Below are positions 1 to 64,000 of a stretch of DNA of 64,000 nucleotides, in pieces. The notes under the pieces were generated by a model that was not told the DNA's origin, searched no databases, and worked only from the letters and a program-made list of their open reading frames with translations. The translations under genes were made by a program, and so were the position numbers. The stretch covers positions 62,001 through 126,000 of the forward strand of contig CANCXX010000001.1 in the NCBI GenBank assembly GCA_947381965.1, read 5' to 3'. This DNA is from an uncultured bacterium. Its GTDB lineage: Bacteria; Bacillota; Clostridia; Lachnospirales; Lachnospiraceae. Each line of letters begins with the position of its first letter. Position 1 is the stretch's first letter.

Positions 1-1275
1 TTTCATGGCCGCCCGGAACCCTTCTTCCTCTATGGAAAAACCCTTTTCTTCCAGTATTTCTTTTGTAAGGTCAAGCGGAAATCCATAAGTATCATACAGT
101 TTAAAGGCATCCGCCCCGCTTAAAGAAGTTTTCCCAGCCCTTACCATTGCCTCTTCCATATCGCTTAAAATACTTAACCCCTGGTCAATGGTCTTATTAA
201 ACTTATTTTCTTCCTGGGTCAGTACATTGCATATAAAAGCCTTTTTTTCCTCCAGCTCCGGGTATCCATCCTTACTTCCTGCAATCACTGTGCTGCTTAA
301 ATCTGCAAGAAAAGTCCCTTCTATCCCAAGAAGCCTTCCATGTCGTGCCGCACGGCGGATAATTCTCCGAAGCACATATCCTCTTCCTTCATTGGATGGC
401 ATAATACCATCAGATATCATAAATGTGGCCGAACGGATATGATCCGTCACAATACGAATAGAAACATCCCAGTCGTATTCTTTCCGGTATTCTTTGCCTG
501 AAATTTCGCATACTCTGTTCCGCAGAGCACAAATCGTGTCAATGTCAAAAATAGAGTCCACATCCTGCACAGCCGCCGCCAGCCGCTCAAGCCCCATTCC
601 CGTGTCTATATTCTTCTGCTCCAGCTCTGTATAATTACCTTTTCCATCATTGTCAAACTGGGTAAAAACATTGTTCCAAATCTCAATATATCTGTCACAG
701 TCACACCCTACCTGACAGTCCGGTTTCCCGCACCCATACTTTTCCCCTCTGTCATAATAAACCTCTGAACAGGGACCGCAGGGACCAGAGCCATGCTCCC
801 AGAAGTTGTCCTCTTTTCCAAAACGGTAAATCCGTTCTTCGGGAATGCCAATCTCTTTATTCCAGATATCAAAAGCCTCATCATCTTCCAGATAAACGGA
901 TGGGTAAAGCCTTTCAGGATCAAGTCCCACTACTTCTGTCAAAAACTCCCAGGTCCAGGCAATCGCCTCATGTTTAAAGTAATCACCAAAGGAAAAATTC
1001 CCAAGCATCTCAAAAAAAGTCCCGTGACGGGCAGTTTTCCCGGTATTTTCAATATCCCCGGTACGAATACACTTCTGGCAGGTGGTGACTCTTCTTCTGG
1101 GCGGGATCTCCAATCCTGTAAAGTAAGGCTTTAAAGGAGCCATCCCTGAATTGATTAATAATAAACTGTTATCATTATGGGGCACAAGGGAGAAACTTTT
1201 CATGGCAAGATGTCCCTTACTCTCAAAAAACTCCAAAAACATTTTACGCAGTTCATTTACACCATATGATTTCAT
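1..1275 (-). CDS. alaS: Alanyl-tRNA synthetase, N-terminal 425 residues (3' part outside window)
   Basis: Class II enzyme that joins alanine to tRNA-Ala in the cytoplasm. The gene runs off the left edge, so only about half of the usual ~870 residues is present: the aminoacylation core and tRNA-binding helices, without the editing and C-Ala domains. Typical stretches are [16 protein letters not shown] (about residue 40), [14 protein letters not shown] and [12 protein letters not shown], then [20 protein letters not shown] near residue 310. The ATG at 1273-1275 is preceded by GAGGAG at good spacing. It lies 122 bp downstream of glyS in the same direction, so co-transcription is likely. No T-box leader fits in the gap. 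Family assignment is secure. Confidence 0.97.
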
Positions 1276-1313
1276 TTGTCTCCTCAACTTTCATGCTGCT
1301 TTTCTATTTTTCC

Positions 1314-1336
1314 GGTCTGTGACAGCCCCACAGACC
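1314..1336. repeat. Inverted repeat in the glyS-alaS gap (1)
   Basis: Eight-base arms GGTCTGTG (1314-1321) and CACAGACC (1329-1336) with a 7-base loop could form a hairpin in the alaS leader. No run of T follows it on the minus strand, so it does not look like an ordinary terminator. It may be an mRNA processing or stability structure; the role is unknown. Confidence 0.45.
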
Positions 1337-1353
1337 AGCGCCTGACTCCCTGC

Positions 1354-1375
1354 GTGTTTAAAATCATTTAAACAC
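1354..1375. repeat. Inverted repeat in the glyS-alaS gap (2)
   Basis: Nine-base arms GTGTTTAAA and TTTAAACAC with a 4-base loop, 22 bases past the glyS stop. It is AT-rich and lacks a following T tract in the direction of transcription, so read-through from glyS into alaS is probable. Confidence 0.45.
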
Positions 1376-1397
1376 ACGGAAGAGTTTAATGTTTAAA

Positions 1398-2786
1398 CTA
1401 AAATGTCATTTTATCAGCAAAATAAGCATCCAAATCTGCAATTGAAACCCGTTCCTGTTCCATGGAATCCCGGAATCTTACAGTCACGCACCCATCTGTT
1501 TCTGATTCAAAATCATAGGTAACACAAAACGGGGTTCCGATTTCATCCTGGCGACGGTACCTTTTTCCAATATTGCCTCTGTCGTCAAATTCACAGTTAT
1601 ACTTCTTTGACAGCTGTGTATAAATCTTTTCAGCGCCTTCATTCAACTTTTTGGATAAGGGCAGCACTCCGATTTTTACCGGTGCTAAAGCCGGGTGGAA
1701 ATGAAGCACTGTACGCACATCTCCCTCACCGATTTCTTCTTCATCATAGGCGCCGCACAATACAGCAAGGAACAGCCTCTCTACCCCCAGGGAAGGTTCA
1801 ATTACATAAGGAATATACTTTTCCCGTTTTTCGTCGTCAAAATAACTCATGTCCTGTCCGGACACATTCTGGTGCTGGGTCAGGTCATAGTTTGTCCGGT
1901 CTGCAATCCCCCAAAGCTCTCCCCAGCCGAAGGGGAACAGAAATTCAATATCTGTTGTTGCTTTTGAATAGAAAGAAAGCTCCTCAGGATCATGGTCCCT
2001 GACTCTCATTTCTTCTTCTTTCATTCCAAGGTTCTTTAAAAAATCTATACAATACTGTTTCCAGTATGCAAACCATTCAAGGTCTGTATCCGGCTCACAG
2101 AAAAACTCCATTTCCATCTGCTCAAATTCCCTGACCCGGAAAATAAAGTTTCCTGGCGTAATCTCATTTCGGAAAGACTTACCCACCTGACAAATGCCAA
2201 AGGGAATTTTTTTCCGTGAAGTCCTCTGCACATTTTTAAAGTTTACAAAAATTCCCTGTGCCGTTTCAGGCCGTAAATATACGGTGTTCTTGGCATCTTC
2301 CGTTACCCCCTGGAATGTTTTGAACATCAAATTAAACTGACGGATATCCGTAAAATTATGTTTGCCACAGGTAGGACAGGGAATTTGATGCTCATCAATA
2401 AAGCTCTTCATCTGTTCCTGGCTCCAGCCATCAACTGAAGAGGTCAGCTCTATTTTGTTTTCAGCAACATAGTCTTCTATTATTTTATCGGCACGGAACC
2501 GCTCATGACATTCCCGGCAATCCATCAAAGGGTCAGAAAAGCTTCCCAGGTGCCCGGAGGCCACCCATGTCTGGGGATTCATCAAAATGGCACAGTCAAC
2601 GCCTACGTTATAAGGACTTTCCATTACAAACTTTTGCCACCATGCCTTTTTGATATTATTTTTCAGCTCCACACCAAGGTTGCCGAAATCCCATGTATTT
2701 GCCAGTCCGCCATAGATTTCTGAACCGGGATATACAAAACCTCTTGATTTCGCAAGCGCAACAATTTTTTCCATCGTTTTTTCCAT
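1398..2786 (-). CDS. glyS: Glycyl-tRNA synthetase, single-chain dimeric type
   Basis: Charges tRNA-Gly with glycine. This is the homodimeric class II form of about 460 residues found in archaea, eukaryotes and many Clostridia, not the alpha2-beta2 form. Visible marks are the N-terminal [20 protein letters not shown], a zinc-like CREC and CPTCGKHNF pair (about residues 90-170), motif-2 region [15 protein letters not shown] and the C-terminal anticodon-binding domain beginning near [12 protein letters not shown]. The frame is open 7 codons further upstream, but the GAAAGG ribosome site lies inside that extension, so the second ATG (2784-2786) is the better start, giving 462 aa. It follows the lipoprotein gene by 32 bp and precedes alaS. 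Confidence 0.96.
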
Positions 2787-2818
2787 AGCACATGTACCTT
2801 TCGTCAAATGATTTATAA

Positions 2819-3436
2819 TTATTTAAAGAGAATATATATCATTCCGTCCTCCCCTTCGGTAAGCCGGACAACTTTTGAATTTTTTGAGACTGTTACGTGG
2901 TCACTGATATACAGGGCCTTTCCACCAAGCTGCACAGGTTCGTTGATATCGGTAATAAGAAGTTTCATGTCCTCCATTGCCAGTATATCCGCTTTCCCTA
3001 TCGTCTTTTGATCATCTCCCACTTCGCTAAGCACCACATTCAGGTTATATCCGGCTTCCTGGGCCTTGCCGGGCGTTCCTACAAAAAAGACTGCCTCATT
3101 AAAAGCCGCATAATCCGCTGCTTCTTTATAGGTCATCAGAACCATCGCCATATTGTTGTTTACTTCCACCTTTTCCACCGTTACATGATTTTCTCCGGCT
3201 GTTTTGTTATAGCTGGCAGCTTGGGAAAGAATTGACTGCTGGAGTTCATCTTTATCGTAATAACTTTGGGCAAACTCTTCCTCAATGTTGGATTTAACTG
3301 TTCCGTCACTTTCAAGAGAAATATAAGTTGCTCCAATTTCATCCCCCTGGCTGCCACAGGCACATAATCCTGACATTCCAGTTAAAATTAGTGACGCAAT
3401 TATCGCTTTGTATGAAATTTTTAAATTCGCTTTCAT
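2819..3436 (-). CDS. Small lipoprotein of unknown function
   Basis: 205 residues with a basic N-terminus, a hydrophobic segment and a lipobox-like LCAC at about residues 24-27, so it is probably exported and lipid-anchored on the outer face of the membrane. The mature part is acidic and soluble-looking, with no motif I recognise; a paired arrangement of beta-rich segments ([20 protein letters not shown], then a repeat-like region near [16 protein letters not shown]) is all that can be said. GGGG at suitable distance supports the ATG at 3436. It lies just upstream of glyS, and before the cassette insertion it would have been directly downstream of recO. Confidence 0.8.
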
Positions 3437-3498
3437 GGCAATCCCCTGTTTTCTTCAATTTACCAATACATTATATATGACTTACCCCTGTTTTTCAA

Positions 3499-3557
3499 CC
3501 TGGAATTTCATTTAAAATTTCCAGACTTTTCATTTTCCGGTCCATAAAACGTTTTCT
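3499..3557. repeat. 59-bp direct repeat, distal copy (cassette right boundary in transcription order)
   Basis: Perfect 59/59 match to 5036-5094. On the minus strand this copy forms the last ~16 codons and stop of the ATPase gene plus 9 bases beyond. If read in the recO frame it continues ...ILNEIPG and then TGA, a plausible original end of recO. Bases immediately outside the two copies differ on both sides, so the repeat length is exact. Confidence 0.95.
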
Positions 3558-4536
3558 CTTGGAACAGGGGCACTGTCAAATCTATGCCTTTCATGACAGC
3601 CAGAATCTTATCCGATATCTTCTCCTGCATATAAACCGAATTTAACTGCTTCTTGGAATACTTAAGATAACCGTCCTGTGTGCTCTTAATTACCTGTGCG
3701 GTAAAATACCGCTCCCAACTGAAAAAATCTTTACTTTCAATAAAATCCTCCGGATGCTTAAGCTTTTCATCCATTTCACTATCCGCTATCACCCCGGACT
3801 TTAAAATAATCCATTCAAAAGATTCCGGAAGATAAAGCGCAATGTCAGGATACCGCTTCATAAGCTGCACCATTTTCTCCATTTCAGAACCAAAGGCCGC
3901 CCCATCTGCAATTACCAGGATTCTCCTATCCAGGTGATTCACAATTTCTGCAAAAATATTAGATTTGCCCTGTGCGCTAATACATATTCGACCACTCTTT
4001 TCGCAAATATTGTGGAAAAATTGAAATCCTGAATTGGAATCCTCGGTGATTACATTTTCCGGCCTAACCGGATAATGAAAATCAGCCGTTTGATACAAAT
4101 GAAAAAACTCATTATAAGTCCGTTTCAGAGTTCCATACTTACCTGAATCACGAATTCCATAAACCTCATCCACGCTGTATGGCAGAGACGGAATCCCCTC
4201 TCTGGTTATTATCACATAATAGTTATCTGTTTTTTGAATAACCGCCGCAAAATCATCACTCATAACAAAGTCATTGCCTTCATCAATAAAAACAATGCAG
4301 TCCCTCATTATAGAAAGCTGCCCGGCCCATGTGCGGCCATTCAGAACCGTACACTCCTTATCACAATTAAGTTCCACCCCACTGGCAGAACCATTTTCAA
4401 AATGCTCACGTATCATATCTACCAGCGCCGTTTTCCCTGTTGCGCTGTCTCCACGGATAACCGTAATATTCCTTTTGATTTCAAAGTCATATCGAATACG
4501 CTTATTCTGTACAATAATTCTATGCCTCCCTTTCAT
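3508..4536 (-). CDS. P-loop ATPase of the DUF4869 cassette
   Basis: 342 residues. Walker A is GDSATGKT (residues 29-36) and a Walker B-like strand is IVFIDEGND (81-89), followed by a sensor-like VIITRE (108-113). The second half has an acidic strand end VITEDSNSGFQFF (about 162-174) and RRILVIADGAAFG (204-216), a spacing that recalls TOPRIM domains of OLD-type proteins; this is a weak resemblance only. The track-longest frame starts at a GTG, but AAGAGGTG six bases before ATG 4534-4536 decides the start. It follows the DUF4869 gene by 12 bp. The last ~16 residues (from KTFYGPEN) are encoded by the recO-derived 59-bp repeat in another frame. Function not established. Confidence 0.85.
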   Translation of the reverse strand: MKGRHRIIVQNKRIRYDFEIKRNITVIRGDSATGKTALVDMIREHFENGSASGVELNCDKECTVLNGRTWAGQLSIMRDCIVFIDEGNDFVMSDDFAAVIQKTDNYYVIITREGIPSLPYSVDEVYGIRDSGKYGTLKRTYNEFFHLYQTADFHYPVRPENVITEDSNSGFQFFHNICEKSGRICISAQGKSNIFAEIVNHLDRRILVIADGAAFGSEMEKMVQLMKRYPDIALYLPESFEWIILKSGVIADSEMDEKLKHPEDFIESKDFFSWERYFTAQVIKSTQDGYLKYSKKQLNSVYMQEKISDKILAVMKGIDLTVPLFQEKTFYGPENEKSGNFK

Positions 4537-4548
4537 ATGCGGCACCTC

Positions 4549-4986
4549 TTATACATACATTCCGGCAATCGGAACAAGCTCTTTCATACTATGGACAAGC
4601 TGATCCGTATTCAGAATACGAATGTCGAATGCTCTGTCTCCAAAATCCATTAGATGACGCAGGTTGATGGTTACGTCATCCGTCTCGGCCAGCTTCAGAA
4701 TCCATTTTGCACAGTTATCCCCACAAGTGGAAGCATTGAACACTCTGGAACGATCATTCTTTATAAGAATCAGCGTTTTGACACCACCTGAAAGAGCCGT
4801 AGGCGCAATCTTTCCCATGACAGGGCTGTCAATTACCGCACTGTCCAGAACAATGGACTTATCCACATCAAGAATCATTTGTCTTGCAAACGGATCAGTA
4901 ATCCATATGTCTTCATATGTATTTTTGAAATATACTGCCGTATTAAAAATGGCCTCCGGCATATTGCCGTAATAAATGTTGAGCAT
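4549..4986 (-). CDS. DUF4869-like protein of the two-gene cassette
   Basis: 145 residues, soluble, no signal peptide or membrane segment. The beginning MLNIYYGNMPEAIFNTAVYF, the central SGGVKTLILI, the cysteine motif STCGDNCAKWILKL (about residues 86-99) and NLRHLMDFGDRAFDIRILNT match my recollection of DUF4869, a family seen in gut Clostridia usually beside a P-loop ATPase. GGGAGG precedes the ATG at good spacing. Translation is likely coupled with the ATPase gene downstream. It starts only 39 bp past the recO stop, inside the segment bounded by the 59-bp repeats. No function is known to me; partner of the ATPase is the natural inference. Confidence 0.82.
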   Translation of the reverse strand: MLNIYYGNMPEAIFNTAVYFKNTYEDIWITDPFARQMILDVDKSIVLDSAVIDSPVMGKIAPTALSGGVKTLILIKNDRSRVFNASTCGDNCAKWILKLAETDDVTINLRHLMDFGDRAFDIRILNTDQLVHSMKELVPIAGMYV

Positions 4987-4999
4987 TTTCAGGCACCTC

Positions 5000-5009
5000 C
5001 CTGGAATTT
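5000..5009. repeat. Short third copy of the repeat core
   Basis: The ten bases CCTGGAATTT that open the 59-bp repeats occur again here, 36 bp from the recO-side copy, in the leader of the DUF4869 gene and touching its ribosome binding site. It may be a recombinase arm-type site, a decayed copy, or chance. Confidence 0.3.
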
Positions 5010-5025
5010 ACAGTTTTCAAAGTAT

Positions 5026-5706
5026 TCAAACACCGCCTGGAATTTCATTTAAAATTTCCAGACTTTTCATTTTCCGGTCCATAAAACGTTTTCTGTAAAT
5101 GTCGGCTATCTCCGAAAGTTCCTGCAATACCTGATCCGTCACTGTAAAAGTATACAGCTTTTCAATGGTGGAGGCTGCAATATAATTAACCGCGTAGACA
5201 GTAGATCCCTGATAGGGCGGCTCTCCTGATGGAACCCCCGGAAATTCACCGTTTATCACCAGCGCTTTTATTTCAAATATGTAACGCACCAGTTTGTTTG
5301 ACAATCCCTTATGCAAAAGTGCTTTCAACGACTGGTACAGCAGCTTTAGCATTTCTTTTTCGTCGTTATTTTCTCTTGTATAATAATCCATAACCTCCAG
5401 AAAGTACATACCATAGCATGCAGCGTCAAAGTCTTCCCGCATTTCTTCAAAATAATTACTGACAGATGCTTCTAAAACACTGTATGCGCTCCTTCCCTCG
5501 TACATGGCAAATATTCCAAAGCAAAAGGGATTGGTAGAAGCTAACAGCCTGCTGCTTTGCCTTCTTGCGCCCTTCGCAAATGCTGTTATCTTACCCCTCT
5601 CCCTTGTTAATATCACTACCCGTCTGTCATACTCTCCGATGGGCTCTGTTTTTAATATCATCCCTGTAACACTGACCTGTTCCCGCACCTTTACCGGCTC
5701 CCTCAT
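5026..5706 (-). CDS. recO: DNA repair and recombination mediator RecO
   Basis: 226 residues; loads RecA on SSB-coated DNA with RecR in gap repair. The N-terminal OB fold shows VTGMILKTEPIGEYDRRVV and LTRERGKITAFAKGARR, followed by the helical region. The cysteine pairs of a zinc finger found in many RecO proteins are absent: the corresponding part reads VINGEFPGVPSGEPPYQG. The last 19 codons lie in the 59-bp direct repeat, and the final GGV and stop come from the inserted cassette. The ATG at 5704-5706 overlaps the YqzL-like gene. Era lies just upstream, the usual neighbour. Confidence 0.95.
   Translation of the reverse strand: MREPVKVREQVSVTGMILKTEPIGEYDRRVVILTRERGKITAFAKGARRQSSRLLASTNPFCFGIFAMYEGRSAYSVLEASVSNYFEEMREDFDAACYGMYFLEVMDYYTRENNDEKEMLKLLYQSLKALLHKGLSNKLVRYIFEIKALVINGEFPGVPSGEPPYQGSTVYAVNYIAASTIEKLYTFTVTDQVLQELSEIADIYRKRFMDRKMKSLEILNEIPGGV
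5036..5094. repeat. 59-bp direct repeat, recO copy
   Basis: Perfect copy of 3499-3557, here in frame as codons for residues from RKRFMDRKMK to NEIPG at the RecO C-terminus. The distance between copies is 1537 bp and exactly one DUF4869-ATPase cassette lies in that unit, as expected for integration at the recO 3' end that restores the target reading frame. Confidence 0.95.
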
Positions 5707-5803
5707 CTTCTTCCCGTTTTACCGGTTCTTCCTCCCGGTAAGCAAGATAATCATTAATTTTTCCCGTACTTAAAAATTGTTCCCAGTAATTTATAACTCT
5801 CAT
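5627..5803 (-). CDS. YqzL-like small protein
   Basis: 58 residues, beginning MRVINYWEQFLSTGKINDYL. A YqzL-like short gene commonly sits between era and recO in Firmicutes, and the aromatic W-F-x-x-TG pattern at the N-terminus fits. AGGGG lies 6 bases before the ATG (5801-5803). The last 80 bp overlap the start of recO in another frame, so translation of the two is probably coupled. The second half is charged and probably disordered. The family has no established role. Confidence 0.65.
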   Translation of the reverse strand: MRVINYWEQFLSTGKINDYLAYREEEPVKREEDEGAGKGAGTGQCYRDDIKNRAHRRV

Positions 5804-5810
5804 CTTGTAC

Positions 5811-5839
5811 CCCTAATATCAAAAAGTATAATATTAGGG
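5811..5839 (-). promoter_or_regulatory. Hairpin over the YqzL-gene ribosome binding site
   Basis: Perfect 9-bp arms CCCTAATAT (5811-5819) and ATATTAGGG (5831-5839) with an 11-base loop, 18 bases past the era stop. On the minus-strand mRNA the AGGGG ribosome site of the small gene lies in the downstream arm, so the hairpin could hide it. It has no T tract after it. Confidence 0.5.
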
Positions 5840-5857
5840 TGTGCTTTTTTCCCTTTT

Positions 5858-6760
5858 CTATTCGCTCTCCTTTGGATTATACCCAAAATTTTTAAGAAGA
5901 AAGTCACTGTCCCGCCAGTCTTTTTTCACCTTCACCCATAGCTGCAGATTTACCCTGCTTTCCAGCATTTCCTCAATATCCGTCCGGGCGCTGGAACCTA
6001 TTTTTTTCAGCATGGCCCCCTGTTTGCCAATAATTATTCCTTTATGGGACTCTTTCTCACAGATAATGGTGGCATCAATATCTGTAATCTTTCCCCTGCG
6101 TTTCATCCTCTCTATTGTAACCGCAATTCCATGGGGAACCTCTTCTTCCAGACAGCGCAGCGCTTTTTCCCGTATCATTTCCGCCACCAGCGCTCTCTCT
6201 GGCTGATCTGTCACCGTATCCTCGTCATAAAAAGCCGGTCCATAGGGAAGGTACTGCATAATGCATCTAATCAGTTCCTGTGTATTATCCGCTTTTAATG
6301 CCGAAACCGGAACAATTTCCGCAAAATCCATTTCCTTTCTGTAGATATCAATAAATCCCAGAAGTTCCTCTCTCTTCACAGTATCAATCTTATTGATGAC
6401 CAGTATCACCGGTGTATTTACCTTCTGGAGCTGAGCCATAATATGCCGTTCTCCGGCTCCGATAAAGCTGGAAGGCTCTACCAGATACAGAATAACATCC
6501 ACTTCCTTAAGACTTTTATTGGCCACATTTACCATATAATCTCCCAGCCGGTTCTTTGCTTTGTGTATTCCGGGAGTATCAACAAACACAATCTGCCCCT
6601 CTGTGGAAGTATATACCGTCTGGATACGGTTTCTTGTGGTTTGGGGTTTATTGGAGGTAATGGCAATTTTCTGTCCAATCAGACAATTCATCAATGTAGA
6701 CTTTCCTACATTTGGTCTTCCAATAAGCGCCGCAAAACCGGATTTATACTGGTCATTCAT
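5858..6760 (-). CDS. era: GTPase Era
   Basis: 300 residues, the usual length. Era binds GTP and the 3' end of 16S rRNA to assist 30S subunit maturation. G1 is GRPNVGKST (about 14-22), G3 is VDTPGIH, G4 is VINKIDT, and the C-terminal KH domain carries IICEKESHKGIIIGKQGAML. GAGGG precedes the ATG at 6760. It heads the era-yqzL-recO group; the DUF4349 lipoprotein gene lies 19 bp upstream in the same direction. Confidence 0.98.
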   Translation of the reverse strand: MNDQYKSGFAALIGRPNVGKSTLMNCLIGQKIAITSNKPQTTRNRIQTVYTSTEGQIVFVDTPGIHKAKNRLGDYMVNVANKSLKEVDVILYLVEPSSFIGAGERHIMAQLQKVNTPVILVINKIDTVKREELLGFIDIYRKEMDFAEIVPVSALKADNTQELIRCIMQYLPYGPAFYDEDTVTDQPERALVAEMIREKALRCLEEEVPHGIAVTIERMKRRGKITDIDATIICEKESHKGIIIGKQGAMLKKIGSSARTDIEEMLESRVNLQLWVKVKKDWRDSDFLLKNFGYNPKESE

Positions 6761-6779
6761 TTTTATTACCCTCTTCTTT

Positions 6780-7835
6780 TTATTTTTCTTCTGGATTGCC
6801 CAAATCCTGTGAATTATCCTGTGCCGCTTCTCCTGAATGACTCTGCTTCTTTTCTTTATTATCTGTCCTGCCTAACCTTTTAACTTTAAATTTCAGCACA
6901 AGTCTTACAATCAAAAATACAATTAGCAGAATAAAAATCCACAGCAAAATATAAGGCAGATTGATAATTACACTGATTCCAAAATCCGCAAGCCCCGTTC
7001 CAATGTCGGAAAGGCTTCCCATAAAGCCTGTGGCAATTTTTTCTCCCACACTCTGCTCTTTTACCGGCGTTAATTTTGCCACTTCATTAATATTCAGGTA
7101 AACCGTGCTGTAGGAAACCTGATTATCCATGGTACGCAGCTGGGATTCCATACTTTCTATCTGGTAGCGGACCTCTGAAAGCCGGCTTTCCAGGCTTATA
7201 ATATCTTCTATGGTTTCCGCCTCATTCAAAAGCGCAATGAGCCGTTCCTGTTCTGCCAGCAGTACCTTTTTATGACTGTCCAGATCCACATACTGTAAAG
7301 TGACATCCGTCACACTGTCATTGCGGCTGATTACATTGGAGACATCCGATACCGCAGATAAAAACGCTTCCAGCTTCTTTGCCGGGATTCGGATCGAAAG
7401 ACTTGCATTTCTCATACTGTTTCCATAGTAGCTGCTTCCATTATAGGTATAGCTTTCCTCTATGTATCCGCCGGAAGCTTCTGTTTTTTCCAGAATAGCC
7501 GCTAAAAGACTGTCAAAAGTTTCTGTCTCCACTTCCATATTTACATTTTTAATCAGTTTACGCTCAAGGTTTTGCACTTCCGGCGCTGTTGCACCGCCGC
7601 TTTCCCCTCCATCCATCTTCTGACTGCCAGAACTTTCCATAACAGCGCCATTTATCCCGTCAGATAAAAACGCGCCGCCTGCTGGGGCAGTGTCACAGGC
7701 CGCTTCTTCTGTTATTGCGATTTCCTCTTTGAGGCTGCTTTTTACCGCATTTCCCGAAGCGCCGCATCCTGAAAGCAACAGTCCACATAAAACCAAAACC
7801 GAAACAGCCTTTAATTTTTCTTTTCTCTTTTTCAT
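6780..7835 (-). CDS. DUF4349 lipoprotein with C-terminal membrane segment
   Basis: 351 residues from the ATG at 7835, chosen because GGGAGG stands 7-8 bases before it; the open frame continues 20 codons upstream without a ribosome site. It has a signal peptide and lipobox LLLSGCGAS, then an acidic low-complexity linker, a DUF4349 core (RKLIKNVNMEVETETFDSLL, SLSIRIPAKKLEAFL, a heptad-rich coiled coil through LLNEAETIEDIISLESRLSE) and one membrane helix near residue 310 (LPYILLWIFILLIVFLIVRL). A short basic tail would be cytoplasmic. Likely an envelope protein of unknown role. Confidence 0.88.
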   Translation of the reverse strand: MKKRKEKLKAVSVLVLCGLLLSGCGASGNAVKSSLKEEIAITEEAACDTAPAGGAFLSDGINGAVMESSGSQKMDGGESGGATAPEVQNLERKLIKNVNMEVETETFDSLLAAILEKTEASGGYIEESYTYNGSSYYGNSMRNASLSIRIPAKKLEAFLSAVSDVSNVISRNDSVTDVTLQYVDLDSHKKVLLAEQERLIALLNEAETIEDIISLESRLSEVRYQIESMESQLRTMDNQVSYSTVYLNINEVAKLTPVKEQSVGEKIATGFMGSLSDIGTGLADFGISVIINLPYILLWIFILLIVFLIVRLVLKFKVKRLGRTDNKEKKQSHSGEAAQDNSQDLGNPEEK

Positions 7836-8051
7836 GGCATTTCCTCCCTGTATTCTCCGGCCCTGCTTTTTCCCGGCCGGAAAGCTCCCTTCCATCTTTG
7901 CGGAAATTTTTCTTTACAATACAGATACGGATAAGTCTGCCATCCTTTATGGAAATTATTTGCTTTATTATAAAAATACCAAAAGTTATCTGTCCTTATG
8001 GCAGGAGCCTGCAGAATACTGACGCATCCGTCTGGCCCTGCCCTTTAAAGG

Positions 8052-10979
8052 TTAATGGAAAAGCTGCTCCACTTTCATGAAAACTTCACTGTTTTCCTTA
8101 ATTTTTTCTCCATTTCCGACTACGCATAAGCATTCATTGTCCATAAGCGCCCGCACATATTCTGAAAGCCCTCTTATGGTGTCTGACGTGGTGGCAAGCA
8201 GTTCATCTCTTTCTTTCTGGAGATTTTCTTCGGACAGTCCTGTAAGATATCCTCCAAGAGAAAAGATCCCTTTCATGGCCGGCGTCTTTGGAGTATCCAG
8301 GTCGCTGACCGCACCAATAATAAACTGAGTCACTGTGCGTTCGTCCAGAGAAACATTTTTAATATAATCCGCCGCCTGTTCATAGACATCAATGGTTCTG
8401 GTCAGATGAGGATCTCTGTAAGAGACAAAGTACCCGTCTCCGTTTCTGAAAAAGCCGCACATACAGCCATAAGCGCCGCCCTTTACCCGCAGCTGGTTCC
8501 AAAGATAATCATATCCCATCATCACCTTAAGAACTCTTAACGCTCCTGTATATGGCAGTCCTTTGTCAATAAAGCTTCCTGCCCGGCACACAAACTGTAC
8601 CTGTCCTGCTGTCATAAATCCTTCGTTTTTCTTAACCGTTTCCGGCAAAAAGCCTTCTCCTTCTATTTGTCCGGTAAACAAATCCGCCTTAAGGCTTTCA
8701 ACTGCCTGCTCCAGTCCCGGATATGCCTCTTTTTCAGCTGTGAAATCCACCATCAGATTTTCCGGACGGAAAATACATTGTGCCAGTTTATTTAAAATTG
8801 CTGACAGTTCCTCTTTCTTTCGGTCAAAATTAGTTGTCAAATCTTCCAAAAGCCTGTACTGGGGTATACCGCTTATCTGCTCCGAGACAGCCGCAGTAGG
8901 TGAAAAATATGCCAGCGCACGCATAGAGGAAAGGGAATGTCCTGCACTTGTCATCACCGCCTGCATTCTGGATTTGGTTTCAGCAATCACTTCATACAAA
9001 CGTTTTGTATCATCAAACCGGGAAGTAAGTATAATTTCCTTCATCAGTTCCAGCGCTTTGTCCCTTTTCCCATAAAGGGCTTTGGTGCAGATTTCCATGG
9101 TCACTTTATACTTTTTCATATCAGCAGCGCTGACATAAGTGTTTACCACCGCCTTAAGGCCGCCTGTATGAATGTTCACTTCATTAAAAAGCTCTCCATA
9201 ACGGTAATTTTCTGTATCTACCATCATTAGCATAGACTTTAAAATTCCCACATAAGGGAACAGCTCTGCAGGTACTTTCCCCAAATCAAAAACCAGATTT
9301 AAATAGCCAATGCCGTTGGTAAAAATATCATGAAAAAGGATGGTGGTATCACCGGCTTTTTTTACTTCATTAATATAACCAGCTGCTTCTTTTTTGATAT
9401 CTTTTCTGTCAAGAAGCGGGATTTTTCTCAAATCCTCATCCTTATCCGGCGCTTCCTGCCAGGCTCTTAAAGCATGGGTGTCATCAACAATTTTCTGTAT
9501 TTCTTCCGGTGTGAGAGTCTTTTTATACTCCTGCAGCTTTTGGGAAAGCGCCGTATCTCTCCGGGTTGTAAGACCGGGTACCGGCTTTACCGTCACAAAA
9601 GTCTTATGGGTGTTACTTAGCATATAATCCCTGATAAGTCCTTCAAAATACCCCTTATCAATTGACGCCTTAAGCTCTGCAAACGTGTCATTTGCTTCAA
9701 TGTGCATAAAAGGCGCATTCTTATCGTACAGCCAGCTGTCTAATGCCTGCAGTCCCAGCATCAGACCTCTTGGAAATGCACCATAATCGGCCTCCCTGTA
9801 TTTAAATTCAAAAATATTAATTGCCGCCGCAAGAGCCTTTTTGTCCAGTCCCTTTTCCGCCGCATCAGAAAGCACCTGTTCAATGGTTGCAATAAATTCT
9901 TCCTTCTGTTCCCCTTCCGCGTCCTTTGCTGTTATGGAAAAAAACGGCTGGTAGATATCATTTTCTACCGTGCTGTATACATCTTTTCCAATCCCTTTAT
10001 CTATAAGCGCCTGCTTAACAGGTGCCCCAGGTGCGGAGCAAAGCGCATAGTCCAACACATCCATCGCAATATAAAGCTTCTTTTCAAGGCTATTGCCCAT
10101 AGAAATATTATAAGTCAGATAGGTGCTTTCCTTAAGAGAATCATCTTCCATTACCGGATATTCCTTAACCAGATCCCTTGGTTCCTTAAACGGCTCCTGT
10201 ATTCCTATCTGGGAGTCTACTTTTATCTCATCAAATGCAGACAGATATTCCTTGTCCAAAAAGTCAAGATACTCCTTCGCATCCAGATTCCCATAAAAAT
10301 AAATGTAGCTGTTGGAAGGATGATAATATTTCCTGTGAAATTCAAGGAATTCTTCATAGGACAGTTCCGGAATTACTTCCGGGTTGCCCCCAAATTCCTT
10401 TCCATAAACGGTATCCGGATAAAGGGACTTCATAATTTCCGTCTCTGTCACATCATCCGGCGAAGAAAATACGCCTTTCATTTCATTGTATACAACGCCA
10501 TTAATGACAAGATCGTCCTCCGGATTTTCCATCTCATAATGCCAGCCTTCCTGCCGGAAAATCTTCTCTTCCTTATAAATGTTAGGATATAAAACCGCGT
10601 CCAGATAAACATGCACCAGATTTTTAAAATCTTTATCATTACAACTGGCCACCGGATACACCGTTTTATCCGGATAAGTCATAGCATTTAAGAAAGTATT
10701 CAGGGAGCCCTTCACAAGTTCAACAAAAGGATCCTTTACCGGGAAATTTTTTGACCCGCATAGAACCGAATGTTCCAGAATATGCGCAACACCTGTGCTG
10801 TTTTCAGGCGCCGTCTTAAAACCAATGTAAAACACCTTGTTCTCATCATCATTAAGTAATAATGTTATGGAAGCCCCTGTCTTCTTGTGTCTTAGAATAT
10901 ATCCTTCAGAATTTAAATCACTGATGGTTCTCTTTTCAAGTATCTGATAGGCTTCCATATTTTCTATCTGCTGTTGCAT
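8052..10979 (-). CDS. M16C family zinc peptidase (presequence-protease type)
   Basis: 975 residues, the length of the PreP/Cym1 group of insulinase-like enzymes, which degrade peptides inside a closed chamber. The inverted zinc motif HILEH is at about residues 66-70 in GVAHILEHSVLCGSKNFPVK, with the distal glutamate expected in NGVVYNEMKGVF. The four-domain length is complete. No signal peptide, so cytoplasmic peptide turnover is most likely. A candidate promoter lies at 11007-11034 and GAGAGGG precedes the ATG. It is separated from the DUF4349 gene by 216 bp that contain GC-rich palindromes but no gene. Confidence 0.95.
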   Translation of the reverse strand: MQQQIENMEAYQILEKRTISDLNSEGYILRHKKTGASITLLLNDDENKVFYIGFKTAPENSTGVAHILEHSVLCGSKNFPVKDPFVELVKGSLNTFLNAMTYPDKTVYPVASCNDKDFKNLVHVYLDAVLYPNIYKEEKIFRQEGWHYEMENPEDDLVINGVVYNEMKGVFSSPDDVTETEIMKSLYPDTVYGKEFGGNPEVIPELSYEEFLEFHRKYYHPSNSYIYFYGNLDAKEYLDFLDKEYLSAFDEIKVDSQIGIQEPFKEPRDLVKEYPVMEDDSLKESTYLTYNISMGNSLEKKLYIAMDVLDYALCSAPGAPVKQALIDKGIGKDVYSTVENDIYQPFFSITAKDAEGEQKEEFIATIEQVLSDAAEKGLDKKALAAAINIFEFKYREADYGAFPRGLMLGLQALDSWLYDKNAPFMHIEANDTFAELKASIDKGYFEGLIRDYMLSNTHKTFVTVKPVPGLTTRRDTALSQKLQEYKKTLTPEEIQKIVDDTHALRAWQEAPDKDEDLRKIPLLDRKDIKKEAAGYINEVKKAGDTTILFHDIFTNGIGYLNLVFDLGKVPAELFPYVGILKSMLMMVDTENYRYGELFNEVNIHTGGLKAVVNTYVSAADMKKYKVTMEICTKALYGKRDKALELMKEIILTSRFDDTKRLYEVIAETKSRMQAVMTSAGHSLSSMRALAYFSPTAAVSEQISGIPQYRLLEDLTTNFDRKKEELSAILNKLAQCIFRPENLMVDFTAEKEAYPGLEQAVESLKADLFTGQIEGEGFLPETVKKNEGFMTAGQVQFVCRAGSFIDKGLPYTGALRVLKVMMGYDYLWNQLRVKGGAYGCMCGFFRNGDGYFVSYRDPHLTRTIDVYEQAADYIKNVSLDERTVTQFIIGAVSDLDTPKTPAMKGIFSLGGYLTGLSEENLQKERDELLATTSDTIRGLSEYVRALMDNECLCVVGNGEKIKENSEVFMKVEQLFH

Positions 10980-11006
10980 ATACGTGTTACCCTCTCCTTT
11001 CCTTTT

Positions 11007-11034
11007 CTTATAAATTAGTTTTTTACTGTCACAA
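11007..11034 (-). promoter_or_regulatory. Candidate promoter of the M16C peptidase gene
   Basis: Minus-strand TTGTGA (11029-11034), 16-bp spacer and TATAAG (11007-11012), 28 bp upstream of the gene start. It lies downstream of the terminator at 11081-11120, so the gene needs its own promoter here or read-through. Confidence 0.5.
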
Positions 11035-11080
11035 ATTTTTGTTCTTCCGGTTTCATACAGTATTCCCTGTCTTTACTTAA

Positions 11081-11120
11081 AATAAAAGGGCGGGTGGAAA
11101 CAAAAATCTCCAACCCGCCC
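11081..11120 (-). terminator. Rho-independent terminator
   Basis: Arms GGGCGGGT and ACCCGCCC (11113-11120 and 11088-11095) with a long loop, followed on the minus strand by TTTTATT. It would end both the upstream unknown-protein operon and the small transcript starting near 11178. Confidence 0.85.
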
Positions 11121-11178
11121 AGTGTAAAAGGGGAATTTTACCGGAATCCAATGTAGTCAAACGTTCTGTTCGATTACA
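11081..11178 (-). ncRNA. Candidate small RNA of about 100 nt with three hairpins
   Basis: A consensus promoter (11185-11213) fires into a gene-free stretch that ends in a strong terminator. The RNA could fold into three stem-loops: 11150-11180 (AAUGUA/UACAUU, an internal loop, then CGAAC/GUUUG with loop AGAAC), 11124-11141 (GUAAAA/UUUUAC with loop UUCCCC) and the terminator 11088-11120. There is no open frame with a ribosome site. It resembles no family I can name. An alternative is a leader of the M16C gene subject to attenuation, but I see no convincing antiterminator. Confidence 0.55.
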
Positions 11179-11184
11179 TTTATT

Positions 11185-11213
11185 ATTATAGCAAAGCTTT
11201 TTTAATTTTGCAA
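11185..11213 (-). promoter_or_regulatory. Strong sigma-A promoter of the candidate small RNA
   Basis: Minus-strand TTGCAA (11208-11213), spacer of exactly 17 bp, TATAAT (11185-11190). It starts 54 bp before the stop side of the unknown-protein gene and points away from it. Transcription would start near 11178. Confidence 0.75.
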
Positions 11214-11238
11214 GTACTATTTTAAAAAATTTTTCATT

Positions 11239-11664
11239 TTATATGCTAAAAGCCATCAGCCCCAATTTAGATATTATAATCTCTCTGATAATCATTCCTG
11301 ATGCCTTTTTCCCTGCAAGGTCCATTTGGGCAAGCTCCTGCAGGGAATAAAGCTTTTCTTTGTATAATGTCTGCACCTTTCCGGAAGGTTTCTTTTTTTC
11401 TTCCGGCACCTGTGCTTTCACACGAATCTTCAGCTGTGCAAATACCTGATAGAGAAATGTGTTTTCCTCCAGATAATAAAACTGGCTTTCTAAAGTAGTA
11501 TCAGCAGACGTTTCCTTTAAAAGATACTGGCTGATTATTGCTTTAAGCTTAAACGGCACCATCTCATAGGACAGAAGCTCTTCATAGGAAAAACCTGCCC
11601 CAAGATAGATATTGCCCACATCTGTCAGCACATACTTAAAGTCATCATAATAAGTCATCTTCAT
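11239..11664 (-). CDS. Hypothetical protein, last gene of the sigma-like/rhomboid-like operon
   Basis: 141 residues from ATG 11664, preceded by AGGAA; the open frame extends 22 codons further into the sigma-like gene without a ribosome site. The N-terminus MKMTYYDDFKYVLTDVGNIY looks globular, the middle has a lysine-rich linker (EEKKKPSGKVQ) and the end is amphipathic. No membrane segment or known motif. Its close position behind the sigma-like gene suggests a shared, unknown role. Confidence 0.7.
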   Translation of the reverse strand: MKMTYYDDFKYVLTDVGNIYLGAGFSYEELLSYEMVPFKLKAIISQYLLKETSADTTLESQFYYLEENTFLYQVFAQLKIRVKAQVPEEKKKPSGKVQTLYKEKLYSLQELAQMDLAGKKASGMIIREIIISKLGLMAFSI

Positions 11665-11704
11665 GTAAATATTCCTGCGCCTTCCCAAAACGTATTTGAC
11701 ACCC

Positions 11705-12445
11705 TTAACCTTCCAAATCCTCAATGGCAAACCCGCTCATGCGCATGGCATCTCTTATTTCCTCCTGGGAAATGCTCATCTCTTCGGCAAGCTCTTCTGC
11801 CGTCACCTTTCTTTTCAGCTCCCCGGCAAGTTCCTTTGCCCCTGCTGCCACCTTGTTTACGCGGGATAGTATTTTCTTATCTTTATCCATCTCCCGCCGG
11901 TTTTCATCAATGCACTCTTCCATGGCATCCATAATCATTTTGACCAGCATTCCTTCCGCGTCCTTTGCATCCTCCGCGCATCCCAGCATAGCGGCTCCTG
12001 CCAAAAGAGCAAGATTTCCTTCTCCAATCAAATCCTCCAGATATACTCCCTGTCCGGTATAAAGCTTGGCAATTTCCGGCACCTGGGGAAGAAACAGGTG
12101 AATCAGTCTCTCCTGGGCCGTCTTCTCCCCTGCCATTGCGGAAAGTAAAACCGCTTCCTTCTCTCCGTCACTTAACGCGCCTTCTCCCATCAGAAGCTTT
12201 TGATAGTCTACCAGATAATTGGTTTCTTCTTCTGACAAGTACTCATCCAAATCTGCCGGTTCCCCAATACCGACTTTATGTTTTTTCAGGTAATCAAATA
12301 CAAGCGTTAACTGTTCTTCTGAAAGAGATAATTCCGAAAATGCCTCCCTTACCTGTTTGTCAGATATACAATTTTGCTGTTCTTTTGCCTGCTTCTTTAC
12401 CTTTTCAAGGGTTCTGGCAAATATAATCTCCTGATTTTCTTCCAT
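11705..12445 (-). CDS. Sigma-70-like protein lacking region 4
   Basis: 246 residues. The N-terminus (LEKVKKQAKEQQ through YLKKHKVGI) resembles sigma region 1.1, residues ~90-160 resemble regions 1.2-2.2 (GEKTAQERLIHLFLPQVPEI, YLEDLIGEGNLALLAGAAM), and the end matches region 3 (RVNKVAAGAKELAGELKRKV, TAEELAEEMSISQEEIRDAM). The -10-melting part of region 2.3-2.4 is poorly kept and region 4, which binds -35, is missing. It is therefore not a normal sigma factor; an RNA polymerase-binding modulator or a decayed sigma is possible. AGGAGG precedes the ATG. It follows the rhomboid-like gene by 9 bp. Confidence 0.8.
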   Translation of the reverse strand: MEENQEIIFARTLEKVKKQAKEQQNCISDKQVREAFSELSLSEEQLTLVFDYLKKHKVGIGEPADLDEYLSEEETNYLVDYQKLLMGEGALSDGEKEAVLLSAMAGEKTAQERLIHLFLPQVPEIAKLYTGQGVYLEDLIGEGNLALLAGAAMLGCAEDAKDAEGMLVKMIMDAMEECIDENRREMDKDKKILSRVNKVAAGAKELAGELKRKVTAEELAEEMSISQEEIRDAMRMSGFAIEDLEG

Positions 12446-12454
12446 GCAGTCCTC

Positions 12455-13324
12455 CTACTTTCCCTTTACATGGGTATGGGTGAAAATATGATCCTGGCAG
12501 TATTCATAATTTCCTTCACACTTAGAGCAAAACCGAAATTCAAGTTCCGGGTTTGTTTCCTCTGTTCTTCCGCAGATAGCACATTTATGTCTTGTGGACT
12601 TTGTCGTCTTTTTTACTTCCCGGCGAAATTCATACTGACGCTTTGCCTGTCTTGGAGTCATATGGACTTTTCCCCTGCCAGTGATAAAAAAGATAATAAA
12701 ATTCATAAGGGAAGCGCCAATTACAAACTTAACCGCAACAGAGCCTGTTACAAACTGATAGGCAAGCAGCGCTCCATAAATAATAGCAAGTACCTTAATT
12801 TTTACAGGTATAAAGAAAAACAGCAACAGCTGCATGTTGGGGTAGGTGGACGCAAATGCCAGGTAAATGGACATGTTCACATAATAGGTGCTGAACATGG
12901 CTGCAGGCGAAAACATTCCCATATAAGCTCCCCACATGGCAAGCCCCTCTTCTTTATATAAAATCACCGAGTAACCAAACAGGAGAAAGGCTCCCAATAT
13001 GGTAAACAGCATTCCAGAAAATATATATACATTATATCGATAAGTCCCCCAAGTTCTCTCTAATGTGGTTCCCAACGAATAATAAAAATACAACATCAAA
13101 AGAGTAAAAAAATCAAAACTGGAAGGCGGGATAATGAGCCATGTAAACAGCCTCCATACCTGACCATGAAAAATAATCTCATAAGGGTTCAGATAAAGAA
13201 AGGGAAGCAAATTGGGATACATCCACTGGAATAAATACCCAAACGCATAACATATAATTAGCACCATTGATAAATTCTTTATCGCATATTTTCCAAATTT
13301 TTTTTCAAATTTGCCCGCCCTCAT
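12455..13324 (-). CDS. Rhomboid-like membrane protein without catalytic serine, with C-terminal zinc ribbon
   Basis: 289 residues from ATG 13324 (GGAGG eight bases before); an upstream extension of 37 codons has no ribosome site and covers the promoter. About six membrane helices follow a short basic N-terminus. GQVWRLFTWLIIPP matches the WR loop of rhomboids, but the expected GxSG serine is replaced in AMWGAYMGMFSPA, so protease activity is unlikely. The cytoplasmic tail after residue ~240 has CAICGR, FCSKCEGNYEYC and DH, a likely zinc-binding ribbon. It is the first gene of a three-gene operon with the sigma-like protein. Confidence 0.82.
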   Translation of the reverse strand: MRAGKFEKKFGKYAIKNLSMVLIICYAFGYLFQWMYPNLLPFLYLNPYEIIFHGQVWRLFTWLIIPPSSFDFFTLLMLYFYYSLGTTLERTWGTYRYNVYIFSGMLFTILGAFLLFGYSVILYKEEGLAMWGAYMGMFSPAAMFSTYYVNMSIYLAFASTYPNMQLLLFFFIPVKIKVLAIIYGALLAYQFVTGSVAVKFVIGASLMNFIIFFITGRGKVHMTPRQAKRQYEFRREVKKTTKSTRHKCAICGRTEETNPELEFRFCSKCEGNYEYCQDHIFTHTHVKGK

Positions 13325-13397
13325 ATCTGCACCTCCGCATATTTTTCTTTCCGATCTACTAAAAGGTTTATTCATCACCTTAAATGAAACTTCATAT

Positions 13398-13426
13398 ATT
13401 CTAACATCCCGACTTACAATTGTAAA
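13398..13426 (-). promoter_or_regulatory. Promoter of the rhomboid-like/sigma-like operon
   Basis: Minus-strand TTTACA (13421-13426), 17-bp spacer, TAGAAT (13398-13403). The start would lie near 13391, giving a leader of about 65 nt before the GGAGG site. Confidence 0.65.
13414..13425. promoter_or_regulatory. Operator-like 12-bp palindrome (TACANNTGTA type)
   Basis: TTACAATTGTAA is a perfect palindrome that overlaps the -35 box of the operon. Its core has the TACANNTGTA form bound by BlaI/CopY family repressors. No such repressor gene is in the window, so the link is inference. Confidence 0.4.
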
Positions 13427-13488
13427 TAAACCCACACTTTTTTAAGAAATTAACAATTCTTTCTTTACAATTTGTTTAGTTTCCCGGA

Positions 13489-13517
13489 TTGCAATTTGAA
13501 AAACCCTGTCGTATAAT
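13489..13517 (+). promoter_or_regulatory. Promoter of the activase/DUF4317 operon
   Basis: TTGCAA (13489-13494), 17-bp spacer, TATAAT (13512-13517). Just downstream, GTGTC (13526-13530) and GACAC (13541-13545) form an inverted repeat around the expected start, a possible operator. The gene starts at 13587. Confidence 0.75.
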
Positions 13518-13586
13518 TACAAGGCGTGTCAGATTAACGCGACACATTAATATAGGAAATTACTGGAATAAGAAAGGCGGTAGATT

Positions 13587-16500
13587 ATGGACAATCAACA
13601 TTGCACCCTTGGCATTGACATCGGTTCTACCACTGTCAAGATTGCCATTTTGGATGATGCTCATAATATTCTTTTTTCTGATTATAAAAGACATTTTGCA
13701 AATATAAGAGAAACTCTTCAAAGTCTTCTTAACGATGCCTGTTCGCAACTTGGCAACGTAACTGTTCATCCCATGATAACCGGCTCCGGCGGGCTTACTC
13801 TTGCCACCCATTTAGGCGTGCCCTTTGTACAGGAGGTGATCTCGGTAGCCACGGCCTTAAAGGAACTTGCTCCTAAAACAGATGTGGCAATTGAGCTTGG
13901 GGGCGAGGATGCCAAAATTATTTATTTTGAAGGCGGAAACGTAGAACAGAGGATGAACGGTATCTGTGCCGGAGGAACCGGATCCTTTATTGACCAGATG
14001 GCTTCTCTTCTGCAGACAGACGCCAGTGGATTAAATGAATATGCTAAAAAATATCGTTCTCTTTACACCATTGCAGCAAGATGCGGCGTATTTGCCAAAT
14101 CCGACATCCAGCCTCTTATCAATGACGGAGCAACCAAAGAGGATTTGTCCGCTTCCATTTTCCAGGCAGTTGTCAACCAGACCATCAGCGGCCTTGCCTG
14201 CGGCAAGCCCATCCGGGGGCACGTAGCATTTCTGGGCGGTCCCTTACACTTTTTGTCCGAACTGAAAAAAGCATTTATCCGTACTTTAAAACTGGATGAA
14301 GAACATATAATTGATACGGTCCATTCCCATCTTTTTGCCGCAATCGGTTCGGCTATGAACGCAAAAGAGGAAGTTTTCATAACCCTGGCGGCAATGAGGG
14401 ATAAGCTTTCTTCTGATATTAAAATGGAATTTGAAGTGGAACGTATGGAGCCTTTGTTTTCCTCACAGGCAGAATATAAGGACTTTAAAGAACGCCATGC
14501 CGCCTTTCATGTAAAAACTTCTGATCTTGCCGCCTATCAGGGCGGATGCTTCCTTGGCATTGACGCTGGAAGCACCACCACCAAAACAGCGCTTGTAGGA
14601 GAAGACGGCTCTCTTCTTTACTCTTTTTACAGCAGTAATGATGGAAGCCCATTAAACACAGCAATTCGCTCCATCAAAGAAATCTATTCTCTTCTTCCTG
14701 AAGGCGCAACTATCCTGCGCGCCTGCTCCACCGGATATGGGGAAGCGCTTATGAAAGCGGCGTTTCTTCTTGATGATGGAGAGGTGGAAACCGTCGCCCA
14801 CTATTATGCCGCCGCTTTTTTTAATCCCCAGGTGGACTGTATCTTGGATATTGGCGGACAGGATATGAAATGTATTAAAATCAAAAACCAGACCGTGGAC
14901 AGTGTACAGCTAAACGAGGCCTGTTCTTCCGGCTGCGGCTCTTTCATCGAAACTTTCGCTAAGTCTTTAAATTACACAGTAGAAGATTTTGCATCGGCCG
15001 CTCTGTTTGCAGAGCACCCAATTGATCTGGGTACCCGCTGCACTGTCTTTATGAATTCCAAAGTAAAACAGGCCCAAAAAGAAGGAGCTTCTGTTCCCGA
15101 TATTTCCGCCGGACTTGCCTACTCTGTAATTAAAAATGCCCTGTTTAAGGTTATTAAAGTTTCTGATGCCTCTGCCCTTGGAAAAAACATTGTGGTGCAG
15201 GGCGGAACCTTTTATAATGATGCGGTTTTAAGGAGTTTTGAAAAAATTGCCGGCTGCAATGCCATCCGTCCGGATATTGCAGGGATTATGGGGGCATTTG
15301 GCGCGGCGCTGATTGCCAGAGAACGATATCAGAAGGACAGCAGGACTTCTATGCTTTCTTTTGAAAAAATCAATGCTCTGCAGTTCGAGACTTCTATGGC
15401 TAAATGTAAAGGCTGTACCAATAACTGCCGTCTTACCATTAACAAGTTTACAGGAGGACGTCAATACATTTCCGGGAACCGATGCGAAAGGGGATTGGGC
15501 AAACAAAAAAACGAAAATAACATCCCCAACCTTTTTGATTATAAGCTAAAGAGAATTTTCGGGTATGAGCCTTTAGACGCTGATAAAGCAAAACGCGGAA
15601 CTGTGGGAATTCCCCGTGTCCTCAATATGTATGAAAACTACCCCTTCTGGCATGTTTTCTTTACAAAATTAGGCTACCGGGTAATCCTCTCCCCTGTGTC
15701 CAACCGGAAAATTTATGAGCTGGGAATTGAGTCCATTCCAAGCGAGTCTGAATGCTATCCTGCAAAACTTGCCCATGGACATATTAGCTGGCTGATTAAC
15801 CAGAAACCTGACTTTATATTTTATCCCGCCCTTTTTTATGAAAGATGCGAGTTTGATGAGGCCAATAATCATTACAATTGTCCTATCGTCACCTCCTACT
15901 CGGAAAACATCAAAAACAACGTGGAGGAAATAGGCAGGGGGGAAATTTTGTTCCGCAATCCCTTTATGTCCTTCCGGGATTTAAAAACAGCCTCAAAAGC
16001 CCTTGTAAAAGAGTTTAAAGATCTTCCGGCGAAGGAAGTGGAGGAAGCGGCCCGCCTTGGATGGGAGGAACTTTCATCAGCCCGCAAAGACATGCAAAAT
16101 AAAGGAGAGGAAATTCTTGCCTGGCTGAAAAAAGAAGGAAAAAGAGGTATTGTTCTTGCTGGAAGACCTTATCATATTGATCCGGAAATCCACCATGGGA
16201 TTCCAGAACTGATTACCTCTTACGGTATTGCCGTGCTGACAGAAGACTCTGTGTCCCATTTAGCAAAGCCGGAACGTCCCTTAATTGTTTCCGACCAGTG
16301 GATGTATCATTCAAGACTTTATGCGGCAGCCAGTTATGTTAAAACTACAAATAACCTTGACCTGATCCAGCTTAACTCCTTTGGATGCGGTCTGGATGCT
16401 GTTACCACCGATCAGGTAAACGACATCCTCACAGGGTCCGATAAAATTTATACCTGTCTGAAAATTGACGAGGTAAATAATCTGGGGGCGGCAAGAATCC

Positions 16501-17828
16501 GGATACGTTCTCTGCTCTCCGCCATCCGCGTAAAAGAAAAGCAAAACAAACAGCGCACTATCCGTACTTCCGCCATAAACAAGGTACAATTTACAGAAGA
16601 AATGCGGAAAGAATACACCATTTTGTGTCCCCAGATGTCGCCTATTCATTTTGATATACTGGAGGCTGCTTTCTGTGCCTGCGGCTACCATTTTGAAGTA
16701 TTGCCAAATGACAACCGCCGTGCCGTGGATGTGGGATTAAAATATGTAAATAATGACGCCTGCTACCCTTCTCTTATGGTGGTCGGACAAATTATGGACG
16801 CATTGTTGTCCGGGAAATACGACTTAAACAAGGTTGCTGTCATTATGACCCAGACTGGCGGCGGATGCCGTGCCACCAACTATATCGGTTTTATCCGAAG
16901 AGCCCTTGAAAAGGCTGGAATGCCCCAGGTGCCGGTAATCTCTCTAAACATGGCTGGTATTGAATCCAATCCCGGCTTCCATTTAAACGCAGATTTACTT
17001 TTGCGCGCCGCCTATGGCGCTGTGTTTGGGGATATATTCATGCGGTGCATTTATCGTATGCGGCCCTATGAAAAAGAAAAAGGAAGCGTGGAGGCCCTTC
17101 ACCGGAAATGGCTTAAAAAATGCCAGGCATTTGTATCCGCCAGACACATGAACTTTTTTACCTTCCGTAAAATGTGCCGCCAGATGGTAGAAGAATTTGA
17201 CGCCATCCCTATTACCGATGAGGTAAAACCTAAAGTGGGTATTGTGGGAGAAATTCTGGTTAAATTTGCCCCTGCTGCCAACAACTACCTGGTTGAGCTT
17301 TTGGAGTCCGAAGGCGCGGAAGCAGTAGTTCCTGACCTGCTTGACTTTATGCTCTACTGCTTTTACAATCAGATTTATAAGGCACAGGAGCTTGGAACCA
17401 GTAAAAAAGCTGCCCTCATATCAAAACTTGGCATTGATGCCCTGGAATTCTTAAGAAGCGCCGCCGCAAAAGCGCTTGCCAGAAGTAAGCATTTTACACC
17501 GCCTACCAGTATTTATCAGACAGCAGCCTATGCAAAACCTATCGTTTCCATTGGAAACCAGACCGGGGAAGGCTGGTTTCTCACTGGGGAAATGGTAGAA
17601 TTAATCCATGAAGGCGTCAACAATATTGTATGCGCCCAACCCTTTGCCTGTCTGCCCAACCATGTGGTAGGAAAAGGTGTTATTAAGGAGCTTCGCCGTC
17701 AATATCCTTTAAGTAATATTGTGGCAATTGACTACGATCCTGGCGCCAGTGAGGTTAACCAGCTAAACCGAATTAAACTGATGCTTTCTACTGCCCAAAA
17801 AAACCTTAAAACAGAAAGAAACACATAG
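13587..17828 (+). CDS. Large fused 2-hydroxyacyl-CoA dehydratase activase/dehydratase-like protein
   Basis: 1413 residues. Two BcrAD/BadF-type ATPase units of the ASKHA fold come first: [16 protein letters not shown] (residues 8-23) with [11 protein letters not shown] near 130, and [16 protein letters not shown] (about 325-340) with [11 protein letters not shown] near 450. A cysteine segment [11 protein letters not shown] (about 608-618) leads into a DUF2229-like part and a C-terminal HgdB-like region. Activases of this family use ATP to drive one-electron transfer from a [4Fe-4S] cluster to a dehydratase. The substrate cannot be told here. No separate dehydratase subunit is near, so the protein may be self-contained or have another reductive role. 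AAAGGCGG precedes the ATG. Confidence 0.9.
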
Positions 17829-17842
17829 GGGGAATTTCCAAT

Positions 17843-19003
17843 ATGATAAAACAGGAAGTCAACGAAATCAAACGGCTTTATACGCCCAGCAACTGTTCCA
17901 TCACACGTATCTGCGGCTGTTATGTGGACGGTGAAAAAAATAAAAAAACTGAGTTTAAGGATGCTTTTCTTTCTCTTCCTGAAGAGGAAATCTTTAAATA
18001 CTTTGAATTGCTCCGTAAAACCCTCTCCGGTTCCCTGGGAAAAAATATGCTGAATCTTGAATTTCCCTTAGCCACAGAGGAAGAAGGAGGGACTCAGGAG
18101 TTTCTTTTAAGGCTCCGGGACAGCAAATTAAAGGACGATGCCCTGCTGGAAGCATTTTATGACAGAGTTATCAGTTCCTACGAGTATGTGGGAAATTACC
18201 TGATCCTGCTTATTCATGACGCCTATGACGTTCCCGGAAAAACCAGTGACGGACTAACTATGGACGATGCCTCAGACACCGTATTTGAGTACATTTTATG
18301 CTGTCTCTGCCCTGTAAACCTTTCCAAACCCGGCCTAAGTTATGACGCCACAGAAAATGGATTTCACAACAGGGTCCGGGACTGGGTAGTGGAAGTCCCC
18401 CATACCGGTTTTCTCTTCCCTGCATTCAATGACAGAGCCACAGACCTTCACAGCATCCTCTACTATACCAAAAACCCGGAAGAGCCTCATTCTGAGTTTG
18501 TAGATGGCATTTTAGGCGCTGTTCTTCCCCTTTCTGCCGGCACCCAGAAGGAAACCTTCCAGACCCTTGTGGAAGAGGCGCTGGGCGACTATGCAGAATA
18601 TGATGTGGTAAAAAACATCCACGAAAATCTTACAGAAATGATTGAAGAACATAAAGAACTGCCGGAACCTTTAACTCTGGACAAGCAGCAGGTAAAAAAT
18701 CTGTTTGAAAAAAGCGGCGCCCCCGAAGAGCGGCTTGCCGATTTTGATAAGCTTTATGAGGCTGCCGCCGGAGAAAACGCTTCCCTTTTGGCGGATAATA
18801 TTGCAAATACCAGAACCTTTGAGGTAAAAACCCCGGATGTTGTGGTACGGGTCAACCCTGACCGCGCTGATTTGGTGAATACAATGACTTTAAACGGAAA
18901 ACGCTGTCTGGTAATAGAAATCAACGACCAGGTGGAAGTCAACGGGATTACGATCAGAAATGGCGCTTACGCTTCGTTAGAGGAGGGATGGGAAAGCCAA
19001 TAA
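17843..19003 (+). CDS. DUF4317 protein
   Basis: 386 residues, soluble and acidic. The start MIKQEVNEIKRLYTPSNCSI, the CGCYVD segment, the VPHTGFLFPAFNDRATDLHS stretch and the C-terminal VVVRVNPDRADLVNTMTLNG region fit DUF4317, a family common in Lachnospiraceae and of unknown function. GGGGG stands before the ATG and the gap to the activase gene is 14 bp, so the pair forms one operon that ends at the terminator 19017-19050. Context suggests, but does not show, a link to the activase. Confidence 0.88.
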   Translation: MIKQEVNEIKRLYTPSNCSITRICGCYVDGEKNKKTEFKDAFLSLPEEEIFKYFELLRKTLSGSLGKNMLNLEFPLATEEEGGTQEFLLRLRDSKLKDDALLEAFYDRVISSYEYVGNYLILLIHDAYDVPGKTSDGLTMDDASDTVFEYILCCLCPVNLSKPGLSYDATENGFHNRVRDWVVEVPHTGFLFPAFNDRATDLHSILYYTKNPEEPHSEFVDGILGAVLPLSAGTQKETFQTLVEEALGDYAEYDVVKNIHENLTEMIEEHKELPEPLTLDKQQVKNLFEKSGAPEERLADFDKLYEAAAGENASLLADNIANTRTFEVKTPDVVVRVNPDRADLVNTMTLNGKRCLVIEINDQVEVNGITIRNGAYASLEEGWESQ

Positions 19004-19016
19004 AATCATTTTTGCA

Positions 19017-19050
19017 GGGCAGGGAATTTTCCCTGCCCGTTTCGTTTTTA
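19017..19050 (+). terminator. Rho-independent terminator of the activase operon
   Basis: Arms GGGCAGGG and CCCTGCCC with a 6-base AATTTT loop, then GTTTCGTTTTT. It separates the plus-strand operon from polC, which converges from the other side. Confidence 0.9.
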
Positions 19051-19072
19051 TATGCACAGACACATATCCTAT

Positions 19073-22000
19073 TTAAGATACAAAATCAAAAAGACTGATT
19101 TGATTTGACTCTGGAAGCTCTCCCAGCAGATTCAGCCTGTCCATCAAATCAACCACTGTCTTGGAAACCTTGGTTCTCTGACGGAAATCATCTTTGGAAA
19201 GAAAAGGCCCATCTTTGGCCGCCTCCACAATTGCATCCGCCGCCTTATCCCCTAACCCGTCAATACTGCTTAAGGATGGCATTAGTTTGTCCTCCACAAT
19301 TTGAAAATTTCTGGAATGGGCGGTAAAAATATCAATGGGAACAAAATCAAATCCCCGTGCATACATTTCCTGCACAATCTTCATATCCTTATAAGAATCC
19401 TGTTCCTTTTTTGAAAGACTATCTCCTCTCTTTTTGTAATCTTCCATCACATTTTCCAGATGCTTCTGCCCCAAACACATTAATTCATAGGAAAAAGCGG
19501 AAGCACGAATGGAAAAATAAGAGGCATAATAAGCAAGCGGATAATTAATTTTACAGTAGGCAATCCGCCATGCCATCATTACATACGCCGCTGCATGGGC
19601 CTTTGGAAACATATATTTGATTTTCTTACAGGACCAGATATACCAGTCTGGCACATCCTTTTCCTTCATGGCCTCCTCCCACTCCTTTTTTAATCCCTTT
19701 CCTTTACGCACACTTTCCATAATCGTAAAAGACAGGGCGCTGTCCACTCCCTGATTAATCAAATATATCATAATATCATCCCGACAGCAGATAGCTGTGG
19801 AAATCGTGGCTGTTCCCTCCAAAATCAAGGTCTGGGCATTTCCAAGCCACACATCTGTCCCATGACCTAATCCGGATATTCTGATTAAATCCGAAAGCCG
19901 CTGAGGTTTGGTATCAAGAAGCATTTGGATTACAAAATCTGTGCCAAATTCCGGTATCCCCAAAGATCCTACCGGGCAGCCGTCAATTTGTTCCGGTGTA
20001 ATTCCAAGGGCCGAAGTATTTTGAAACAGGGACATTACCTGTGGATCATCCAGCGGAATCTTTGTTGGGTCTATTCCTGTTAAATCCTGCAGCATACGAA
20101 TCATGGTAGGATCATCATGCCCCAGAATATCAAGCTTTAGCAGATTATGGTCAATGGAGTGATAATCAAAATGTGTAGTCACAATATCTGTCTCCATATC
20201 ATTGGCTGGATGCTGCACCGGAGTAAAGGAATTAATATCCTCTCCCATAGGAAGAACAATGATGCCGCCGGGATGCTGGCCAGTGCTGCGCCTTATTCCT
20301 GTACAGCCTCCCACAATCCGGTTAATCTCACATACCCGTTTCCGGTTTCCCCGTTCCTCATAGTAATTCTTTACATAGCCAAAGGCCGTCTTATCAGCTA
20401 AGGTTGCAATCGTTCCCGCACGGTAAGTCTGTCCGGCGCCAAAAATAACCTCTGTGTACTTATGGGCTTTACTTTGATATTCCCCTGAAAAATTCAGGTC
20501 AATATCCGGCTCTTTATCTCCCTTAAATCCCAAAAAAGTTTCAAAAGGTATGTCAAATCCATCCTTTACCAGCGGTTTCCCGCACACAGGACACATTTTA
20601 TCCGGCAGGTCACATCCTGCATTTCCAGCATAAGCCCTTACTTCCGGCGAATCAAAATCATAGTAAAAGCAATTAGGGCATCTGTAATGGGCGCTTAATG
20701 AGTTTACTTCCGTAATTCCTGCCATGAACGCCACAAGGGAAGATCCTACAGAGCCACGGGAGCCTACCAGATATCCATCCTCCACTGATTTCCATACAAG
20801 TTTCTGGGCTATAATATACATAACGGCAAATCCATTGGTGATGATGGAATGAAGCTCTTTTTCCAAACGCTCCTTTACAATTGAAGGCAGCTCCTTTCCG
20901 TAAAGCTCATGGGCACGGTTATAGCAAATATCTGTCAGCGTTTTATCGCTGTCAGGAATTACTGGCGCACATTTATCCGGCCGCACAGGTGAAATCACAT
21001 CTATTCTGTCCGCAATCTTATTTGTGTTTGTAATAACCACTTCCTCCGCCTTATCACTGCCAAGGTATGCAAACTCCTCCAGCATCTCTTCTGTGGTGCG
21101 CAGGTACAAAGGCGCCTGGTTATCCGCATCTGCAAACCCCTTACCGGTCATAATAATCCGACGGTACACTTCATCCTCCGGATCCAGGAAGTGAACGTCG
21201 CAGGTTGCAACCACAGGCTTATGAAACTCCTCTCCCAGCGCAACAATCTTCCGGTTAATTTCCATAATATCTTCCATGCTGTTTATTGAAGATATTTTTT
21301 CTGACTCAATCATAAACTTATTATTCCCCAGAGGCTGTATTTCCAGATAATCATAAAAATTCACAATCCGTGTAATTTCCGCCTCCGGTTTTCCATCCAG
21401 AAGCGCACGATAAAGCTCCCCCGCTTCACAGGCGCTTCCCAATATGAGTCCTTCCCGATGCTTCATCAGGAAACTTTTAGGAACTCTGGGACGTTTACTA
21501 TAATAAGTCAGATGGGACTCTGACACAAGGGTATATAAATTTTCTCTGCCAATATTGTTTTCTGCAAGAATAATTGCATGATAAGAAGGCAGCCTTTTAA
21601 TAATATCCGGGCTGGATTCTCCAAGCATGTTGACTTTCGCAAGAGTATCAGCCCCCTTTTCCTCTAACATAGGAATAAACTTTACAAAAATCTGGGCAGT
21701 TGCCTCTGCGTCCTCCACTGCCCGGTGATGGTTTTCCAGAGAAACGCCCAAAGTCTTTGCCACCGCGTCCAGGGTATGCTTTGCCTGATGAGGCAACAGA
21801 ATTCGGGCAATTCCCACTGTGTCCACATAGGTAAAGGGTCTGTCCAGGTTTTGCCGCAAGGCATTTTCTTTAATAAACCCCATATCAAAATTCGCATTAT
21901 GGGCTACCAGAACTGCCTCGCCGCAAAAGGAAAGGAACTCCGGAAGCACCTGTTCAATAAAAGGAGCTTCCATTACCATACTGTCATTAATGCCTGTCAG

Positions 22001-23671
22001 CTTTTCTATTTCAAAAGGAATGGGCACATCAGGGTTCACAAAAGAAGAAAAGCGTTCTGTAATCTCCCCCTTTTCCACTTTTACCGCGCCAATTTCAATT
22101 ATCCGGTTATTAACAGGGGAAAATCCGGTAGTTTCTATATCAAATACTACAAAATTCTCCTGCAGATCCTGCCCTTTTTCCCCAGTCACGATTTCCTGCA
22201 AATCATCAACCAGATACGCTTCCATCCCATAAATAATCTTAAAAAAATCCTGTTTATCCGGATTGCCATCCCCTGCGTCCTTCCGTTTTCCCTTTTCCTC
22301 CTTCCATAGGTCATCCCACACATGATTGGCGTCGGGAAATGCCTGCACCACGCCGTGATCGGTAATGGCTATGGCAGGATGTCCCCATTTATAGGCGCGT
22401 TTTACAATGTCTTTTGCCTCTGAAACTCCGTCCATGTCGCTCATTTTAGTGTGGCAATGAAGTTCCACTCTTTTACGGGGGCTGTTATCATTGCGTGATC
22501 CTGTAAAATCAGGTATCTTTTTTACCCCGGAAAGAGAGCCAATGGTCAGTTCATTGTCAAACTTATCTATAACTGTCACACCTTTTAGCTTGACAAACGC
22601 TCCCTTCTTAATGCCAGCGGTAATTTCCTCCACCTGTTCATTCCGGGCAAACAATTTTATGGTCATGGTATCCGTAAAATCTGTCACATCAAACATTAAA
22701 ATGGTTCTCTCATTTTTAATTTCACGGGAGTCAAAATTAATAATTTTTCCCCGGATAACCACTTCCCCCATTTCACCCACAATATCCTCAATGGGCATAG
22801 CTTCTTCCTCAAAATCCCGTCCATATAACACATCCGGATTGTCAGAGCGTTTTACCCCACGCTTAAATTCGCCTTTGCCAAAATCTCCCCTGCGGAATCC
22901 TTTTCTCTCTCCGTTTCCCGGAAAAGCAGCAACACTTCCTGTACCTGCCTCTTTTGCGCCATCTGCGCCTTTTGTCCTTTTTAACTGTGGTGCATCCGCC
23001 TTCTGCCCCTTTCCTTTATTTAATGCGGGCTTTGATAATCCGCTCATTTCCGGACTGCCGGAGTCTTCCATGGCTGCCGGAACGCTGATATTAACTGCGC
23101 GGGCTGAAATTTCCGCTACCTGGCGGGCAATCTTTATATCGTCCTCTTCTTTATGTCTTCCCCTCTTCTTTTCCTGATACTCCATGGTACAGGCAACAGA
23201 AAGTCCGCACCGCTCATTAAATATCTTTTCCAGTATCCGGGTAAGCTCCGCCGCCCTGCTTCTTGCAGGCACAGAGTCCTCTATGGTCAGACACATTTCA
23301 TTTTCTTTTGGGAACACTATAACTGCGCCTTTAAAAAGATTATATTCAATCGGGCTGTACCCTTTAAGTTCCAGCAAAATACTTTCCCGGTAAGCGTTCA
23401 TCAGTTTTTCCGGTGTATACTGCTCTGACAGTCGAAACCGCTCATACAATTTTACCACTACATTATGGGCAGAAAAAAACTGTTTTTTTATTTCCGATTC
23501 CACCTTTAAAACTGTTTCTTTGGGTATCAGATAACCACAAGTTATCGTAACTCTGATATAATCTCTGTTTTTTGTTGCAGATACCTTTTCAACCAAAACC
23601 TGCTCAAATAAATCCTGTATCTTTTTTTCCAGCTTAAGCGCTGGAAACACATCAAAAAAATTCTTTGCCAT
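19073..23671 (-). CDS. polC: DNA polymerase III, PolC type
   Basis: 1532 residues, slightly longer than the Bacillus enzyme (about 1440). It is the main leading-strand replicase of low-GC Gram-positives. In order: N-terminal domain with a lysine/glycine-rich insertion (about 180-280), an OB fold (VVIRGKIINFDSREIKNERT), a split PHP domain (VELHCHTKMSDMDGVSEAKD), the 3'-5' exonuclease inserted in PHP (FVVFDIETTGFSPVNNRIIE), palm and fingers with a zinc motif (CPNCFYYDFD and CPVCGKPL), and the C-terminal duplex-binding part. The extra N-terminal length accounts for the size. It lies 68 bp downstream of ispG in the same direction, a common order in Firmicutes. Confidence 0.98.
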   Translation of the reverse strand: MAKNFFDVFPALKLEKKIQDLFEQVLVEKVSATKNRDYIRVTITCGYLIPKETVLKVESEIKKQFFSAHNVVVKLYERFRLSEQYTPEKLMNAYRESILLELKGYSPIEYNLFKGAVIVFPKENEMCLTIEDSVPARSRAAELTRILEKIFNERCGLSVACTMEYQEKKRGRHKEEDDIKIARQVAEISARAVNISVPAAMEDSGSPEMSGLSKPALNKGKGQKADAPQLKRTKGADGAKEAGTGSVAAFPGNGERKGFRRGDFGKGEFKRGVKRSDNPDVLYGRDFEEEAMPIEDIVGEMGEVVIRGKIINFDSREIKNERTILMFDVTDFTDTMTIKLFARNEQVEEITAGIKKGAFVKLKGVTVIDKFDNELTIGSLSGVKKIPDFTGSRNDNSPRKRVELHCHTKMSDMDGVSEAKDIVKRAYKWGHPAIAITDHGVVQAFPDANHVWDDLWKEEKGKRKDAGDGNPDKQDFFKIIYGMEAYLVDDLQEIVTGEKGQDLQENFVVFDIETTGFSPVNNRIIEIGAVKVEKGEITERFSSFVNPDVPIPFEIEKLTGINDSMVMEAPFIEQVLPEFLSFCGEAVLVAHNANFDMGFIKENALRQNLDRPFTYVDTVGIARILLPHQAKHTLDAVAKTLGVSLENHHRAVEDAEATAQIFVKFIPMLEEKGADTLAKVNMLGESSPDIIKRLPSYHAIILAENNIGRENLYTLVSESHLTYYSKRPRVPKSFLMKHREGLILGSACEAGELYRALLDGKPEAEITRIVNFYDYLEIQPLGNNKFMIESEKISSINSMEDIMEINRKIVALGEEFHKPVVATCDVHFLDPEDEVYRRIIMTGKGFADADNQAPLYLRTTEEMLEEFAYLGSDKAEEVVITNTNKIADRIDVISPVRPDKCAPVIPDSDKTLTDICYNRAHELYGKELPSIVKERLEKELHSIITNGFAVMYIIAQKLVWKSVEDGYLVGSRGSVGSSLVAFMAGITEVNSLSAHYRCPNCFYYDFDSPEVRAYAGNAGCDLPDKMCPVCGKPLVKDGFDIPFETFLGFKGDKEPDIDLNFSGEYQSKAHKYTEVIFGAGQTYRAGTIATLADKTAFGYVKNYYEERGNRKRVCEINRIVGGCTGIRRSTGQHPGGIIVLPMGEDINSFTPVQHPANDMETDIVTTHFDYHSIDHNLLKLDILGHDDPTMIRMLQDLTGIDPTKIPLDDPQVMSLFQNTSALGITPEQIDGCPVGSLGIPEFGTDFVIQMLLDTKPQRLSDLIRISGLGHGTDVWLGNAQTLILEGTATISTAICCRDDIMIYLINQGVDSALSFTIMESVRKGKGLKKEWEEAMKEKDVPDWYIWSCKKIKYMFPKAHAAAYVMMAWRIAYCKINYPLAYYASYFSIRASAFSYELMCLGQKHLENVMEDYKKRGDSLSKKEQDSYKDMKIVQEMYARGFDFVPIDIFTAHSRNFQIVEDKLMPSLSSIDGLGDKAADAIVEAAKDGPFLSKDDFRQRTKVSKTVVDLMDRLNLLGELPESNQISLFDFVS

Positions 23672-23739
23672 CGCTGCATGCCTTTATCTGCTTTTATCCT
23701 ACCAATCTATCCCATGTTAAAGCAATACCCACAAAACAA

Positions 23740-24798
23740 TCATTCATTCCAGTGTATCAATTCTTCCCTAAGCGCATTAAGCAGCTGGTCTTCCGGTACT
23801 TTCCTTATGATTTCGCCCTTTTTTATCAGCAAGCCTTCCCCTATGCCTCCTGCAATGCCGATATCTGCTTCCTTTGCCTCTCCAGGTCCGTTAACCGCGC
23901 ATCCCATAACAGCTACCTTAATATCCAGTGGAAATTCGGCTACCATATTCTCCACCTGATTTGCAAGACCAATTAAGTCAATTTTTGTTCTTCCACAGGT
24001 TGGACAGGAAACCACTTCTATCCCTCCTTTCCGAAGCCCTAATGTCCTTAAAACTAATCTGGCTGATTTAACCTCCTCCACCGGATCTCCGGTAAGGGAA
24101 ACACGAATGGTATCCCCTATCCCTTGATGTAAAATCAGTCCAAGCCCAATGGCTGACTTAATATTGCCGCTGATAATTGTACCTGACTCTGTAATTCCCA
24201 CATGCAGTGGATAGTCTGTCTGTTCTGCCAGTATTTCATGTGCCTTTACGCACATCAGCACATGGGAGGATTTTATGCTGATAACCATATTTTCATATCC
24301 AAGCTCTTCTATCATATGCACCTTATCCAGCGCACTTTCCACAAGTCCCTGGGCAGTTACCCCCTGATACTTTTCTACCAGTTCTTTTTCCAGGGAACCA
24401 CTGTTTACCCCCACACGGATAGGAATATTCCTCTCCTTTGCTACAGCCACCACAGCTGCAACCTTATCTTTTCCTCCAATATTACCAGGATTAATACGGA
24501 TTTTGTCTGCACCGTTTTCCATTGCTGCAATTGCCATTTTATAATCAAAATGGATATCGGCAACAAGCGGAATGGAAATCTGCTTTTTAATTTCCCTGAT
24601 TGCAGCAGCCGCTTCCATGGTTGGAACCGTACATCTGATAATTTCGCAGCCTGCCCTTTCAAGCGCCTGTATCTGCGCCACCGTAGCCGCTATATCTTCT
24701 GTCCTTGTATTTGTCATGGATTGTATCAGTATTGGATTTCCGCCTCCAATCACTCTGTCTCCAATTGATACCACCCTTGTGTGCTCCCTTGTCATCAT
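23740..24798 (-). CDS. ispG: 4-hydroxy-3-methylbut-2-enyl-diphosphate synthase (flavodoxin-type IspG)
   Basis: 352 residues from ATG 24798, which follows GGAGGAC; the frame is open 15 codons further but without a ribosome site. IspG is a [4Fe-4S] reductase that turns MEcPP into HMBPP in the MEP isoprenoid pathway. Marks are VVSIGDRVIGGGNPILIQSM at the start, the cluster cysteines in VSCPTCGRTKID and AVMGCAVNGPGEA, and the TIM barrel between. It works with Dxr, encoded in the same cluster. Confidence 0.97.
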   Translation of the reverse strand: MMTREHTRVVSIGDRVIGGGNPILIQSMTNTRTEDIAATVAQIQALERAGCEIIRCTVPTMEAAAAIREIKKQISIPLVADIHFDYKMAIAAMENGADKIRINPGNIGGKDKVAAVVAVAKERNIPIRVGVNSGSLEKELVEKYQGVTAQGLVESALDKVHMIEELGYENMVISIKSSHVLMCVKAHEILAEQTDYPLHVGITESGTIISGNIKSAIGLGLILHQGIGDTIRVSLTGDPVEEVKSARLVLRTLGLRKGGIEVVSCPTCGRTKIDLIGLANQVENMVAEFPLDIKVAVMGCAVNGPGEAKEADIGIAGGIGEGLLIKKGEIIRKVPEDQLLNALREELIHWNE

Positions 24799-24876
24799 TT
24801 TGTCCTCCGTTTTCCAATCTCTGTTTTTCATCATATCATCCAATTTCTATCTTGTCTATCCCTTCCGGTTCCAAGC

Positions 24877-26214
24877 TTATTTATCCTTTACTATAGCAGT
24901 TTCATCTTGCACCTGTATGTAAAAAATCCTGCTGCTGTAGGTGTCCCCATTCTCTCCCACTGCCACAAGCTGCATGGCAAGCTTCTGATCGGGCAGCCGG
25001 TCTGCAGGAAGTTCAAACCGAACTTGCTTGTCTGTTTTATATACAGCGTCTTCCTTTAACAGCATTTTCCTCCCCTGCTCGTCCCGCATTTCCACCCAGA
25101 GCGTTCCATCTTCTTCCCTTGCATATGTCAAAGACTGGGGTAAGTCCACCAAAGGCAAGGGAATCACACCTGAGATAATAAACAGCATAAACGACAGCAG
25201 CCCCAAAAATCGTTTTTCAGTAAGATAGATATTTTTTTCCTGTCTGCATAGACAGCGTTTTTTGTTAAATTGGAAATTAATCAGACGAATCATCTGTGTT
25301 GTCATAAGAAAAATCAGAGGTTGTTCCAGATAAGGAAATGGAATATGATTTTCAGGAATTCCCAAAACAAAGGGAATCATAAAGCTTAAAATAGTACTAA
25401 CCATCATAAGTACATACAGAAACTTCCCCACTGTCCGAAATATACTGGAACCTGAAACTTTTTTACGGTAATGTAACAAATCCACTTTTAACTGTTCCAT
25501 GGATAAGTACCTGTCTGAGGCTTTTGGAGCTGTACACTTTTTAATTATTTTTTCAAGTCCGGAGGAAAGACTTCTATCATACTCTGCAAGAGAACGCCTC
25601 CCACAGGGCAAGACAGCCGGATTTGCACCTGTAAGCATTTCATGAAACACAGCGCCTAATCCATAGATATCCCAGGTCACATCCCCACCTGTCTCCTTCC
25701 ACTGATCCGAAGGATTGTAGCCTACAGTGCCAATACACATTTCTTCTCTTTTCCTTCCGGAGGCAAGACGTAAAGCGCCGCCAAAGTCTATCAGCTTTAA
25801 TTCCCCATTCTGTCGTATCATAATATTTTCGGGTTTTAAGTCTCTGTATATCACGGCCGGATGCCTTCCATGCAGATACATCATAATTTCACAAAGCTCC
25901 AGCGTCCATTTCACCGCCTGCCTCTCCGACACCTTTTTATGCTTATCCATATACTGCCGGAGTGTCATACCCTCTATGTATTCCATCACCAAAAAAATAC
26001 TTTTACCAAAGGAAAAGCAGTCATAAATCTGAGGAAGCCCTTTATGTTCCAGCTCTTTTAGAATTTTCATTTCAGACAGAAGAAAATTATTTTCACTTTC
26101 TTTTATTACTACCAGCCGATCCAGATTTCTGTCTCTGGCAAGGTATACTTTTCCCATGCCACCAGCTCCAATTATATGCAGCCGCTCATATTTTTCCATC
26201 CAGATTTTCTCCAT
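24877..26214 (-). CDS. Membrane Ser/Thr protein kinase
   Basis: 445 residues. The Hanks-type kinase domain fills about residues 8-255: glycine loop IGAGGMGKVYLARD, lysine in VVIKES, catalytic loop VIYRDLKPENIM (tyrosine in place of the usual histidine of HRD), metal-binding LIDFGGAL, and the GTVGYNPSDQ segment. Then come about three membrane helices (FLYVLMMVSTILSFMIPFV, PLIFLMTTQM, FLGLLSFMLFIISGVIPL) and an external C-terminal domain of ~90 residues without PASTA repeats. GGGGGTG precedes the ATG. It follows the PP2C gene, its likely antagonist, by 63 bp. Confidence 0.92.
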   Translation of the reverse strand: MEKIWMEKYERLHIIGAGGMGKVYLARDRNLDRLVVIKESENNFLLSEMKILKELEHKGLPQIYDCFSFGKSIFLVMEYIEGMTLRQYMDKHKKVSERQAVKWTLELCEIMMYLHGRHPAVIYRDLKPENIMIRQNGELKLIDFGGALRLASGRKREEMCIGTVGYNPSDQWKETGGDVTWDIYGLGAVFHEMLTGANPAVLPCGRRSLAEYDRSLSSGLEKIIKKCTAPKASDRYLSMEQLKVDLLHYRKKVSGSSIFRTVGKFLYVLMMVSTILSFMIPFVLGIPENHIPFPYLEQPLIFLMTTQMIRLINFQFNKKRCLCRQEKNIYLTEKRFLGLLSFMLFIISGVIPLPLVDLPQSLTYAREEDGTLWVEMRDEQGRKMLLKEDAVYKTDKQVRFELPADRLPDQKLAMQLVAVGENGDTYSSRIFYIQVQDETAIVKDK

Positions 26215-26277
26215 ATACTAACACCCCCTGACACCCCAAATGGCTGCTATACCACTCAATGCTAACGCATAATATGC

Positions 26278-26982
26278 TTATATCACCGTATAAACCGCCG
26301 ATAAATTATCCCCTTCTCCTTTCTTTTCTGCCATCTCTCCCAGCATACAAAGCCGCTTTGTGATCTGCCGGTCACTGTCAATGTCTTCAGGGATAAGCAC
26401 TTGTATGGATGCAGAATCAAAAGTCCTGTAAAAACCGTCTGTACACAGCAAAAAACCGCATTTGCCATAAATTTTCCCATAAAGAATATCCGGATACTGA
26501 AATGGAAAACTCCCCAGACATTTGGTAAGCCTGCACCTGCCATCTGAATGATCGTTTGTAAGAAGCCGCATTTTTTTCCTGCGGCACAGATAAATCCGGC
26601 TGTCGCCAAGGTGAAAAAGCAGATAATTTCTTTTCCAGATAAATAATAAAGAAATGGTAGCCCCCAGTTTTATCCCCTTTTCTTCTCCATAACGCCGCAG
26701 CTCCTCATTAATACTGTAAAAACACCGCAAAATACTTTTCATCAGATATTTTTTCCCTTTACATCTTACTGTCAGGGAAATCAACTGATTATAAAAGTTC
26801 TCTGTCAGACGTTCTGTAATATAGCCGCTGGCAGTCTCCCCTTCACTTAATCCACCAATGCCATCGCTTACCGCCATCATCAAAACTCTCCCTCTGTCTG
26901 TCATCACCTGGGCCAGCATAAGAGAATCCTGATTGATGGTGCGTCTCCCTTTATCCCAGTATACTCCTGAAATCACTTTCAA
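26278..26982 (-). CDS. PP2C-family protein phosphatase
   Basis: 234 residues. PPM-type metal-dependent phosphatase motifs appear in order: NQDSLML, AVSDGIGGLSEGE, GATISLLFI, HLGDSRIYL, TNDHSDG, LLCTDGFYRTF and GEGDNLSAVY. The start is TTG at 26980-26982, eight bases after AAAGG; no ATG occurs nearby in frame. It would reverse phosphorylation by the kinase encoded next. The two genes separate rseP from ispG, which are usually adjacent. Confidence 0.92.
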   Translation of the reverse strand: MKVISGVYWDKGRRTINQDSLMLAQVMTDRGRVLMMAVSDGIGGLSEGETASGYITERLTENFYNQLISLTVRCKGKKYLMKSILRCFYSINEELRRYGEEKGIKLGATISLLFIWKRNYLLFHLGDSRIYLCRRKKMRLLTNDHSDGRCRLTKCLGSFPFQYPDILYGKIYGKCGFLLCTDGFYRTFDSASIQVLIPEDIDSDRQITKRLCMLGEMAEKKGEGDNLSAVYTVI

Positions 26983-27132
26983 TATTTTTTCCTTTCGTCT
27001 GTTACCTTTCCTGCCTTTTCATTATGCAATTTATTATATATTCACAGACAAAAAGAATCTATTATACAATATTGCCAAAACTGTAAGTTTGGTAATCTTG
27101 TACATGGATTCCAACTGTTATCTTATTTCATA

Positions 27133-28185
27133 TTAAAAAAACTTTGTTATATCATTAAAGAAGACAAGCACCATCAACACCATCAGGGCCATCATTCCAG
27201 CTAAATGAACCATTCCTTCTTTTTCTGCCGGAACCGGCTTTCCCCGGATAGCTTCTATCAGCAAAAATACCAAACGTCCGCCGTCAAGAGCCGGAAGAGG
27301 AAGCAGATTCATAATTCCAAGGTTCACAGAAAGAAGCAGCGCAATATTCATCATATTCAGCGCAACATCCAGTACACCATAGGCTCTGGAATAATCATAT
27401 GCCTCATCCACTACCTTAACAATCCCTATGGGACCTGACACGTCATCTTTTGATAATTGTCCTGTAATCAGCATTTCAAGGCTCTTTACTGTGGTTTCCA
27501 CATAAAACTTCATCGTATGAAAAGCATACTGGAATGTTTGAGGGACATTGCACTTTAAGTAACTCCCCACACCAATTCCCATATAATAACGCTGGGTGCT
27601 TTCATCATATGTGGGTTTAACCACCGTTTTATATTTCTGTCCATCACGCAGATAAGTCACCTGAAGGCTTTCTCCCTTTGTATTCAGCTGGGTAATTAAT
27701 GTCACCTGCTCGCCCAGATGAATATTTTTTCCATTAATTTTAGTGATAATATCGCCTTCCATAAGCCCCGCTTCCTCCGCCTGGCTTCCCTCATACACTG
27801 TCCGAACCTCAGGAAGAGTAATTCCGCAGTTATATACAAGTATAATCGCCATCACATAGGCAGTCAGAAAATTGAACAATGGCCCTGCAAATACAGTGGA
27901 AAACCGCGCCCATACTGGTGCGTTTGGAAAAGCGCCTTCTGATAATTCCCCTTTTTCCTTCTGCAGTCCGTCCTCCCCTTCAAATACGCAGGCGCCGCCT
28001 ATTGGAAGAAGCTTTAATGAATATTTGGTATCCCCTTTATAAAAAGAAAAAAGAGTTGGACCCATACCAACAAAAAACTCCACCACATGAATGCCATTCT
28101 TTTTCGCAACAATAAAATGTCCAAATTCATGGGAAACAACTACTACAAAAAAAATAATAATAAATAAAATAATAGATACAGCCAC
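27133..28185 (-). CDS. rseP: Site-2 membrane metalloprotease RseP/RasP type
   Basis: 350 residues. The intramembrane zinc site HEFGH lies in the first helix (about residues 20-24) and the second metal ligand in NLLPLPALDGGRLV; a PDZ domain sits between (EEAGLMEGDIITKINGKNIH). It cleaves membrane anti-sigma factors and signal peptide remnants. A GTG at 28183-28185 is the best start because AGGAGG stands 7 bases before it, inside the dxr end; no ATG is well placed. It follows dxr with 1 bp between stop and start, so translation is coupled. Confidence 0.95.
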   Translation of the reverse strand: MAVSIILFIIIFFVVVVSHEFGHFIVAKKNGIHVVEFFVGMGPTLFSFYKGDTKYSLKLLPIGGACVFEGEDGLQKEKGELSEGAFPNAPVWARFSTVFAGPLFNFLTAYVMAIILVYNCGITLPEVRTVYEGSQAEEAGLMEGDIITKINGKNIHLGEQVTLITQLNTKGESLQVTYLRDGQKYKTVVKPTYDESTQRYYMGIGVGSYLKCNVPQTFQYAFHTMKFYVETTVKSLEMLITGQLSKDDVSGPIGIVKVVDEAYDYSRAYGVLDVALNMMNIALLLSVNLGIMNLLPLPALDGGRLVFLLIEAIRGKPVPAEKEGMVHLAGMMALMVLMVLVFFNDITKFF

Positions 28186-28186
28186 T

Positions 28187-29335
28187 TTAAAACCTCCTGC
28201 TGGCAGCAATATATTCATAAGCCTCCGCTTCTGCATCAAGTATTTCTTCTACAGAAGGGAACTTTACTGTCTTATGATGCTCCATGGCACCCTGAATTAA
28301 ATCATAAATCTCAAGAAATTTTATTTTTCTGTCCAGAAAAAGTGAGACGGCTTTCTCATTTGCTGCATTGTAAACAGTCGGCATACTCCCTCCTTCCCTG
28401 ATAGCGTCATAGGCCATCAAAAGGCCCCGGAAGGTTTCCGTATCCGGTCTTTCAAAGCTCATGGATGCAAGCTCATAAAAATCCACCCTTTTGCCCTCCA
28501 TCGGCCTTCTGTCCGGGTAGAACAGGGCATACTGGATAGGCAGTTTCATATCCGGCACTCCAAGCTGGGCCATAATGCCTCCGTCTGCATACTCAACCAT
28601 GGAATGGATAATACTCTGGGGATGTACAACCACCTGAATTTTTTCAGGGCTTACTCCAAAAAGCCATTTTGCTTCAATAACCTCCAGCCCCTTATTTACA
28701 AGCGTGGCTGAATCCACCGTAATTTTCCGCCCCATGGACCAATTAGGATGTCTTAAAGCATCCTCCACCGTAATATCCGTCAACTCTTCCCTTTTTCTCC
28801 CACGGAATGGCCCCCCTGAAGCTGTAAGCAGGAGTTTGCTGACCCGTTCTCTGTTTTCCCCGTGCATAGACTGGAAAATAGCGCTGTGTTCACTGTCTAC
28901 AGGAAGAATTGATACATTTTTTTCTGCCGCCAGAGGCATAATAATATGCCCTGCTGTGACCAATGTTTCCTTATTGGCCAGCGCAATCGTCTTTCCTGAC
29001 AAAATGGCGGTGATGGTTGGCTTTATTCCAATCATGCCCACAATGGCAGTTACCAGAACCTCTAATTTCTCCATTGATGCAATTTCCAGAAGCCCTTCCA
29101 TACCGCTTAAAACGTTTGTACTGGTGTCTGCTGTCCTTACGCGAAGCTCATTGGCAGCTTCCTGACTCCACATGACGGCAATCTCCGGTTTAAACTCCCT
29201 GATCTGCTCTTCCATTTTAAGAACATTACTCCCAGCCGCAAGAGCCGTCACCTGCAAATCCTTATTATTCCGTACAATTTCCAGCGTCTGGGTACCTATA
29301 GAGCCTGTAGAACCCAAAATCCCTATGTTTTTCAT
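28187..29335 (-). CDS. dxr: 1-deoxy-D-xylulose-5-phosphate reductoisomerase
   Basis: 382 residues, normal length. NADPH-dependent enzyme making MEP, the second step of the non-mevalonate isoprenoid pathway. The nucleotide motif is GILGSTGSIGTQTLEIV, metal and substrate residues lie in PVDSEHSAIFQSM, and LTASGGPFRGR and HPNWSMGRKITVDSATLVNK are typical. GGGGG before the ATG belongs to a palindromic repeat element (29341-29380). It is part of the cdsA-dxr-rseP run. Confidence 0.98.
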   Translation of the reverse strand: MKNIGILGSTGSIGTQTLEIVRNNKDLQVTALAAGSNVLKMEEQIREFKPEIAVMWSQEAANELRVRTADTSTNVLSGMEGLLEIASMEKLEVLVTAIVGMIGIKPTITAILSGKTIALANKETLVTAGHIIMPLAAEKNVSILPVDSEHSAIFQSMHGENRERVSKLLLTASGGPFRGRKREELTDITVEDALRHPNWSMGRKITVDSATLVNKGLEVIEAKWLFGVSPEKIQVVVHPQSIIHSMVEYADGGIMAQLGVPDMKLPIQYALFYPDRRPMEGKRVDFYELASMSFERPDTETFRGLLMAYDAIREGGSMPTVYNAANEKAVSLFLDRKIKFLEIYDLIQGAMEHHKTVKFPSVEEILDAEAEAYEYIAASRRF

Positions 29336-29340
29336 TTTTT

Positions 29341-29380
29341 ATACCCCCGCATACCGTAAGCTGCGCTTGCGGTACTGCAT
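29341..29380 (-). repeat. Palindromic repeat with built-in ribosome site, dxr-proximal copy
   Basis: About 40 bp with hairpin arms TACCGTAAGC (29352-29361) and GCTTGCGGTA (29365-29374), ending on the minus strand in GCGGGGGTAT, which supplies the dxr ribosome binding site. Related copies lie at 29414-29453, 53891-53930 and perhaps 39022-39057. Confidence 0.7.
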
Positions 29381-29413
29381 CCATAAACAGTTTGGAAGTT
29401 TACCTCCAAACTT

Positions 29414-29453
29414 ATACCCCCACATACCGCGAGCTGTGTTTGCGGTACTGCAT
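29414..29453 (-). repeat. Palindromic repeat, second copy upstream of dxr
   Basis: Imperfect direct repeat of 29341-29380 (ATACCCCC, then CATACCG, then GCGGTACTGCAT shared). Hairpin pairing is weaker, with two mismatches. A short inverted repeat TTTGGA/TCCAAA lies between the two copies. Confidence 0.65.
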
Positions 29454-29552
29454 CATTCACATTACTTACTAATATTAAAGACCGTCTGTTTTTATTCCCG
29501 CAAGCAATGAGTCAAGCGGACGCAAAGCATCCATCTGACGAATGCCGCGAGG

Positions 29553-29613
29553 GTCAAATCCCCGCTGCTTAGCTGCGTTGCAAGTTTGACGCCTCAACTG
29601 CGGGGTTTTTGAC
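29553..29613. repeat. Long palindrome after cdsA
   Basis: Outer arms GTCAAATCCCCGC (29553-29565) and GCGGGGTTTTTGAC (29600-29613) pair almost fully around a 34-base centre that has smaller inverted pieces. The T run follows it on the plus strand, where no gene ends, so it is not a normal terminator for cdsA. It looks like a dispersed intergenic repeat or an mRNA stability hairpin. Confidence 0.55.
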
Positions 29614-29619
29614 TCTTTG

Positions 29620-30441
29620 TCACCCATGTATCAACATCAATGTCAAAAAGTAAATCATGGGCGCAGTAAAAATCACACTGTCAAACCGGTCCATCACGCC
29701 ACCATGCCCTGGTATCAGTTTTCCATAATCTTTAATGTCATGATTTCTCTTAATAGCAGATGCCGCCAGATCGCCTACCTGCGAAATAACAGCGCCCACT
29801 CCGCTGATTAAAACAAAAACCCATATTACCTGCTGCTCACTGATTGCCTGTTCCACTACAAAATACGCATATAATGCGCCCACAATGGCGGAACCTGCTA
29901 TGCCTCCAACAGCCCCTTCCACAGACTTTTTGGGACTGAGCACAGGCGTCAGCTTATGTTTTCCTATGAGCATTCCTACTGCATAAGCGCAGGTATCACA
30001 AATCCATGAACTAATAAAAATCATCCAGACCGTATAAATCCCATATGGAAGACACCTTACCAGATAAATAAAGGATAGCATCACCGGAGCATATGCCACA
30101 CAGAAAAAAGCACACATAATCTGCTCTGCCCTATACTTTGGGAAAGTAAACACATACAAAAACATAAATGCCACTAGAATGGTAATCAGCGCAAGAAACA
30201 GGTATATTTTGTCTTCCGCAAATACCATCAGCAGGTAATATGCCACAATTCCGGCATATCCGATAATTTCCAGACCATTTTTCTGTCCTTTTCCGGCAAG
30301 GCCACATGCCTTGGTCAGTTCATGGTACGCAATAACAGCCAAAAGAAAAAGAACCGCCGCTAACAGATACCCTCCTGTATAAATTGTAAACAGTGCCAGC
30401 GTCAATAATACAATGCTGCTCGCCAGTCTTGTCATAAACAT
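29620..30441 (-). CDS. cdsA: Phosphatidate cytidylyltransferase
   Basis: 273 residues with about eight membrane helices. Makes CDP-diacylglycerol from phosphatidic acid and CTP, the branch point of phospholipid synthesis. The family signature is clear: LSPKKSVEGAVGGIAGS and GDLAASAIKRNHDIKDYGK followed by LIPGHGGVMDRFDSV. AGGAGG precedes the ATG. It starts 3 bp after the uppS stop, so the two are coupled. Confidence 0.97.
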   Translation of the reverse strand: MFMTRLASSIVLLTLALFTIYTGGYLLAAVLFLLAVIAYHELTKACGLAGKGQKNGLEIIGYAGIVAYYLLMVFAEDKIYLFLALITILVAFMFLYVFTFPKYRAEQIMCAFFCVAYAPVMLSFIYLVRCLPYGIYTVWMIFISSWICDTCAYAVGMLIGKHKLTPVLSPKKSVEGAVGGIAGSAIVGALYAYFVVEQAISEQQVIWVFVLISGVGAVISQVGDLAASAIKRNHDIKDYGKLIPGHGGVMDRFDSVIFTAPMIYFLTLMLIHG

Positions 30442-30444
30442 GGC

Positions 30445-31170
30445 TTATTCCTCCTCTATACGGCCATATCTCCTGTCTCTATGATTATATGCTTCCACAG
30501 CTTTGACCAATTCTTCCTTTGAAAAATCAGGCCATGCCACGGACGTAAAGTAAAATTCCGTATAGGCCAGCTGCCAGAGCAGAAAGTTTGATATGCGCTG
30601 TTCATTGCAGGTGCGAATCAGAAGATCAGGCTCTGGCAGCCCGCTGGTATCAAGCATCCCGGATATATATTCTTCCGTTATATCCTCCGGTGAAATCTCT
30701 CCCCGGCTGCCCCTTGCAACAATCTCTTTTACTGCACGGATAATTTCGTCCCTGCCGCCATAATTTAAAGCAATCTGGAAATGCAGACCATCATTATTTT
30801 TAGTGGATTCTTCCAGTTCTGCTATTCTTTTTCTGATGTCACTGTCCAGCCCTGTTTTATCCCCTATGACTCTCACACACATTCGATTCTTTTTTGCAGT
30901 CGTAAGGCAGGTCTTCATATAATTGCGCAAAAGTTTCATAAGGGCATCCACTTCATCCTTGGGACGGCTCCAGTTTTCTGTGCTGAACGCATATACCGTC
31001 AGGTATTGGATTCCCATACGGTAAGCTTCCTCGCATATAACTTCCACTGTTTTTGCTCCCTGTACATGTCCATAGTTTCTGGGCATTCCCTTTTTCTTTG
31101 CCCATCTGCCGTTTCCATCAAGAATGATTGCCACATGCCGTGGCATCCTTAAATCTTCCAGTTCTGCCAT
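30445..31170 (-). CDS. uppS: Undecaprenyl diphosphate synthase family (cis-prenyltransferase)
   Basis: 241 residues. Extends farnesyl diphosphate with isopentenyl units to the C55 carrier of cell wall synthesis. Signature regions: HVAIILDGNGRWAKKKGMPR, GHVQGAKTVE, YLTVYAFSTENWSRP and the C-terminal DLLIRTCNEQRISNFLLWQ and TEFYFTSVAWPDF. The frame is open six codons more, but GGAAAGG lies inside it, so ATG 31168-31170 is preferred. The 13-bp palindrome ATCCGTAACGGAT (31190-31202) lies just upstream. Confidence 0.96.
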   Translation of the reverse strand: MAELEDLRMPRHVAIILDGNGRWAKKKGMPRNYGHVQGAKTVEVICEEAYRMGIQYLTVYAFSTENWSRPKDEVDALMKLLRNYMKTCLTTAKKNRMCVRVIGDKTGLDSDIRKRIAELEESTKNNDGLHFQIALNYGGRDEIIRAVKEIVARGSRGEISPEDITEEYISGMLDTSGLPEPDLLIRTCNEQRISNFLLWQLAYTEFYFTSVAWPDFSKEELVKAVEAYNHRDRRYGRIEEE

Positions 31171-31243
31171 AACCTGATACCTTTCCATTATCCGTAACGG
31201 ATATTAATTACTAAACACGCCAAAAACTGTTCACATATCATAT

Positions 31244-31287
31244 AAAGAGGGCATTACGATTAAGGATTTAATCGCCTGCCCCTCTTT
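31244..31287 (-). terminator. Compound hairpin between frr and uppS
   Basis: Directly after the frr stop: outer arms AAAGAGGGGCA and TGCCCTCTTT enclosing a second stem CGATTAA/TTAATCG. The tail after it on the minus strand is only ATATG after CTCTTT, so termination is probably partial. It may trim expression between frr and the lipid genes. Confidence 0.6.
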
Positions 31288-31839
31288 TTATACAGTAAGA
31301 ATTTCCTTAGACTTCTCTTCCATCAGCTTGTCAATATCCTTAATATACTTGTCAGTAAGCTTCTGTAAATTGTCGGTAAGTTCCTTAATCTCATCCTCGG
31401 AAACCTCTGCCTTTGCCAGTTTCTTAAAGGCATCATTTCCATCCCTTCTGATATTGCGGACTGCCACTTTGCCTTCCTCCGCTTTTTTCTTTACATCCTT
31501 TACCAAATCTTTTCTGCGTTCTTCAGTAAGCTCTGGAAATACAAGTCTAATAACAGCTCCGTCATTTGAAGGTGTAATTCCAATATCAGATGCAAGAATC
31601 GCTTTTTCAATATCTTTTATTAAGGATTTCTCCCAAGGCGCAATCTGGATCATCCTCGCTTCAGGAATGGTGATATTACCTACCTGCTGAATAGGTGTTG
31701 GTGTTCCATAATAGTTTACCTTCAATTTATCCAGCACATGGGGATTTGCACGCCCTGCACGGATTCCCAGATAATCCCCTTCCAGATGCTCCAGTGTTTT
31801 TTTCATCTTTTCTTCATAAATCTTTATTCTTTCATCCAT
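31288..31839 (-). CDS. frr: Ribosome recycling factor
   Basis: 183 residues, usual length. With EF-G it splits post-termination ribosomes. Typical parts: the N-terminal MKKTLEHLEGDYLGIRAGRA, VNYYGTPTPIQQVGNITIPE, and the charged helices of the three-helix bundle at the end. GGAGG lies before the ATG. The gene follows pyrH by 21 bp, the universal order. Confidence 0.98.
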   Translation of the reverse strand: MDERIKIYEEKMKKTLEHLEGDYLGIRAGRANPHVLDKLKVNYYGTPTPIQQVGNITIPEARMIQIAPWEKSLIKDIEKAILASDIGITPSNDGAVIRLVFPELTEERRKDLVKDVKKKAEEGKVAVRNIRRDGNDAFKKLAKAEVSEDEIKELTDNLQKLTDKYIKDIDKLMEEKSKEILTV

Positions 31840-31860
31840 CCTGCTTATCCTCCGCCAAAC

Positions 31861-32556
31861 TTAAACCGTCACCTTTGTTCCGGTAAATTTCCCTTTTACC
31901 GCATTTACTATACTCTCTTCCTCGTTCAGGCCAAATACCCACATAGGCATCCGGTTATCCCTCGCCAGTATAGATGCTGTCATATCCACTACCTGCAAAT
32001 TTCCTGCAATCACATCATCAATACTGATTACATCATATTTTTTTGCATCAGGATTGACCGCTGGATCACTGTCATACACTCCATCAATAGATTTTGCCAG
32101 CAAAATAACTTCCGCTTCAACCTCAACAGCCCGAAGCACTACCCCTGTATCCGTAGAAAAATAAGGGTGCCCTGTTCCTCCTGCAAAGAAAACCACCATT
32201 CCCTTTTCAAAATATTTATTTGCCCTGTCTTTCGAAAAAAGTTTGGTGAAAGAACCGCATTCGAAAGGCGTCAGTACAGCGGTTTTCATTCCCACACTCC
32301 GGAAAATCTCTGACACATATATACAGTTCATCACAGTTGCAAGCATACCAATCTGATCTGCCTTGGTTCTGTCAATATTTTCACTGGTTCTGCCTCTCCA
32401 GAAGTTCCCGCCTCCGGTAACAATTCCTACCTGGATCCCGTCATCTGTAAGCCGCTTAACCTGAAGCGCTACTTTCCGCACTGTATCCTCATCAAATCCT
32501 GTCTTTTTATCGCCTGCCAAAGCCTCACCGCTAAGCTTCAATAAAATTCTTTGCAT
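31861..32556 (-). CDS. pyrH: Uridylate kinase
   Basis: 231 residues. Phosphorylates UMP to UDP; hexameric amino acid kinase family. Visible are RILLKLSGEALAG at the N-terminus, GIVTGGGNFWRGRT, the UMP-binding FFAGGTGHPYFSTDTGVVLR and DSDPAVNPDAKKYD. It leads the pyrH-frr pair and follows the bactofilin gene by 15 bp. Confidence 0.98.
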   Translation of the reverse strand: MQRILLKLSGEALAGDKKTGFDEDTVRKVALQVKRLTDDGIQVGIVTGGGNFWRGRTSENIDRTKADQIGMLATVMNCIYVSEIFRSVGMKTAVLTPFECGSFTKLFSKDRANKYFEKGMVVFFAGGTGHPYFSTDTGVVLRAVEVEAEVILLAKSIDGVYDSDPAVNPDAKKYDVISIDDVIAGNLQVVDMTASILARDNRMPMWVFGLNEEESIVNAVKGKFTGTKVTV

Positions 32557-32571
32557 ATTCTTTCCTCACCA

Positions 32572-33348
32572 TTATATCTTTTTTAAGTCTTCAAAGAAGG
32601 CAGTGGGATTTACCTCCGCATAGCATTGGGATACTACGCCTTCAATAGCCGCACCATTATTAATCTGCACAGATTTTGATTTAATATCTCCCATCACAAT
32701 TGCAGAAGAATCAAGGATTACTGGTCCTTTCACATCAATGTCGCCTTTAATTGCACCTGCTATCACAGCGCTGTTTGCATATATATTACCTACAATCACT
32801 GTGCTTGTTCCTATTTTTATAGTTCCCTGGCTTCTGAGTTCTCCTGAAATCTTTGCTCCTTCCGCATATATTTCTGCCGCCTGTGAGTTGCCTTGTATGG
32901 TACCTGTAATGTTAAGCTTTCCAAGGGTTTCTACATTTCCAACAATGCTTCCCCTCACTTCCAGTCCACCCTCTGTGGCAATATTTCCATTTATCAAGGT
33001 AGTTTCTGTTAAAATAGCTACCTCATCCACAGATTTCCGGGCCTGTTGGGGCTGTGTATCCTCACGTTTTTCCTCTGCCTTTGGTTTTGCTGCATGCTCC
33101 GTATGGGGTGCGTGTGCCGCCTGAGGTGGATTATTTTTATGAACAGGCTCTGGTGCAACGTCATGCTTTTGTACATCTTCCACCTGATCAAGCATCTGAC
33201 TTAAATCTGCGCTATACATATCTACTGCCTGTGCATTATCCTGTCTTCCCCGCATAGTTTCCAAACTCATATCATCCATATTCTCTTCCGGCATAAGCTC
33301 ATTAACCGCCTGTGATAAATCATCCTTTAAATCTGAGAAAAATCCCAT
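32572..33348 (-). CDS. Bactofilin-family protein
   Basis: 258 residues. The C-terminal half (about 115-245) is the polymer-forming right-handed beta helix of bactofilins, with the repeating hydrophobic pattern in TLINGNIATEGGLEVRGSIV and following turns. The N-terminal ~110 residues are disordered, charged and histidine/proline-rich. Bactofilins build membrane-bound filaments that place cell wall enzymes or shape the cell. The gene lies between a polysaccharide deacetylase and pyrH, so a wall-related role with the deacetylase is plausible. Confidence 0.88.
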   Translation of the reverse strand: MGFFSDLKDDLSQAVNELMPEENMDDMSLETMRGRQDNAQAVDMYSADLSQMLDQVEDVQKHDVAPEPVHKNNPPQAAHAPHTEHAAKPKAEEKREDTQPQQARKSVDEVAILTETTLINGNIATEGGLEVRGSIVGNVETLGKLNITGTIQGNSQAAEIYAEGAKISGELRSQGTIKIGTSTVIVGNIYANSAVIAGAIKGDIDVKGPVILDSSAIVMGDIKSKSVQINNGAAIEGVVSQCYAEVNPTAFFEDLKKI

Positions 33349-33382
33349 TTTTAAAAACCTCCATTCATTTTATAAAATTTTC

Positions 33383-34300
33383 CTAATCTGCCTTCATATG
33401 CTGTACAGGTACAGTTTCATCTGTAATCGGCAAAAACTCGGCATCTCCTCTGTCCTTCACCTTTTCTATAATTTCGGATAAAGCTTCTACTGTCGAATCT
33501 TTTTCAGACGCATCGTGCATTAGTATCATACATGTATTCATACTGTCCATGCTGCCCATACAGTTTTCCACAATAGTCTCTGTACTAAGCCTGCCGCTTG
33601 CTGCATCTCCTGACGAAATATTCCAGTCAAAATAAGTAATTCCTTTTTCATCCAGATAATTAATTAACTCCTGCATGTCCACCTTACTTACCAGATTGGA
33701 GCTTCCTCCAGGAAACCGGTAAAACCTTGGCCAAATGCCTGTTATCTGATAAAGATATTCCTGCAGCTTCTCCATATCTTCTACAAAGCTTTCCCTTGAT
33801 TCATATATTTCCTCATATTTGTGACTGTAAGAATGCATTGCCAGAGTGTGTCCCTCCTCCACAATTCTCTGATAAGCTCTGACAGAATGTTCATCAGTTT
33901 TTCCTACTACAAAAAAGGTGGCTTTTACGTTATATTCTTTTAATATATCTAGTATTCTGTCTGTATTGCGGCTTGGGCCATCGTCAAATGTCAGATAAAC
34001 CTGTTTTTGATAATTTCCAATATCCTCCTTTGCCCCCTCTTCTAAAAGCTGCTCTTTCTGCGACATGTTCCTTGGAGATTCTTCAACAGTTGCAGTGGTA
34101 TATACACCAGTCACTTCTTCTTCCTGCATAATGGCAGCTATTCTCTCTTCAAGTTCTCTGACCTTTCCCTGCAGCTGAAAAACCCGGATTCCTAATACAA
34201 TACTTGTTATTACCGGAATAACAACAGCTGCCACAATCACGCCCAAAATTAATTTTTTTAGCCGCCGGATACGTTTCCTCCGGTCATTTGTCCCCTCCAT
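33383..34300 (-). CDS. Membrane-anchored polysaccharide deacetylase (NodB fold)
   Basis: 305 residues from ATG 34300 (GGAG eleven bases before); an upstream extension of 15 codons would overlap the promoter. A basic cytoplasmic start, one membrane helix (LILGVIVAAVVIPVITSIVL), a coiled coil, then the NodB domain from ~residue 100: QVYLTFDDGPSRNTDRIL, metal histidines in AMHSYSHKYEEIY, RFPGGSSN and a late MILMHDASEKD. It should remove acetyl groups from peptidoglycan or another extracellular glycan. It is first in the operon toward cdsA. Confidence 0.93.
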   Translation of the reverse strand: MEGTNDRRKRIRRLKKLILGVIVAAVVIPVITSIVLGIRVFQLQGKVRELEERIAAIMQEEEVTGVYTTATVEESPRNMSQKEQLLEEGAKEDIGNYQKQVYLTFDDGPSRNTDRILDILKEYNVKATFFVVGKTDEHSVRAYQRIVEEGHTLAMHSYSHKYEEIYESRESFVEDMEKLQEYLYQITGIWPRFYRFPGGSSNLVSKVDMQELINYLDEKGITYFDWNISSGDAASGRLSTETIVENCMGSMDSMNTCMILMHDASEKDSTVEALSEIIEKVKDRGDAEFLPITDETVPVQHMKAD

Positions 34301-34333
34301 GAACTTTTTACTCCTTGTAAACGCTTTGCATAT

Positions 34334-34362
34334 ATTGTAACACAATATGCTTTTCTATGAAA
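34334..34362 (-). promoter_or_regulatory. Candidate promoter of the deacetylase-pyrH operon
   Basis: Minus strand TTTCAT (34357-34362), 17 bp, TACAAT (34334-34339) with a TG one base before the -10 (extended -10). The -35 is weak. Confidence 0.45.
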
Positions 34363-34419
34363 GGGTCAAATCACAAAACCCATATATTTTTAATTTTTTC
34401 CTTATTTACTTACATACTA

Positions 34420-34448
34420 TTGACTTTTTCTGCCAATTATATTATATT
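34420..34448 (+). promoter_or_regulatory. Promoter of mntP
   Basis: TTGACT (34420-34425), 17-bp spacer, TATATT (34443-34448), ending directly before the riboswitch. Confidence 0.7.
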
Positions 34449-34452
34449 TAAA

Positions 34453-34597
34453 TCTCCGTGAGGGAGTAGTTTGCGCCGGAGCGTGATAAGTCAACATACT
34501 GATTTTTTAATCTGGCTTATCTTAAATAACGAGACTCATGTATGGTATTATACTGTACTTGAGAATTATAGCAGGTACAGTCATGTATCTGTTTTTT
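34453..34597 (+). promoter_or_regulatory. yybP-ykoY (Mn2+) riboswitch with terminator/antiterminator
   Basis: The P1 stem is CGTGAG (34457-34462) with CTCATG (34535-34540). The conserved loop GGGAGTAG follows P1 and GAGAC precedes its 3' strand, as in Mn2+-sensing elements; a second stem pairs TAAGTCA with TGGCTTA around CATACTGATT. The expression platform is visible: terminator arms CAGGTACA (34572-34579) and TGTATCTG (34584-34591) followed by TTTTTT, and a competing antiterminator ACTGTAC (34552-34558) with GTACAGT (34575-34581). The two cannot form together. High Mn2+ should favour read-through into the Mn2+ exporter gene. Confidence 0.85.
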
Positions 34598-34679
34598 ATT
34601 GTGCACAAGATTTTTCTGTCTGTGCCTGTCAGAAACACATGTAACTTTATAAAATAGTTTTCTACGAAAGGAAAAAATA

Positions 34680-35252
34680 ATGAGTACATTTGAACTTTTT
34701 TTGATTGCAGCCGGACTTTCCATGGACGCTTTTGCCGTATCCGTATGTAAAGGGTTATCCACCAAAAAAATATCTGCAAAGCATGTCTTTATTGTAGGAA
34801 TATGGTTTGGCGGTTTCCAGGCATTCATGCCTGCCACAGGCTATTTTCTGGGTTCTGCTTTTGAAAAATATATCAATGCCTTTGACCACTGGATTGCTTT
34901 TGTATTGCTTGGACTAATCGGCGGAAGCATGATACACGAGGCAACTGAAAAAAAGGATACGCCTGCATCAGATAGTTCCTTCTGTGCCAAAACCATGTTT
35001 CCCCTAGCTATTGCTACCAGTATAGATGCACTTGCTGTTGGAATTACCTTTGCACTGCTTCCGGATGTAAACATTATTGCTGCTATTTTGCTTATAGGCT
35101 TAGTAACTTTTATTTTCTCCGGCATAGGACTTAAGGCAGGCAGCTTATTCGGAACAAAATACAAGTCAAAAGCTGAACTTGCCGGGGGGATTATTTTGGT
35201 ATTAATCGGATGTAAAATTTTACTTGAACATCTCAATATTATCCATTTTTAA
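34680..35252 (+). CDS. mntP: Manganese efflux pump MntP
   Basis: 190 residues, six membrane helices. Exports Mn2+ to avoid toxicity. The two repeated acidic motifs are present in [15 protein letters not shown] (Asp ~16) and [14 protein letters not shown] (Asp ~119). AAAGG precedes the ATG. Monocistronic between the riboswitch and the bidirectional terminator at 35266-35304. Confidence 0.96.
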
Positions 35253-35265
35253 ATATGCTGTTTCT

Positions 35266-35304
35266 GTAAAAACCCGGAGAAATCGTATTTCTCCGGGTTT
35301 TTAC
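35266..35304. terminator. Bidirectional terminator between mntP and tsf
   Basis: An 18-bp perfect stem (arm core AAAAACCCGGAGAAAT) with a 3-base CGT loop; each strand ends in TTTTT, so it serves both mntP and the rpsB-tsf operon that converge on it. Confidence 0.95.
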
Positions 35305-35313
35305 AGATTATAA

Positions 35314-36252
35314 TTAAATTCCTGCCTGAGCTGCAACCTCTGCTGCAAAATCGTCTACCTTTTTTTCAATTCCTTCACCAGTCTCAAAACGTACAAAACT
35401 CTTTATAGATAGCTTTGCATTATTTTCCTTTGCGACCTGTGCAACATACTGCGCTACTGTCTGCTTACCATCTTCTGCCTTAACATATGCCTGCTCTAAC
35501 AAACATACTTCCTTTAACTCCTTATTCAGACGTCCAACTACTGCACCCTCTATTACCTTTTCAGGTTTCCCTGCCATTTTGGGATCATTGGCAATCTGGG
35601 CCATCAGAATTTCTTTCTCATGGGCCTTATATTCCTCAGAAACATCTGTTGTTGATACATACTTGGGAGAAAGAGCCGCAACCTGCATAGCAAGATTTGT
35701 CATAGCTTCTTTTACTGCATCGTTAACAACATCAGTATCCGCTTCAACAATAACGCCAATCCTGCCCCCTCCATGCACATAAGATACCACGCATCCATTT
35801 TCTGCTGTGATCTTTTCAAATCTTCTGATATTCAGGTTCTCACCAATTTTAGCAATTTTTTCTACCAGTGCATCTTTTACCGTCTTGGAAGTATCTACAT
35901 TCCATGCTTCTGCCATGAAAGCGTCCATATCAGCTGCATCTGAGTCAACTGCCTGCTTTGCAACCGCCTCAACAAAAGTCTGGAATTCTTCGTTTTTAGC
36001 TACAAAGTCAGTTTCAGAATTTACTTCCACCACAGCTGCTACTTTATCGTCCTTAAGCGCTACTCTGCAAAGACCCTCGGCTGCAATTCTGCCTGCTTTC
36101 TTTTCTGCCTTAGCCTGTCCATTCTTTCTAAGGAATTCTACGGCTGCTTCCATATCACCATCGGTTTCGCCAAGCGCCTTCTTGCAGTCCATCATGCCTG
36201 CACCGGTCAGTTCCCTTAATTCCTTTACCATAGTTGCTGTTATATTAGCCAT
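35314..36252 (-). CDS. tsf: Translation elongation factor Ts
   Basis: 312 residues from ATG 36252, with AGGAGG about 10 bases before; the open frame upstream runs 14 codons more without a ribosome site. EF-Ts recycles EF-Tu-GDP. The N-terminal UBA-like helix region VKELRELTGAGMMDCKKALG and the core NSETDFVAKNEEF are typical. It follows rpsB by 19 bp and ends at the shared terminator. Confidence 0.98.
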   Translation of the reverse strand: MANITATMVKELRELTGAGMMDCKKALGETDGDMEAAVEFLRKNGQAKAEKKAGRIAAEGLCRVALKDDKVAAVVEVNSETDFVAKNEEFQTFVEAVAKQAVDSDAADMDAFMAEAWNVDTSKTVKDALVEKIAKIGENLNIRRFEKITAENGCVVSYVHGGGRIGVIVEADTDVVNDAVKEAMTNLAMQVAALSPKYVSTTDVSEEYKAHEKEILMAQIANDPKMAGKPEKVIEGAVVGRLNKELKEVCLLEQAYVKAEDGKQTVAQYVAQVAKENNAKLSIKSFVRFETGEGIEKKVDDFAAEVAAQAGI

Positions 36253-36271
36253 TTTCTTAAATCCTCCTAAA

Positions 36272-37042
36272 TTATTCAGCCTCTGCTGCCGCAATTTCCT
36301 CTATATCTTCTGGCTCAGAAACTTCTGCTGCAGCTTCCATTTCAGCTTCCACATTCTCTTCTCCCTGATTTGCTTCAATCACCGCATCAGCCATTTTAGC
36401 AACAATCAGTTTCACTGCTCTGATTGCATCATCGTTTCCTGGAATAATAAAGTCAAGTTCTTCCGGGTCACAGTTTGTATCGCCAATACCAATAAGGGTA
36501 ATTCCAAGGGCATGTGCCTCCTGAACACAGATTCTTTCTTTTTTAGGGTCAACCACAAAAATAGCATCCGGAATCCTTGTCATATTTTTAATACCGCCAA
36601 GGTTCTTCTCAAGTTTTTCCCATTCCTTCTTAATAGCAATAACTTCCTTCTTAGGAAGAACATCAAAAGTACCATCCTCCGCCATTGTCTCAATTGCCCT
36701 TAGTCTGTCAATTCTGCTTCGGATTGTTTTGAAGTTGGTAAGCATTCCACCCAGCCATCTCTCATTTACATAGTACATACCACAGCGTTCTGCCTCTGTC
36801 TTAACCGCATCCTGTGCCTGTTTCTTTGTTCCAACAAAGAGTATTGTTCCTCCCTGTTCTGCAATCTCAAATACTGCCCTGTAAGCTTCATCCACTTTTC
36901 CTACTGATTTCTGCAGGTCAATAATATGAATGCCATTTCTCTCAGTAAAGATATAAGGAGCCATCTTAGGGTTCCATCTTCTTGTCTGATGTCCGAAATG
37001 CACACCTGCCTCCAGCAACTGTTTCATTGAAATAACGCTCAT
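36272..37042 (-). CDS. rpsB: Ribosomal protein S2
   Basis: 256 residues from ATG 37042 with GGAGG seven bases before; an upstream in-frame extension of 27 codons lies in the leader. Marks: [49 protein letters not shown], and an acidic tail. Standard rpsB-tsf operon. Confidence 0.98.
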
Positions 37043-37209
37043 TTTTCTACCTCCATTTGGTTTTTCCTCCGTATATTTTCTGCTCTTCTGCTGACTCTGC
37101 ATATCTCTATCACTTCTATACATAATTAATACATATATGGTAATATTCTTTGTTCCGGCAAAGCACCAACAGTCGATAAATACACGTGTTTTATAGCAAT
37201 AACGGGAAA

Positions 37210-37238
37210 ATTATAGCATAAAAAAATCCCTTATGCAA
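37210..37238 (-). promoter_or_regulatory. rpsB promoter overlapping the upstream terminator
   Basis: Minus strand TTGCAT (37233-37238), 17-bp spacer, TATAAT (37210-37215). The -35 box lies in the loop of the terminator hairpin 37222-37247. Leader to the rpsB start is about 165 nt. Confidence 0.75.
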
Positions 37239-37247
37239 GGGATTTTT
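37222..37247 (-). terminator. Terminator of the flagellar/envelope operon
   Basis: Arms AAAAATCCC (37222-37230) and GGGATTTTT (37239-37247) with an 8-base loop and T run on the minus strand, nine bases after the last gene of the long operon. Confidence 0.9.
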
Positions 37248-37255
37248 AATAATTA

Positions 37256-37894
37256 CTATTCCATTCTGGCCAGTATTCTGGCAATTTCTTCTGGCCCTGC
37301 TCCTATCGGCACCTCAAAGGTTCCCACATTAAGCCGCTTGTCATATCCTTTCTCACATAAATATAAATCATATTCATAAGCGGAAGTCACCAGTCCTGCT
37401 TCCTCAAGTTTACCACTGATACTGTATGAAGTATCTCCGCTGACAATTTGTATTGTAATTGTATCTTTGCTTCCGACAGTACTTTCTGCTTCCGGTGTTG
37501 CAGAAGGTGTCTGTTTCGGCGTCGCTGTTGGCTCTTCCTCAACCTTGGGAGAAGCTGTAGGCGTTACAGTTGCCGCAGCGCTTGGTGTTGCCTCCGGTGT
37601 TTTTTCAGGCACCATAGTTTCTTCCGGTTTTTCTGTCTGATCCGGCATGGAACTGACATTTTCTGCTTCTGGTCCAGCCGTATTTTCCTCTGGCTTTTCC
37701 TCCCCTTCACTGTCATCGGAAACCAAATCGGCAAGCACTACGTTCTCTTCCGTCATACCAAGCTCCTTCGCCCTTTCTTTTATTTCTTCATTGCTAAGAG
37801 TCTTTTCTTTCCCTCCCACTGAAAATCCTAAAATCAGGGCAGTAACAATTATACCTATGCCAAGACCTCTTAGATAGTATTTTAAGTTCATCAT
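37256..37894 (-). CDS. MltG-related membrane protein without catalytic domain
   Basis: 212 residues. A membrane helix near the N-terminus (LRGLGIGIIVTALILGFSVG), then an acidic and Pro/Thr-rich linker (repeated TPEAT, TPTASP, ATPKQTPSATP), then a C-terminal domain of ~60 residues (ITIQIVSGDTSYSISGKLEE to EVPIGAGPEEIARILA) that resembles the LysM-like part of endolytic transglycosylase MltG/YceG. The MltG catalytic domain with its glutamate is absent. It may bind peptidoglycan or a partner at the end of the fla operon. Start could be either of two adjacent ATGs. Confidence 0.78.
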   Translation of the reverse strand: MMNLKYYLRGLGIGIIVTALILGFSVGGKEKTLSNEEIKERAKELGMTEENVVLADLVSDDSEGEEKPEENTAGPEAENVSSMPDQTEKPEETMVPEKTPEATPSAAATVTPTASPKVEEEPTATPKQTPSATPEAESTVGSKDTITIQIVSGDTSYSISGKLEEAGLVTSAYEYDLYLCEKGYDKRLNVGTFEVPIGAGPEEIARILARME

Positions 37895-37916
37895 CTCTTA
37901 CCCACCCCTGGTAATC

Positions 37917-39017
37917 CTAAATTCCTTCAAACAGATCTATGACCAGCTTAACTTCTCCAACTCCTAAAGCAAGTTCTTTGGCAATTGCCACATTTGACAT
38001 ACCTTTCCTGTGAAGCGCCAGAATTCTTTCATTATTATTTCCTACATTTTCTTCTTCATCATCCATATATTCTTCAGTCACTTCCACAGGTATTCCCGTA
38101 TCTTCCACCTCGGCAATCATTTCATTACCTGCATAGCCCTCATCTCCTGACCAGCCTTCTCCAATTGGCTCCTCATAAGTATCGGTCAGGCCCAGACTGC
38201 TCCTTAATTCCGCCATGTCGTCTTCCAATGCCGGCGGATAATTTACCTCTACTACAGGCGCTGTAATAGGTTCAAATTCTACTTCTTGTTCCTGACTTTC
38301 CTGGTCTAAGTAAAATTCTTCTTCCATTTCCTCCACACCAGTTTCCACAACAGAGGAAAGCATTAGTTCTCTGGCTCTAAGCGAAGCTGACAGCGTTTCG
38401 TCCACTGATTCTTTTGCTTCTTTTATTTTTGCCTCTGCTTCTTTTGCAATCTCCTGCGCCTGTGCATATCTGGCCTCGGTTTCCTTTGCCTTTGCTTCAG
38501 CTTCCCTTACTTTTGCTTCCGTCATATTCACCCTGGTTTCTGTCTCAATAACCTTCGCTTCTGTTTCTCTGGCTTTTTCTTCTGTTTCTTTTGCCACGAT
38601 TTCAGCATCTTTTACAGCCTGTTTTACTTCACTGGCTGTCCGTGTCACCTCGCTGACAGTCGTTTTGAGATTCTCATGTTTATCATTTAACATGTCATAC
38701 AAAAAAACAACTTCCTGATGGCTTTTATTGATTTCCTCAAGTACAGTGTCAGAATATTCATTTACCGCCATCATTTTTTCATTCGTCAGCCGTTCCATGG
38801 AACGTTCTGTTTTTTCCATGGCATAATTTATGGTTTCACCTACAATTTCTTCCACCTGCGCTCTGGCGCCTTCAACCTTTTTTTCAACCATTTCTCTGAC
38901 AAACTCTTCACTTACTTCTGGTGCCAGTACTTCCTCATTTCTTCCCGCAGGAACTAAAAAACTTAAAACAAATACAACAATTCCTAAAAGAACAAGAACT
39001 ATTTCTATTATTTCCAT
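37917..39017 (-). CDS. Membrane-anchored coiled-coil protein, DUF6115-like
   Basis: 366 residues from ATG 39017, chosen because GGGGG lies eight bases before; an upstream ATG is only one base from it. One N-terminal membrane helix (EIVLVLLGIVVFVLSFLVP), then a long coiled coil with many KETEAK/REAEAK heptads (about 100-220), an acidic region, and a C-terminal helix-turn-helix-like segment (RILALHRKGMSNVAIAKELA). Proteins of this layout occur at the ends of clostridial flagellar operons, with no known function. The ribosome site sits beside a degenerate palindromic repeat (39022-39057). Confidence 0.8.
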   Translation of the reverse strand: MEIIEIVLVLLGIVVFVLSFLVPAGRNEEVLAPEVSEEFVREMVEKKVEGARAQVEEIVGETINYAMEKTERSMERLTNEKMMAVNEYSDTVLEEINKSHQEVVFLYDMLNDKHENLKTTVSEVTRTASEVKQAVKDAEIVAKETEEKARETEAKVIETETRVNMTEAKVREAEAKAKETEARYAQAQEIAKEAEAKIKEAKESVDETLSASLRARELMLSSVVETGVEEMEEEFYLDQESQEQEVEFEPITAPVVEVNYPPALEDDMAELRSSLGLTDTYEEPIGEGWSGDEGYAGNEMIAEVEDTGIPVEVTEEYMDDEEENVGNNNERILALHRKGMSNVAIAKELALGVGEVKLVIDLFEGI

Positions 39018-39021
39018 GTTC

Positions 39022-39057
39022 ATACCCCCGCATATTGCAGATATTCCCACAATTATG
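39022..39057 (-). repeat. Possible degenerate copy of the palindromic repeat
   Basis: Shares ATACCCCCGCATA with the dxr-proximal element and again donates GGGGG as ribosome site. Its own arms CATATTG and CAATTATG pair imperfectly. Relation to the other copies is probable but the second half has diverged. Confidence 0.35.
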
Positions 39058-39061
39058 TTTT

Positions 39062-39379
39062 TTAAATTTTCATGTCAAAGCTGTGCTGTCCCTTTAAGAC
39101 TACTCTGCCATCACTTTCTTTTTCCTCTTTCCTGCGCTTTCGCCCACCATTACCGGAGTAATTACCATTTCCTTTTTCCTTTGCGTCAAACCGTTTTCCT
39201 TCATTATCCGCATGATCACCCTGACGGACCTGTCGCATCTTTGCCTCTACATTCTGATCAAACTGCTGCTGAAAATTTGCCTGATCTACCATCCCCTTAT
39301 TGTCTTCATTATGTTTAATAGTAGTAAAGTCCTGTGCCCTTGCCACCTGTCCCTGAAGCTCTACCCGGCTGATTGTCAT
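39062..39379 (-). CDS. Small hydrophilic protein of the fla operon
   Basis: 105 residues, rich in Gln, Asp and Lys, with a basic stretch GGRKRRKEEKE near residue 80 and no membrane segment. MTISRVELQGQVARAQDF at the start is distinctive but matches no function I know. Its place between fapA and the coiled-coil gene is the only clue; an operon-specific clostridial protein. Confidence 0.7.
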   Translation of the reverse strand: MTISRVELQGQVARAQDFTTIKHNEDNKGMVDQANFQQQFDQNVEAKMRQVRQGDHADNEGKRFDAKEKGNGNYSGNGGRKRRKEEKESDGRVVLKGQHSFDMKI

Positions 39380-39418
39380 ATAAATTCACATCCTTCCAAA
39401 TTCCATAATTCCAACATT

Positions 39419-41020
39419 CTATAACGGGTTGATTTTTACATCCCCCTGGGATTTTACAAACCTGCAGTGATCCGCCCTGTTTTTTACTGTCATTGATACG
39501 TCAGAAATACAGACCTGTACACCTCCATATACCTCATTACTTACTTCTATCCTGGCATTATCGCTGCCTGCCAGCATTTTTTCAAGCTGATTTATTTCCT
39601 TGCGGGCTTCCTCCAGTTCCTGCTTTAACTGCTTTTCTTTTTTAAGCATATCCTGGAAATTCTTTACCGCATCCTGTTTCATCCCTGCTTTCTGGGACAA
39701 TTTCTGCGCCATGGCAACAAGTACAGGATGAATGTTATCTATTGCTTTTTGATTTTCAGTAACAAGTTTCTGGAGCTGTTGCAGACGCTGCTTCATATCA
39801 GGATCTGTTCCAACTTCCACTACTGTGGCCGCTCCCATAGGTGAACCTAATGTTTTCACCTGAATCAGACTGGAGGCGCTTACTTTACCTCCTGTAATAA
39901 ACCCTCTTCTGCCATTGACGAGAACTTCTGTTCCGGCAAGCACTTCACTGTGTAATATGGATTCTGTAGACACATACCCCCGTGCATTTACCTTTGCATT
40001 TTCCAGATATTTGGCGATTACATTTCCCCCTGCCTTTAATATCCCCTTTTCCATTCCATTCATACCACGGGCGATAATTATGTTTCCATCTGCCTCAAGA
40101 TATGCACCTTCAACCACACCCCTGACTTCTATGTCTCCCTGCGCCTTTACCGAAAAGTTGGTGCAGACATTTCCATTAACTTTTACATTTCCATTATAGT
40201 CAATATTACCAGTTGAATTATCTACATTTTCAACTTCCAACACGTTGGAAACAAAAACTCTGTCATCCACTAAGGTTACATGACCGTCAACCTCAGAAAT
40301 AATTTCAAGTTTATCCTCTGACAAATGGGCATTTCTCTCATGTTTAAGAACCATCTGCTTGATGCTTCTGGGATTAACTCTTTCACAGGAAATATTCATC
40401 CCCGCCTCTCCCGGATCTCCCGGAAACAATCTGGCTAACACATCTCCTTTTTTACAACTGCTGACTGTATTCAAATGAAAAAAGTCTACGCTTCCATCTT
40501 CTTTCAGTGTAGGCTTCACAGACAAATCTGTCTCAAAATAATACTCTATCCGGGCATCCACACCATGTCTTGGCGGCTGTCCTTTCGCCACCACCAAATC
40601 CGTACAATATACAGGGCGCTGAAAAAACTTCTTTAATCCATCTTTTAAAACTCCGTATTTAACGCCTTCATACCCCAGTTCACTGATAAAGTCTTCTGCT
40701 GTAATTCTGGCTCCTCCCCCTGCCGGCGGGTAAAACCTTGCTACCGCCATCATTTTATCCGGACTGACCGTAAGTATATAGGATTCCTTTATATCCGCAA
40801 TAGTCTTTGGCGTAAGCAAAAACTCATACTCTCCTGTTTGCGAAGAAGCTGCCTCCATAAGGCCTTTTTTTAGTACAGAAACATCAACCTCCACATTATT
40901 CCTTGAAAAATATTCTATTAATTCCTTAATATTAACCGGTTTTCCTCCATCCTTAGGAAGAAACACCTTTAGATAAGTCCCCCCGCCGCCGCATACTAAC
41001 TTAAAGAAACCGTTTCTCAT
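39419..41020 (-). CDS. fapA: FapA (DUF342) flagellar-operon protein
   Basis: 533 residues from ATG 41020 (GGAGG six bases before; 27 codons of open frame upstream cover a palindrome). The N-terminal part (to ~180) has VFLPKDGGKPVNIKELIEYF; the middle is a polymer-like beta helix rich in glycine (YNGNVKVNGNVCTNFSVKAQ, VEGAYLEADGNIIIARGM); the C-terminal third is a coiled coil (LKQELEEARKEINQLEKML). FapA proteins are common in fla operons and affect envelope or flagellum placement; the exact role is unsettled. Confidence 0.88.
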   Translation of the reverse strand: MRNGFFKLVCGGGGTYLKVFLPKDGGKPVNIKELIEYFSRNNVEVDVSVLKKGLMEAASSQTGEYEFLLTPKTIADIKESYILTVSPDKMMAVARFYPPAGGGARITAEDFISELGYEGVKYGVLKDGLKKFFQRPVYCTDLVVAKGQPPRHGVDARIEYYFETDLSVKPTLKEDGSVDFFHLNTVSSCKKGDVLARLFPGDPGEAGMNISCERVNPRSIKQMVLKHERNAHLSEDKLEIISEVDGHVTLVDDRVFVSNVLEVENVDNSTGNIDYNGNVKVNGNVCTNFSVKAQGDIEVRGVVEGAYLEADGNIIIARGMNGMEKGILKAGGNVIAKYLENAKVNARGYVSTESILHSEVLAGTEVLVNGRRGFITGGKVSASSLIQVKTLGSPMGAATVVEVGTDPDMKQRLQQLQKLVTENQKAIDNIHPVLVAMAQKLSQKAGMKQDAVKNFQDMLKKEKQLKQELEEARKEINQLEKMLAGSDNARIEVSNEVYGGVQVCISDVSMTVKNRADHCRFVKSQGDVKINPL

Positions 41021-41044
41021 ATAAGCCCTCCATACCTTCTCAAC

Positions 41045-41064
41045 CTGTAAAAATATTTTTACAG
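41045..41064. repeat. Perfect 20-bp palindrome in the fapA leader
   Basis: CTGTAAAAATATTTTTACAG reads the same on both strands and lies between fliA and the fapA ribosome site. No loop and no T tract follow, so it is more like a protein-binding site or a short mRNA hairpin than a terminator. Confidence 0.6.
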
Positions 41065-41125
41065 TGCCCCCATTCATAAGTTCCTGTAACTTTATTGTCA
41101 TCAGCTGATATAGCCATGATATCTG

Positions 41126-41890
41126 TTACATAGAAAATATTCCCATATAGTTTCCCATTTTTGTTTTCATTTTCTGAAGCGCTCTGGTATGCAGCTGTGA
41201 TATTCTTGATTCAGAAACCTCAAGTACATTACTGATTTCTTTAAGAGTCAGGTCTTCATAATAATAAAGCAGGATAACTTTCTTTTCCTTTTCCGTTAAA
41301 AGTTCAAGCGCCTGTTCTAATATTTTTTTCAGCTCCTTTTTTTCTATTACTTCTTCAGGACTGTCAAAATGATATTGATTACTTTGCTGTGCTGGCACTT
41401 CACTGCCTGATTCCATAAACTCGTTAAGGGAGACAACACTTGAAATTTTCATCTGGGACTGCCATACAGTATAATCCTCATCCGATATTCCCAGGCTCTT
41501 GGCAATTTCTTCATCTGTTGCAGCACGTCCCGTGGCAGACTCAATTTCTTTCATCGCCGCATCTATTTTTTTCTGTTTCTGTCTGATTGTCCTGGGAATC
41601 CAGTCCATTTTCCTAATCTGGTCCAAAATAGCGCCACGGATACGCAGACTTGCATAAGTTTCAAATTTGACAGCCTTCATACTGTCAAATTTATCTATAG
41701 CATCAATCAGTCCAAATATACCATAACTCACCAGGTCATCATACTCCACATTATACCCCAAATACATACTAAGACGACCTGCCACAAGTTTTACAAGCGG
41801 CGCATACTCTAATATCAGCTTCTCCCTGACTTCCGGCGATTTCGTTTTTGCATAACTATCCCAAAGCCTGTTTTTTCCTGCCTCGTCCAT
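41126..41890 (-). CDS. fliA: Flagellar sigma factor FliA/SigD type
   Basis: 254 residues from ATG 41890 (GGAGG five bases before). Sigma-28 directs late flagellar and chemotaxis genes. Region 2 is LVAGRLSMYLGYNVEYDDLVS to FETYASLRIRGAILDQIRK (parts of the melting region), region 3 follows QKKIDAAMKEI, and region 4 is LLTEKEKKVILLYYYEDLTL to SESRISQLHTRALQKMK. The gene lies within the early/middle operon after cheD. No FlgM was seen in the window. Confidence 0.97.
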   Translation of the reverse strand: MDEAGKNRLWDSYAKTKSPEVREKLILEYAPLVKLVAGRLSMYLGYNVEYDDLVSYGIFGLIDAIDKFDSMKAVKFETYASLRIRGAILDQIRKMDWIPRTIRQKQKKIDAAMKEIESATGRAATDEEIAKSLGISDEDYTVWQSQMKISSVVSLNEFMESGSEVPAQQSNQYHFDSPEEVIEKKELKKILEQALELLTEKEKKVILLYYYEDLTLKEISNVLEVSESRISQLHTRALQKMKTKMGNYMGIFSM

Positions 41891-41911
41891 TGCTCCCTCC
41901 ATCACCTAAGA

Positions 41912-42208
41912 TTATGCATTATTTCCTGTCAGATTATCTTGTGCGTTCCTCATTGCATTATCCCCGTCTTCTGTGGGCGCATCCTTTTCTATGACCTCTC
42001 CTTCTTTTGTTTCTTCTTCAATAATCTGTTCAACAAAAGAACAAATCTTTCTCTGAATAAACCAGCCTGCCAGATAAAAAATAAGAAGAACCGCCAGAAG
42101 GACCGGCAGTGTCTGTTTCATACTATAATGAAAACTAAACATCAATATACTTACCACCGCTCCAGCAAAAAGCATCAAAAACGGTGCAAATAATTTACTT
42201 TTTTTCAT
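41912..42208 (-). CDS. Small two-helix membrane protein of the che/fliA region
   Basis: 98 residues. Two membrane helices (LFAPFLMLFAGAVVSILMFS and LPVLLAVLLIFYLAGWFI) and an acidic cytoplasmic tail. It overlaps the cheD stop by 4 bp (ATGA) and lies 21 bp before fliA. It sits where some Clostridia and Bacilli have small unknown genes such as swrB; I cannot show homology to SwrB. Confidence 0.75.
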   Translation of the reverse strand: MKKSKLFAPFLMLFAGAVVSILMFSFHYSMKQTLPVLLAVLLIFYLAGWFIQRKICSFVEQIIEEETKEGEVIEKDAPTEDGDNAMRNAQDNLTGNNA

Positions 42209-42690
42209 ATAACCTTCTCCGGCATACCCACTGACCGAATGACAAAATCTCCGCTTTTGGGATAAAAGATTACGGTTCTGCCATATGTCTTCCCCGTGTC
42301 CTGGGCAAGAATTGGTATTCGTAACTGGTTAAGCTTCTTTTTACTTGCCATCACATTCCTGTCACCAACACGTATCATATCGCTTTTACTGCCAAACGCA
42401 AACATTTGGGCGCCACCTGCAATCTTCGCCACAAGCCTGCCTCTGTTAGCTCCCATGCGGACAATCTCTTTTACCATATCTTCTATCCCTGTATCAGCAA
42501 ATTTCGGCCTGTTTGAATTATTTTTTATTTCTGTACTGTCTGGCAGCATAATATGTGCCAGCCCTCCAATTCCTGTTCCTGGATCCCTAATGGCAATTCC
42601 CACACAGGAACCTAATCCTAAGGTTGTCACTGCGTCATCGCCCCTGCAGGTTTTCCAGTCAGCCATTCCCACTTTAATAACTTCACTCAT
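42205..42690 (-). CDS. cheD: Chemoreceptor glutamine deamidase CheD
   Basis: 161 residues. Deamidates glutamines of receptors and stimulates CheC. The catalytic cysteine is in TTLGLGSCVGIAI (about residue 29), the histidine in GLAHIMLPDS and threonine/serine positions in the AKIAGGAQMFAF region. It follows cheC in the same operon, the Bacillus-type adaptation arrangement. Confidence 0.96.
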   Translation of the reverse strand: MSEVIKVGMADWKTCRGDDAVTTLGLGSCVGIAIRDPGTGIGGLAHIMLPDSTEIKNNSNRPKFADTGIEDMVKEIVRMGANRGRLVAKIAGGAQMFAFGSKSDMIRVGDRNVMASKKKLNQLRIPILAQDTGKTYGRTVIFYPKSGDFVIRSVGMPEKVI

Positions 42691-42727
42691 CTTTGCAAGA
42701 GTCTCCCGTTTATTTTTCTTCCGAAAT

Positions 42728-43363
42728 CTAAATTACACCAAGAGATGTCAGAATTCTTTCATAAGACTCCATTTCCGGAATCATAATAAAATAACCATCC
42801 AATTCCACATCATCGGAGAACTGTGTCTCTATCAGCAGAATCTTATCTCCTAAAACGCCAAACTCCACAGCTGGAACACTAAGAAGCGCAGCCGCCATGT
42901 CTATTCCAACCTGAGGTACTGATGGGTAAATTTTTAAATTAGTGAGCCCTGATAAAGCATTTAAATAGGCGCCAGTTATAATATTCCCCACCTCTTTAAT
43001 TGCAGAAAGTTCCATTTCCCCAAATTCATACTCACCAGCCGTCTGTTCATCAATACCAAGCATCCCACACATAAGTTTATTAACCAGATGTGCCGCTGCT
43101 GACTTTGTAAGAATAAACATCATGCTGCCTTCCACATCCCCCTCAACCTGAAGATAAATTCCAACCATAATCTGGTCGTCTCCACCTACCACATTGCCCA
43201 GTTCCTGAAATTCCAGCAGCCTGACCTGGGGTACCGACATATCCACTTTACAGTCTATCATCTGCGCAAGAGCTGTTGTCGCATTACCGGCTCCGATGTT
43301 GCCCAGTTCCTTCAGCACATCAAAATATTGGTTTGTCAATTGCTCCATACTAAGGTCCTTCAT
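42728..43363 (-). CDS. cheC: CheY-P phosphatase CheC
   Basis: 211 residues. Both active-site motifs of the CheC fold are present, each with Glu and Asn: ELGNIGAGNATTALAQ (about residue 16-31) and KEVGNIITGAYLNALS (about 118-133). It dephosphorylates CheY-P and binds CheD. AGGAGG precedes the ATG. FliY in this operon carries a second CheC-like domain. Confidence 0.96.
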   Translation of the reverse strand: MKDLSMEQLTNQYFDVLKELGNIGAGNATTALAQMIDCKVDMSVPQVRLLEFQELGNVVGGDDQIMVGIYLQVEGDVEGSMMFILTKSAAAHLVNKLMCGMLGIDEQTAGEYEFGEMELSAIKEVGNIITGAYLNALSGLTNLKIYPSVPQVGIDMAAALLSVPAVEFGVLGDKILLIETQFSDDVELDGYFIMIPEMESYERILTSLGVI

Positions 43364-43405
43364 GGCCCCTCCTATTTATATAACATTTTGTCATTATTAT
43401 TTCAT

Positions 43406-43885
43406 TTATTTTTCCATTGCCACAACACTAAGGTCCAGCAGCGATATCAGCTCGTGCTCATGCTTGCCAATGCCTGAAATAAAAGTATCTTTTTCTTCTT
43501 TTCCATCATAGGATACTTTTTCAATGTTTTCTATTCCAAGAGTAACTACTTCTTTCACCTCATCGACAATAATTCCAATCATACCATGCTGCTCCAGCTT
43601 TAAAATAATAATTCTGGTAGCCTTTGTAATTTCATCAGCCGGAAGCTCCATCTTAAGGCGAAGACTCATAACCGGAATAACTTCCCCACGGAGATTAATA
43701 ACGCCCTTTAGATAATTGGCTACTTTCGGCACCCGTGTAATATGCTGCATACGTACAATATTATCTACAAACTTAATATCTATACCATATTGTTCATTTC
43801 CCAGCTTAATGACAATAAACTGGATACTTCCATATTCTGCTTTTTTCTCAGATGTTTTTACACCAGACACTTTAAGTTCATCCAT
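43406..43885 (-). CDS. cheW: Chemotaxis coupling protein CheW
   Basis: 159 residues; two SH3-like beta barrels as in CheW. Links CheA to the receptors. QFIVIKLGNEQYGIDIKFVD at the start, KGVINLRGEVIPVMSLRLK in the middle and GIIVDEVKEVVTLG later are family features. It lies 18 bp after cheA. Confidence 0.96.
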   Translation of the reverse strand: MDELKVSGVKTSEKKAEYGSIQFIVIKLGNEQYGIDIKFVDNIVRMQHITRVPKVANYLKGVINLRGEVIPVMSLRLKMELPADEITKATRIIILKLEQHGMIGIIVDEVKEVVTLGIENIEKVSYDGKEEKDTFISGIGKHEHELISLLDLSVVAMEK

Positions 43886-43903
43886 TGCTCTTTCCCCCCT
43901 GTC

Positions 43904-46015
43904 CTATATCAATGCGTTGGCATCCAGGATAAGTGCTACCTCGCCATCGCCAAGTATTGTTGCTCCACTGATAATCTTACATTTACTGATATATCTGCCA
44001 AGAGATTTGATAACAATTTCCTGCTGTCCCATCAGTTCGTCTGCTACCAGACCAGCAAGTTTTTCTCCCTTTTTGACGATTACCACTACCATATTTTCAT
44101 CTGGTGACTTACTGCTTTCAATATCCAGTTCCTTGCTTAATCTTATAATCGGAATAACGGAATCACGCAGATTTATCACTTCTCTGTTCTGGACCAGCTT
44201 AATATCATTCGGACTGATATCCTCTATCGTCTGAATACTTCCCAGGGAAATTGCATATTTCTCACCACCGACTGCAACCATCAGCGCCTGTATAATTGCA
44301 AGGGTCAATGGAAGTCTGATTATCCACGTGCTTCCTTCTTCCAGCTTGGACTTTACTTCTACTTCCCCGCTAAGCGCTTCTATCTTTGATTTTACAACAT
44401 CCAGACCCACGCCACGTCCTGAAACATCTGAAATCTGTTTTGCAGTGGAAAATCCTGCATTGAACAGAAGATTGATAATCTCCTTCTCACTCATGTTTTC
44501 TCCCTGGTCATAAGTGATTACTCCCCGTTCAATCGCTTTATTTTTAACGGCCTCCACATCAATACCGTTGCCATCATCCCTGACTTCAATTACAACATTA
44601 TTACCATCCTGATACGCATCAAGGAAAATAGATCCAACTTCAGGTTTTCCTCTGTGGGCACGTACCTCTGCCGACTCAAGTCCATGGTCTGCTGAATTAC
44701 GGAGCAAGTGCATTAAAGGATCACCAATTTCATCTACAACTGTTCTGTCCAGCTCTGTCTCTTCACCAGACATATACAGTTCCATTTTTTTGTTCAGTTT
44801 CTTTGAAAGATCCCTGATCATTCTTGGGAATTTGCTTACAACACTTTCAATAGGAACCATCCGCACCTTCATAACAGATTCATGCAGATTGGTCGTAACA
44901 CTCTCAAGATACTCTATCTGTTCATTAAATCCCGAACCGGTAACGCCATCTGCGCTGGAAGCTGACACCAGTGAGTTTTTGGCAATAATCAGCTCACTTA
45001 CAAGATTCATCAGCACATCCAGCTTTTCAATATCCACACGTACGGTTCTGTTTACCACTGGTTTGCCAGATGCTTTTTTGTCGTTTGGCTTTACTGTCGG
45101 TGCAGGCGCAGCTGCCGGAACCGCCGGGACCGGCTTGGTTTCAGACGGCCGTACTTCTGAAATAACAGGTTCTTCTTCCTTTTCCTTTTCTTTCTCTTTT
45201 TCCTCTTCTGCCAGCCCCTCAAACTCATATGGCGCGCCAAGAACCTTCTCTATTTCAGAAACATTTCTTGCTACCTGTAGGATCTCATCCAAAGGATTAA
45301 CGGAAACAATGATCAGGCTGAAATCCAGGTCAAACTTTTCATCCTCAATATCCTGAGCCGGAGGATCACACACAATAATCTCCGCCTTTTCTTCAATTGC
45401 TTTATATACAAGGAATGCACGGGCTGATTTTAAAAGGCAGGTTTCCTGTACATACACAGTAACCCCATAAACATTCTTCCCCTGTGCTTTTGCAGTGGAT
45501 AAAACCAGCCGTTCTGACTCCCCAAGTCTGACGTCTGTCCACTTTTCCAGCAATTCTTCTTCCGGAGTGACTTCAGGTTCCTTGACAGAACTTTCTTCTT
45601 TCTTTTGAGCCTGTTTTGCCTCTCCTTTTCCGCCTTCTTTCAGAAAATCATTCAACTGGCTGATCAAATGCTGGTTTTCATTGGTTCCCTCATCTGCTGT
45701 TTCCTGAATATTGCTGGTATATTCCTCCAGTGCATCCAAACACTGGAACAAAAGATCAATCAGACTTGATTTCACTTTCATTGTTCCATTTCTTATTTCA
45801 GAAAATACATTCTCCATATCATGGGTAAGGGCCTGCATACGTTTATATCCCATAGTTCCTGCCATACCCTTTAAGGAATGAGCCGCGCGGAAAATTTCGT
45901 TAATTGTATCCACATCTTCCGGTTCCTGCTCAAGTTTTAAAATCTGTCCATTCAGACTTTCCAAGTGTTCTTTTGTTTCGTCCAGAAAAATCTCAAGATA
46001 TTGATTGACATCCAT
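43904..46015 (-). CDS. cheA: Chemotaxis histidine kinase CheA
   Basis: 703 residues from ATG 46015; GGGGG stands before it inside the end of cheB, and the longer open frame has no ribosome site. Domains: P1 HPt with phospho-His 46 (AAHSLKGMAG), a P2-like CheY docking part (about 190-290), an acidic and Pro/Ala-rich linker, P3 dimer helix (DIEKLDVLMNLVSELIIAKN), P4 ATPase (LLRNSADHGLES, VRDDGNGID, ISGRGVGLDVV-type loop in DVSGRGVGLDVVKSKIEA) and P5 CheW-like end. Starts 2 bp after the cheB stop. Confidence 0.97.
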   Translation of the reverse strand: MDVNQYLEIFLDETKEHLESLNGQILKLEQEPEDVDTINEIFRAAHSLKGMAGTMGYKRMQALTHDMENVFSEIRNGTMKVKSSLIDLLFQCLDALEEYTSNIQETADEGTNENQHLISQLNDFLKEGGKGEAKQAQKKEESSVKEPEVTPEEELLEKWTDVRLGESERLVLSTAKAQGKNVYGVTVYVQETCLLKSARAFLVYKAIEEKAEIIVCDPPAQDIEDEKFDLDFSLIIVSVNPLDEILQVARNVSEIEKVLGAPYEFEGLAEEEKEKEKEKEEEPVISEVRPSETKPVPAVPAAAPAPTVKPNDKKASGKPVVNRTVRVDIEKLDVLMNLVSELIIAKNSLVSASSADGVTGSGFNEQIEYLESVTTNLHESVMKVRMVPIESVVSKFPRMIRDLSKKLNKKMELYMSGEETELDRTVVDEIGDPLMHLLRNSADHGLESAEVRAHRGKPEVGSIFLDAYQDGNNVVIEVRDDGNGIDVEAVKNKAIERGVITYDQGENMSEKEIINLLFNAGFSTAKQISDVSGRGVGLDVVKSKIEALSGEVEVKSKLEEGSTWIIRLPLTLAIIQALMVAVGGEKYAISLGSIQTIEDISPNDIKLVQNREVINLRDSVIPIIRLSKELDIESSKSPDENMVVVIVKKGEKLAGLVADELMGQQEIVIKSLGRYISKCKIISGATILGDGEVALILDANALI

Positions 46016-46017
46016 AC

Positions 46018-46623
46018 TTATAATACCCCCACGTTCTTTGTAATTTCCTGTGCTATCTGCTCTAGTGATATTCCCCTTGCAACAAGACCAGCTGCTACAA
46101 TGCTTCTGGGCATTCCATAAACTGTACATGTTGCTTCGCTTTGAGCAAATACCATTGTTTTCTTTTTCAGTTTCAAATTTTTAATTCCCACTGTTCCATC
46201 TGCCCCCATGCCTGTAAGTACCGCACAGACCACTTCATCGTATCCGCAGCCTGCCAGTGATTCATACATGTAATTGGCACAAGGCCTCACACCTTCTCTT
46301 GGAGGTTCATCTGAATAGCGTATCACATGCCTGGCCCCGCTCTTTACTGCTTTCATATGTCTTCCCCCCCGTGCCAGGTAAACCTGTCCCGGAATCAGCA
46401 CATCGCCGTCCGCCGCCTCCTTAACGGCAATCGGGCTTAACATATTAAGCCGCCCTGCCAGTGCCTCCGTAAATCCTGCCGGCATATGTTGTACAATCAT
46501 AACCGGTGCATTCAGACTGGCTGGCAGCAATGGGATTAATTTTTGCAACGCCTTTGGTCCGCCGGTAGAACTGGCGATTGCAACAATTTTTCTTCCGGCT
46601 CTTATTTCGTCTGCTTTAATCAT
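46018..46623 (-). CDS. cheB: CheB methylesterase domain protein without receiver domain
   Basis: 201 residues covering only the CheB catalytic domain. The triad regions are IASSTGGPKAL (Ser ~18), IVQHMPAGFT (His ~45) and LTGMGADGTVGI (Asp ~140). It should remove methyl groups from receptor glutamates or deamidate glutamines. The usual N-terminal CheY-like receiver that gates activity is missing, and there is no room for one: the upstream gap is 83 bp. The ribosome site is weak. No cheR was seen in the window. Confidence 0.9.
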   Translation of the reverse strand: MIKADEIRAGRKIVAIASSTGGPKALQKLIPLLPASLNAPVMIVQHMPAGFTEALAGRLNMLSPIAVKEAADGDVLIPGQVYLARGGRHMKAVKSGARHVIRYSDEPPREGVRPCANYMYESLAGCGYDEVVCAVLTGMGADGTVGIKNLKLKKKTMVFAQSEATCTVYGMPRSIVAAGLVARGISLEQIAQEITKNVGVL

Positions 46624-46662
46624 GTTAGATCATCTCACCAACCATTATTCTTAATATGTAAT

Positions 46663-46668
46663 ATTATA
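46663..46668 (-). promoter_or_regulatory. Possible internal extended -10 promoter before cheB
   Basis: TATAAT preceded by TG one base earlier, in the 83-bp gap between the PilZ gene and cheB. No good -35 at 16-18 bp. An internal promoter for the che genes is possible. Confidence 0.35.
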
Positions 46669-46706
46669 ACACAAAGAACGCTTCACATAAGTGCAAAGTA
46701 ATCAAA

Positions 46707-47429
46707 TTACAAACCTTTTCCCCGGTTTCTGTGTTTTCTTTCTTCTTCAAAAATATAACGGATAATTTCTTCCCTTTCTCTGGCGTCCAAGTTGACAAAC
46801 TGAACCCGATGCTCATAAGACCCTGGCGTATCCTGAAGTTCCCGGACTTTTAATACCTTAGCAGCCAGTGTAGTTTCTTTCTCCTTACCATCCAGGATAA
46901 TATTCCCTTGACAACAGATAAAGCTGTCTGGCTTATAATAAGCTCTTCCTACAAAGCGCATACCGCCGCCGCTTAAATCCACCACAATCCCCTTTTTAAC
47001 AGGCAGCCCCGGTACTATAAATCTGTCACCCTTTAGAATTGCTTCCGTTTCCTCCTCTACAAGGGCTCTCGTTCCGATTTCCAGTGCACAGCTTAACCTA
47101 AAATACTCCCGTCTCTGGAACTTTTTCAGACTGGTTGTAAGTTCTAAGAGAAGCAAATGCTTATTTTCAGATTTGTATTTGTCCACCGCCATGGCAGAAC
47201 ACTGGAACTGGCCCGAAGAAGTATAAATATACAAATCATATTCCTCATTTATTGGAAGGGCTATCAGCTTATTCTTTTCAATCGGAATTAAAATTTCTAT
47301 TCTGTCATCTGAAATAGTGTCCCATACCAGTGACTTGTACATCTTATTTGTCCCTGTATCATTTAATCTGGTTCCTCTTATCGCCTGTATTTCTATCCTG
47401 TTTCCTGGCGCAACATATTTAGAAAGCAT
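46707..47429 (-). CDS. PilZ domain flagellar brake protein (YcgR/YpfA type)
   Basis: 240 residues. N-terminal YcgR-like domain (to ~105) and a C-terminal PilZ domain with both c-di-GMP motifs: QRREYFRLS (RxxxR, about 106-114) and VDLSGGGMRF (DxSxxG, about 150-160). It should slow or stop the motor when cyclic di-GMP is high. Position between flhG and cheB is typical for Clostridia. Confidence 0.92.
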   Translation of the reverse strand: MLSKYVAPGNRIEIQAIRGTRLNDTGTNKMYKSLVWDTISDDRIEILIPIEKNKLIALPINEEYDLYIYTSSGQFQCSAMAVDKYKSENKHLLLLELTTSLKKFQRREYFRLSCALEIGTRALVEEETEAILKGDRFIVPGLPVKKGIVVDLSGGGMRFVGRAYYKPDSFICCQGNIILDGKEKETTLAAKVLKVRELQDTPGSYEHRVQFVNLDAREREEIIRYIFEEERKHRNRGKGL

Positions 47430-47441
47430 ACAAAACCCTCC

Positions 47442-48329
47442 TTAATGTTTTTTTCCTGATATAATGTGAGAAAAAAACGCTGCCATTCCTCTCTTGGGAA
47501 CACTCAATGTTTTTTCCATATTCATTAAATTTACAGCAATCATTTCATAGGCAAGCGCCGATTTTGCAGAAGGCGCCTGAAGGGATACCGGCATCTGCTG
47601 CATCACTGCCTTGGAAAGCTGGCTGTCCTGAGGCACCGCCCCCAAATATTCAACAGGTATCTTTAAATACCTGCTTACCACAGCATTCAGCTTGTTAAAT
47701 AATGTATTTCCTTCGTTTTGTGTTTCTACCTTATTTGCGATTACTTTAATCTGGGAATCCTCACTTGAAAATCTTGGATGCCGGTTCAAAGCCTTAATCA
47801 AAGAATACGAATCTGTAATTGAAGTTGGCTCTGGCGTGGTAACAAGCAAAATTTCTCCGCTTGCTACAAGAAATTCCAAAACCGCATCGGAAATTCCAGC
47901 TCCTGTATCGACTATAATAATATCTGCAATCGCATCTAATTCCGTCAAATTCTGAATGATATATGATAAGTAGTCTTTCCCTAAATTCGAAAGTCCCGCA
48001 ATACCTGACCCACCTGATATAAAGCCTACTTCCATCGGACCCCAAGTAATAATTTCTTTAATGTTTTTTCCCTGATAAATCAAATCACACAAATTATGCC
48101 TGGGTACTGCACCAAACATAATTTCAATATTTGCAAGACCAAAATCAGCATCCAGAATAATAACTCTTTTTCCCATTTTACGAAACTGAATTGCGAGATT
48201 TATTGCTGTATTTGATTTGCCTACACCGCCTTTACCACTTGTAACCGTAATTACCCTTGCCATTGGCTTATTCTGCTGGGCTATGCTGCCTGCTTTGATA
48301 ATATTTCTTAACCGTTCGGCCTGATCCAT
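47442..48329 (-). CDS. flhG: MinD-like ATPase FlhG (YlxH)
   Basis: 295 residues. Controls flagellar number and place with FlhF. The N-terminal MDQAERLRN is the DQAxxLR segment that stimulates FlhF GTPase. Deviant Walker A is TSGKGGVGKSNTA (about residues 30-42), Walker B region VIILDADFGLANIEIMFG, and switch DIIIVDTGAGIS. A C-terminal amphipathic helix may hold it to the membrane. Follows flhF by 34 bp. Confidence 0.96.
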   Translation of the reverse strand: MDQAERLRNIIKAGSIAQQNKPMARVITVTSGKGGVGKSNTAINLAIQFRKMGKRVIILDADFGLANIEIMFGAVPRHNLCDLIYQGKNIKEIITWGPMEVGFISGGSGIAGLSNLGKDYLSYIIQNLTELDAIADIIIVDTGAGISDAVLEFLVASGEILLVTTPEPTSITDSYSLIKALNRHPRFSSEDSQIKVIANKVETQNEGNTLFNKLNAVVSRYLKIPVEYLGAVPQDSQLSKAVMQQMPVSLQAPSAKSALAYEMIAVNLMNMEKTLSVPKRGMAAFFSHIISGKKH

Positions 48330-48363
48330 CCATCTACCTCACTCACCTATGGTTTTATCGTTA

Positions 48364-49599
48364 TCAGTTATTCTTACCACCAAGAAGCTGCTTCACAGTT
48401 TTCTGGGGATTGAAGCTTTCAATATCGTCAGGTACATTCTGTCCATAAGTCACATAAGATAAAGATGCACCTGTGTGAAGTTTAACATTAAGAAGATTTC
48501 CCAAATTAGAGGTTTCATCCAGTTTGGTAAAAATCAGCTTGAAATCCGCCATCTCCGAATAGGTGTCCGCAATACTGATTAAGTCTTTATATTTGGTAGT
48601 TGCACTCAGCACAAGAAAAACATCCATTTCAGCCTGTTCCTCTACTGAATGGATAAATCTGCTCATGGCTTCCTTCTGTTCTCCATTCTGGTGTGAGTGT
48701 CCTGCCGTATCTACCATAATGAAATCGTACTCCTTAAAGTCTTCCAGGGCCTGCTCCATCTCATCTTCAGAATATATAACCCTGAAAGGAACCTCTAGAA
48801 TACTGGCATAAGTCCGAAGCTGTTCCGCCGCAGCAATTCTGTAAGTATCCGCAGTAAGCAGGGCAATCTTTTTTCCTTCCCCAACACTAAAAACAGATGC
48901 AATCTTTGCTATAGTAGTCGTTTTACCAACGCCGGTAGGCCCTACAAAAAATAAAACCTTTGGTCCATTTTCGGCAGGCATGATTTCCATGGGCTTTCCA
49001 AACTTTAATATCATTTTCTGATAAATATTGGCAAGCACATAGTCTATCGGTATATTGGGTTTATTCATTTTTTCAATTTCATCTATAATCTGGTTTGCGT
49101 ATTGCTCACTGATCTCATTATTAAGCATCGTATTATAAAGCAGTTTCATAAAACGATCCAGTTCACTTTCTTTTTCTTCTTCCGCCGATTCCGCTTTTGG
49201 CTCCTCTGGCTTTTGAAGCTGCTGTTCCAGCAGAACATGAAGGCTCTCCAGCTTTTCTTCAATGGCGCTGCTTTCCCCCCGGCCGTCCTGCCCATCCTCT
49301 GCCTTAGGACTACTGCTCTCTTTCATATTAAAATTCTCCGCTCTCTCCCGCAGTGCAATGGCTTCTGTCCGAAACGCATTATTATCCTTTGGTTCTGGCT
49401 TCTTGGGCACCGGGGCAATCCTCACTGGTTCATCCTCCAATGCCACTGTAACCTCTACAACCTGGGGCATCATAAAATTTAAAAATCCCTTCTTCTTTAT
49501 GTTCCGGACATTCATGATCACCACATTGTTTCCCAGCTCTTTTTTTGCACTTTCTACCGCCTCTGCTTCGGTTTTTCCTTGAAATTTCTTGATTATCAT
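48364..49599 (-). CDS. flhF: SRP-type GTPase FlhF
   Basis: 411 residues: an N-terminal basic/disordered B domain (to ~130), N domain, and the G domain with VGPTGVGKTTTIAKIA (about 215-230), DTYRIAAAEQLRTYA, VDTAGHSHQN and FTKLDETSNLG. It places the flagellar basal body and works with FlhG. Overlaps the flhA stop by 4 bp (ATGA), so translation is coupled. Confidence 0.97.
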   Translation of the reverse strand: MIIKKFQGKTEAEAVESAKKELGNNVVIMNVRNIKKKGFLNFMMPQVVEVTVALEDEPVRIAPVPKKPEPKDNNAFRTEAIALRERAENFNMKESSSPKAEDGQDGRGESSAIEEKLESLHVLLEQQLQKPEEPKAESAEEEKESELDRFMKLLYNTMLNNEISEQYANQIIDEIEKMNKPNIPIDYVLANIYQKMILKFGKPMEIMPAENGPKVLFFVGPTGVGKTTTIAKIASVFSVGEGKKIALLTADTYRIAAAEQLRTYASILEVPFRVIYSEDEMEQALEDFKEYDFIMVDTAGHSHQNGEQKEAMSRFIHSVEEQAEMDVFLVLSATTKYKDLISIADTYSEMADFKLIFTKLDETSNLGNLLNVKLHTGASLSYVTYGQNVPDDIESFNPQKTVKQLLGGKNN

Positions 49600-51629
49600 G
49601 CTGTCACCATTCCTACTGACTGTAATTCAATGTTATTGTCTATTTCATTATATGATACCACAATCAAATCTTTATAGTAATCCTCCGTCAAACGTTTAAA
49701 ATACATGCGGACAATGGGAGAGGTAATAATAATTGGACTTCTTCCAAGATTCTCCAATTTGCCCACTTCATTACCCACAGATTTCATAATTCCCTTTGTC
49801 TTTTCAGGGTCCAGCGTAAGATATGCACCATTTTCTGTCTGTTTAACGCTTGACATAATATCCTGTTCCAGCTTAGGGTCCAGTGTTACCACACTGGTAG
49901 TTTCATTTGCCGGGAAAAATTTACTTGAAATTGCACGTTTTAAACTCTGTCTTACATATTCAGTAAGGATATCCGTATCCCTTGTGGTTGCCGCATAATC
50001 TGCCAGGGTTTCAAATATTGTAAGCAAATCCCGTATAGAAATGCCTTCCTTCAAAAGGTTTTGAAGGACCTTCTGTATCTCCCCAAGTCCAAGCAGTTTC
50101 GGAACAAGTTCCTCCACAAGAGATGGATTGCTCTCATTCAGATTATCAACAAGATTCTGTACATCCTGTCTGGTAAGCAGCTCAGAAATATACTGCCTTA
50201 TAATTTCTGTCAGATGCGTAGCAATAATTGAAGGAGGATCAACTACTGTATAGCCCATGCTCTCCGCACGCTCTCTTTGCCCCTCTGTGATCCAAATAGC
50301 CGGAAGATGGAAGGATGGTTCAAAGGTTGGAATACCTGTAATTTCTTCCTCTACATATCCTGGATTCATTGCCATATAATGGTCAAATAAAATTTCTCCT
50401 TCGCTGACCTGTATTCCCTTTATTTTAATAATATATTGATTGGGGTTCAGCTGAATATTATCCCTAAGTCTGATAATTGGCACAACTGTACCAAGTTCAA
50501 GGGCAATCTGCCGCCTTATCATTACAACACGGTCCAGAAGATCGCCACCCTGATTCACATCTGCAAGAGGAATAATTCCATAACCAAATTCCAGTTCAAT
50601 AGGGTCCACCTGTAACAGACTGTTAACATTTTCCGGCTGCCTGATTTCATCCGCCGCCGCTTCCTCGGCGCTTACTTCCCCTTCAATCTGGGCAGTTTCT
50701 ATGGTGCCTGCTATCATTCTGCCTACAACAATAAATACAAGGCCAAGTGTAAGGAAAATCAAATCCGGCAGAGGAGTTACAATTCCCAGCCCCGCAATTA
50801 CGATTCCCACAAGATAAAGCACCTTGGGAATGCCAAACAGCTGGCTGATTAACACAGTACCAAAATCCGCATCTTTAGAACCTTTAGTTACCAGAATACC
50901 AGTTGATAACGAAATCAAAAGAGAAGGTATCTGGCTTACCAGTCCATCACCAATGGTAAGTACCGCATATTTGTCAAGCGCCGCTGAAAACTCCAGCCCC
51001 TGACGCAGAACTCCCATTGCAATTCCACCTATAATGTTTACAAAAGTAATAATAAGACCTGCGGTAGCATCTCCCTTTACATACTTTACAGCACCATCCA
51101 TGGATCCAAAGAAATTTGCTTCTTCCTGGATTTTATCCCTGCGTTCTTTCGCCTCTTCATCTGTGATGGCACCTGTATTTAAATCCGCATCAATCGCCAT
51201 CTGTTTACCTGGCATGGCGTCCAGCGTAAATCTTGCCGTTACCTCTGCCACTCTTTCGGAACCTTTGTTGATAACCATAAACTGGACAAGTATCAAAATA
51301 ATAAATACAATAGCGCCCACCACCAAGTCATCACCACCTACATAACTTCCGAAGACCTGGACAACCTGTCCTGGGTCACCAGTGGTAAGAATTCTTCTGG
51401 TGGAAGAAACGTTCAATGCAATTCTGAATATAGTGGTAAACAAAAGCATGGTAGGATAAAAGGACATATCCAGCACTTCTTTTGAAAACATTGTACCAAA
51501 CATAATGGTAAATGCAATTGCTATATTACAAGCAAGCAGCACATCCAGCAATCCGCTGGAAATAGGCACGATCAACATTATAAATGCTGCAAGTATATAC
51601 GCTGCTACGCCTATATCAGCTTTTTTCAT
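49596..51629 (-). CDS. flhA: Flagellar export gate protein FlhA
   Basis: 677 residues: eight membrane helices in the first half, the conserved FHIPEP-type loop (SERVAEVTARFTLDAMPGKQ and following MAIDADLNTG) and the cytoplasmic ring domain in the second half (about 330-677) that docks export substrates and chaperones. Nonameric core of the type III gate. Thirteen bases after flhB. Confidence 0.98.
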   Translation of the reverse strand: MKKADIGVAAYILAAFIMLIVPISSGLLDVLLACNIAIAFTIMFGTMFSKEVLDMSFYPTMLLFTTIFRIALNVSSTRRILTTGDPGQVVQVFGSYVGGDDLVVGAIVFIILILVQFMVINKGSERVAEVTARFTLDAMPGKQMAIDADLNTGAITDEEAKERRDKIQEEANFFGSMDGAVKYVKGDATAGLIITFVNIIGGIAMGVLRQGLEFSAALDKYAVLTIGDGLVSQIPSLLISLSTGILVTKGSKDADFGTVLISQLFGIPKVLYLVGIVIAGLGIVTPLPDLIFLTLGLVFIVVGRMIAGTIETAQIEGEVSAEEAAADEIRQPENVNSLLQVDPIELEFGYGIIPLADVNQGGDLLDRVVMIRRQIALELGTVVPIIRLRDNIQLNPNQYIIKIKGIQVSEGEILFDHYMAMNPGYVEEEITGIPTFEPSFHLPAIWITEGQRERAESMGYTVVDPPSIIATHLTEIIRQYISELLTRQDVQNLVDNLNESNPSLVEELVPKLLGLGEIQKVLQNLLKEGISIRDLLTIFETLADYAATTRDTDILTEYVRQSLKRAISSKFFPANETTSVVTLDPKLEQDIMSSVKQTENGAYLTLDPEKTKGIMKSVGNEVGKLENLGRSPIIITSPIVRMYFKRLTEDYYKDLIVVSYNEIDNNIELQSVGMVTA

Positions 51630-51642
51630 GCCTTTCTCCTTT

Positions 51643-52770
51643 CTATACCTTTCCCTTCAAATGATAAACAAAGGCCAGAACCTCTGCCACAGACTGATAT
51701 AATTCTGGCGGAATAAGTTCCCCAATTTCCACATTGGCATAAAGCATACGTGCAAGGGGCTTATTCTCCACAATCTCAATCTTGTTTTCTTTTGCAACAT
51801 CTTTAATCCTCTGGGCTAAATAGTTTTCCCCCTTGGCAATCACATAAGGAGCATCATATTTATCCGGGTCATATTTAATTGCAACCGCATAATGGGTAGG
51901 ATTTGTAATAACCACATCCGCTTCAGGAAGCTGTTGCATCATACGGCGCATGGAAGCTTCTCTCATACGCTGTCTCTGCTTCCCCTTAACCTTAGGATCA
52001 CCTTCCTGATTCTTATATTCGTCTTTTACTTCCTGTTTGGTCATTTTCATTTCCCGTCTGAATTTCCATTTTTGGTACTTATAATCTATAAAAGCTATAA
52101 TCATGTATACACTTGCAATTCTGACGCCGAGATCCAGCACAATCTCCCCAATAAGACCAATTGCCTGGTTTAAACTAATATCATATAATATAAAAATCTG
52201 ATTAACTCTATCCTTTAAATAGGAATATACCACATAACCAATAACTCCCAGCTTCAAAGCTGCCTTCACCAATTCTACCAGCGAATTAGGCGAAAGAATT
52301 TTTTTAAATCCTTTAACAGGGTTTAATTTTTTGAATTTAGGCTTTAATGGTTTTTTGGTGGGCTTCCATTTTACCTGAACAAGATCACAAATAAAAGCTA
52401 CCGCATATGCAATCAACAGTACTGGAGCCATCGTTATCAGAAGCCGCAGCATCATGGAACGGATAACCGTATAAAGCGTTATCACTGAGAGATTACCATT
52501 ATACATTGTAACCACTTCTGGTATCATAGTATATACAGAATAAAAATTCTGGATAAAATGAGTTCCGATTGTGCCTACATATACTTTCAAAAGTAAAAAC
52601 AGAGAAAGCATCCCAAAAGCATTGGCAATCTCTTTGCTTTTGGCCACCTGCCCTTCCCTTCGGGCATCCCGCAGTTTTTTTGCAGTAGGCTGCTCCGTCT
52701 TTTCACCGCCTGGCCCATCTTTTGCAAAAAACTGAAGATTATATTTTAATATTATTTCACCTTTTCCCAA
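51643..52770 (-). CDS. flhB: Flagellar export switch protein FlhB, TTG start
   Basis: 375 residues. Four membrane helices and a C-terminal cytoplasmic domain with the self-cleaving NPTH motif (ADVVITNPTHYAVAIKYDP, about residues 257-275), which switches export from hook to filament. The open frame reaches 52815, but the only good ribosome site is GGGAGG eight bases before a TTG at 52768-52770. That start leaves a short lead before the conserved YNLQFFAKDGPGGEKTE. No ATG lies between. Confidence 0.95.
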   Translation of the reverse strand: MGKGEIILKYNLQFFAKDGPGGEKTEQPTAKKLRDARREGQVAKSKEIANAFGMLSLFLLLKVYVGTIGTHFIQNFYSVYTMIPEVVTMYNGNLSVITLYTVIRSMMLRLLITMAPVLLIAYAVAFICDLVQVKWKPTKKPLKPKFKKLNPVKGFKKILSPNSLVELVKAALKLGVIGYVVYSYLKDRVNQIFILYDISLNQAIGLIGEIVLDLGVRIASVYMIIAFIDYKYQKWKFRREMKMTKQEVKDEYKNQEGDPKVKGKQRQRMREASMRRMMQQLPEADVVITNPTHYAVAIKYDPDKYDAPYVIAKGENYLAQRIKDVAKENKIEIVENKPLARMLYANVEIGELIPPELYQSVAEVLAFVYHLKGKV

Positions 52771-52827
52771 AAAATCTGCCTCCCTATATATTTCCCCTGT
52801 CCCCTGACAGACCATAGCCGTTTCCAG

Positions 52828-53610
52828 TTACGGCATCATGACCTCCACGAAAACAGCTACCATATTTCTCATCTGTTCATATATAAAAGTGGCTGCCCCG
52901 CTTAACATTGATGTTGAAAAAAACAAAATACTGATTCCAACCAGTACTTTCATCTGCATACCTACGGCAAACATATTAATCTGGGGAGAAACCTTGGCAA
53001 GAATACCCAGCACCGCATTTAAAGTGACCATAACCGCAAATATGGGAAGACATATCCGAAAACCAATAAAGATGTAGTTTGACAAAAATTCCATCAGGGA
53101 GGAAAGAAGTGCTTCATGTCTAAATACTGCACCATTAATTGGAATTAAAGTATAGGTTTCCGCCAACGCCTTAAGAAGATATCTGTGCATCCCGGAAAGA
53201 AACAACATCAACAAAACCATATAATTGTAATAAACACCTGTAATAGAAGTGTTCTGTCTGGTTGTAGGATCCATCATACTTGCCATAGCAAGCCCCATTT
53301 CCATATCTGCTATCCGTCCGGCAAAAGAAACTACCGTTGCACATAAATTAGCGGCAAACCCAATAATCAGCCCTGTAATCACTTCTTTTAGTACTATAAT
53401 AGTATAACCTGTCAGTGTATCATAGACAATTCCCTGACGTGGCAGTGCCTGATAAAATAAAACTGCCACAAAAAAGCTAAAACCTGCTCTGACCCTTCTG
53501 GGTGTGTTGGACATACTAAAAAAAGGAGCTACGTAGACAAAACTTGCAACTCTTACAAATATCAGGAGTAAGTATTCAAGATCCGCATAACTAAAAGTTG
53601 ATTCCAGCAT
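52828..53610 (-). CDS. fliR: Flagellar export gate protein FliR
   Basis: 260 residues, about six membrane helices; part of the FliPQR pore. Typical stretches: RVASFVYVAPFFSMSNTPRR, LKEVITGLIIGFAANLCATV and a GMQMKVLVGISILFF end. Starts 6 bp after fliQ. Confidence 0.95.
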   Translation of the reverse strand: MLESTFSYADLEYLLLIFVRVASFVYVAPFFSMSNTPRRVRAGFSFFVAVLFYQALPRQGIVYDTLTGYTIIVLKEVITGLIIGFAANLCATVVSFAGRIADMEMGLAMASMMDPTTRQNTSITGVYYNYMVLLMLFLSGMHRYLLKALAETYTLIPINGAVFRHEALLSSLMEFLSNYIFIGFRICLPIFAVMVTLNAVLGILAKVSPQINMFAVGMQMKVLVGISILFFSTSMLSGAATFIYEQMRNMVAVFVEVMMP

Positions 53611-53616
53611 AAAACG

Positions 53617-53886
53617 CTACCTGATATAATTGCTGAAATTCGTCCACAACTCTACCATAAATCCAGACATTTCTCCCAGCATCCAGTTTCCCATTAAAAT
53701 CAATGCAAGAAACACTGCAAGTATCTTAGGAACAAAAGTAAGCGTTTGTTCCTGAATAGACGTAACAGTCTGAAAAATACTTACGATTAACCCTACACAA
53801 AGTGACACCAAAAGAATCGGTGCCGCAACTTTTATTACAGTAAAAAGCGCCGAACTGGCAATGGCTGTAACCTCATCAATTGTCAT
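53617..53886 (-). CDS. fliQ: Flagellar export gate protein FliQ
   Basis: 89 residues from ATG 53886 with GGAGG before it, two membrane hairpin helices (APILLVSLCVGLIVSIFQTV, PKILAVFLALILMGNWML). Four copies join FliP and FliR in the export pore. Its ribosome site is the end of a palindromic repeat (53891-53930). Confidence 0.95.
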   Translation of the reverse strand: MTIDEVTAIASSALFTVIKVAAPILLVSLCVGLIVSIFQTVTSIQEQTLTFVPKILAVFLALILMGNWMLGEMSGFMVELWTNFSNYIR

Positions 53887-53890
53887 ACAT

Positions 53891-53930
53891 ATACCTCCGC
53901 GTATCACAAGCATTGCCTGCAATACTGCCT
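53891..53930 (-). repeat. Palindromic repeat with ribosome site before fliQ
   Basis: Aligns with the dxr-proximal element along about 65 bp (ATACCTCCGCGTAT, then CAAGC, then ATACTGC, then TTTGAAAGTT). In RNA the arms 53901-53910 and 53916-53925 pair over ten positions using G-U pairs, so sequence has changed while pairing is kept. GCGGAGGTAT at the end supplies the fliQ ribosome site. Confidence 0.6.
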
Positions 53931-53967
53931 CAAATTGTAGATTTGAAAGTTCACTTTATATAAATAT

Positions 53968-54831
53968 TTATTTAAATGTTCTGACTAACTCTACAATAAC
54001 TAAATTCCATCCATCTGCAAGAACAAACAATAAAATTTTAAAGGGCATGGAAATTGTGGTAGGTGGCAGCATCATCATACCCATACTCATCAGAGTCGAT
54101 GCCACAACCATATCTATAACTATAAATGGAATATATATCACGAATCCAATAATAAATGCCCGCCTTAACTCACCAATAATAAAACTTGGCACAAGTACGC
54201 CAAGAGAAATTCCTTCCAGAGTCCCATCCCACTCCTGGCCCGAAATATCAAGAAAAGTTCTTACATCCTCCGCCTGTGTCTGCCTATACATAAATTCTCT
54301 CAGGGGCTTTATTCCCGCTTCAAAAAATTCTTCCTGTGTAATCTCACCTGCCTCAAAAGGAACTATCGCCTCTTCATAAATCTCAGCTATTGCAGGCTGC
54401 ATTATGAAATAGGTTAAAAACAAAGCTAACCCAATCAGCACCTGATTAGGCGGCGCCGTTTGGGTATTTAGTGCAGCTCTCGTAAAATGAAGAACAATGA
54501 TCGTCCTGGTAAAGGATGTCAGCATAATAATCAATATCGGTGCCAGACCTATCATCGTCAATGTCAGCAGAATCCGCAGATTTCCATTTAACTGTCCATT
54601 TCCGCCGTCAACGGTAACCGTCAGGTTATTCGCAATATTAATTTCTGACAATTCCTCCCTGGACTGTGAACTGCCCGGTTCATTGATATTTGTTCTTTCC
54701 TCTGTTCCACCTGTTAGATTCAAATTCTCCGCAGCCCTTGCCTCTGACTGGGGAATAATACAGAATATGCCCACTAACATTAGCAGGCATATTATCTTAA
54801 TTATCTTTTTTAGGGCAAAACTCTTTTTCAT
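53968..54831 (-). CDS. fliP: Flagellar export gate protein FliP
   Basis: 287 residues: a signal-peptide-like N-terminus (KIIKICLLMLVGIFCIIP), a short outside part, then four membrane helices with MIGLAPILIIMLTSFTRTII, RAALNTQTAPPNQVLIGLAL and SLGVLVPSFIIGELRRAFII. It forms the pore with FliQ and FliR. Follows fliO. Confidence 0.96.
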   Translation of the reverse strand: MKKSFALKKIIKIICLLMLVGIFCIIPQSEARAAENLNLTGGTEERTNINEPGSSQSREELSEINIANNLTVTVDGGNGQLNGNLRILLTLTMIGLAPILIIMLTSFTRTIIVLHFTRAALNTQTAPPNQVLIGLALFLTYFIMQPAIAEIYEEAIVPFEAGEITQEEFFEAGIKPLREFMYRQTQAEDVRTFLDISGQEWDGTLEGISLGVLVPSFIIGELRRAFIIGFVIYIPFIVIDMVVASTLMSMGMMMLPPTTISMPFKILLFVLADGWNLVIVELVRTFK

Positions 54832-54847
54832 ATTATGTCTTAATCCC

Positions 54848-55225
54848 TTAGCCTTTATCTTTTTCCTTCATTTTCTTTACCCTGTCTAAAATATCTGCAA
54901 AATCCACCGCCTGTCCCTGTGGATTTTCCTGAAGGTCAAGTTCGTCTGCCGAAAGCTCTGAAAGCATATGCACTTCATCTTTTCCGATGGCAATTACCAA
55001 ATACTTTGCACCTGCCCTTACAATCTGAACATACTTATTTGGCGCCACCCTGCAGGTTTCAATAATTTCAAGATTTCCAGAACTGATTCTTTCCCGCTGG
55101 TACTTTGCAATCCATCTGGTAACCAGATAGGTAACCACAAGTACAAGAACAAAAAGAATCAGTACTGTAATAAACTGGAAATAATTATCCGCTCTTGATG
55201 AAATAGCAAGGAGCATATCAGCCAA
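54848..55225 (-). CDS. fliO: Flagellar biosynthesis protein FliO (FliZ type)
   Basis: 125 residues: one N-terminal membrane helix (YFQFITVLILFVLVLVVTYL) and a cytoplasmic domain (LEIIETCRVAPNKYVQIVRA) like FliO, the helper of FliP assembly. Overlaps the cheY stop by 8 bp. Confidence 0.88.
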   Translation of the reverse strand: MADMLLAISSRADNYFQFITVLILFVLVLVVTYLVTRWIAKYQRERISSGNLEIIETCRVAPNKYVQIVRAGAKYLVIAIGKDEVHMLSELSADELDLQENPQGQAVDFADILDRVKKMKEKDKG

Positions 55226-55580
55226 CTACCTTCTTTACAGCTTCAAGCACACGTTCAGGCTGGAAAGGCTTAACAATGAAATCCTTTGCTCCTCCCTGGA
55301 TTGCCTCAATTACCATTGCCTGCTGTCCCATAGCAGAGCACATAATAACCATAGCGTTGGGGTCAGCGCCTTTAATCTTTTTCAAGGCTGCAATACCATC
55401 AACTTCTGGCATAGTGATATCCATAAGTACCAAATCGGGCTTAAGTTCACTATATTTCTCAAAAGCCTTTGCGCCGTTTTCTGCCTCACCAACAACGTTA
55501 TAGCCATTCTTTGTAAGAATGTCCTTAATCATCATACGCATAAATGCCGCATCGTCAACAATTAAAATATTTTTTGCCAT
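55218..55580 (-). CDS. cheY: Chemotaxis response regulator CheY
   Basis: 120 residues, single receiver domain. Acidic pocket in ILIVDDAAFMR (Asp ~9,10), phospho-Asp in LVLMDITMPEVDG (~54), switch Ser in VIMCSAMGQQ and Lys in DFIVKPFQPERV. Phosphorylated by CheA and dephosphorylated by CheC and FliY. Placed after fliY as in Bacillus. Confidence 0.97.
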   Translation of the reverse strand: MAKNILIVDDAAFMRMMIKDILTKNGYNVVGEAENGAKAFEKYSELKPDLVLMDITMPEVDGIAALKKIKGADPNAMVIMCSAMGQQAMVIEAIQGGAKDFIVKPFQPERVLEAVKKVVG

Positions 55581-55598
55581 TTTCTACTCTCCTACTTT

Positions 55599-56858
55599 TT
55601 ACTTTATTATTTCTGTTACACGAACACTAAAGTTTTCTTCAATTACCACAACTTCACCTTTTGCAACAAGTTTACCATTCACAAGCACATCTATAGGTTC
55701 ACCAGCAATCTTATCTAATTCTATAATAGTTCCTGGTGTGAAGTCCAGTATTTCTGATATAGATTTTTTTGTTCTGCCAAGTTCAACAGTAATGTCCAAG
55801 GGTACATCTTTGATAAGGCCGATATTTTCCTGTCCTGTCATGGCACTCATGTCATTGTTGAAGCTCTGGAACTGTACAGGCTGTATATTCATATTCTGCA
55901 TGTTCATCTGCGGCATGCCCATATTATTCATCATAGGCATTCCCATAGCTCCGTTCATCCCCATCATAGGCATCCCCATTTGCGGCATATTCTGCATATT
56001 CATCTGCATGCCCATATCCATCTGTGGGGTACCCATTCCCATGTTCATATTCATCTGACCCATGTTAGGCGTTCCTGCCGGTATATCTGCCGTTGGGGGC
56101 GTATAAGGCGCAGGCGCCGGTTCAGGTGTTGCCGGAGCTGCTGTCTCTTCCGGCATTTGGGTGGACATAAATGTATCATAAAGCGTTCCTGCAAAGTCTA
56201 CAGGATACAGCTGCATGATTGTCGAATCAATTAAATCATCTACCTGCATTCTGAAAGAAATCTTCACAAAGGTTCCATCCAGAAAACCTGCAATCTCCCC
56301 GCCATTCTTAAAATCATTCAAATCCATTAAAGTGGCTTCTGGGGGACTGATGTCTATCATCTTTCCAAGCATTGTGGACATTGAGGTTGCCGCCGAACCC
56401 ATCATCTGGTTCATGGCTTCTGATATTGCACTTAAATGCAATTCACCTAACTCTCCCTCCGTATTGCTTCCGTCGCCTCCCATCATCAAATCTGTAATAA
56501 CCTTAACATCATGCTCTTTTAAAATCATGATGTTAGAGCCATCCAGCCCTGCCGTATAATGTATTTGGATAAAAACGCAGGGACGTTCGTAATCTGCCAC
56601 CACCGTATTCCAGTTTGCCATTGTAACTACAGGCGTTGTAATGTTTACTTTCCTGTTTAACAGCGAATACAAAGTAGTTGCAGAAGATCCCATACTGATA
56701 TTGGCTATTTCACCAATTGCATCTCTTTCATCCGGTGTAAGCAGACTTTCATCTACTGATTCACCGCTGCCCGAAGCAGACGGCTGTTCTGCACTGTCAG
56801 ACAAGTCCATGCCTGTAAGCAGCGCATTTATTTCATCCTGCGATAGCATCTCATCCAT
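55599..56858 (-). CDS. fliY: Flagellar switch phosphatase FliY with Met-rich linker
   Basis: 419 residues. The N-terminal MSQDEI-like peptide MLSQDEINALL binds CheY-P; a CheC-like domain with two motifs follows (DAIGEIANISMGSSATTLYS and HLSAISEAMNQMMGSAATSM); then a Pro/Ala linker and a striking run of Met/Asn/Gly/Gln repeats (about residues 265-330); the C-terminus is the FliN/SpoA domain (VPLDITVELGRTKKSISEIL). It is part of the C-ring and removes phosphate from CheY-P. AGGAGG precedes the ATG. Confidence 0.95.
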   Translation of the reverse strand: MDEMLSQDEINALLTGMDLSDSAEQPSASGSGESVDESLLTPDERDAIGEIANISMGSSATTLYSLLNRKVNITTPVVTMANWNTVVADYERPCVFIQIHYTAGLDGSNIMILKEHDVKVITDLMMGGDGSNTEGELGELHLSAISEAMNQMMGSAATSMSTMLGKMIDISPPEATLMDLNDFKNGGEIAGFLDGTFVKISFRMQVDDLIDSTIMQLYPVDFAGTLYDTFMSTQMPEETAAPATPEPAPAPYTPPTADIPAGTPNMGQMNMNMGMGTPQMDMGMQMNMQNMPQMGMPMMGMNGAMGMPMMNNMGMPQMNMQNMNIQPVQFQSFNNDMSAMTGQENIGLIKDVPLDITVELGRTKKSISEILDFTPGTIIELDKIAGEPIDVLVNGKLVAKGEVVVIEENFSVRVTEIIK

Positions 56859-56861
56859 GTG

Positions 56862-57842
56862 TTACTCCTCCTCTCTGATTACTGATGTTATCCGTACTGC
56901 ATATTTATCCTTGCTGGACCCTGGGAGTGCAGTAAATTTTCTGATATTCCCCACATAAATATTCATATCCGAATCTACTTTGCTGTCCAGTCGTATGATA
57001 TCACCAACCTGCAGGTTTAAGAAATCATTTACAGACACCTGACTCCTTCCAAGGACTGCTTTTACCGGTACATCTAATCTTTTTATGAGCGATTCAATAT
57101 GCTCTTCGTAATCAACTTTATTATCTTTCTCCAGCGTTGAATACCAGTACTTGGTATTTAGCTTATCCATTACATCTTCCAATGTAAAGAATGGAAGACA
57201 AATATTCATAAGCCCCTCCACATCGCCGACTTTAACATTCATGGAAACAATAGCTATCATGTCATTTGGTGCAATCACCTGGGCAAATTGGGCATTTGTT
57301 TCTATTCTGTCCAACATGGGTTCAATTTCAATAACATTTTTCCATGGATCATGTAAAAGCTGCATACATACTACCATCAGCTTCTGCAGGATAATCATTT
57401 CAATTTCAGAAAAATCCCTGCTCTTTTCAAGCGGAAGTCCCTGACCACCCAGCATCCTGTCAATCATGGCAAAACCCAGATTAGAGGACATTTCTATAAT
57501 AATATTTCCATTTAAAGGACTAAAATCCACAATTCCAAGTATTACAGGATTAGAAAGCGCATTGGAAAATTCTGAGAAAGTTACCGTTTCAGAACTTGCC
57601 ACCGATACCTGTACATTCTTCCGCAAATATACCGGAAGATTTGTGGAAATCAGTCTTCCATAATGTTCAAATAGCATTTCAAGGGTTCTTAAGTGTTCTT
57701 TCGAAAACTTTGCAGGCCGTTTAAAATCATAATCCTTAACCTGCTTTTCCCCTTTATCCTGCATATCATCCACATCCAGCTCACCATTACTTAAGGCGGC
57801 AAGCAAATTATCTATCTCACTTTGAGATAACACCTCACCCAC
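56862..57842 (-). CDS. fliM: Flagellar motor switch protein FliM, GTG start
   Basis: 326 residues. N-terminal LSQSEIDNLLAAL is the CheY-P docking peptide, the middle domain has the GGxG motif in MLGGQGLPLEKSRDFSEIE, and the C-terminal SpoA domain has GRSQVSVNDFLNLQVGDII. The start codon is GTG 57840-57842 with GGAGG ten bases before. Ends 3 bp before fliY. Confidence 0.96.
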   Translation of the reverse strand: MGEVLSQSEIDNLLAALSNGELDVDDMQDKGEKQVKDYDFKRPAKFSKEHLRTLEMLFEHYGRLISTNLPVYLRKNVQVSVASSETVTFSEFSNALSNPVILGIVDFSPLNGNIIIEMSSNLGFAMIDRMLGGQGLPLEKSRDFSEIEMIILQKLMVVCMQLLHDPWKNVIEIEPMLDRIETNAQFAQVIAPNDMIAIVSMNVKVGDVEGLMNICLPFFTLEDVMDKLNTKYWYSTLEKDNKVDYEEHIESLIKRLDVPVKAVLGRSQVSVNDFLNLQVGDIIRLDSKVDSDMNIYVGNIRKFTALPGSSKDKYAVRITSVIREEE

Positions 57843-57893
57843 GACTTTCCCACCTCCTTCATTTCTGCCGCAGTCTGATTAAAACCGCCGCTT

Positions 57894-58418
57894 CTACTGA
57901 TAAATGGCGCTGCTTAGTGTTACATCAAAGATAAAATCCGAACCATAAAGCTGTTGGACACTATTTAATATTGCCTCTTTTACCATATCAGGATCGCCTT
58001 TAGCTTCATCTGCCGTATATTGTCCCACCGCATCATTAATCTTTCCCCTGATTAAATCTTCTCTGCCTGACAGATCTCCTTCCCCCTGGGCTTTATACTC
58101 CTCATGTTTGGTATTCATGGATAAAACTACCGTAAGCACACCAAAATGATCCTTTTCATCTGTTTCAGCCCTCTTCATGGGAATTGTAAGATCTTTAATT
58201 GTATAAGTGGCTGTGTCCTCTAAAGGAACCGCTGCCGCAGGGGATATCGGTTCACCCCATCCTCCCTGTATTTCCAGATTAATTGCCGACGCTACATCTG
58301 TAACCAGTGATGCGGTCTTTTTGTTTGTGCTGACTATGCTGAACATCATAATAGAAGTAAGTACGATATTCACTACAAGCAATGCTAAAATAATTATTGA
58401 AATCAGGTTCCTTTTCAT
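57894..58418 (-). CDS. fliL: Flagellar basal body protein FliL
   Basis: 174 residues: one membrane helix (LISIIILALLVVNIVLTSIM) and an extracellular stomatin-like domain with TVVLSMNTKHEEYK and the C-terminal VKEAILNSVQQLYGSDFIF. FliL surrounds the stator units. Lies between motB and fliM, the usual position. Confidence 0.92.
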   Translation of the reverse strand: MKRNLISIIILALLVVNIVLTSIMMFSIVSTNKKTASLVTDVASAINLEIQGGWGEPISPAAAVPLEDTATYTIKDLTIPMKRAETDEKDHFGVLTVVLSMNTKHEEYKAQGEGDLSGREDLIRGKINDAVGQYTADEAKGDPDMVKEAILNSVQQLYGSDFIFDVTLSSAIYQ

Positions 58419-58439
58419 ATTTGTTACAACCTTTCTCCC

Positions 58440-59246
58440 TTAATATGAGCTTAATGAATTATATATTTTTATTTCAACACGTCTGTTTCTGGCTCTTCCT
58501 TCCTCTGTGGAATTATCCGCTATCGGAATGTATTCGCCTCTCCCTGCGTGCTTAATTCTTCCTGCATCAAGCGTAGTATTTTCCATAAGATAATAAAAGA
58601 CTGCAAGGGCGCGCCCACTGCTTAACTCGTCATTATTGGAATACTTAGCCCCAGACATAGGCACATTATCCGTATGCCCTTCTATTTCAATAATCCCCTG
58701 TCCAAATCTTTGGAGAATAATTCCCAGCTGACCCATTAGTGGCAGAGCATCCTCTTTAATGTCCACTTTCCCAGAATCAAATAAGAGGGCCCCATTTAAA
58801 GTAAGCTGCACATACTGGGCAGTAAATTCTATATCCACTTCCTTATCTAAATTTTTTTCTTCAAGGACCTCCTCAATTCTCTCAGCCATTTCCTCTGACT
58901 CTTTCAGTTTGGCCTCCTCAATAACCTCTGTGGCTGTCTCCAGCTTTTCAGGCATCATGGATCCTTCTGCGTCCCGACCTGTACTGTTAATATATTCGTC
59001 CAGTTCATTTAACTGGCTGACTCCGTTGCTGATCAACACTCCATCTCCAATGGCTGTGGCCCCTGCTGTGAAAACACTGAACGTCTGGCTGAAAGATGCT
59101 GCCAGAAGTTCAAATTTCTGTGCATCCATGGTTGACATGGAGAACAACATAACAAAAAAGCACAGGAGCAAATTCATCAGGTCGGAAAAAGTATTCATCC
59201 ATGCTGGCGAACCTTTAGGGGGGTCATCCTGTTTCCTTTTAGCCAT
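58440..59246 (-). CDS. motB: Flagellar stator protein MotB
   Basis: 268 residues. The proton (or ion) carrier Asp 22 is in NTFSDLMNLLLCFFVM; the plug region follows, and the OmpA-like domain binds peptidoglycan (IIEIEGHTDNVPMSGAKYS and GRARNRRVEIKIY). Overlaps motA by 8 bp. Confidence 0.97.
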   Translation of the reverse strand: MAKRKQDDPPKGSPAWMNTFSDLMNLLLCFFVMLFSMSTMDAQKFELLAASFSQTFSVFTAGATAIGDGVLISNGVSQLNELDEYINSTGRDAEGSMMPEKLETATEVIEEAKLKESEEMAERIEEVLEEKNLDKEVDIEFTAQYVQLTLNGALLFDSGKVDIKEDALPLMGQLGIILQRFGQGIIEIEGHTDNVPMSGAKYSNNDELSSGRALAVFYYLMENTTLDAGRIKHAGRGEYIPIADNSTEEGRARNRRVEIKIYNSLSSY

Positions 59247-60033
59247 CTAATTCACCTCCGGCATCTGAATTTGCTCTTTCTCCAGGTGACAGGAAGGATT
59301 TCAGCTTTTCTTCAATTACTCTCGGATTTTCTCCTGCCTGAATGGATAGAAGCCCTTCAATCATTATTTCTTTAATCATAATCTCTTTTGCATTGTTTGC
59401 CTTCAGCTTACCGGCAACAGGCGAACAAATCCAGTTTGCAAGTATGGAACCATATAATGTTGTAACCAGCGCAACTGCCATGGAAGGACCAATTGTGGCC
59501 GGATTATCCATCTCATAAAGCATATTTACAAGTCCTACCAGCGTACCAATCATACCCCAGGCAGGTCCCATTGTTCCCAAATCTTCCCAAAAGGAAATTT
59601 TATTTTTATGCCGCTCTTCTGTACTTACCAGTTCCGTTTCCATAATTCCACGAACAAGTTCCGGATCCGTACCATCTACAATAAGCAAAATTCCCTTCTT
59701 CATAAATTCATCGTCCAAATCTCCCGCTGCTTCTTCCAAAGAAAGCAATCCTTCCTTCCGGGCAACATTGGACAAATCAATTATTTTCTGTATCATGGCC
59801 TTAACATCCATCGCCGGTGACTTAAATATCAACGAAAAGCTTTTAAGACCGCCTATGTACTCATCCATTGACTTGGATGCAAGAACCGCAAAGAACGAAC
59901 CACCAAAGGTAATAATTGCAGAAGGCACATCTACATAACGCGTAAATATATTTTCAATACCCGCTGCATTTATGATACCGAATGCCAACATTGCAAAACA
60001 AAGCACTATTCCCAATAATGACGCTATATCCAT
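59239..60033 (-). CDS. motA: Flagellar stator protein MotA
   Basis: 264 residues, four membrane helices and a cytoplasmic loop whose charged residues face FliG (KSPAMDVKAMIQKIIDLS and following). MGPAWGMIGTLVGLVNMLYE and AVALVTTLYGSILANWICSP are family features. Five MotA and two MotB make one stator. Confidence 0.97.
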   Translation of the reverse strand: MDIASLLGIVLCFAMLAFGIINAAGIENIFTRYVDVPSAIITFGGSFFAVLASKSMDEYIGGLKSFSLIFKSPAMDVKAMIQKIIDLSNVARKEGLLSLEEAAGDLDDEFMKKGILLIVDGTDPELVRGIMETELVSTEERHKNKISFWEDLGTMGPAWGMIGTLVGLVNMLYEMDNPATIGPSMAVALVTTLYGSILANWICSPVAGKLKANNAKEIMIKEIMIEGLLSIQAGENPRVIEEKLKSFLSPGERANSDAGGELDG

Positions 60034-60053
60034 TATCTTTCACCTCTTTTGCG

Positions 60054-60239
60054 TCAATCCGCAAAAATATCCTTTCTATACGATTTTACAAGATTTTTCA
60101 CGTCTTGTCTACTTTCTTTTACAATTATTTTTCTCCCTGTGGTAAAAGCAATTACCGTATCAGGCGTTTCCTCCACGAGTTCCATCAAATCCGGATTAAT
60201 TAAAACCTTACTGCCATTAATCTTCGTTACCTCAATCAT
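60054..60239 (-). CDS. flbD: FlbD-family small flagellar protein
   Basis: 61 residues: MIEVTKINGSKVLINPDLME, DTVIAFTTGRKIIVKES and a lysine-rich end match the short FlbD (SwrD-like) proteins between flgE and motA in Gram-positives. In Bacillus the homolog raises stator power for swarming. Confidence 0.92.
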   Translation of the reverse strand: MIEVTKINGSKVLINPDLMELVEETPDTVIAFTTGRKIIVKESRQDVKNLVKSYRKDIFAD

Positions 60240-60337
60240 ATCATATCACTTCTTTCCCTCTATTGCCACTGTAATTTTTTTCATATAAGCGGCTTTTTAT
60301 CAAAACCTACATTGCAACCACTTTATTCCCCAAAATC

Positions 60338-60369
60338 AGAGGGAACCAGCCTTCTGCCAGGTCCCCTCT
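60338..60369. repeat. Stem-loop between flgE and flbD
   Basis: Arms AGAGGGAACC and GGTCCCCTCT pair over ten positions with one wobble and a 12-base loop in a 191-bp gap. On the minus strand only GATTTT follows; the longer T run is on the plus strand. It may stabilise or process the mRNA, or partly stop transcription after flgE. Confidence 0.55.
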
Positions 60370-60430
60370 TTTTAATACGTCTATATCTGACTATAATATA
60401 TTACATATCAACTGGCTAAATCTTCAAATA

Positions 60431-61864
60431 TTATCTCTTCAGATTTGTCAGCTCCTCTAAGAGCGTATCTGAAACCGTTATAATACGGCTGTTTGCCTGG
60501 AAACCACGCTGGGTAGTAATCATTTCCGTAAACTCCTGGGACAAGTCCACATTACTCATTTCCAGAACACCGGATTCCATCTTCCCGCTGGTGGTCGAGA
60601 TATCTACACCAATACCATCAAATTCTCCTGAGTTTAAAGTTGATGAATAAAGGTTTTCTCCTTCCTTAGAAAGGCCGGAAGGATTGGCAAATGTTGCAAC
60701 AGCTATCTGTCCTAATACCTTTCTTTGTCCATTATCATATGTTCCATAAATTACACCGTTATTCTGAACTGTAATGCCGCTTAATCCACCCTGACGGAAC
60801 CCAGACCCTTCACCGGTTCCCTCCAGTCCTGAAACTGCTGCCAAAGTAGCCACACCATTTTTATCATAATTGAAAGTACTTGAAAAATCAATTTCTACAT
60901 TCTGGAAATTGGGGAATGTTGTTGCATCAAAATTCAATCCAAGCTTTTTCCCGGCTCCGGTCTGCGGATCATAAGCTGTTCCGGCTGCCAGACCTACGCT
61001 TTCAAAAAGTCCGCTTCCCTTCACATAATTAAGGGTTGCAGCCCCATAAGTAGCATTGGGCGTCACACCATTGGGCTGAGCTGCTGCACCGCCTCCTACC
61101 AGTCCCAGCGAAACCGCTGTATTAGGAAGCGCTGTGCCGTTAGCATCCTTTAGTATGGATTTCCCCGTTGAGTCAAGTATATCGTCCAGCTGAACATAAT
61201 ACTGTTCATCTTTGTTAACCGCATGGATTGACATCTGTACTGTATAGCTGTACCCCTGTTTATCAAAGATTTCCAAATTCATCTGCTTACCATCAGGGTT
61301 ATTGATATCCGCATCATTTTTATCACAAAGACCTGAAACCACTGCCTGGGTAGTTGCTTCCGGCGGATATGTCATATTCTCATTTGTCATAATGCGGAGA
61401 GGCTGCACCTCTTTCTTAAGTATGTTTCCGGACTCATCCTGTTCCTGCCATCCTAGAACATTATATCCGGTACTGGTCATAGCAAGATTTCCCTTTCCAT
61501 CTATATAGAAGGAGCCATCTCTGGTAAACATCTTATCCACACCATTGCTGACAACAAAAAACGCGTCTCCGCTTATCATGATATCAAAAGGATCGTTGGT
61601 GGACTGTGCCGACCCCTGGTTTGCAATAGCTGTTTTAATAGCTGCAGTTTTGGAACCAAGACCAATCTGTCTTGCATTGATACCACCTCTTGTAGCGCTT
61701 GCACCGGAAGCAGCCTGTGTTGTCTGGTACATTAAATCACTAAATGTCATAGACTGTGATTTATAAGCTGTGGTATTAACATTGGCAATATTATTACCAA
61801 TAACATCCATTCTTGTCTGGTGTGTTCTTAAACCTGCCACACCAGCAAACAATGATCTCATCAT
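60431..61864 (-). CDS. flgE: Flagellar hook protein FlgE
   Basis: 477 residues. N-terminal rod-type helix SLFAGVAGLRTHQTRMDVIG with NNIANVNTTAYKSQ, and the C-terminal helix LSQEFTEMITTQRGFQANSR are typical; the middle forms the hook surface domains. About 120 subunits polymerise into the hook. GGAGG lies before a pair of ATGs. Confidence 0.97.
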   Translation of the reverse strand: MMRSLFAGVAGLRTHQTRMDVIGNNIANVNTTAYKSQSMTFSDLMYQTTQAASGASATRGGINARQIGLGSKTAAIKTAIANQGSAQSTNDPFDIMISGDAFFVVSNGVDKMFTRDGSFYIDGKGNLAMTSTGYNVLGWQEQDESGNILKKEVQPLRIMTNENMTYPPEATTQAVVSGLCDKNDADINNPDGKQMNLEIFDKQGYSYTVQMSIHAVNKDEQYYVQLDDILDSTGKSILKDANGTALPNTAVSLGLVGGGAAAQPNGVTPNATYGAATLNYVKGSGLFESVGLAAGTAYDPQTGAGKKLGLNFDATTFPNFQNVEIDFSSTFNYDKNGVATLAAVSGLEGTGEGSGFRQGGLSGITVQNNGVIYGTYDNGQRKVLGQIAVATFANPSGLSKEGENLYSSTLNSGEFDGIGVDISTTSGKMESGVLEMSNVDLSQEFTEMITTQRGFQANSRIITVSDTLLEELTNLKR

Positions 61865-61947
61865 AATGTAATGACCTCCTTCATTCTATTGCCGCAAGTG
61901 TCCCTTCTGTCAGTCGGGAACTGATAGCCTCCTTATGAAAGGTCCGG

Positions 61948-62346
61948 CTAAATAATTACGGCACCATCAATATTTGTAAATATACTTTCCGCTGTATCAC
62001 TCTGGTTCATCGCAGTCACTACCGTATTATTTGGTATGTTTACGATAAAGGCAAGTTGATCAACGATCACAAGCGACTCTTTAATTCCCTTCTGTTGTGC
62101 CTTTTGAGTTCCCTCCTGCAGACGTTCCATCTGGCTGCTTGTAAGTTCAATATTACGATCCGCCAGTCTTCCCGCCGCATGTTTGGAAAAACGCACCTCT
62201 CCTGCAGATTTTATCCGGCTGCTCTCCAAAATTTCCTGAAAAGACTTTCCATCCGGGTTTTTGGCCTGCACAGTATTTTTATTCTGACTTAAATACTGGT
62301 CTTGTAACTGTTCAATTGAAAGGAATTTATTATCCTGAATCTTCAT
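61948..62346 (-). CDS. TIGR02530-type flagellar operon protein
   Basis: 132 residues. EVRFSKHAAGRLADRNIELT and the end VVTAMNQSDTAESIFTNIDG fit the conserved family found only between flgD and flgE in Firmicutes and some others. Function unknown; a hook-assembly helper is a fair guess. Confidence 0.88.
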   Translation of the reverse strand: MKIQDNKFLSIEQLQDQYLSQNKNTVQAKNPDGKSFQEILESSRIKSAGEVRFSKHAAGRLADRNIELTSSQMERLQEGTQKAQQKGIKESLVIVDQLAFIVNIPNNTVVTAMNQSDTAESIFTNIDGAVII

Positions 62347-62393
62347 GTATTTCTCCTCCTTGAGCTGTTATCGCATCCTGCATTTATATTGTT

Positions 62394-63161
62394 TTAAGCG
62401 CTTTCACCTCCGGCAGATGAATCTCCATCACTTCCCTCTGTCCCTTCGGTCTTATCTGAATCTTCTACCGTGCCATCATTATCAGTGTCCCCGGATTCTC
62501 CGCCTTCACCATCGTCTTTATCTCCGCCTGCTGCTTCCACCAGTTCAGCCATCTTCTCCACATATTTCTGAAGCTTCTTAACATATTCGTCACTGATAAA
62601 GCCCTGCTGGTAAGCAGTCATACTGTTAAATGCTTTCTGAACTGCTTCCACATTTTCCTTATCTTCAATAGTAAGCATGGAAAGCTTTGGCAGACTATCC
62701 ATTGCAGCTACAAAGGCTGCCGCAATATCAAAGGCTGTCTGGTAGGTTTCATCAATTACTGCATTCACATCATCTGCAGAATATAATTCCCCATTCACCG
62801 ATACAAACGCTTTATGATTTTCATAGGTTACATATTCCACTATGCCGCTAACAGATTTCATATTTCCGGAACTATCCTTGGTAAGTATCTCAACCAGTTT
62901 ACCAACCATAGAAGAAGCTCTTGAAAGCTCCATGGTTGCTGCCATGTTCTGCATCTGCTCTACCTGGGCAAAGGTGGCGTACTGAGAAATGTACTCCGTA
63001 TTGGAAGTAGGCTCTAAAGGATCCTGATATTTCATCTGTGCTACTAAAAGCTGCAAAAAAGCTTCCTTATCCATGCCATTTTTGGCAACAGCATTCTTAA
63101 CTGAGCTTTCCGATGCGGACTCTACTAGCTTCCCGTCTTTTATAACTGCACTTACTGACAT
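62394..63161 (-). CDS. flgD: Hook cap protein FlgD with unusual helical, acidic C-terminus
   Basis: 255 residues from ATG 63161 (GGAGG five bases before). The N-terminal FlgD part is clear: MDKEAFLQLLVAQMKYQDPL and TSNTEYISQYATFAQVEQMQ, then a short beta segment (GIVEYVTYENHKAFVSVNGE). The usual FlgD Ig-like core is short, and from ~135 to ~210 there is a helical segment (LTIEDKENVEAVQKAFNSMT, then QQGFISDEYVKKLQKYVEKM) like helical repeats of cell-surface proteins, ending in ~40 acidic Gly/Ser/Asp residues. FlgD caps the growing hook. Confidence 0.9.
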   Translation of the reverse strand: MSVSAVIKDGKLVESASESSVKNAVAKNGMDKEAFLQLLVAQMKYQDPLEPTSNTEYISQYATFAQVEQMQNMAATMELSRASSMVGKLVEILTKDSSGNMKSVSGIVEYVTYENHKAFVSVNGELYSADDVNAVIDETYQTAFDIAAAFVAAMDSLPKLSMLTIEDKENVEAVQKAFNSMTAYQQGFISDEYVKKLQKYVEKMAELVEAAGGDKDDGEGGESGDTDNDGTVEDSDKTEGTEGSDGDSSAGGESA

Positions 63162-63198
63162 AATAACCTCCATTTCTGCACACAAGTGCCATTTTAGC

Positions 63199-64000
63199 TT
63201 ATGCTGTATAATCTACTGTGTTTCCGTTTGCCGCCATCATGCTGGCTGTAAGAATTTCTTCTTCCGTTGCGTCTTCTTCCGAAAAACCACCGGTTTCATT
63301 TAAATTAATTCTTCTGGGCGCCTTTCTTCCGCTCTGGGATGAAGCATTTTCTTCCCTGCCCTGTCCCTGCCAAAGATTACTTTCAAATCCATGATTTTCC
63401 ACAGTGACCTGAACAGCCTCTACTTTTACTCCCTGCTCCTTCAAACTTTCCTGTAAGGTTGTTATCTGGCTTTCAAGGGCTGCTTTAACAGCTTCGTTTT
63501 GTACCTGAAAATGGGCAGTAACTTCGCCACCTTTAGACAGCAGTTGAATATGGACGGTTCCAAGGCTTTCAGGATGCAGCTGCATTTCAAGCTGATCCAT
63601 ACCAGGTTTAAGCTGAATTTTCATATAATCCATAATCTGGTTCATAATATCCCTGGTCTGTTCGCTTAACATAGGCGTCATCTGCTCAAAAGGTACTTCC
63701 GATACTTGCGGTTTATTTTGCATTAAAGAATCAATCAAGGGATTCCCCGCCTGTAATTCTCCTTCCCCATGTCCTTTTCCTTCGCCGTCTTTCTGACTGT
63801 GTCTGTCGGATTCTTCAGAAACATTTTCCTTGGCGTTTGATGGCACAATTTCTACTGTTTTAATGGCATTTCCATTTTCATCAGCAGCTAATTTTACTGT
63901 TTCATCTCCAGCCTTCACCTCAACTGTAATCTGCGGCGCCTCTTCTTTTACAGAACCGCTTATCAGACCATCTTCCCCTTGCTGTCCGGCATTTTTCATA
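63199..64000 (-). CDS. fliK: Flagellar hook-length control protein FliK, C-terminal part
   Basis: About 267 codons; the 5' part lies outside the window. The conserved C-terminal domain is GMDQLEMQLHPESLGTVHIQ and following LLSKGGEVTAHFQVQNEAVK to GVKVEAVQVTVE, which signals FlhB to change substrate. Upstream is the hydrophilic Gln/Glu-rich ruler region. The C-terminal 50 residues are polar. It leads into flgD. Confidence 0.92.
   Translation of the reverse strand, partial: MKNAGQQGEDGLISGSVKEEAPQITVEVKAGDETVKLAADENGNAIKTVEIVPSNAKENVSEESDRHSQKDGEGKGHGEGELQAGNPLIDSLMQNKPQVSEVPFEQMTPMLSEQTRDIMNQIMDYMKIQLKPGMDQLEMQLHPESLGTVHIQLLSKGGEVTAHFQVQNEAVKAALESQITTLQESLKEQGVKVEAVQVTVENHGFESNLWQGQGREENASSQSGRKAPRRINLNETGGFSEEDATEEEILTASMMAANGNTVDYTA

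Follow-up and report, generated by a model that had tools for sequence, protein, structure and literature searches.

How did a pair of genes come to stand at the 3' end of recO, between two identical copies of that gene's own end, and does it owe this position to a dedicated integration enzyme or to chance DNA repair? In the window (the whole 64-kb stretch of DNA that was analysed), the genes on the minus strand follow each other in the order era, recO, DUF4869, ATPase, lipoprotein-like gene, glyS, and direct repeats of the target gene's end are present at both boundaries of the insert (Table 1). Of the two answers, chance repair appears somewhat more likely.

The repeat and the genes between its copies

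The repeat search in the 64-kb window showed a perfect direct repeat of exactly 59 bp with a spacing of 1,537 bp, in agreement with the identity and the period reported in an earlier, sequence-only reading of this DNA. When the whole genome was searched with a 27-base part of the repeat, allowing up to three mismatches, these two places were the only ones found. One other direct repeat of at least 22 bp within 12 kb (seed 14) was detected in the window, a near-tandem pair at 29339-29454 formed by a 43-bp sequence with a repeat spacing of 73 bp and an identity of 88%. The earlier assignment of coding also holds: the proximal copy is read within recO, and the distal one, out of that frame, encodes the C-terminal tail of the ATPase. 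Read in the recO frame, the distal copy gives ...NEIPG and then TGA, as had been stated; recO with the insert ends NEIPGGV-stop, and the joined flanks, corresponding to an empty site, would give NEIPG-stop. Neither a recombinase nor a transposase is encoded among the insert's ORFs, the former absence having been noted already in the sequence-only reading.

Table 1. Features of the recO region (positions in the window)
Feature	Position	Strand	Remark
glyS	1398-2807	-	Named from sequence; after the lipoprotein-like gene
Lipoprotein-like protein	2819..3436	-	Not matched in Pfam, name given by eye; neighbour on the right
Promoter-like TTGAAA-17-TATAAT	3470..3498	-	Candidate, by eye; before the lipoprotein gene, just beyond the distal copy
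Distal copy of the 59-bp repeat	3499..3557	-	Original recO end; TGA next in the recO frame
P-loop ATPase, 345 aa	3508..4545	-	Conserved in the family to ~residue 323, then locus-specific
Inserted segment, 1,478 bp, two genes	3558..5035	-	Missing at the recO-lipoprotein junction in 28/29 fetched congeners
DUF4869 protein, 145 aa	4549..4986	-	Pfam PF16163, E 3e-63
recO, target gene	5026..5706	-	Ends NEIPGGV-stop
Proximal copy of the 59-bp repeat	5036..5094	-	recO codons for ...RKRFMDRKMKSLEILNEIPG
era	5858-6760	-	Upstream of recO

It had also been supposed that the end of the ATPase gene mimics its target. The alignment of 31 ATPases (the window's and 30 others) speaks against it, as conservation stops at about residue 323, before the repeat, and beyond this point the tails vary in length and sequence. 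The tail of the window ATPase, TVPLFQEKTFYGPENEKSGNFK, is mostly duplicated recO DNA in another frame, and the last ~17 residues are the product of read-through into the duplicate, an accidental tail. In PADLOC (PADLOC-DB 2.0.0), the ATPase gives weak matches to the N-termini of LmuB, GajA, and PtuA, the ATPase partners of defence systems, and the LmuB model PDLC03859 matches the P-loop region weakly in 30 of the 31 members (best E 1.7e-07). However, the best PADLOC match of the window ATPase spans residues 9-78 only, searches of Pfam and PDB gave no substantial relative for the C-terminal half, and a full-length match to a described defence component was not found in PADLOC-DB 2.0.0. The DUF4869 protein, which matches PF16163 with 211.8 bits, above the curated cut-off of 28.9, gave no hit in PADLOC with E allowed up to 1, and the full-text literature search returned no paper naming it. 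The gene pair is ordinary in kind and undescribed in the literature searched; based on the ATPase type and the patchy occurrence, one might guess at an accessory role, e.g., in phage defence.

The recO site in related genomes

Searched for in 37 genomes of the genus (this one included), recO was found in 35; 30 recO loci, with the window among them, were fetched, and five more matches were left unread. In 28 of the 29 fetched congeners a homologue of the lipoprotein gene stands directly after recO, starting 47-145 nt past its stop, with no gene pair between; in the remaining one, L040, the contig ends too soon after recO. Comparison with relatives, proposed in the sequence-only reading, has thereby yielded the empty site. 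The string after the distal copy is the one that follows the single recO end of congeners, and a similar promoter-like string lies 3' of recO in many of them. This string and the recO-lipoprotein adjacency point to an ancestral recO site that lacked the gene pair and, as far as it was read, held one copy of the segment.

The source of the second copy can be approached by comparing the 59-mer with the recO ends in the congeners. Between 34 and 55 of its 59 positions are matched in these 29 genomes (median 73%), whereas the two copies in the window match at 59 of 59. Within the congener loci a single place reaches at least 32 of 59 in 27 of 29, and in the other two a second place stands at 33 and 32 of 59. 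Given this difference, the second copy looks locally made; had an island imported its att copy from a different species, the copies would be expected to differ. Earlier it had been proposed that the unit arrived with a target end of its own, a view that, at this site, does not agree with a copy matching the host's own recO perfectly. The broader proposal of an island-type insertion is retained in part: there is an insert between copies of the recO 3' end and the recO frame is open, but the unit's own target end falls away. Gene conversion could alternatively have made the copies identical, and an identical copy may also have come with an island of the same species.

Whether such repeats are common in this genome was judged from 864 kb (the window and 40 stretches of 20 kb), scanned at a spacing of 0.5-6 kb and a score of at least 24. 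The scan gave eight rows: the window's own, C1 (two rows, one pair), C3, C4, C8, C11, and C23. The C23 pair is a dispersed repeat by search; read by eye, the C3 and C4 pairs appear dispersed or MITE-like and the C8 and C1 pairs appear to be gene paralogues, with C3 and C1 judged from the repeat letters only. C11 aside, no general habit of such insertions was seen over the 864 kb. In C11 of this genome (G000), a repeat of 63 bp that contains a terminator-like hairpin, at 13007 and 18225, brackets genes for an ArsP-like permease, a DUF362 protein, a flavodoxin, and an Fe-alcohol dehydrogenase; this block could be another insertion. A dispersed repeat of ~72 bp occurs many times in this genome (L244:14432-14503 and other G000 places), and one pair of its copies brackets thrS-like and GNAT genes.

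The module in other genomes

The Pfam model detected DUF4869 in 9 genomes out of 60, its own included, with 8 over the cut-off. With the window protein as query (E up to 1e-20) it was found in 55 of 397 genomes of the family and 51 of 334 genera, and the ATPase (E up to 1e-15) in 49 of the 397, 46 of them among DUF4869's 55. The module also occurs in 3 of 72,556 plasmid records, in 5 of 50,697 phage records, and at two viral-contig loci; a scan of species genomes yielded 451 relatives, and the 79 best loci among them were retained. This distribution among gut bacteria is patchy, and it suggests a two-gene module that is gained and lost across the family. In the selection test, for which the first 14 loci were taken from each set, dN was 0.07-0.11 and dS 0.74-2.66 for DUF4869 (dS computable in 10/14), and dN was 0.10-0.27 and dS 1.1-2.5 for the ATPase (11/14), values that indicate purifying selection on both genes. 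In four congener pairs the dS of DUF4869 was each time lower than that of recO (0.74/1.63, 0.96/1.40, 1.15/1.27, and 1.05/3.81), a modest hint that the module may spread horizontally within the genus. The genes are full length at 50 of 78 loci for the ATPase and 75 of 78 for DUF4869 (L087, a duplicate, left out), and 26 of the 28 loci with a short ATPase have room on the contig. A greater decay of the ATPase was considered and dropped, since the loci had been found via DUF4869 and the comparison is biased. At L060 and L061 the ATPase match stops after ~21-27 codons and DUF4869 is full length; L085 and L086 carry tandem DUF4869 paralogues, with a partial ATPase between them in L085.

From 146 module hits, 133 remained after duplicate removal and 128 had enough flank. 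A flanking direct repeat with a score of at least 25 was present at 10 of the 128 loci, or at 8 when L085 and L086_1 are set aside as tails of DUF4869 paralogues. The eight (the window, L059, L060, L101, L119, L121, L150, and L166) have repeats of 34-68 bp ungapped. This excess was judged against a within-locus control of pseudo-cassettes, placed elsewhere in the same loci: a single one of 585, lying at a tRNA cluster, had a score of at least 25, and none of 108 within the window did. In a cross-locus control, 1.4% of 1000 mismatched pairs reached at least 16, with values up to 169 because the pairs included related loci; for 70 loci, an earlier control gave a maximum of 14 in 400. Searches found just two copies of the repeats of the window, L150, and L166, and a third partial copy for L060; for L059, L101, L119, and L121, compared with the collected module loci only, there was no full further copy. 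The repeat of L150 comprises 46 nt of a tmRNA 3' end, with 3 differences, and ends one base before the annotated end. In L166 a terminator-like hairpin is repeated after a gene pair that we take, from its sequence, to be atpD-atpC.

In G004, the other insertion that can be read exactly, the gene pair stands between a trpB-like gene and what is presumably secA, both names being given from sequence. G009 is 96-99% identical to G004 there and empty at the site, and comparison of the G004 join with this empty site leaves a duplication of at most 6 bp. No usable empty site was found for L060, L150, L166, or L055.

The second issue is whether the unit has ends of its own. The inserts of the window and G004 measure 1,478 and 1,517 bp. 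No terminal inverted repeats were found in either: the best score was 5, which 334 (window) and 352 (G004) of 500 shuffled sequences also attained. A common end between the two inserts was not found. No 14-mer is shared by the flanks of more than 3 of the pooled loci; those in 3 loci belong to close relatives or to the T-arm of a tRNA/tmRNA upstream of the module in L103, L150, and L165. Codon conservation does not rise at either end. Conserved element ends were rejected, there being no common end, no widespread 14-mer, and no such rise. The same att site was not found in related elements either, with at most 6 bp duplicated in G004 and no widespread flank motif. For a preference for co-directional gene ends there was no real excess, with 90 of 118 upstream genes vs a background of 424 of 590. 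Homology loss at the gene ends, considered as a boundary for pairs 76-89% alike, was dropped as uninformative because synonymous sites are near saturation; neutral flanks would not be alignable anyway. L107 and L142, a 98% pair, were discarded as two separate insertions, their left site being apparently common, at a dispersed repeat, and the difference lying only on the right. The flank of L142 (G162, G453) contains a ~140-bp repeat that is present dozens of times in two genomes of a single genus, and one copy stands upstream of the gene pair.

Near some copies of the module there are signs of recombinases. L103 encodes a tyrosine integrase of 462 aa (4175-5560; PF00589, E 5.4e-17), which stops 438 nt short of DUF4869; between the two, at -143 to -90 from DUF4869, lies a tRNA-like 3' fragment. 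A similar fragment is found in L165 at -220 to -167. ARAGORN called no complete tRNA at either fragment, and neither locus holds a second copy of it. In L058 (G001) the stretch from -2851 to -1292 relative to DUF4869 encodes a serine recombinase of the large type (PF07508, E 4.3e-26). For the copies at L103, L150, L165, and L058 these signs favour movement by a recombinase.

How the unit may have landed

We tentatively propose, giving it a little short of an even chance, that the insertion in recO is the result of recent non-homologous repair of a staggered break. It is assumed that two nicks ~59 bp apart in the recO 3' end would leave long overhangs, and that their fill-in and the joining of a foreign fragment would duplicate the 59 bp. 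Owing to the duplication, recO would keep its end and the lipoprotein gene its promoter-like sequence, while the ATPase, with its native stop lost or overrun, would end by read-through into the duplicate. Observation supplies the insertion, the empty site, the identity of the duplicate with the host recO, the patchiness, and the purifying selection; that a break was repaired and that the joining was non-specific is what we infer. As there are no fixed ends, no own recombinase, and duplications ranging from ~0 to 59 bp, opportunistic joining seems the best reading at recO. However, a stagger of 59 nt is long for simple break repair, the 46-nt tmRNA repeat of L150 is an integrase-like signature, and a purely random process would not have to produce an excess of repeats around one module (10/128, or 8/128, vs 1/585). 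The tmRNA case, the integrase cases, and the repeat excess are left unexplained by break repair, and one literature search, on illegitimate recombination together with target duplication, returned no matching paper.

Part of this could be accommodated by site-specific integration, in which the unit would be a cis-mobilizable or decayed island with the 59-bp copies as attL and attR and an integrase acting in trans. We consider it unlikely at recO, though a serious contender. Recombinase islands at gene 3' ends and cis-mobilizable elements (CIMEs; PMC3146451) resemble the unit in the direct repeats of a gene end around it, in the gene left open, and, for CIMEs, in the lack of an own recombinase. 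The position of the repeat in a gene 3' end fits such a route, as do the 46 nt of tmRNA 3' end on both sides of the module in L150, the tyrosine integrase with its tRNA-like fragment in L103, the similar fragment in L165, and the large serine recombinase 1.3-2.9 kb away in L058. Taken over all copies of the module, the recombinase route of the sequence-only reading therefore keeps some ground, owing to L150 and L103. What weighs against it is that the repeat in the window matches the host's own recO where congeners differ, that 28 of the 29 fetched congeners have no island at recO, that G004 has no att-size repeat, that the tRNA-like fragments are single in the L103 and L165 loci, and that the unit measures only 1.5 kb.

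The remaining explanations are all improbable. An assembler may have placed the pair between copies of a k-mer-long string, as 59 is a default k-mer size of a common metagenome assembler and the genome lies in 92 contigs with a contamination of 7.31%; but both junctions of foreign DNA with recO would need reads across them, and repeats surround the pair in other assemblies too. Still less probable is transposition in trans with a long, variable target duplication. IS1549 and IS1634 have long variable direct repeats of 8-514 bp (PMC2266710), and the range of the eight loci here lies within it; however, the insert has no transposase among its ORFs, no terminal inverted repeats beyond the shuffled level, and no end in common with that of G004. 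Least probable of all is a new type of minimal, self-moving element, whose ATPase and DUF4869 protein would themselves make widely spaced nicks and insert the unit without fixed ends, leaving duplications of very variable length.

The module is found in many genera of the family and is under purifying selection, yet DUF4869 goes unnamed in the full-text search. The duplication spares recO here, and such a duplication may be mistaken for an att site, or an att site for it. The two empty sites, at recO and in G009 as compared with G004, document how a small, undescribed gene pair that encodes no recombinase enters the surroundings of core genes.
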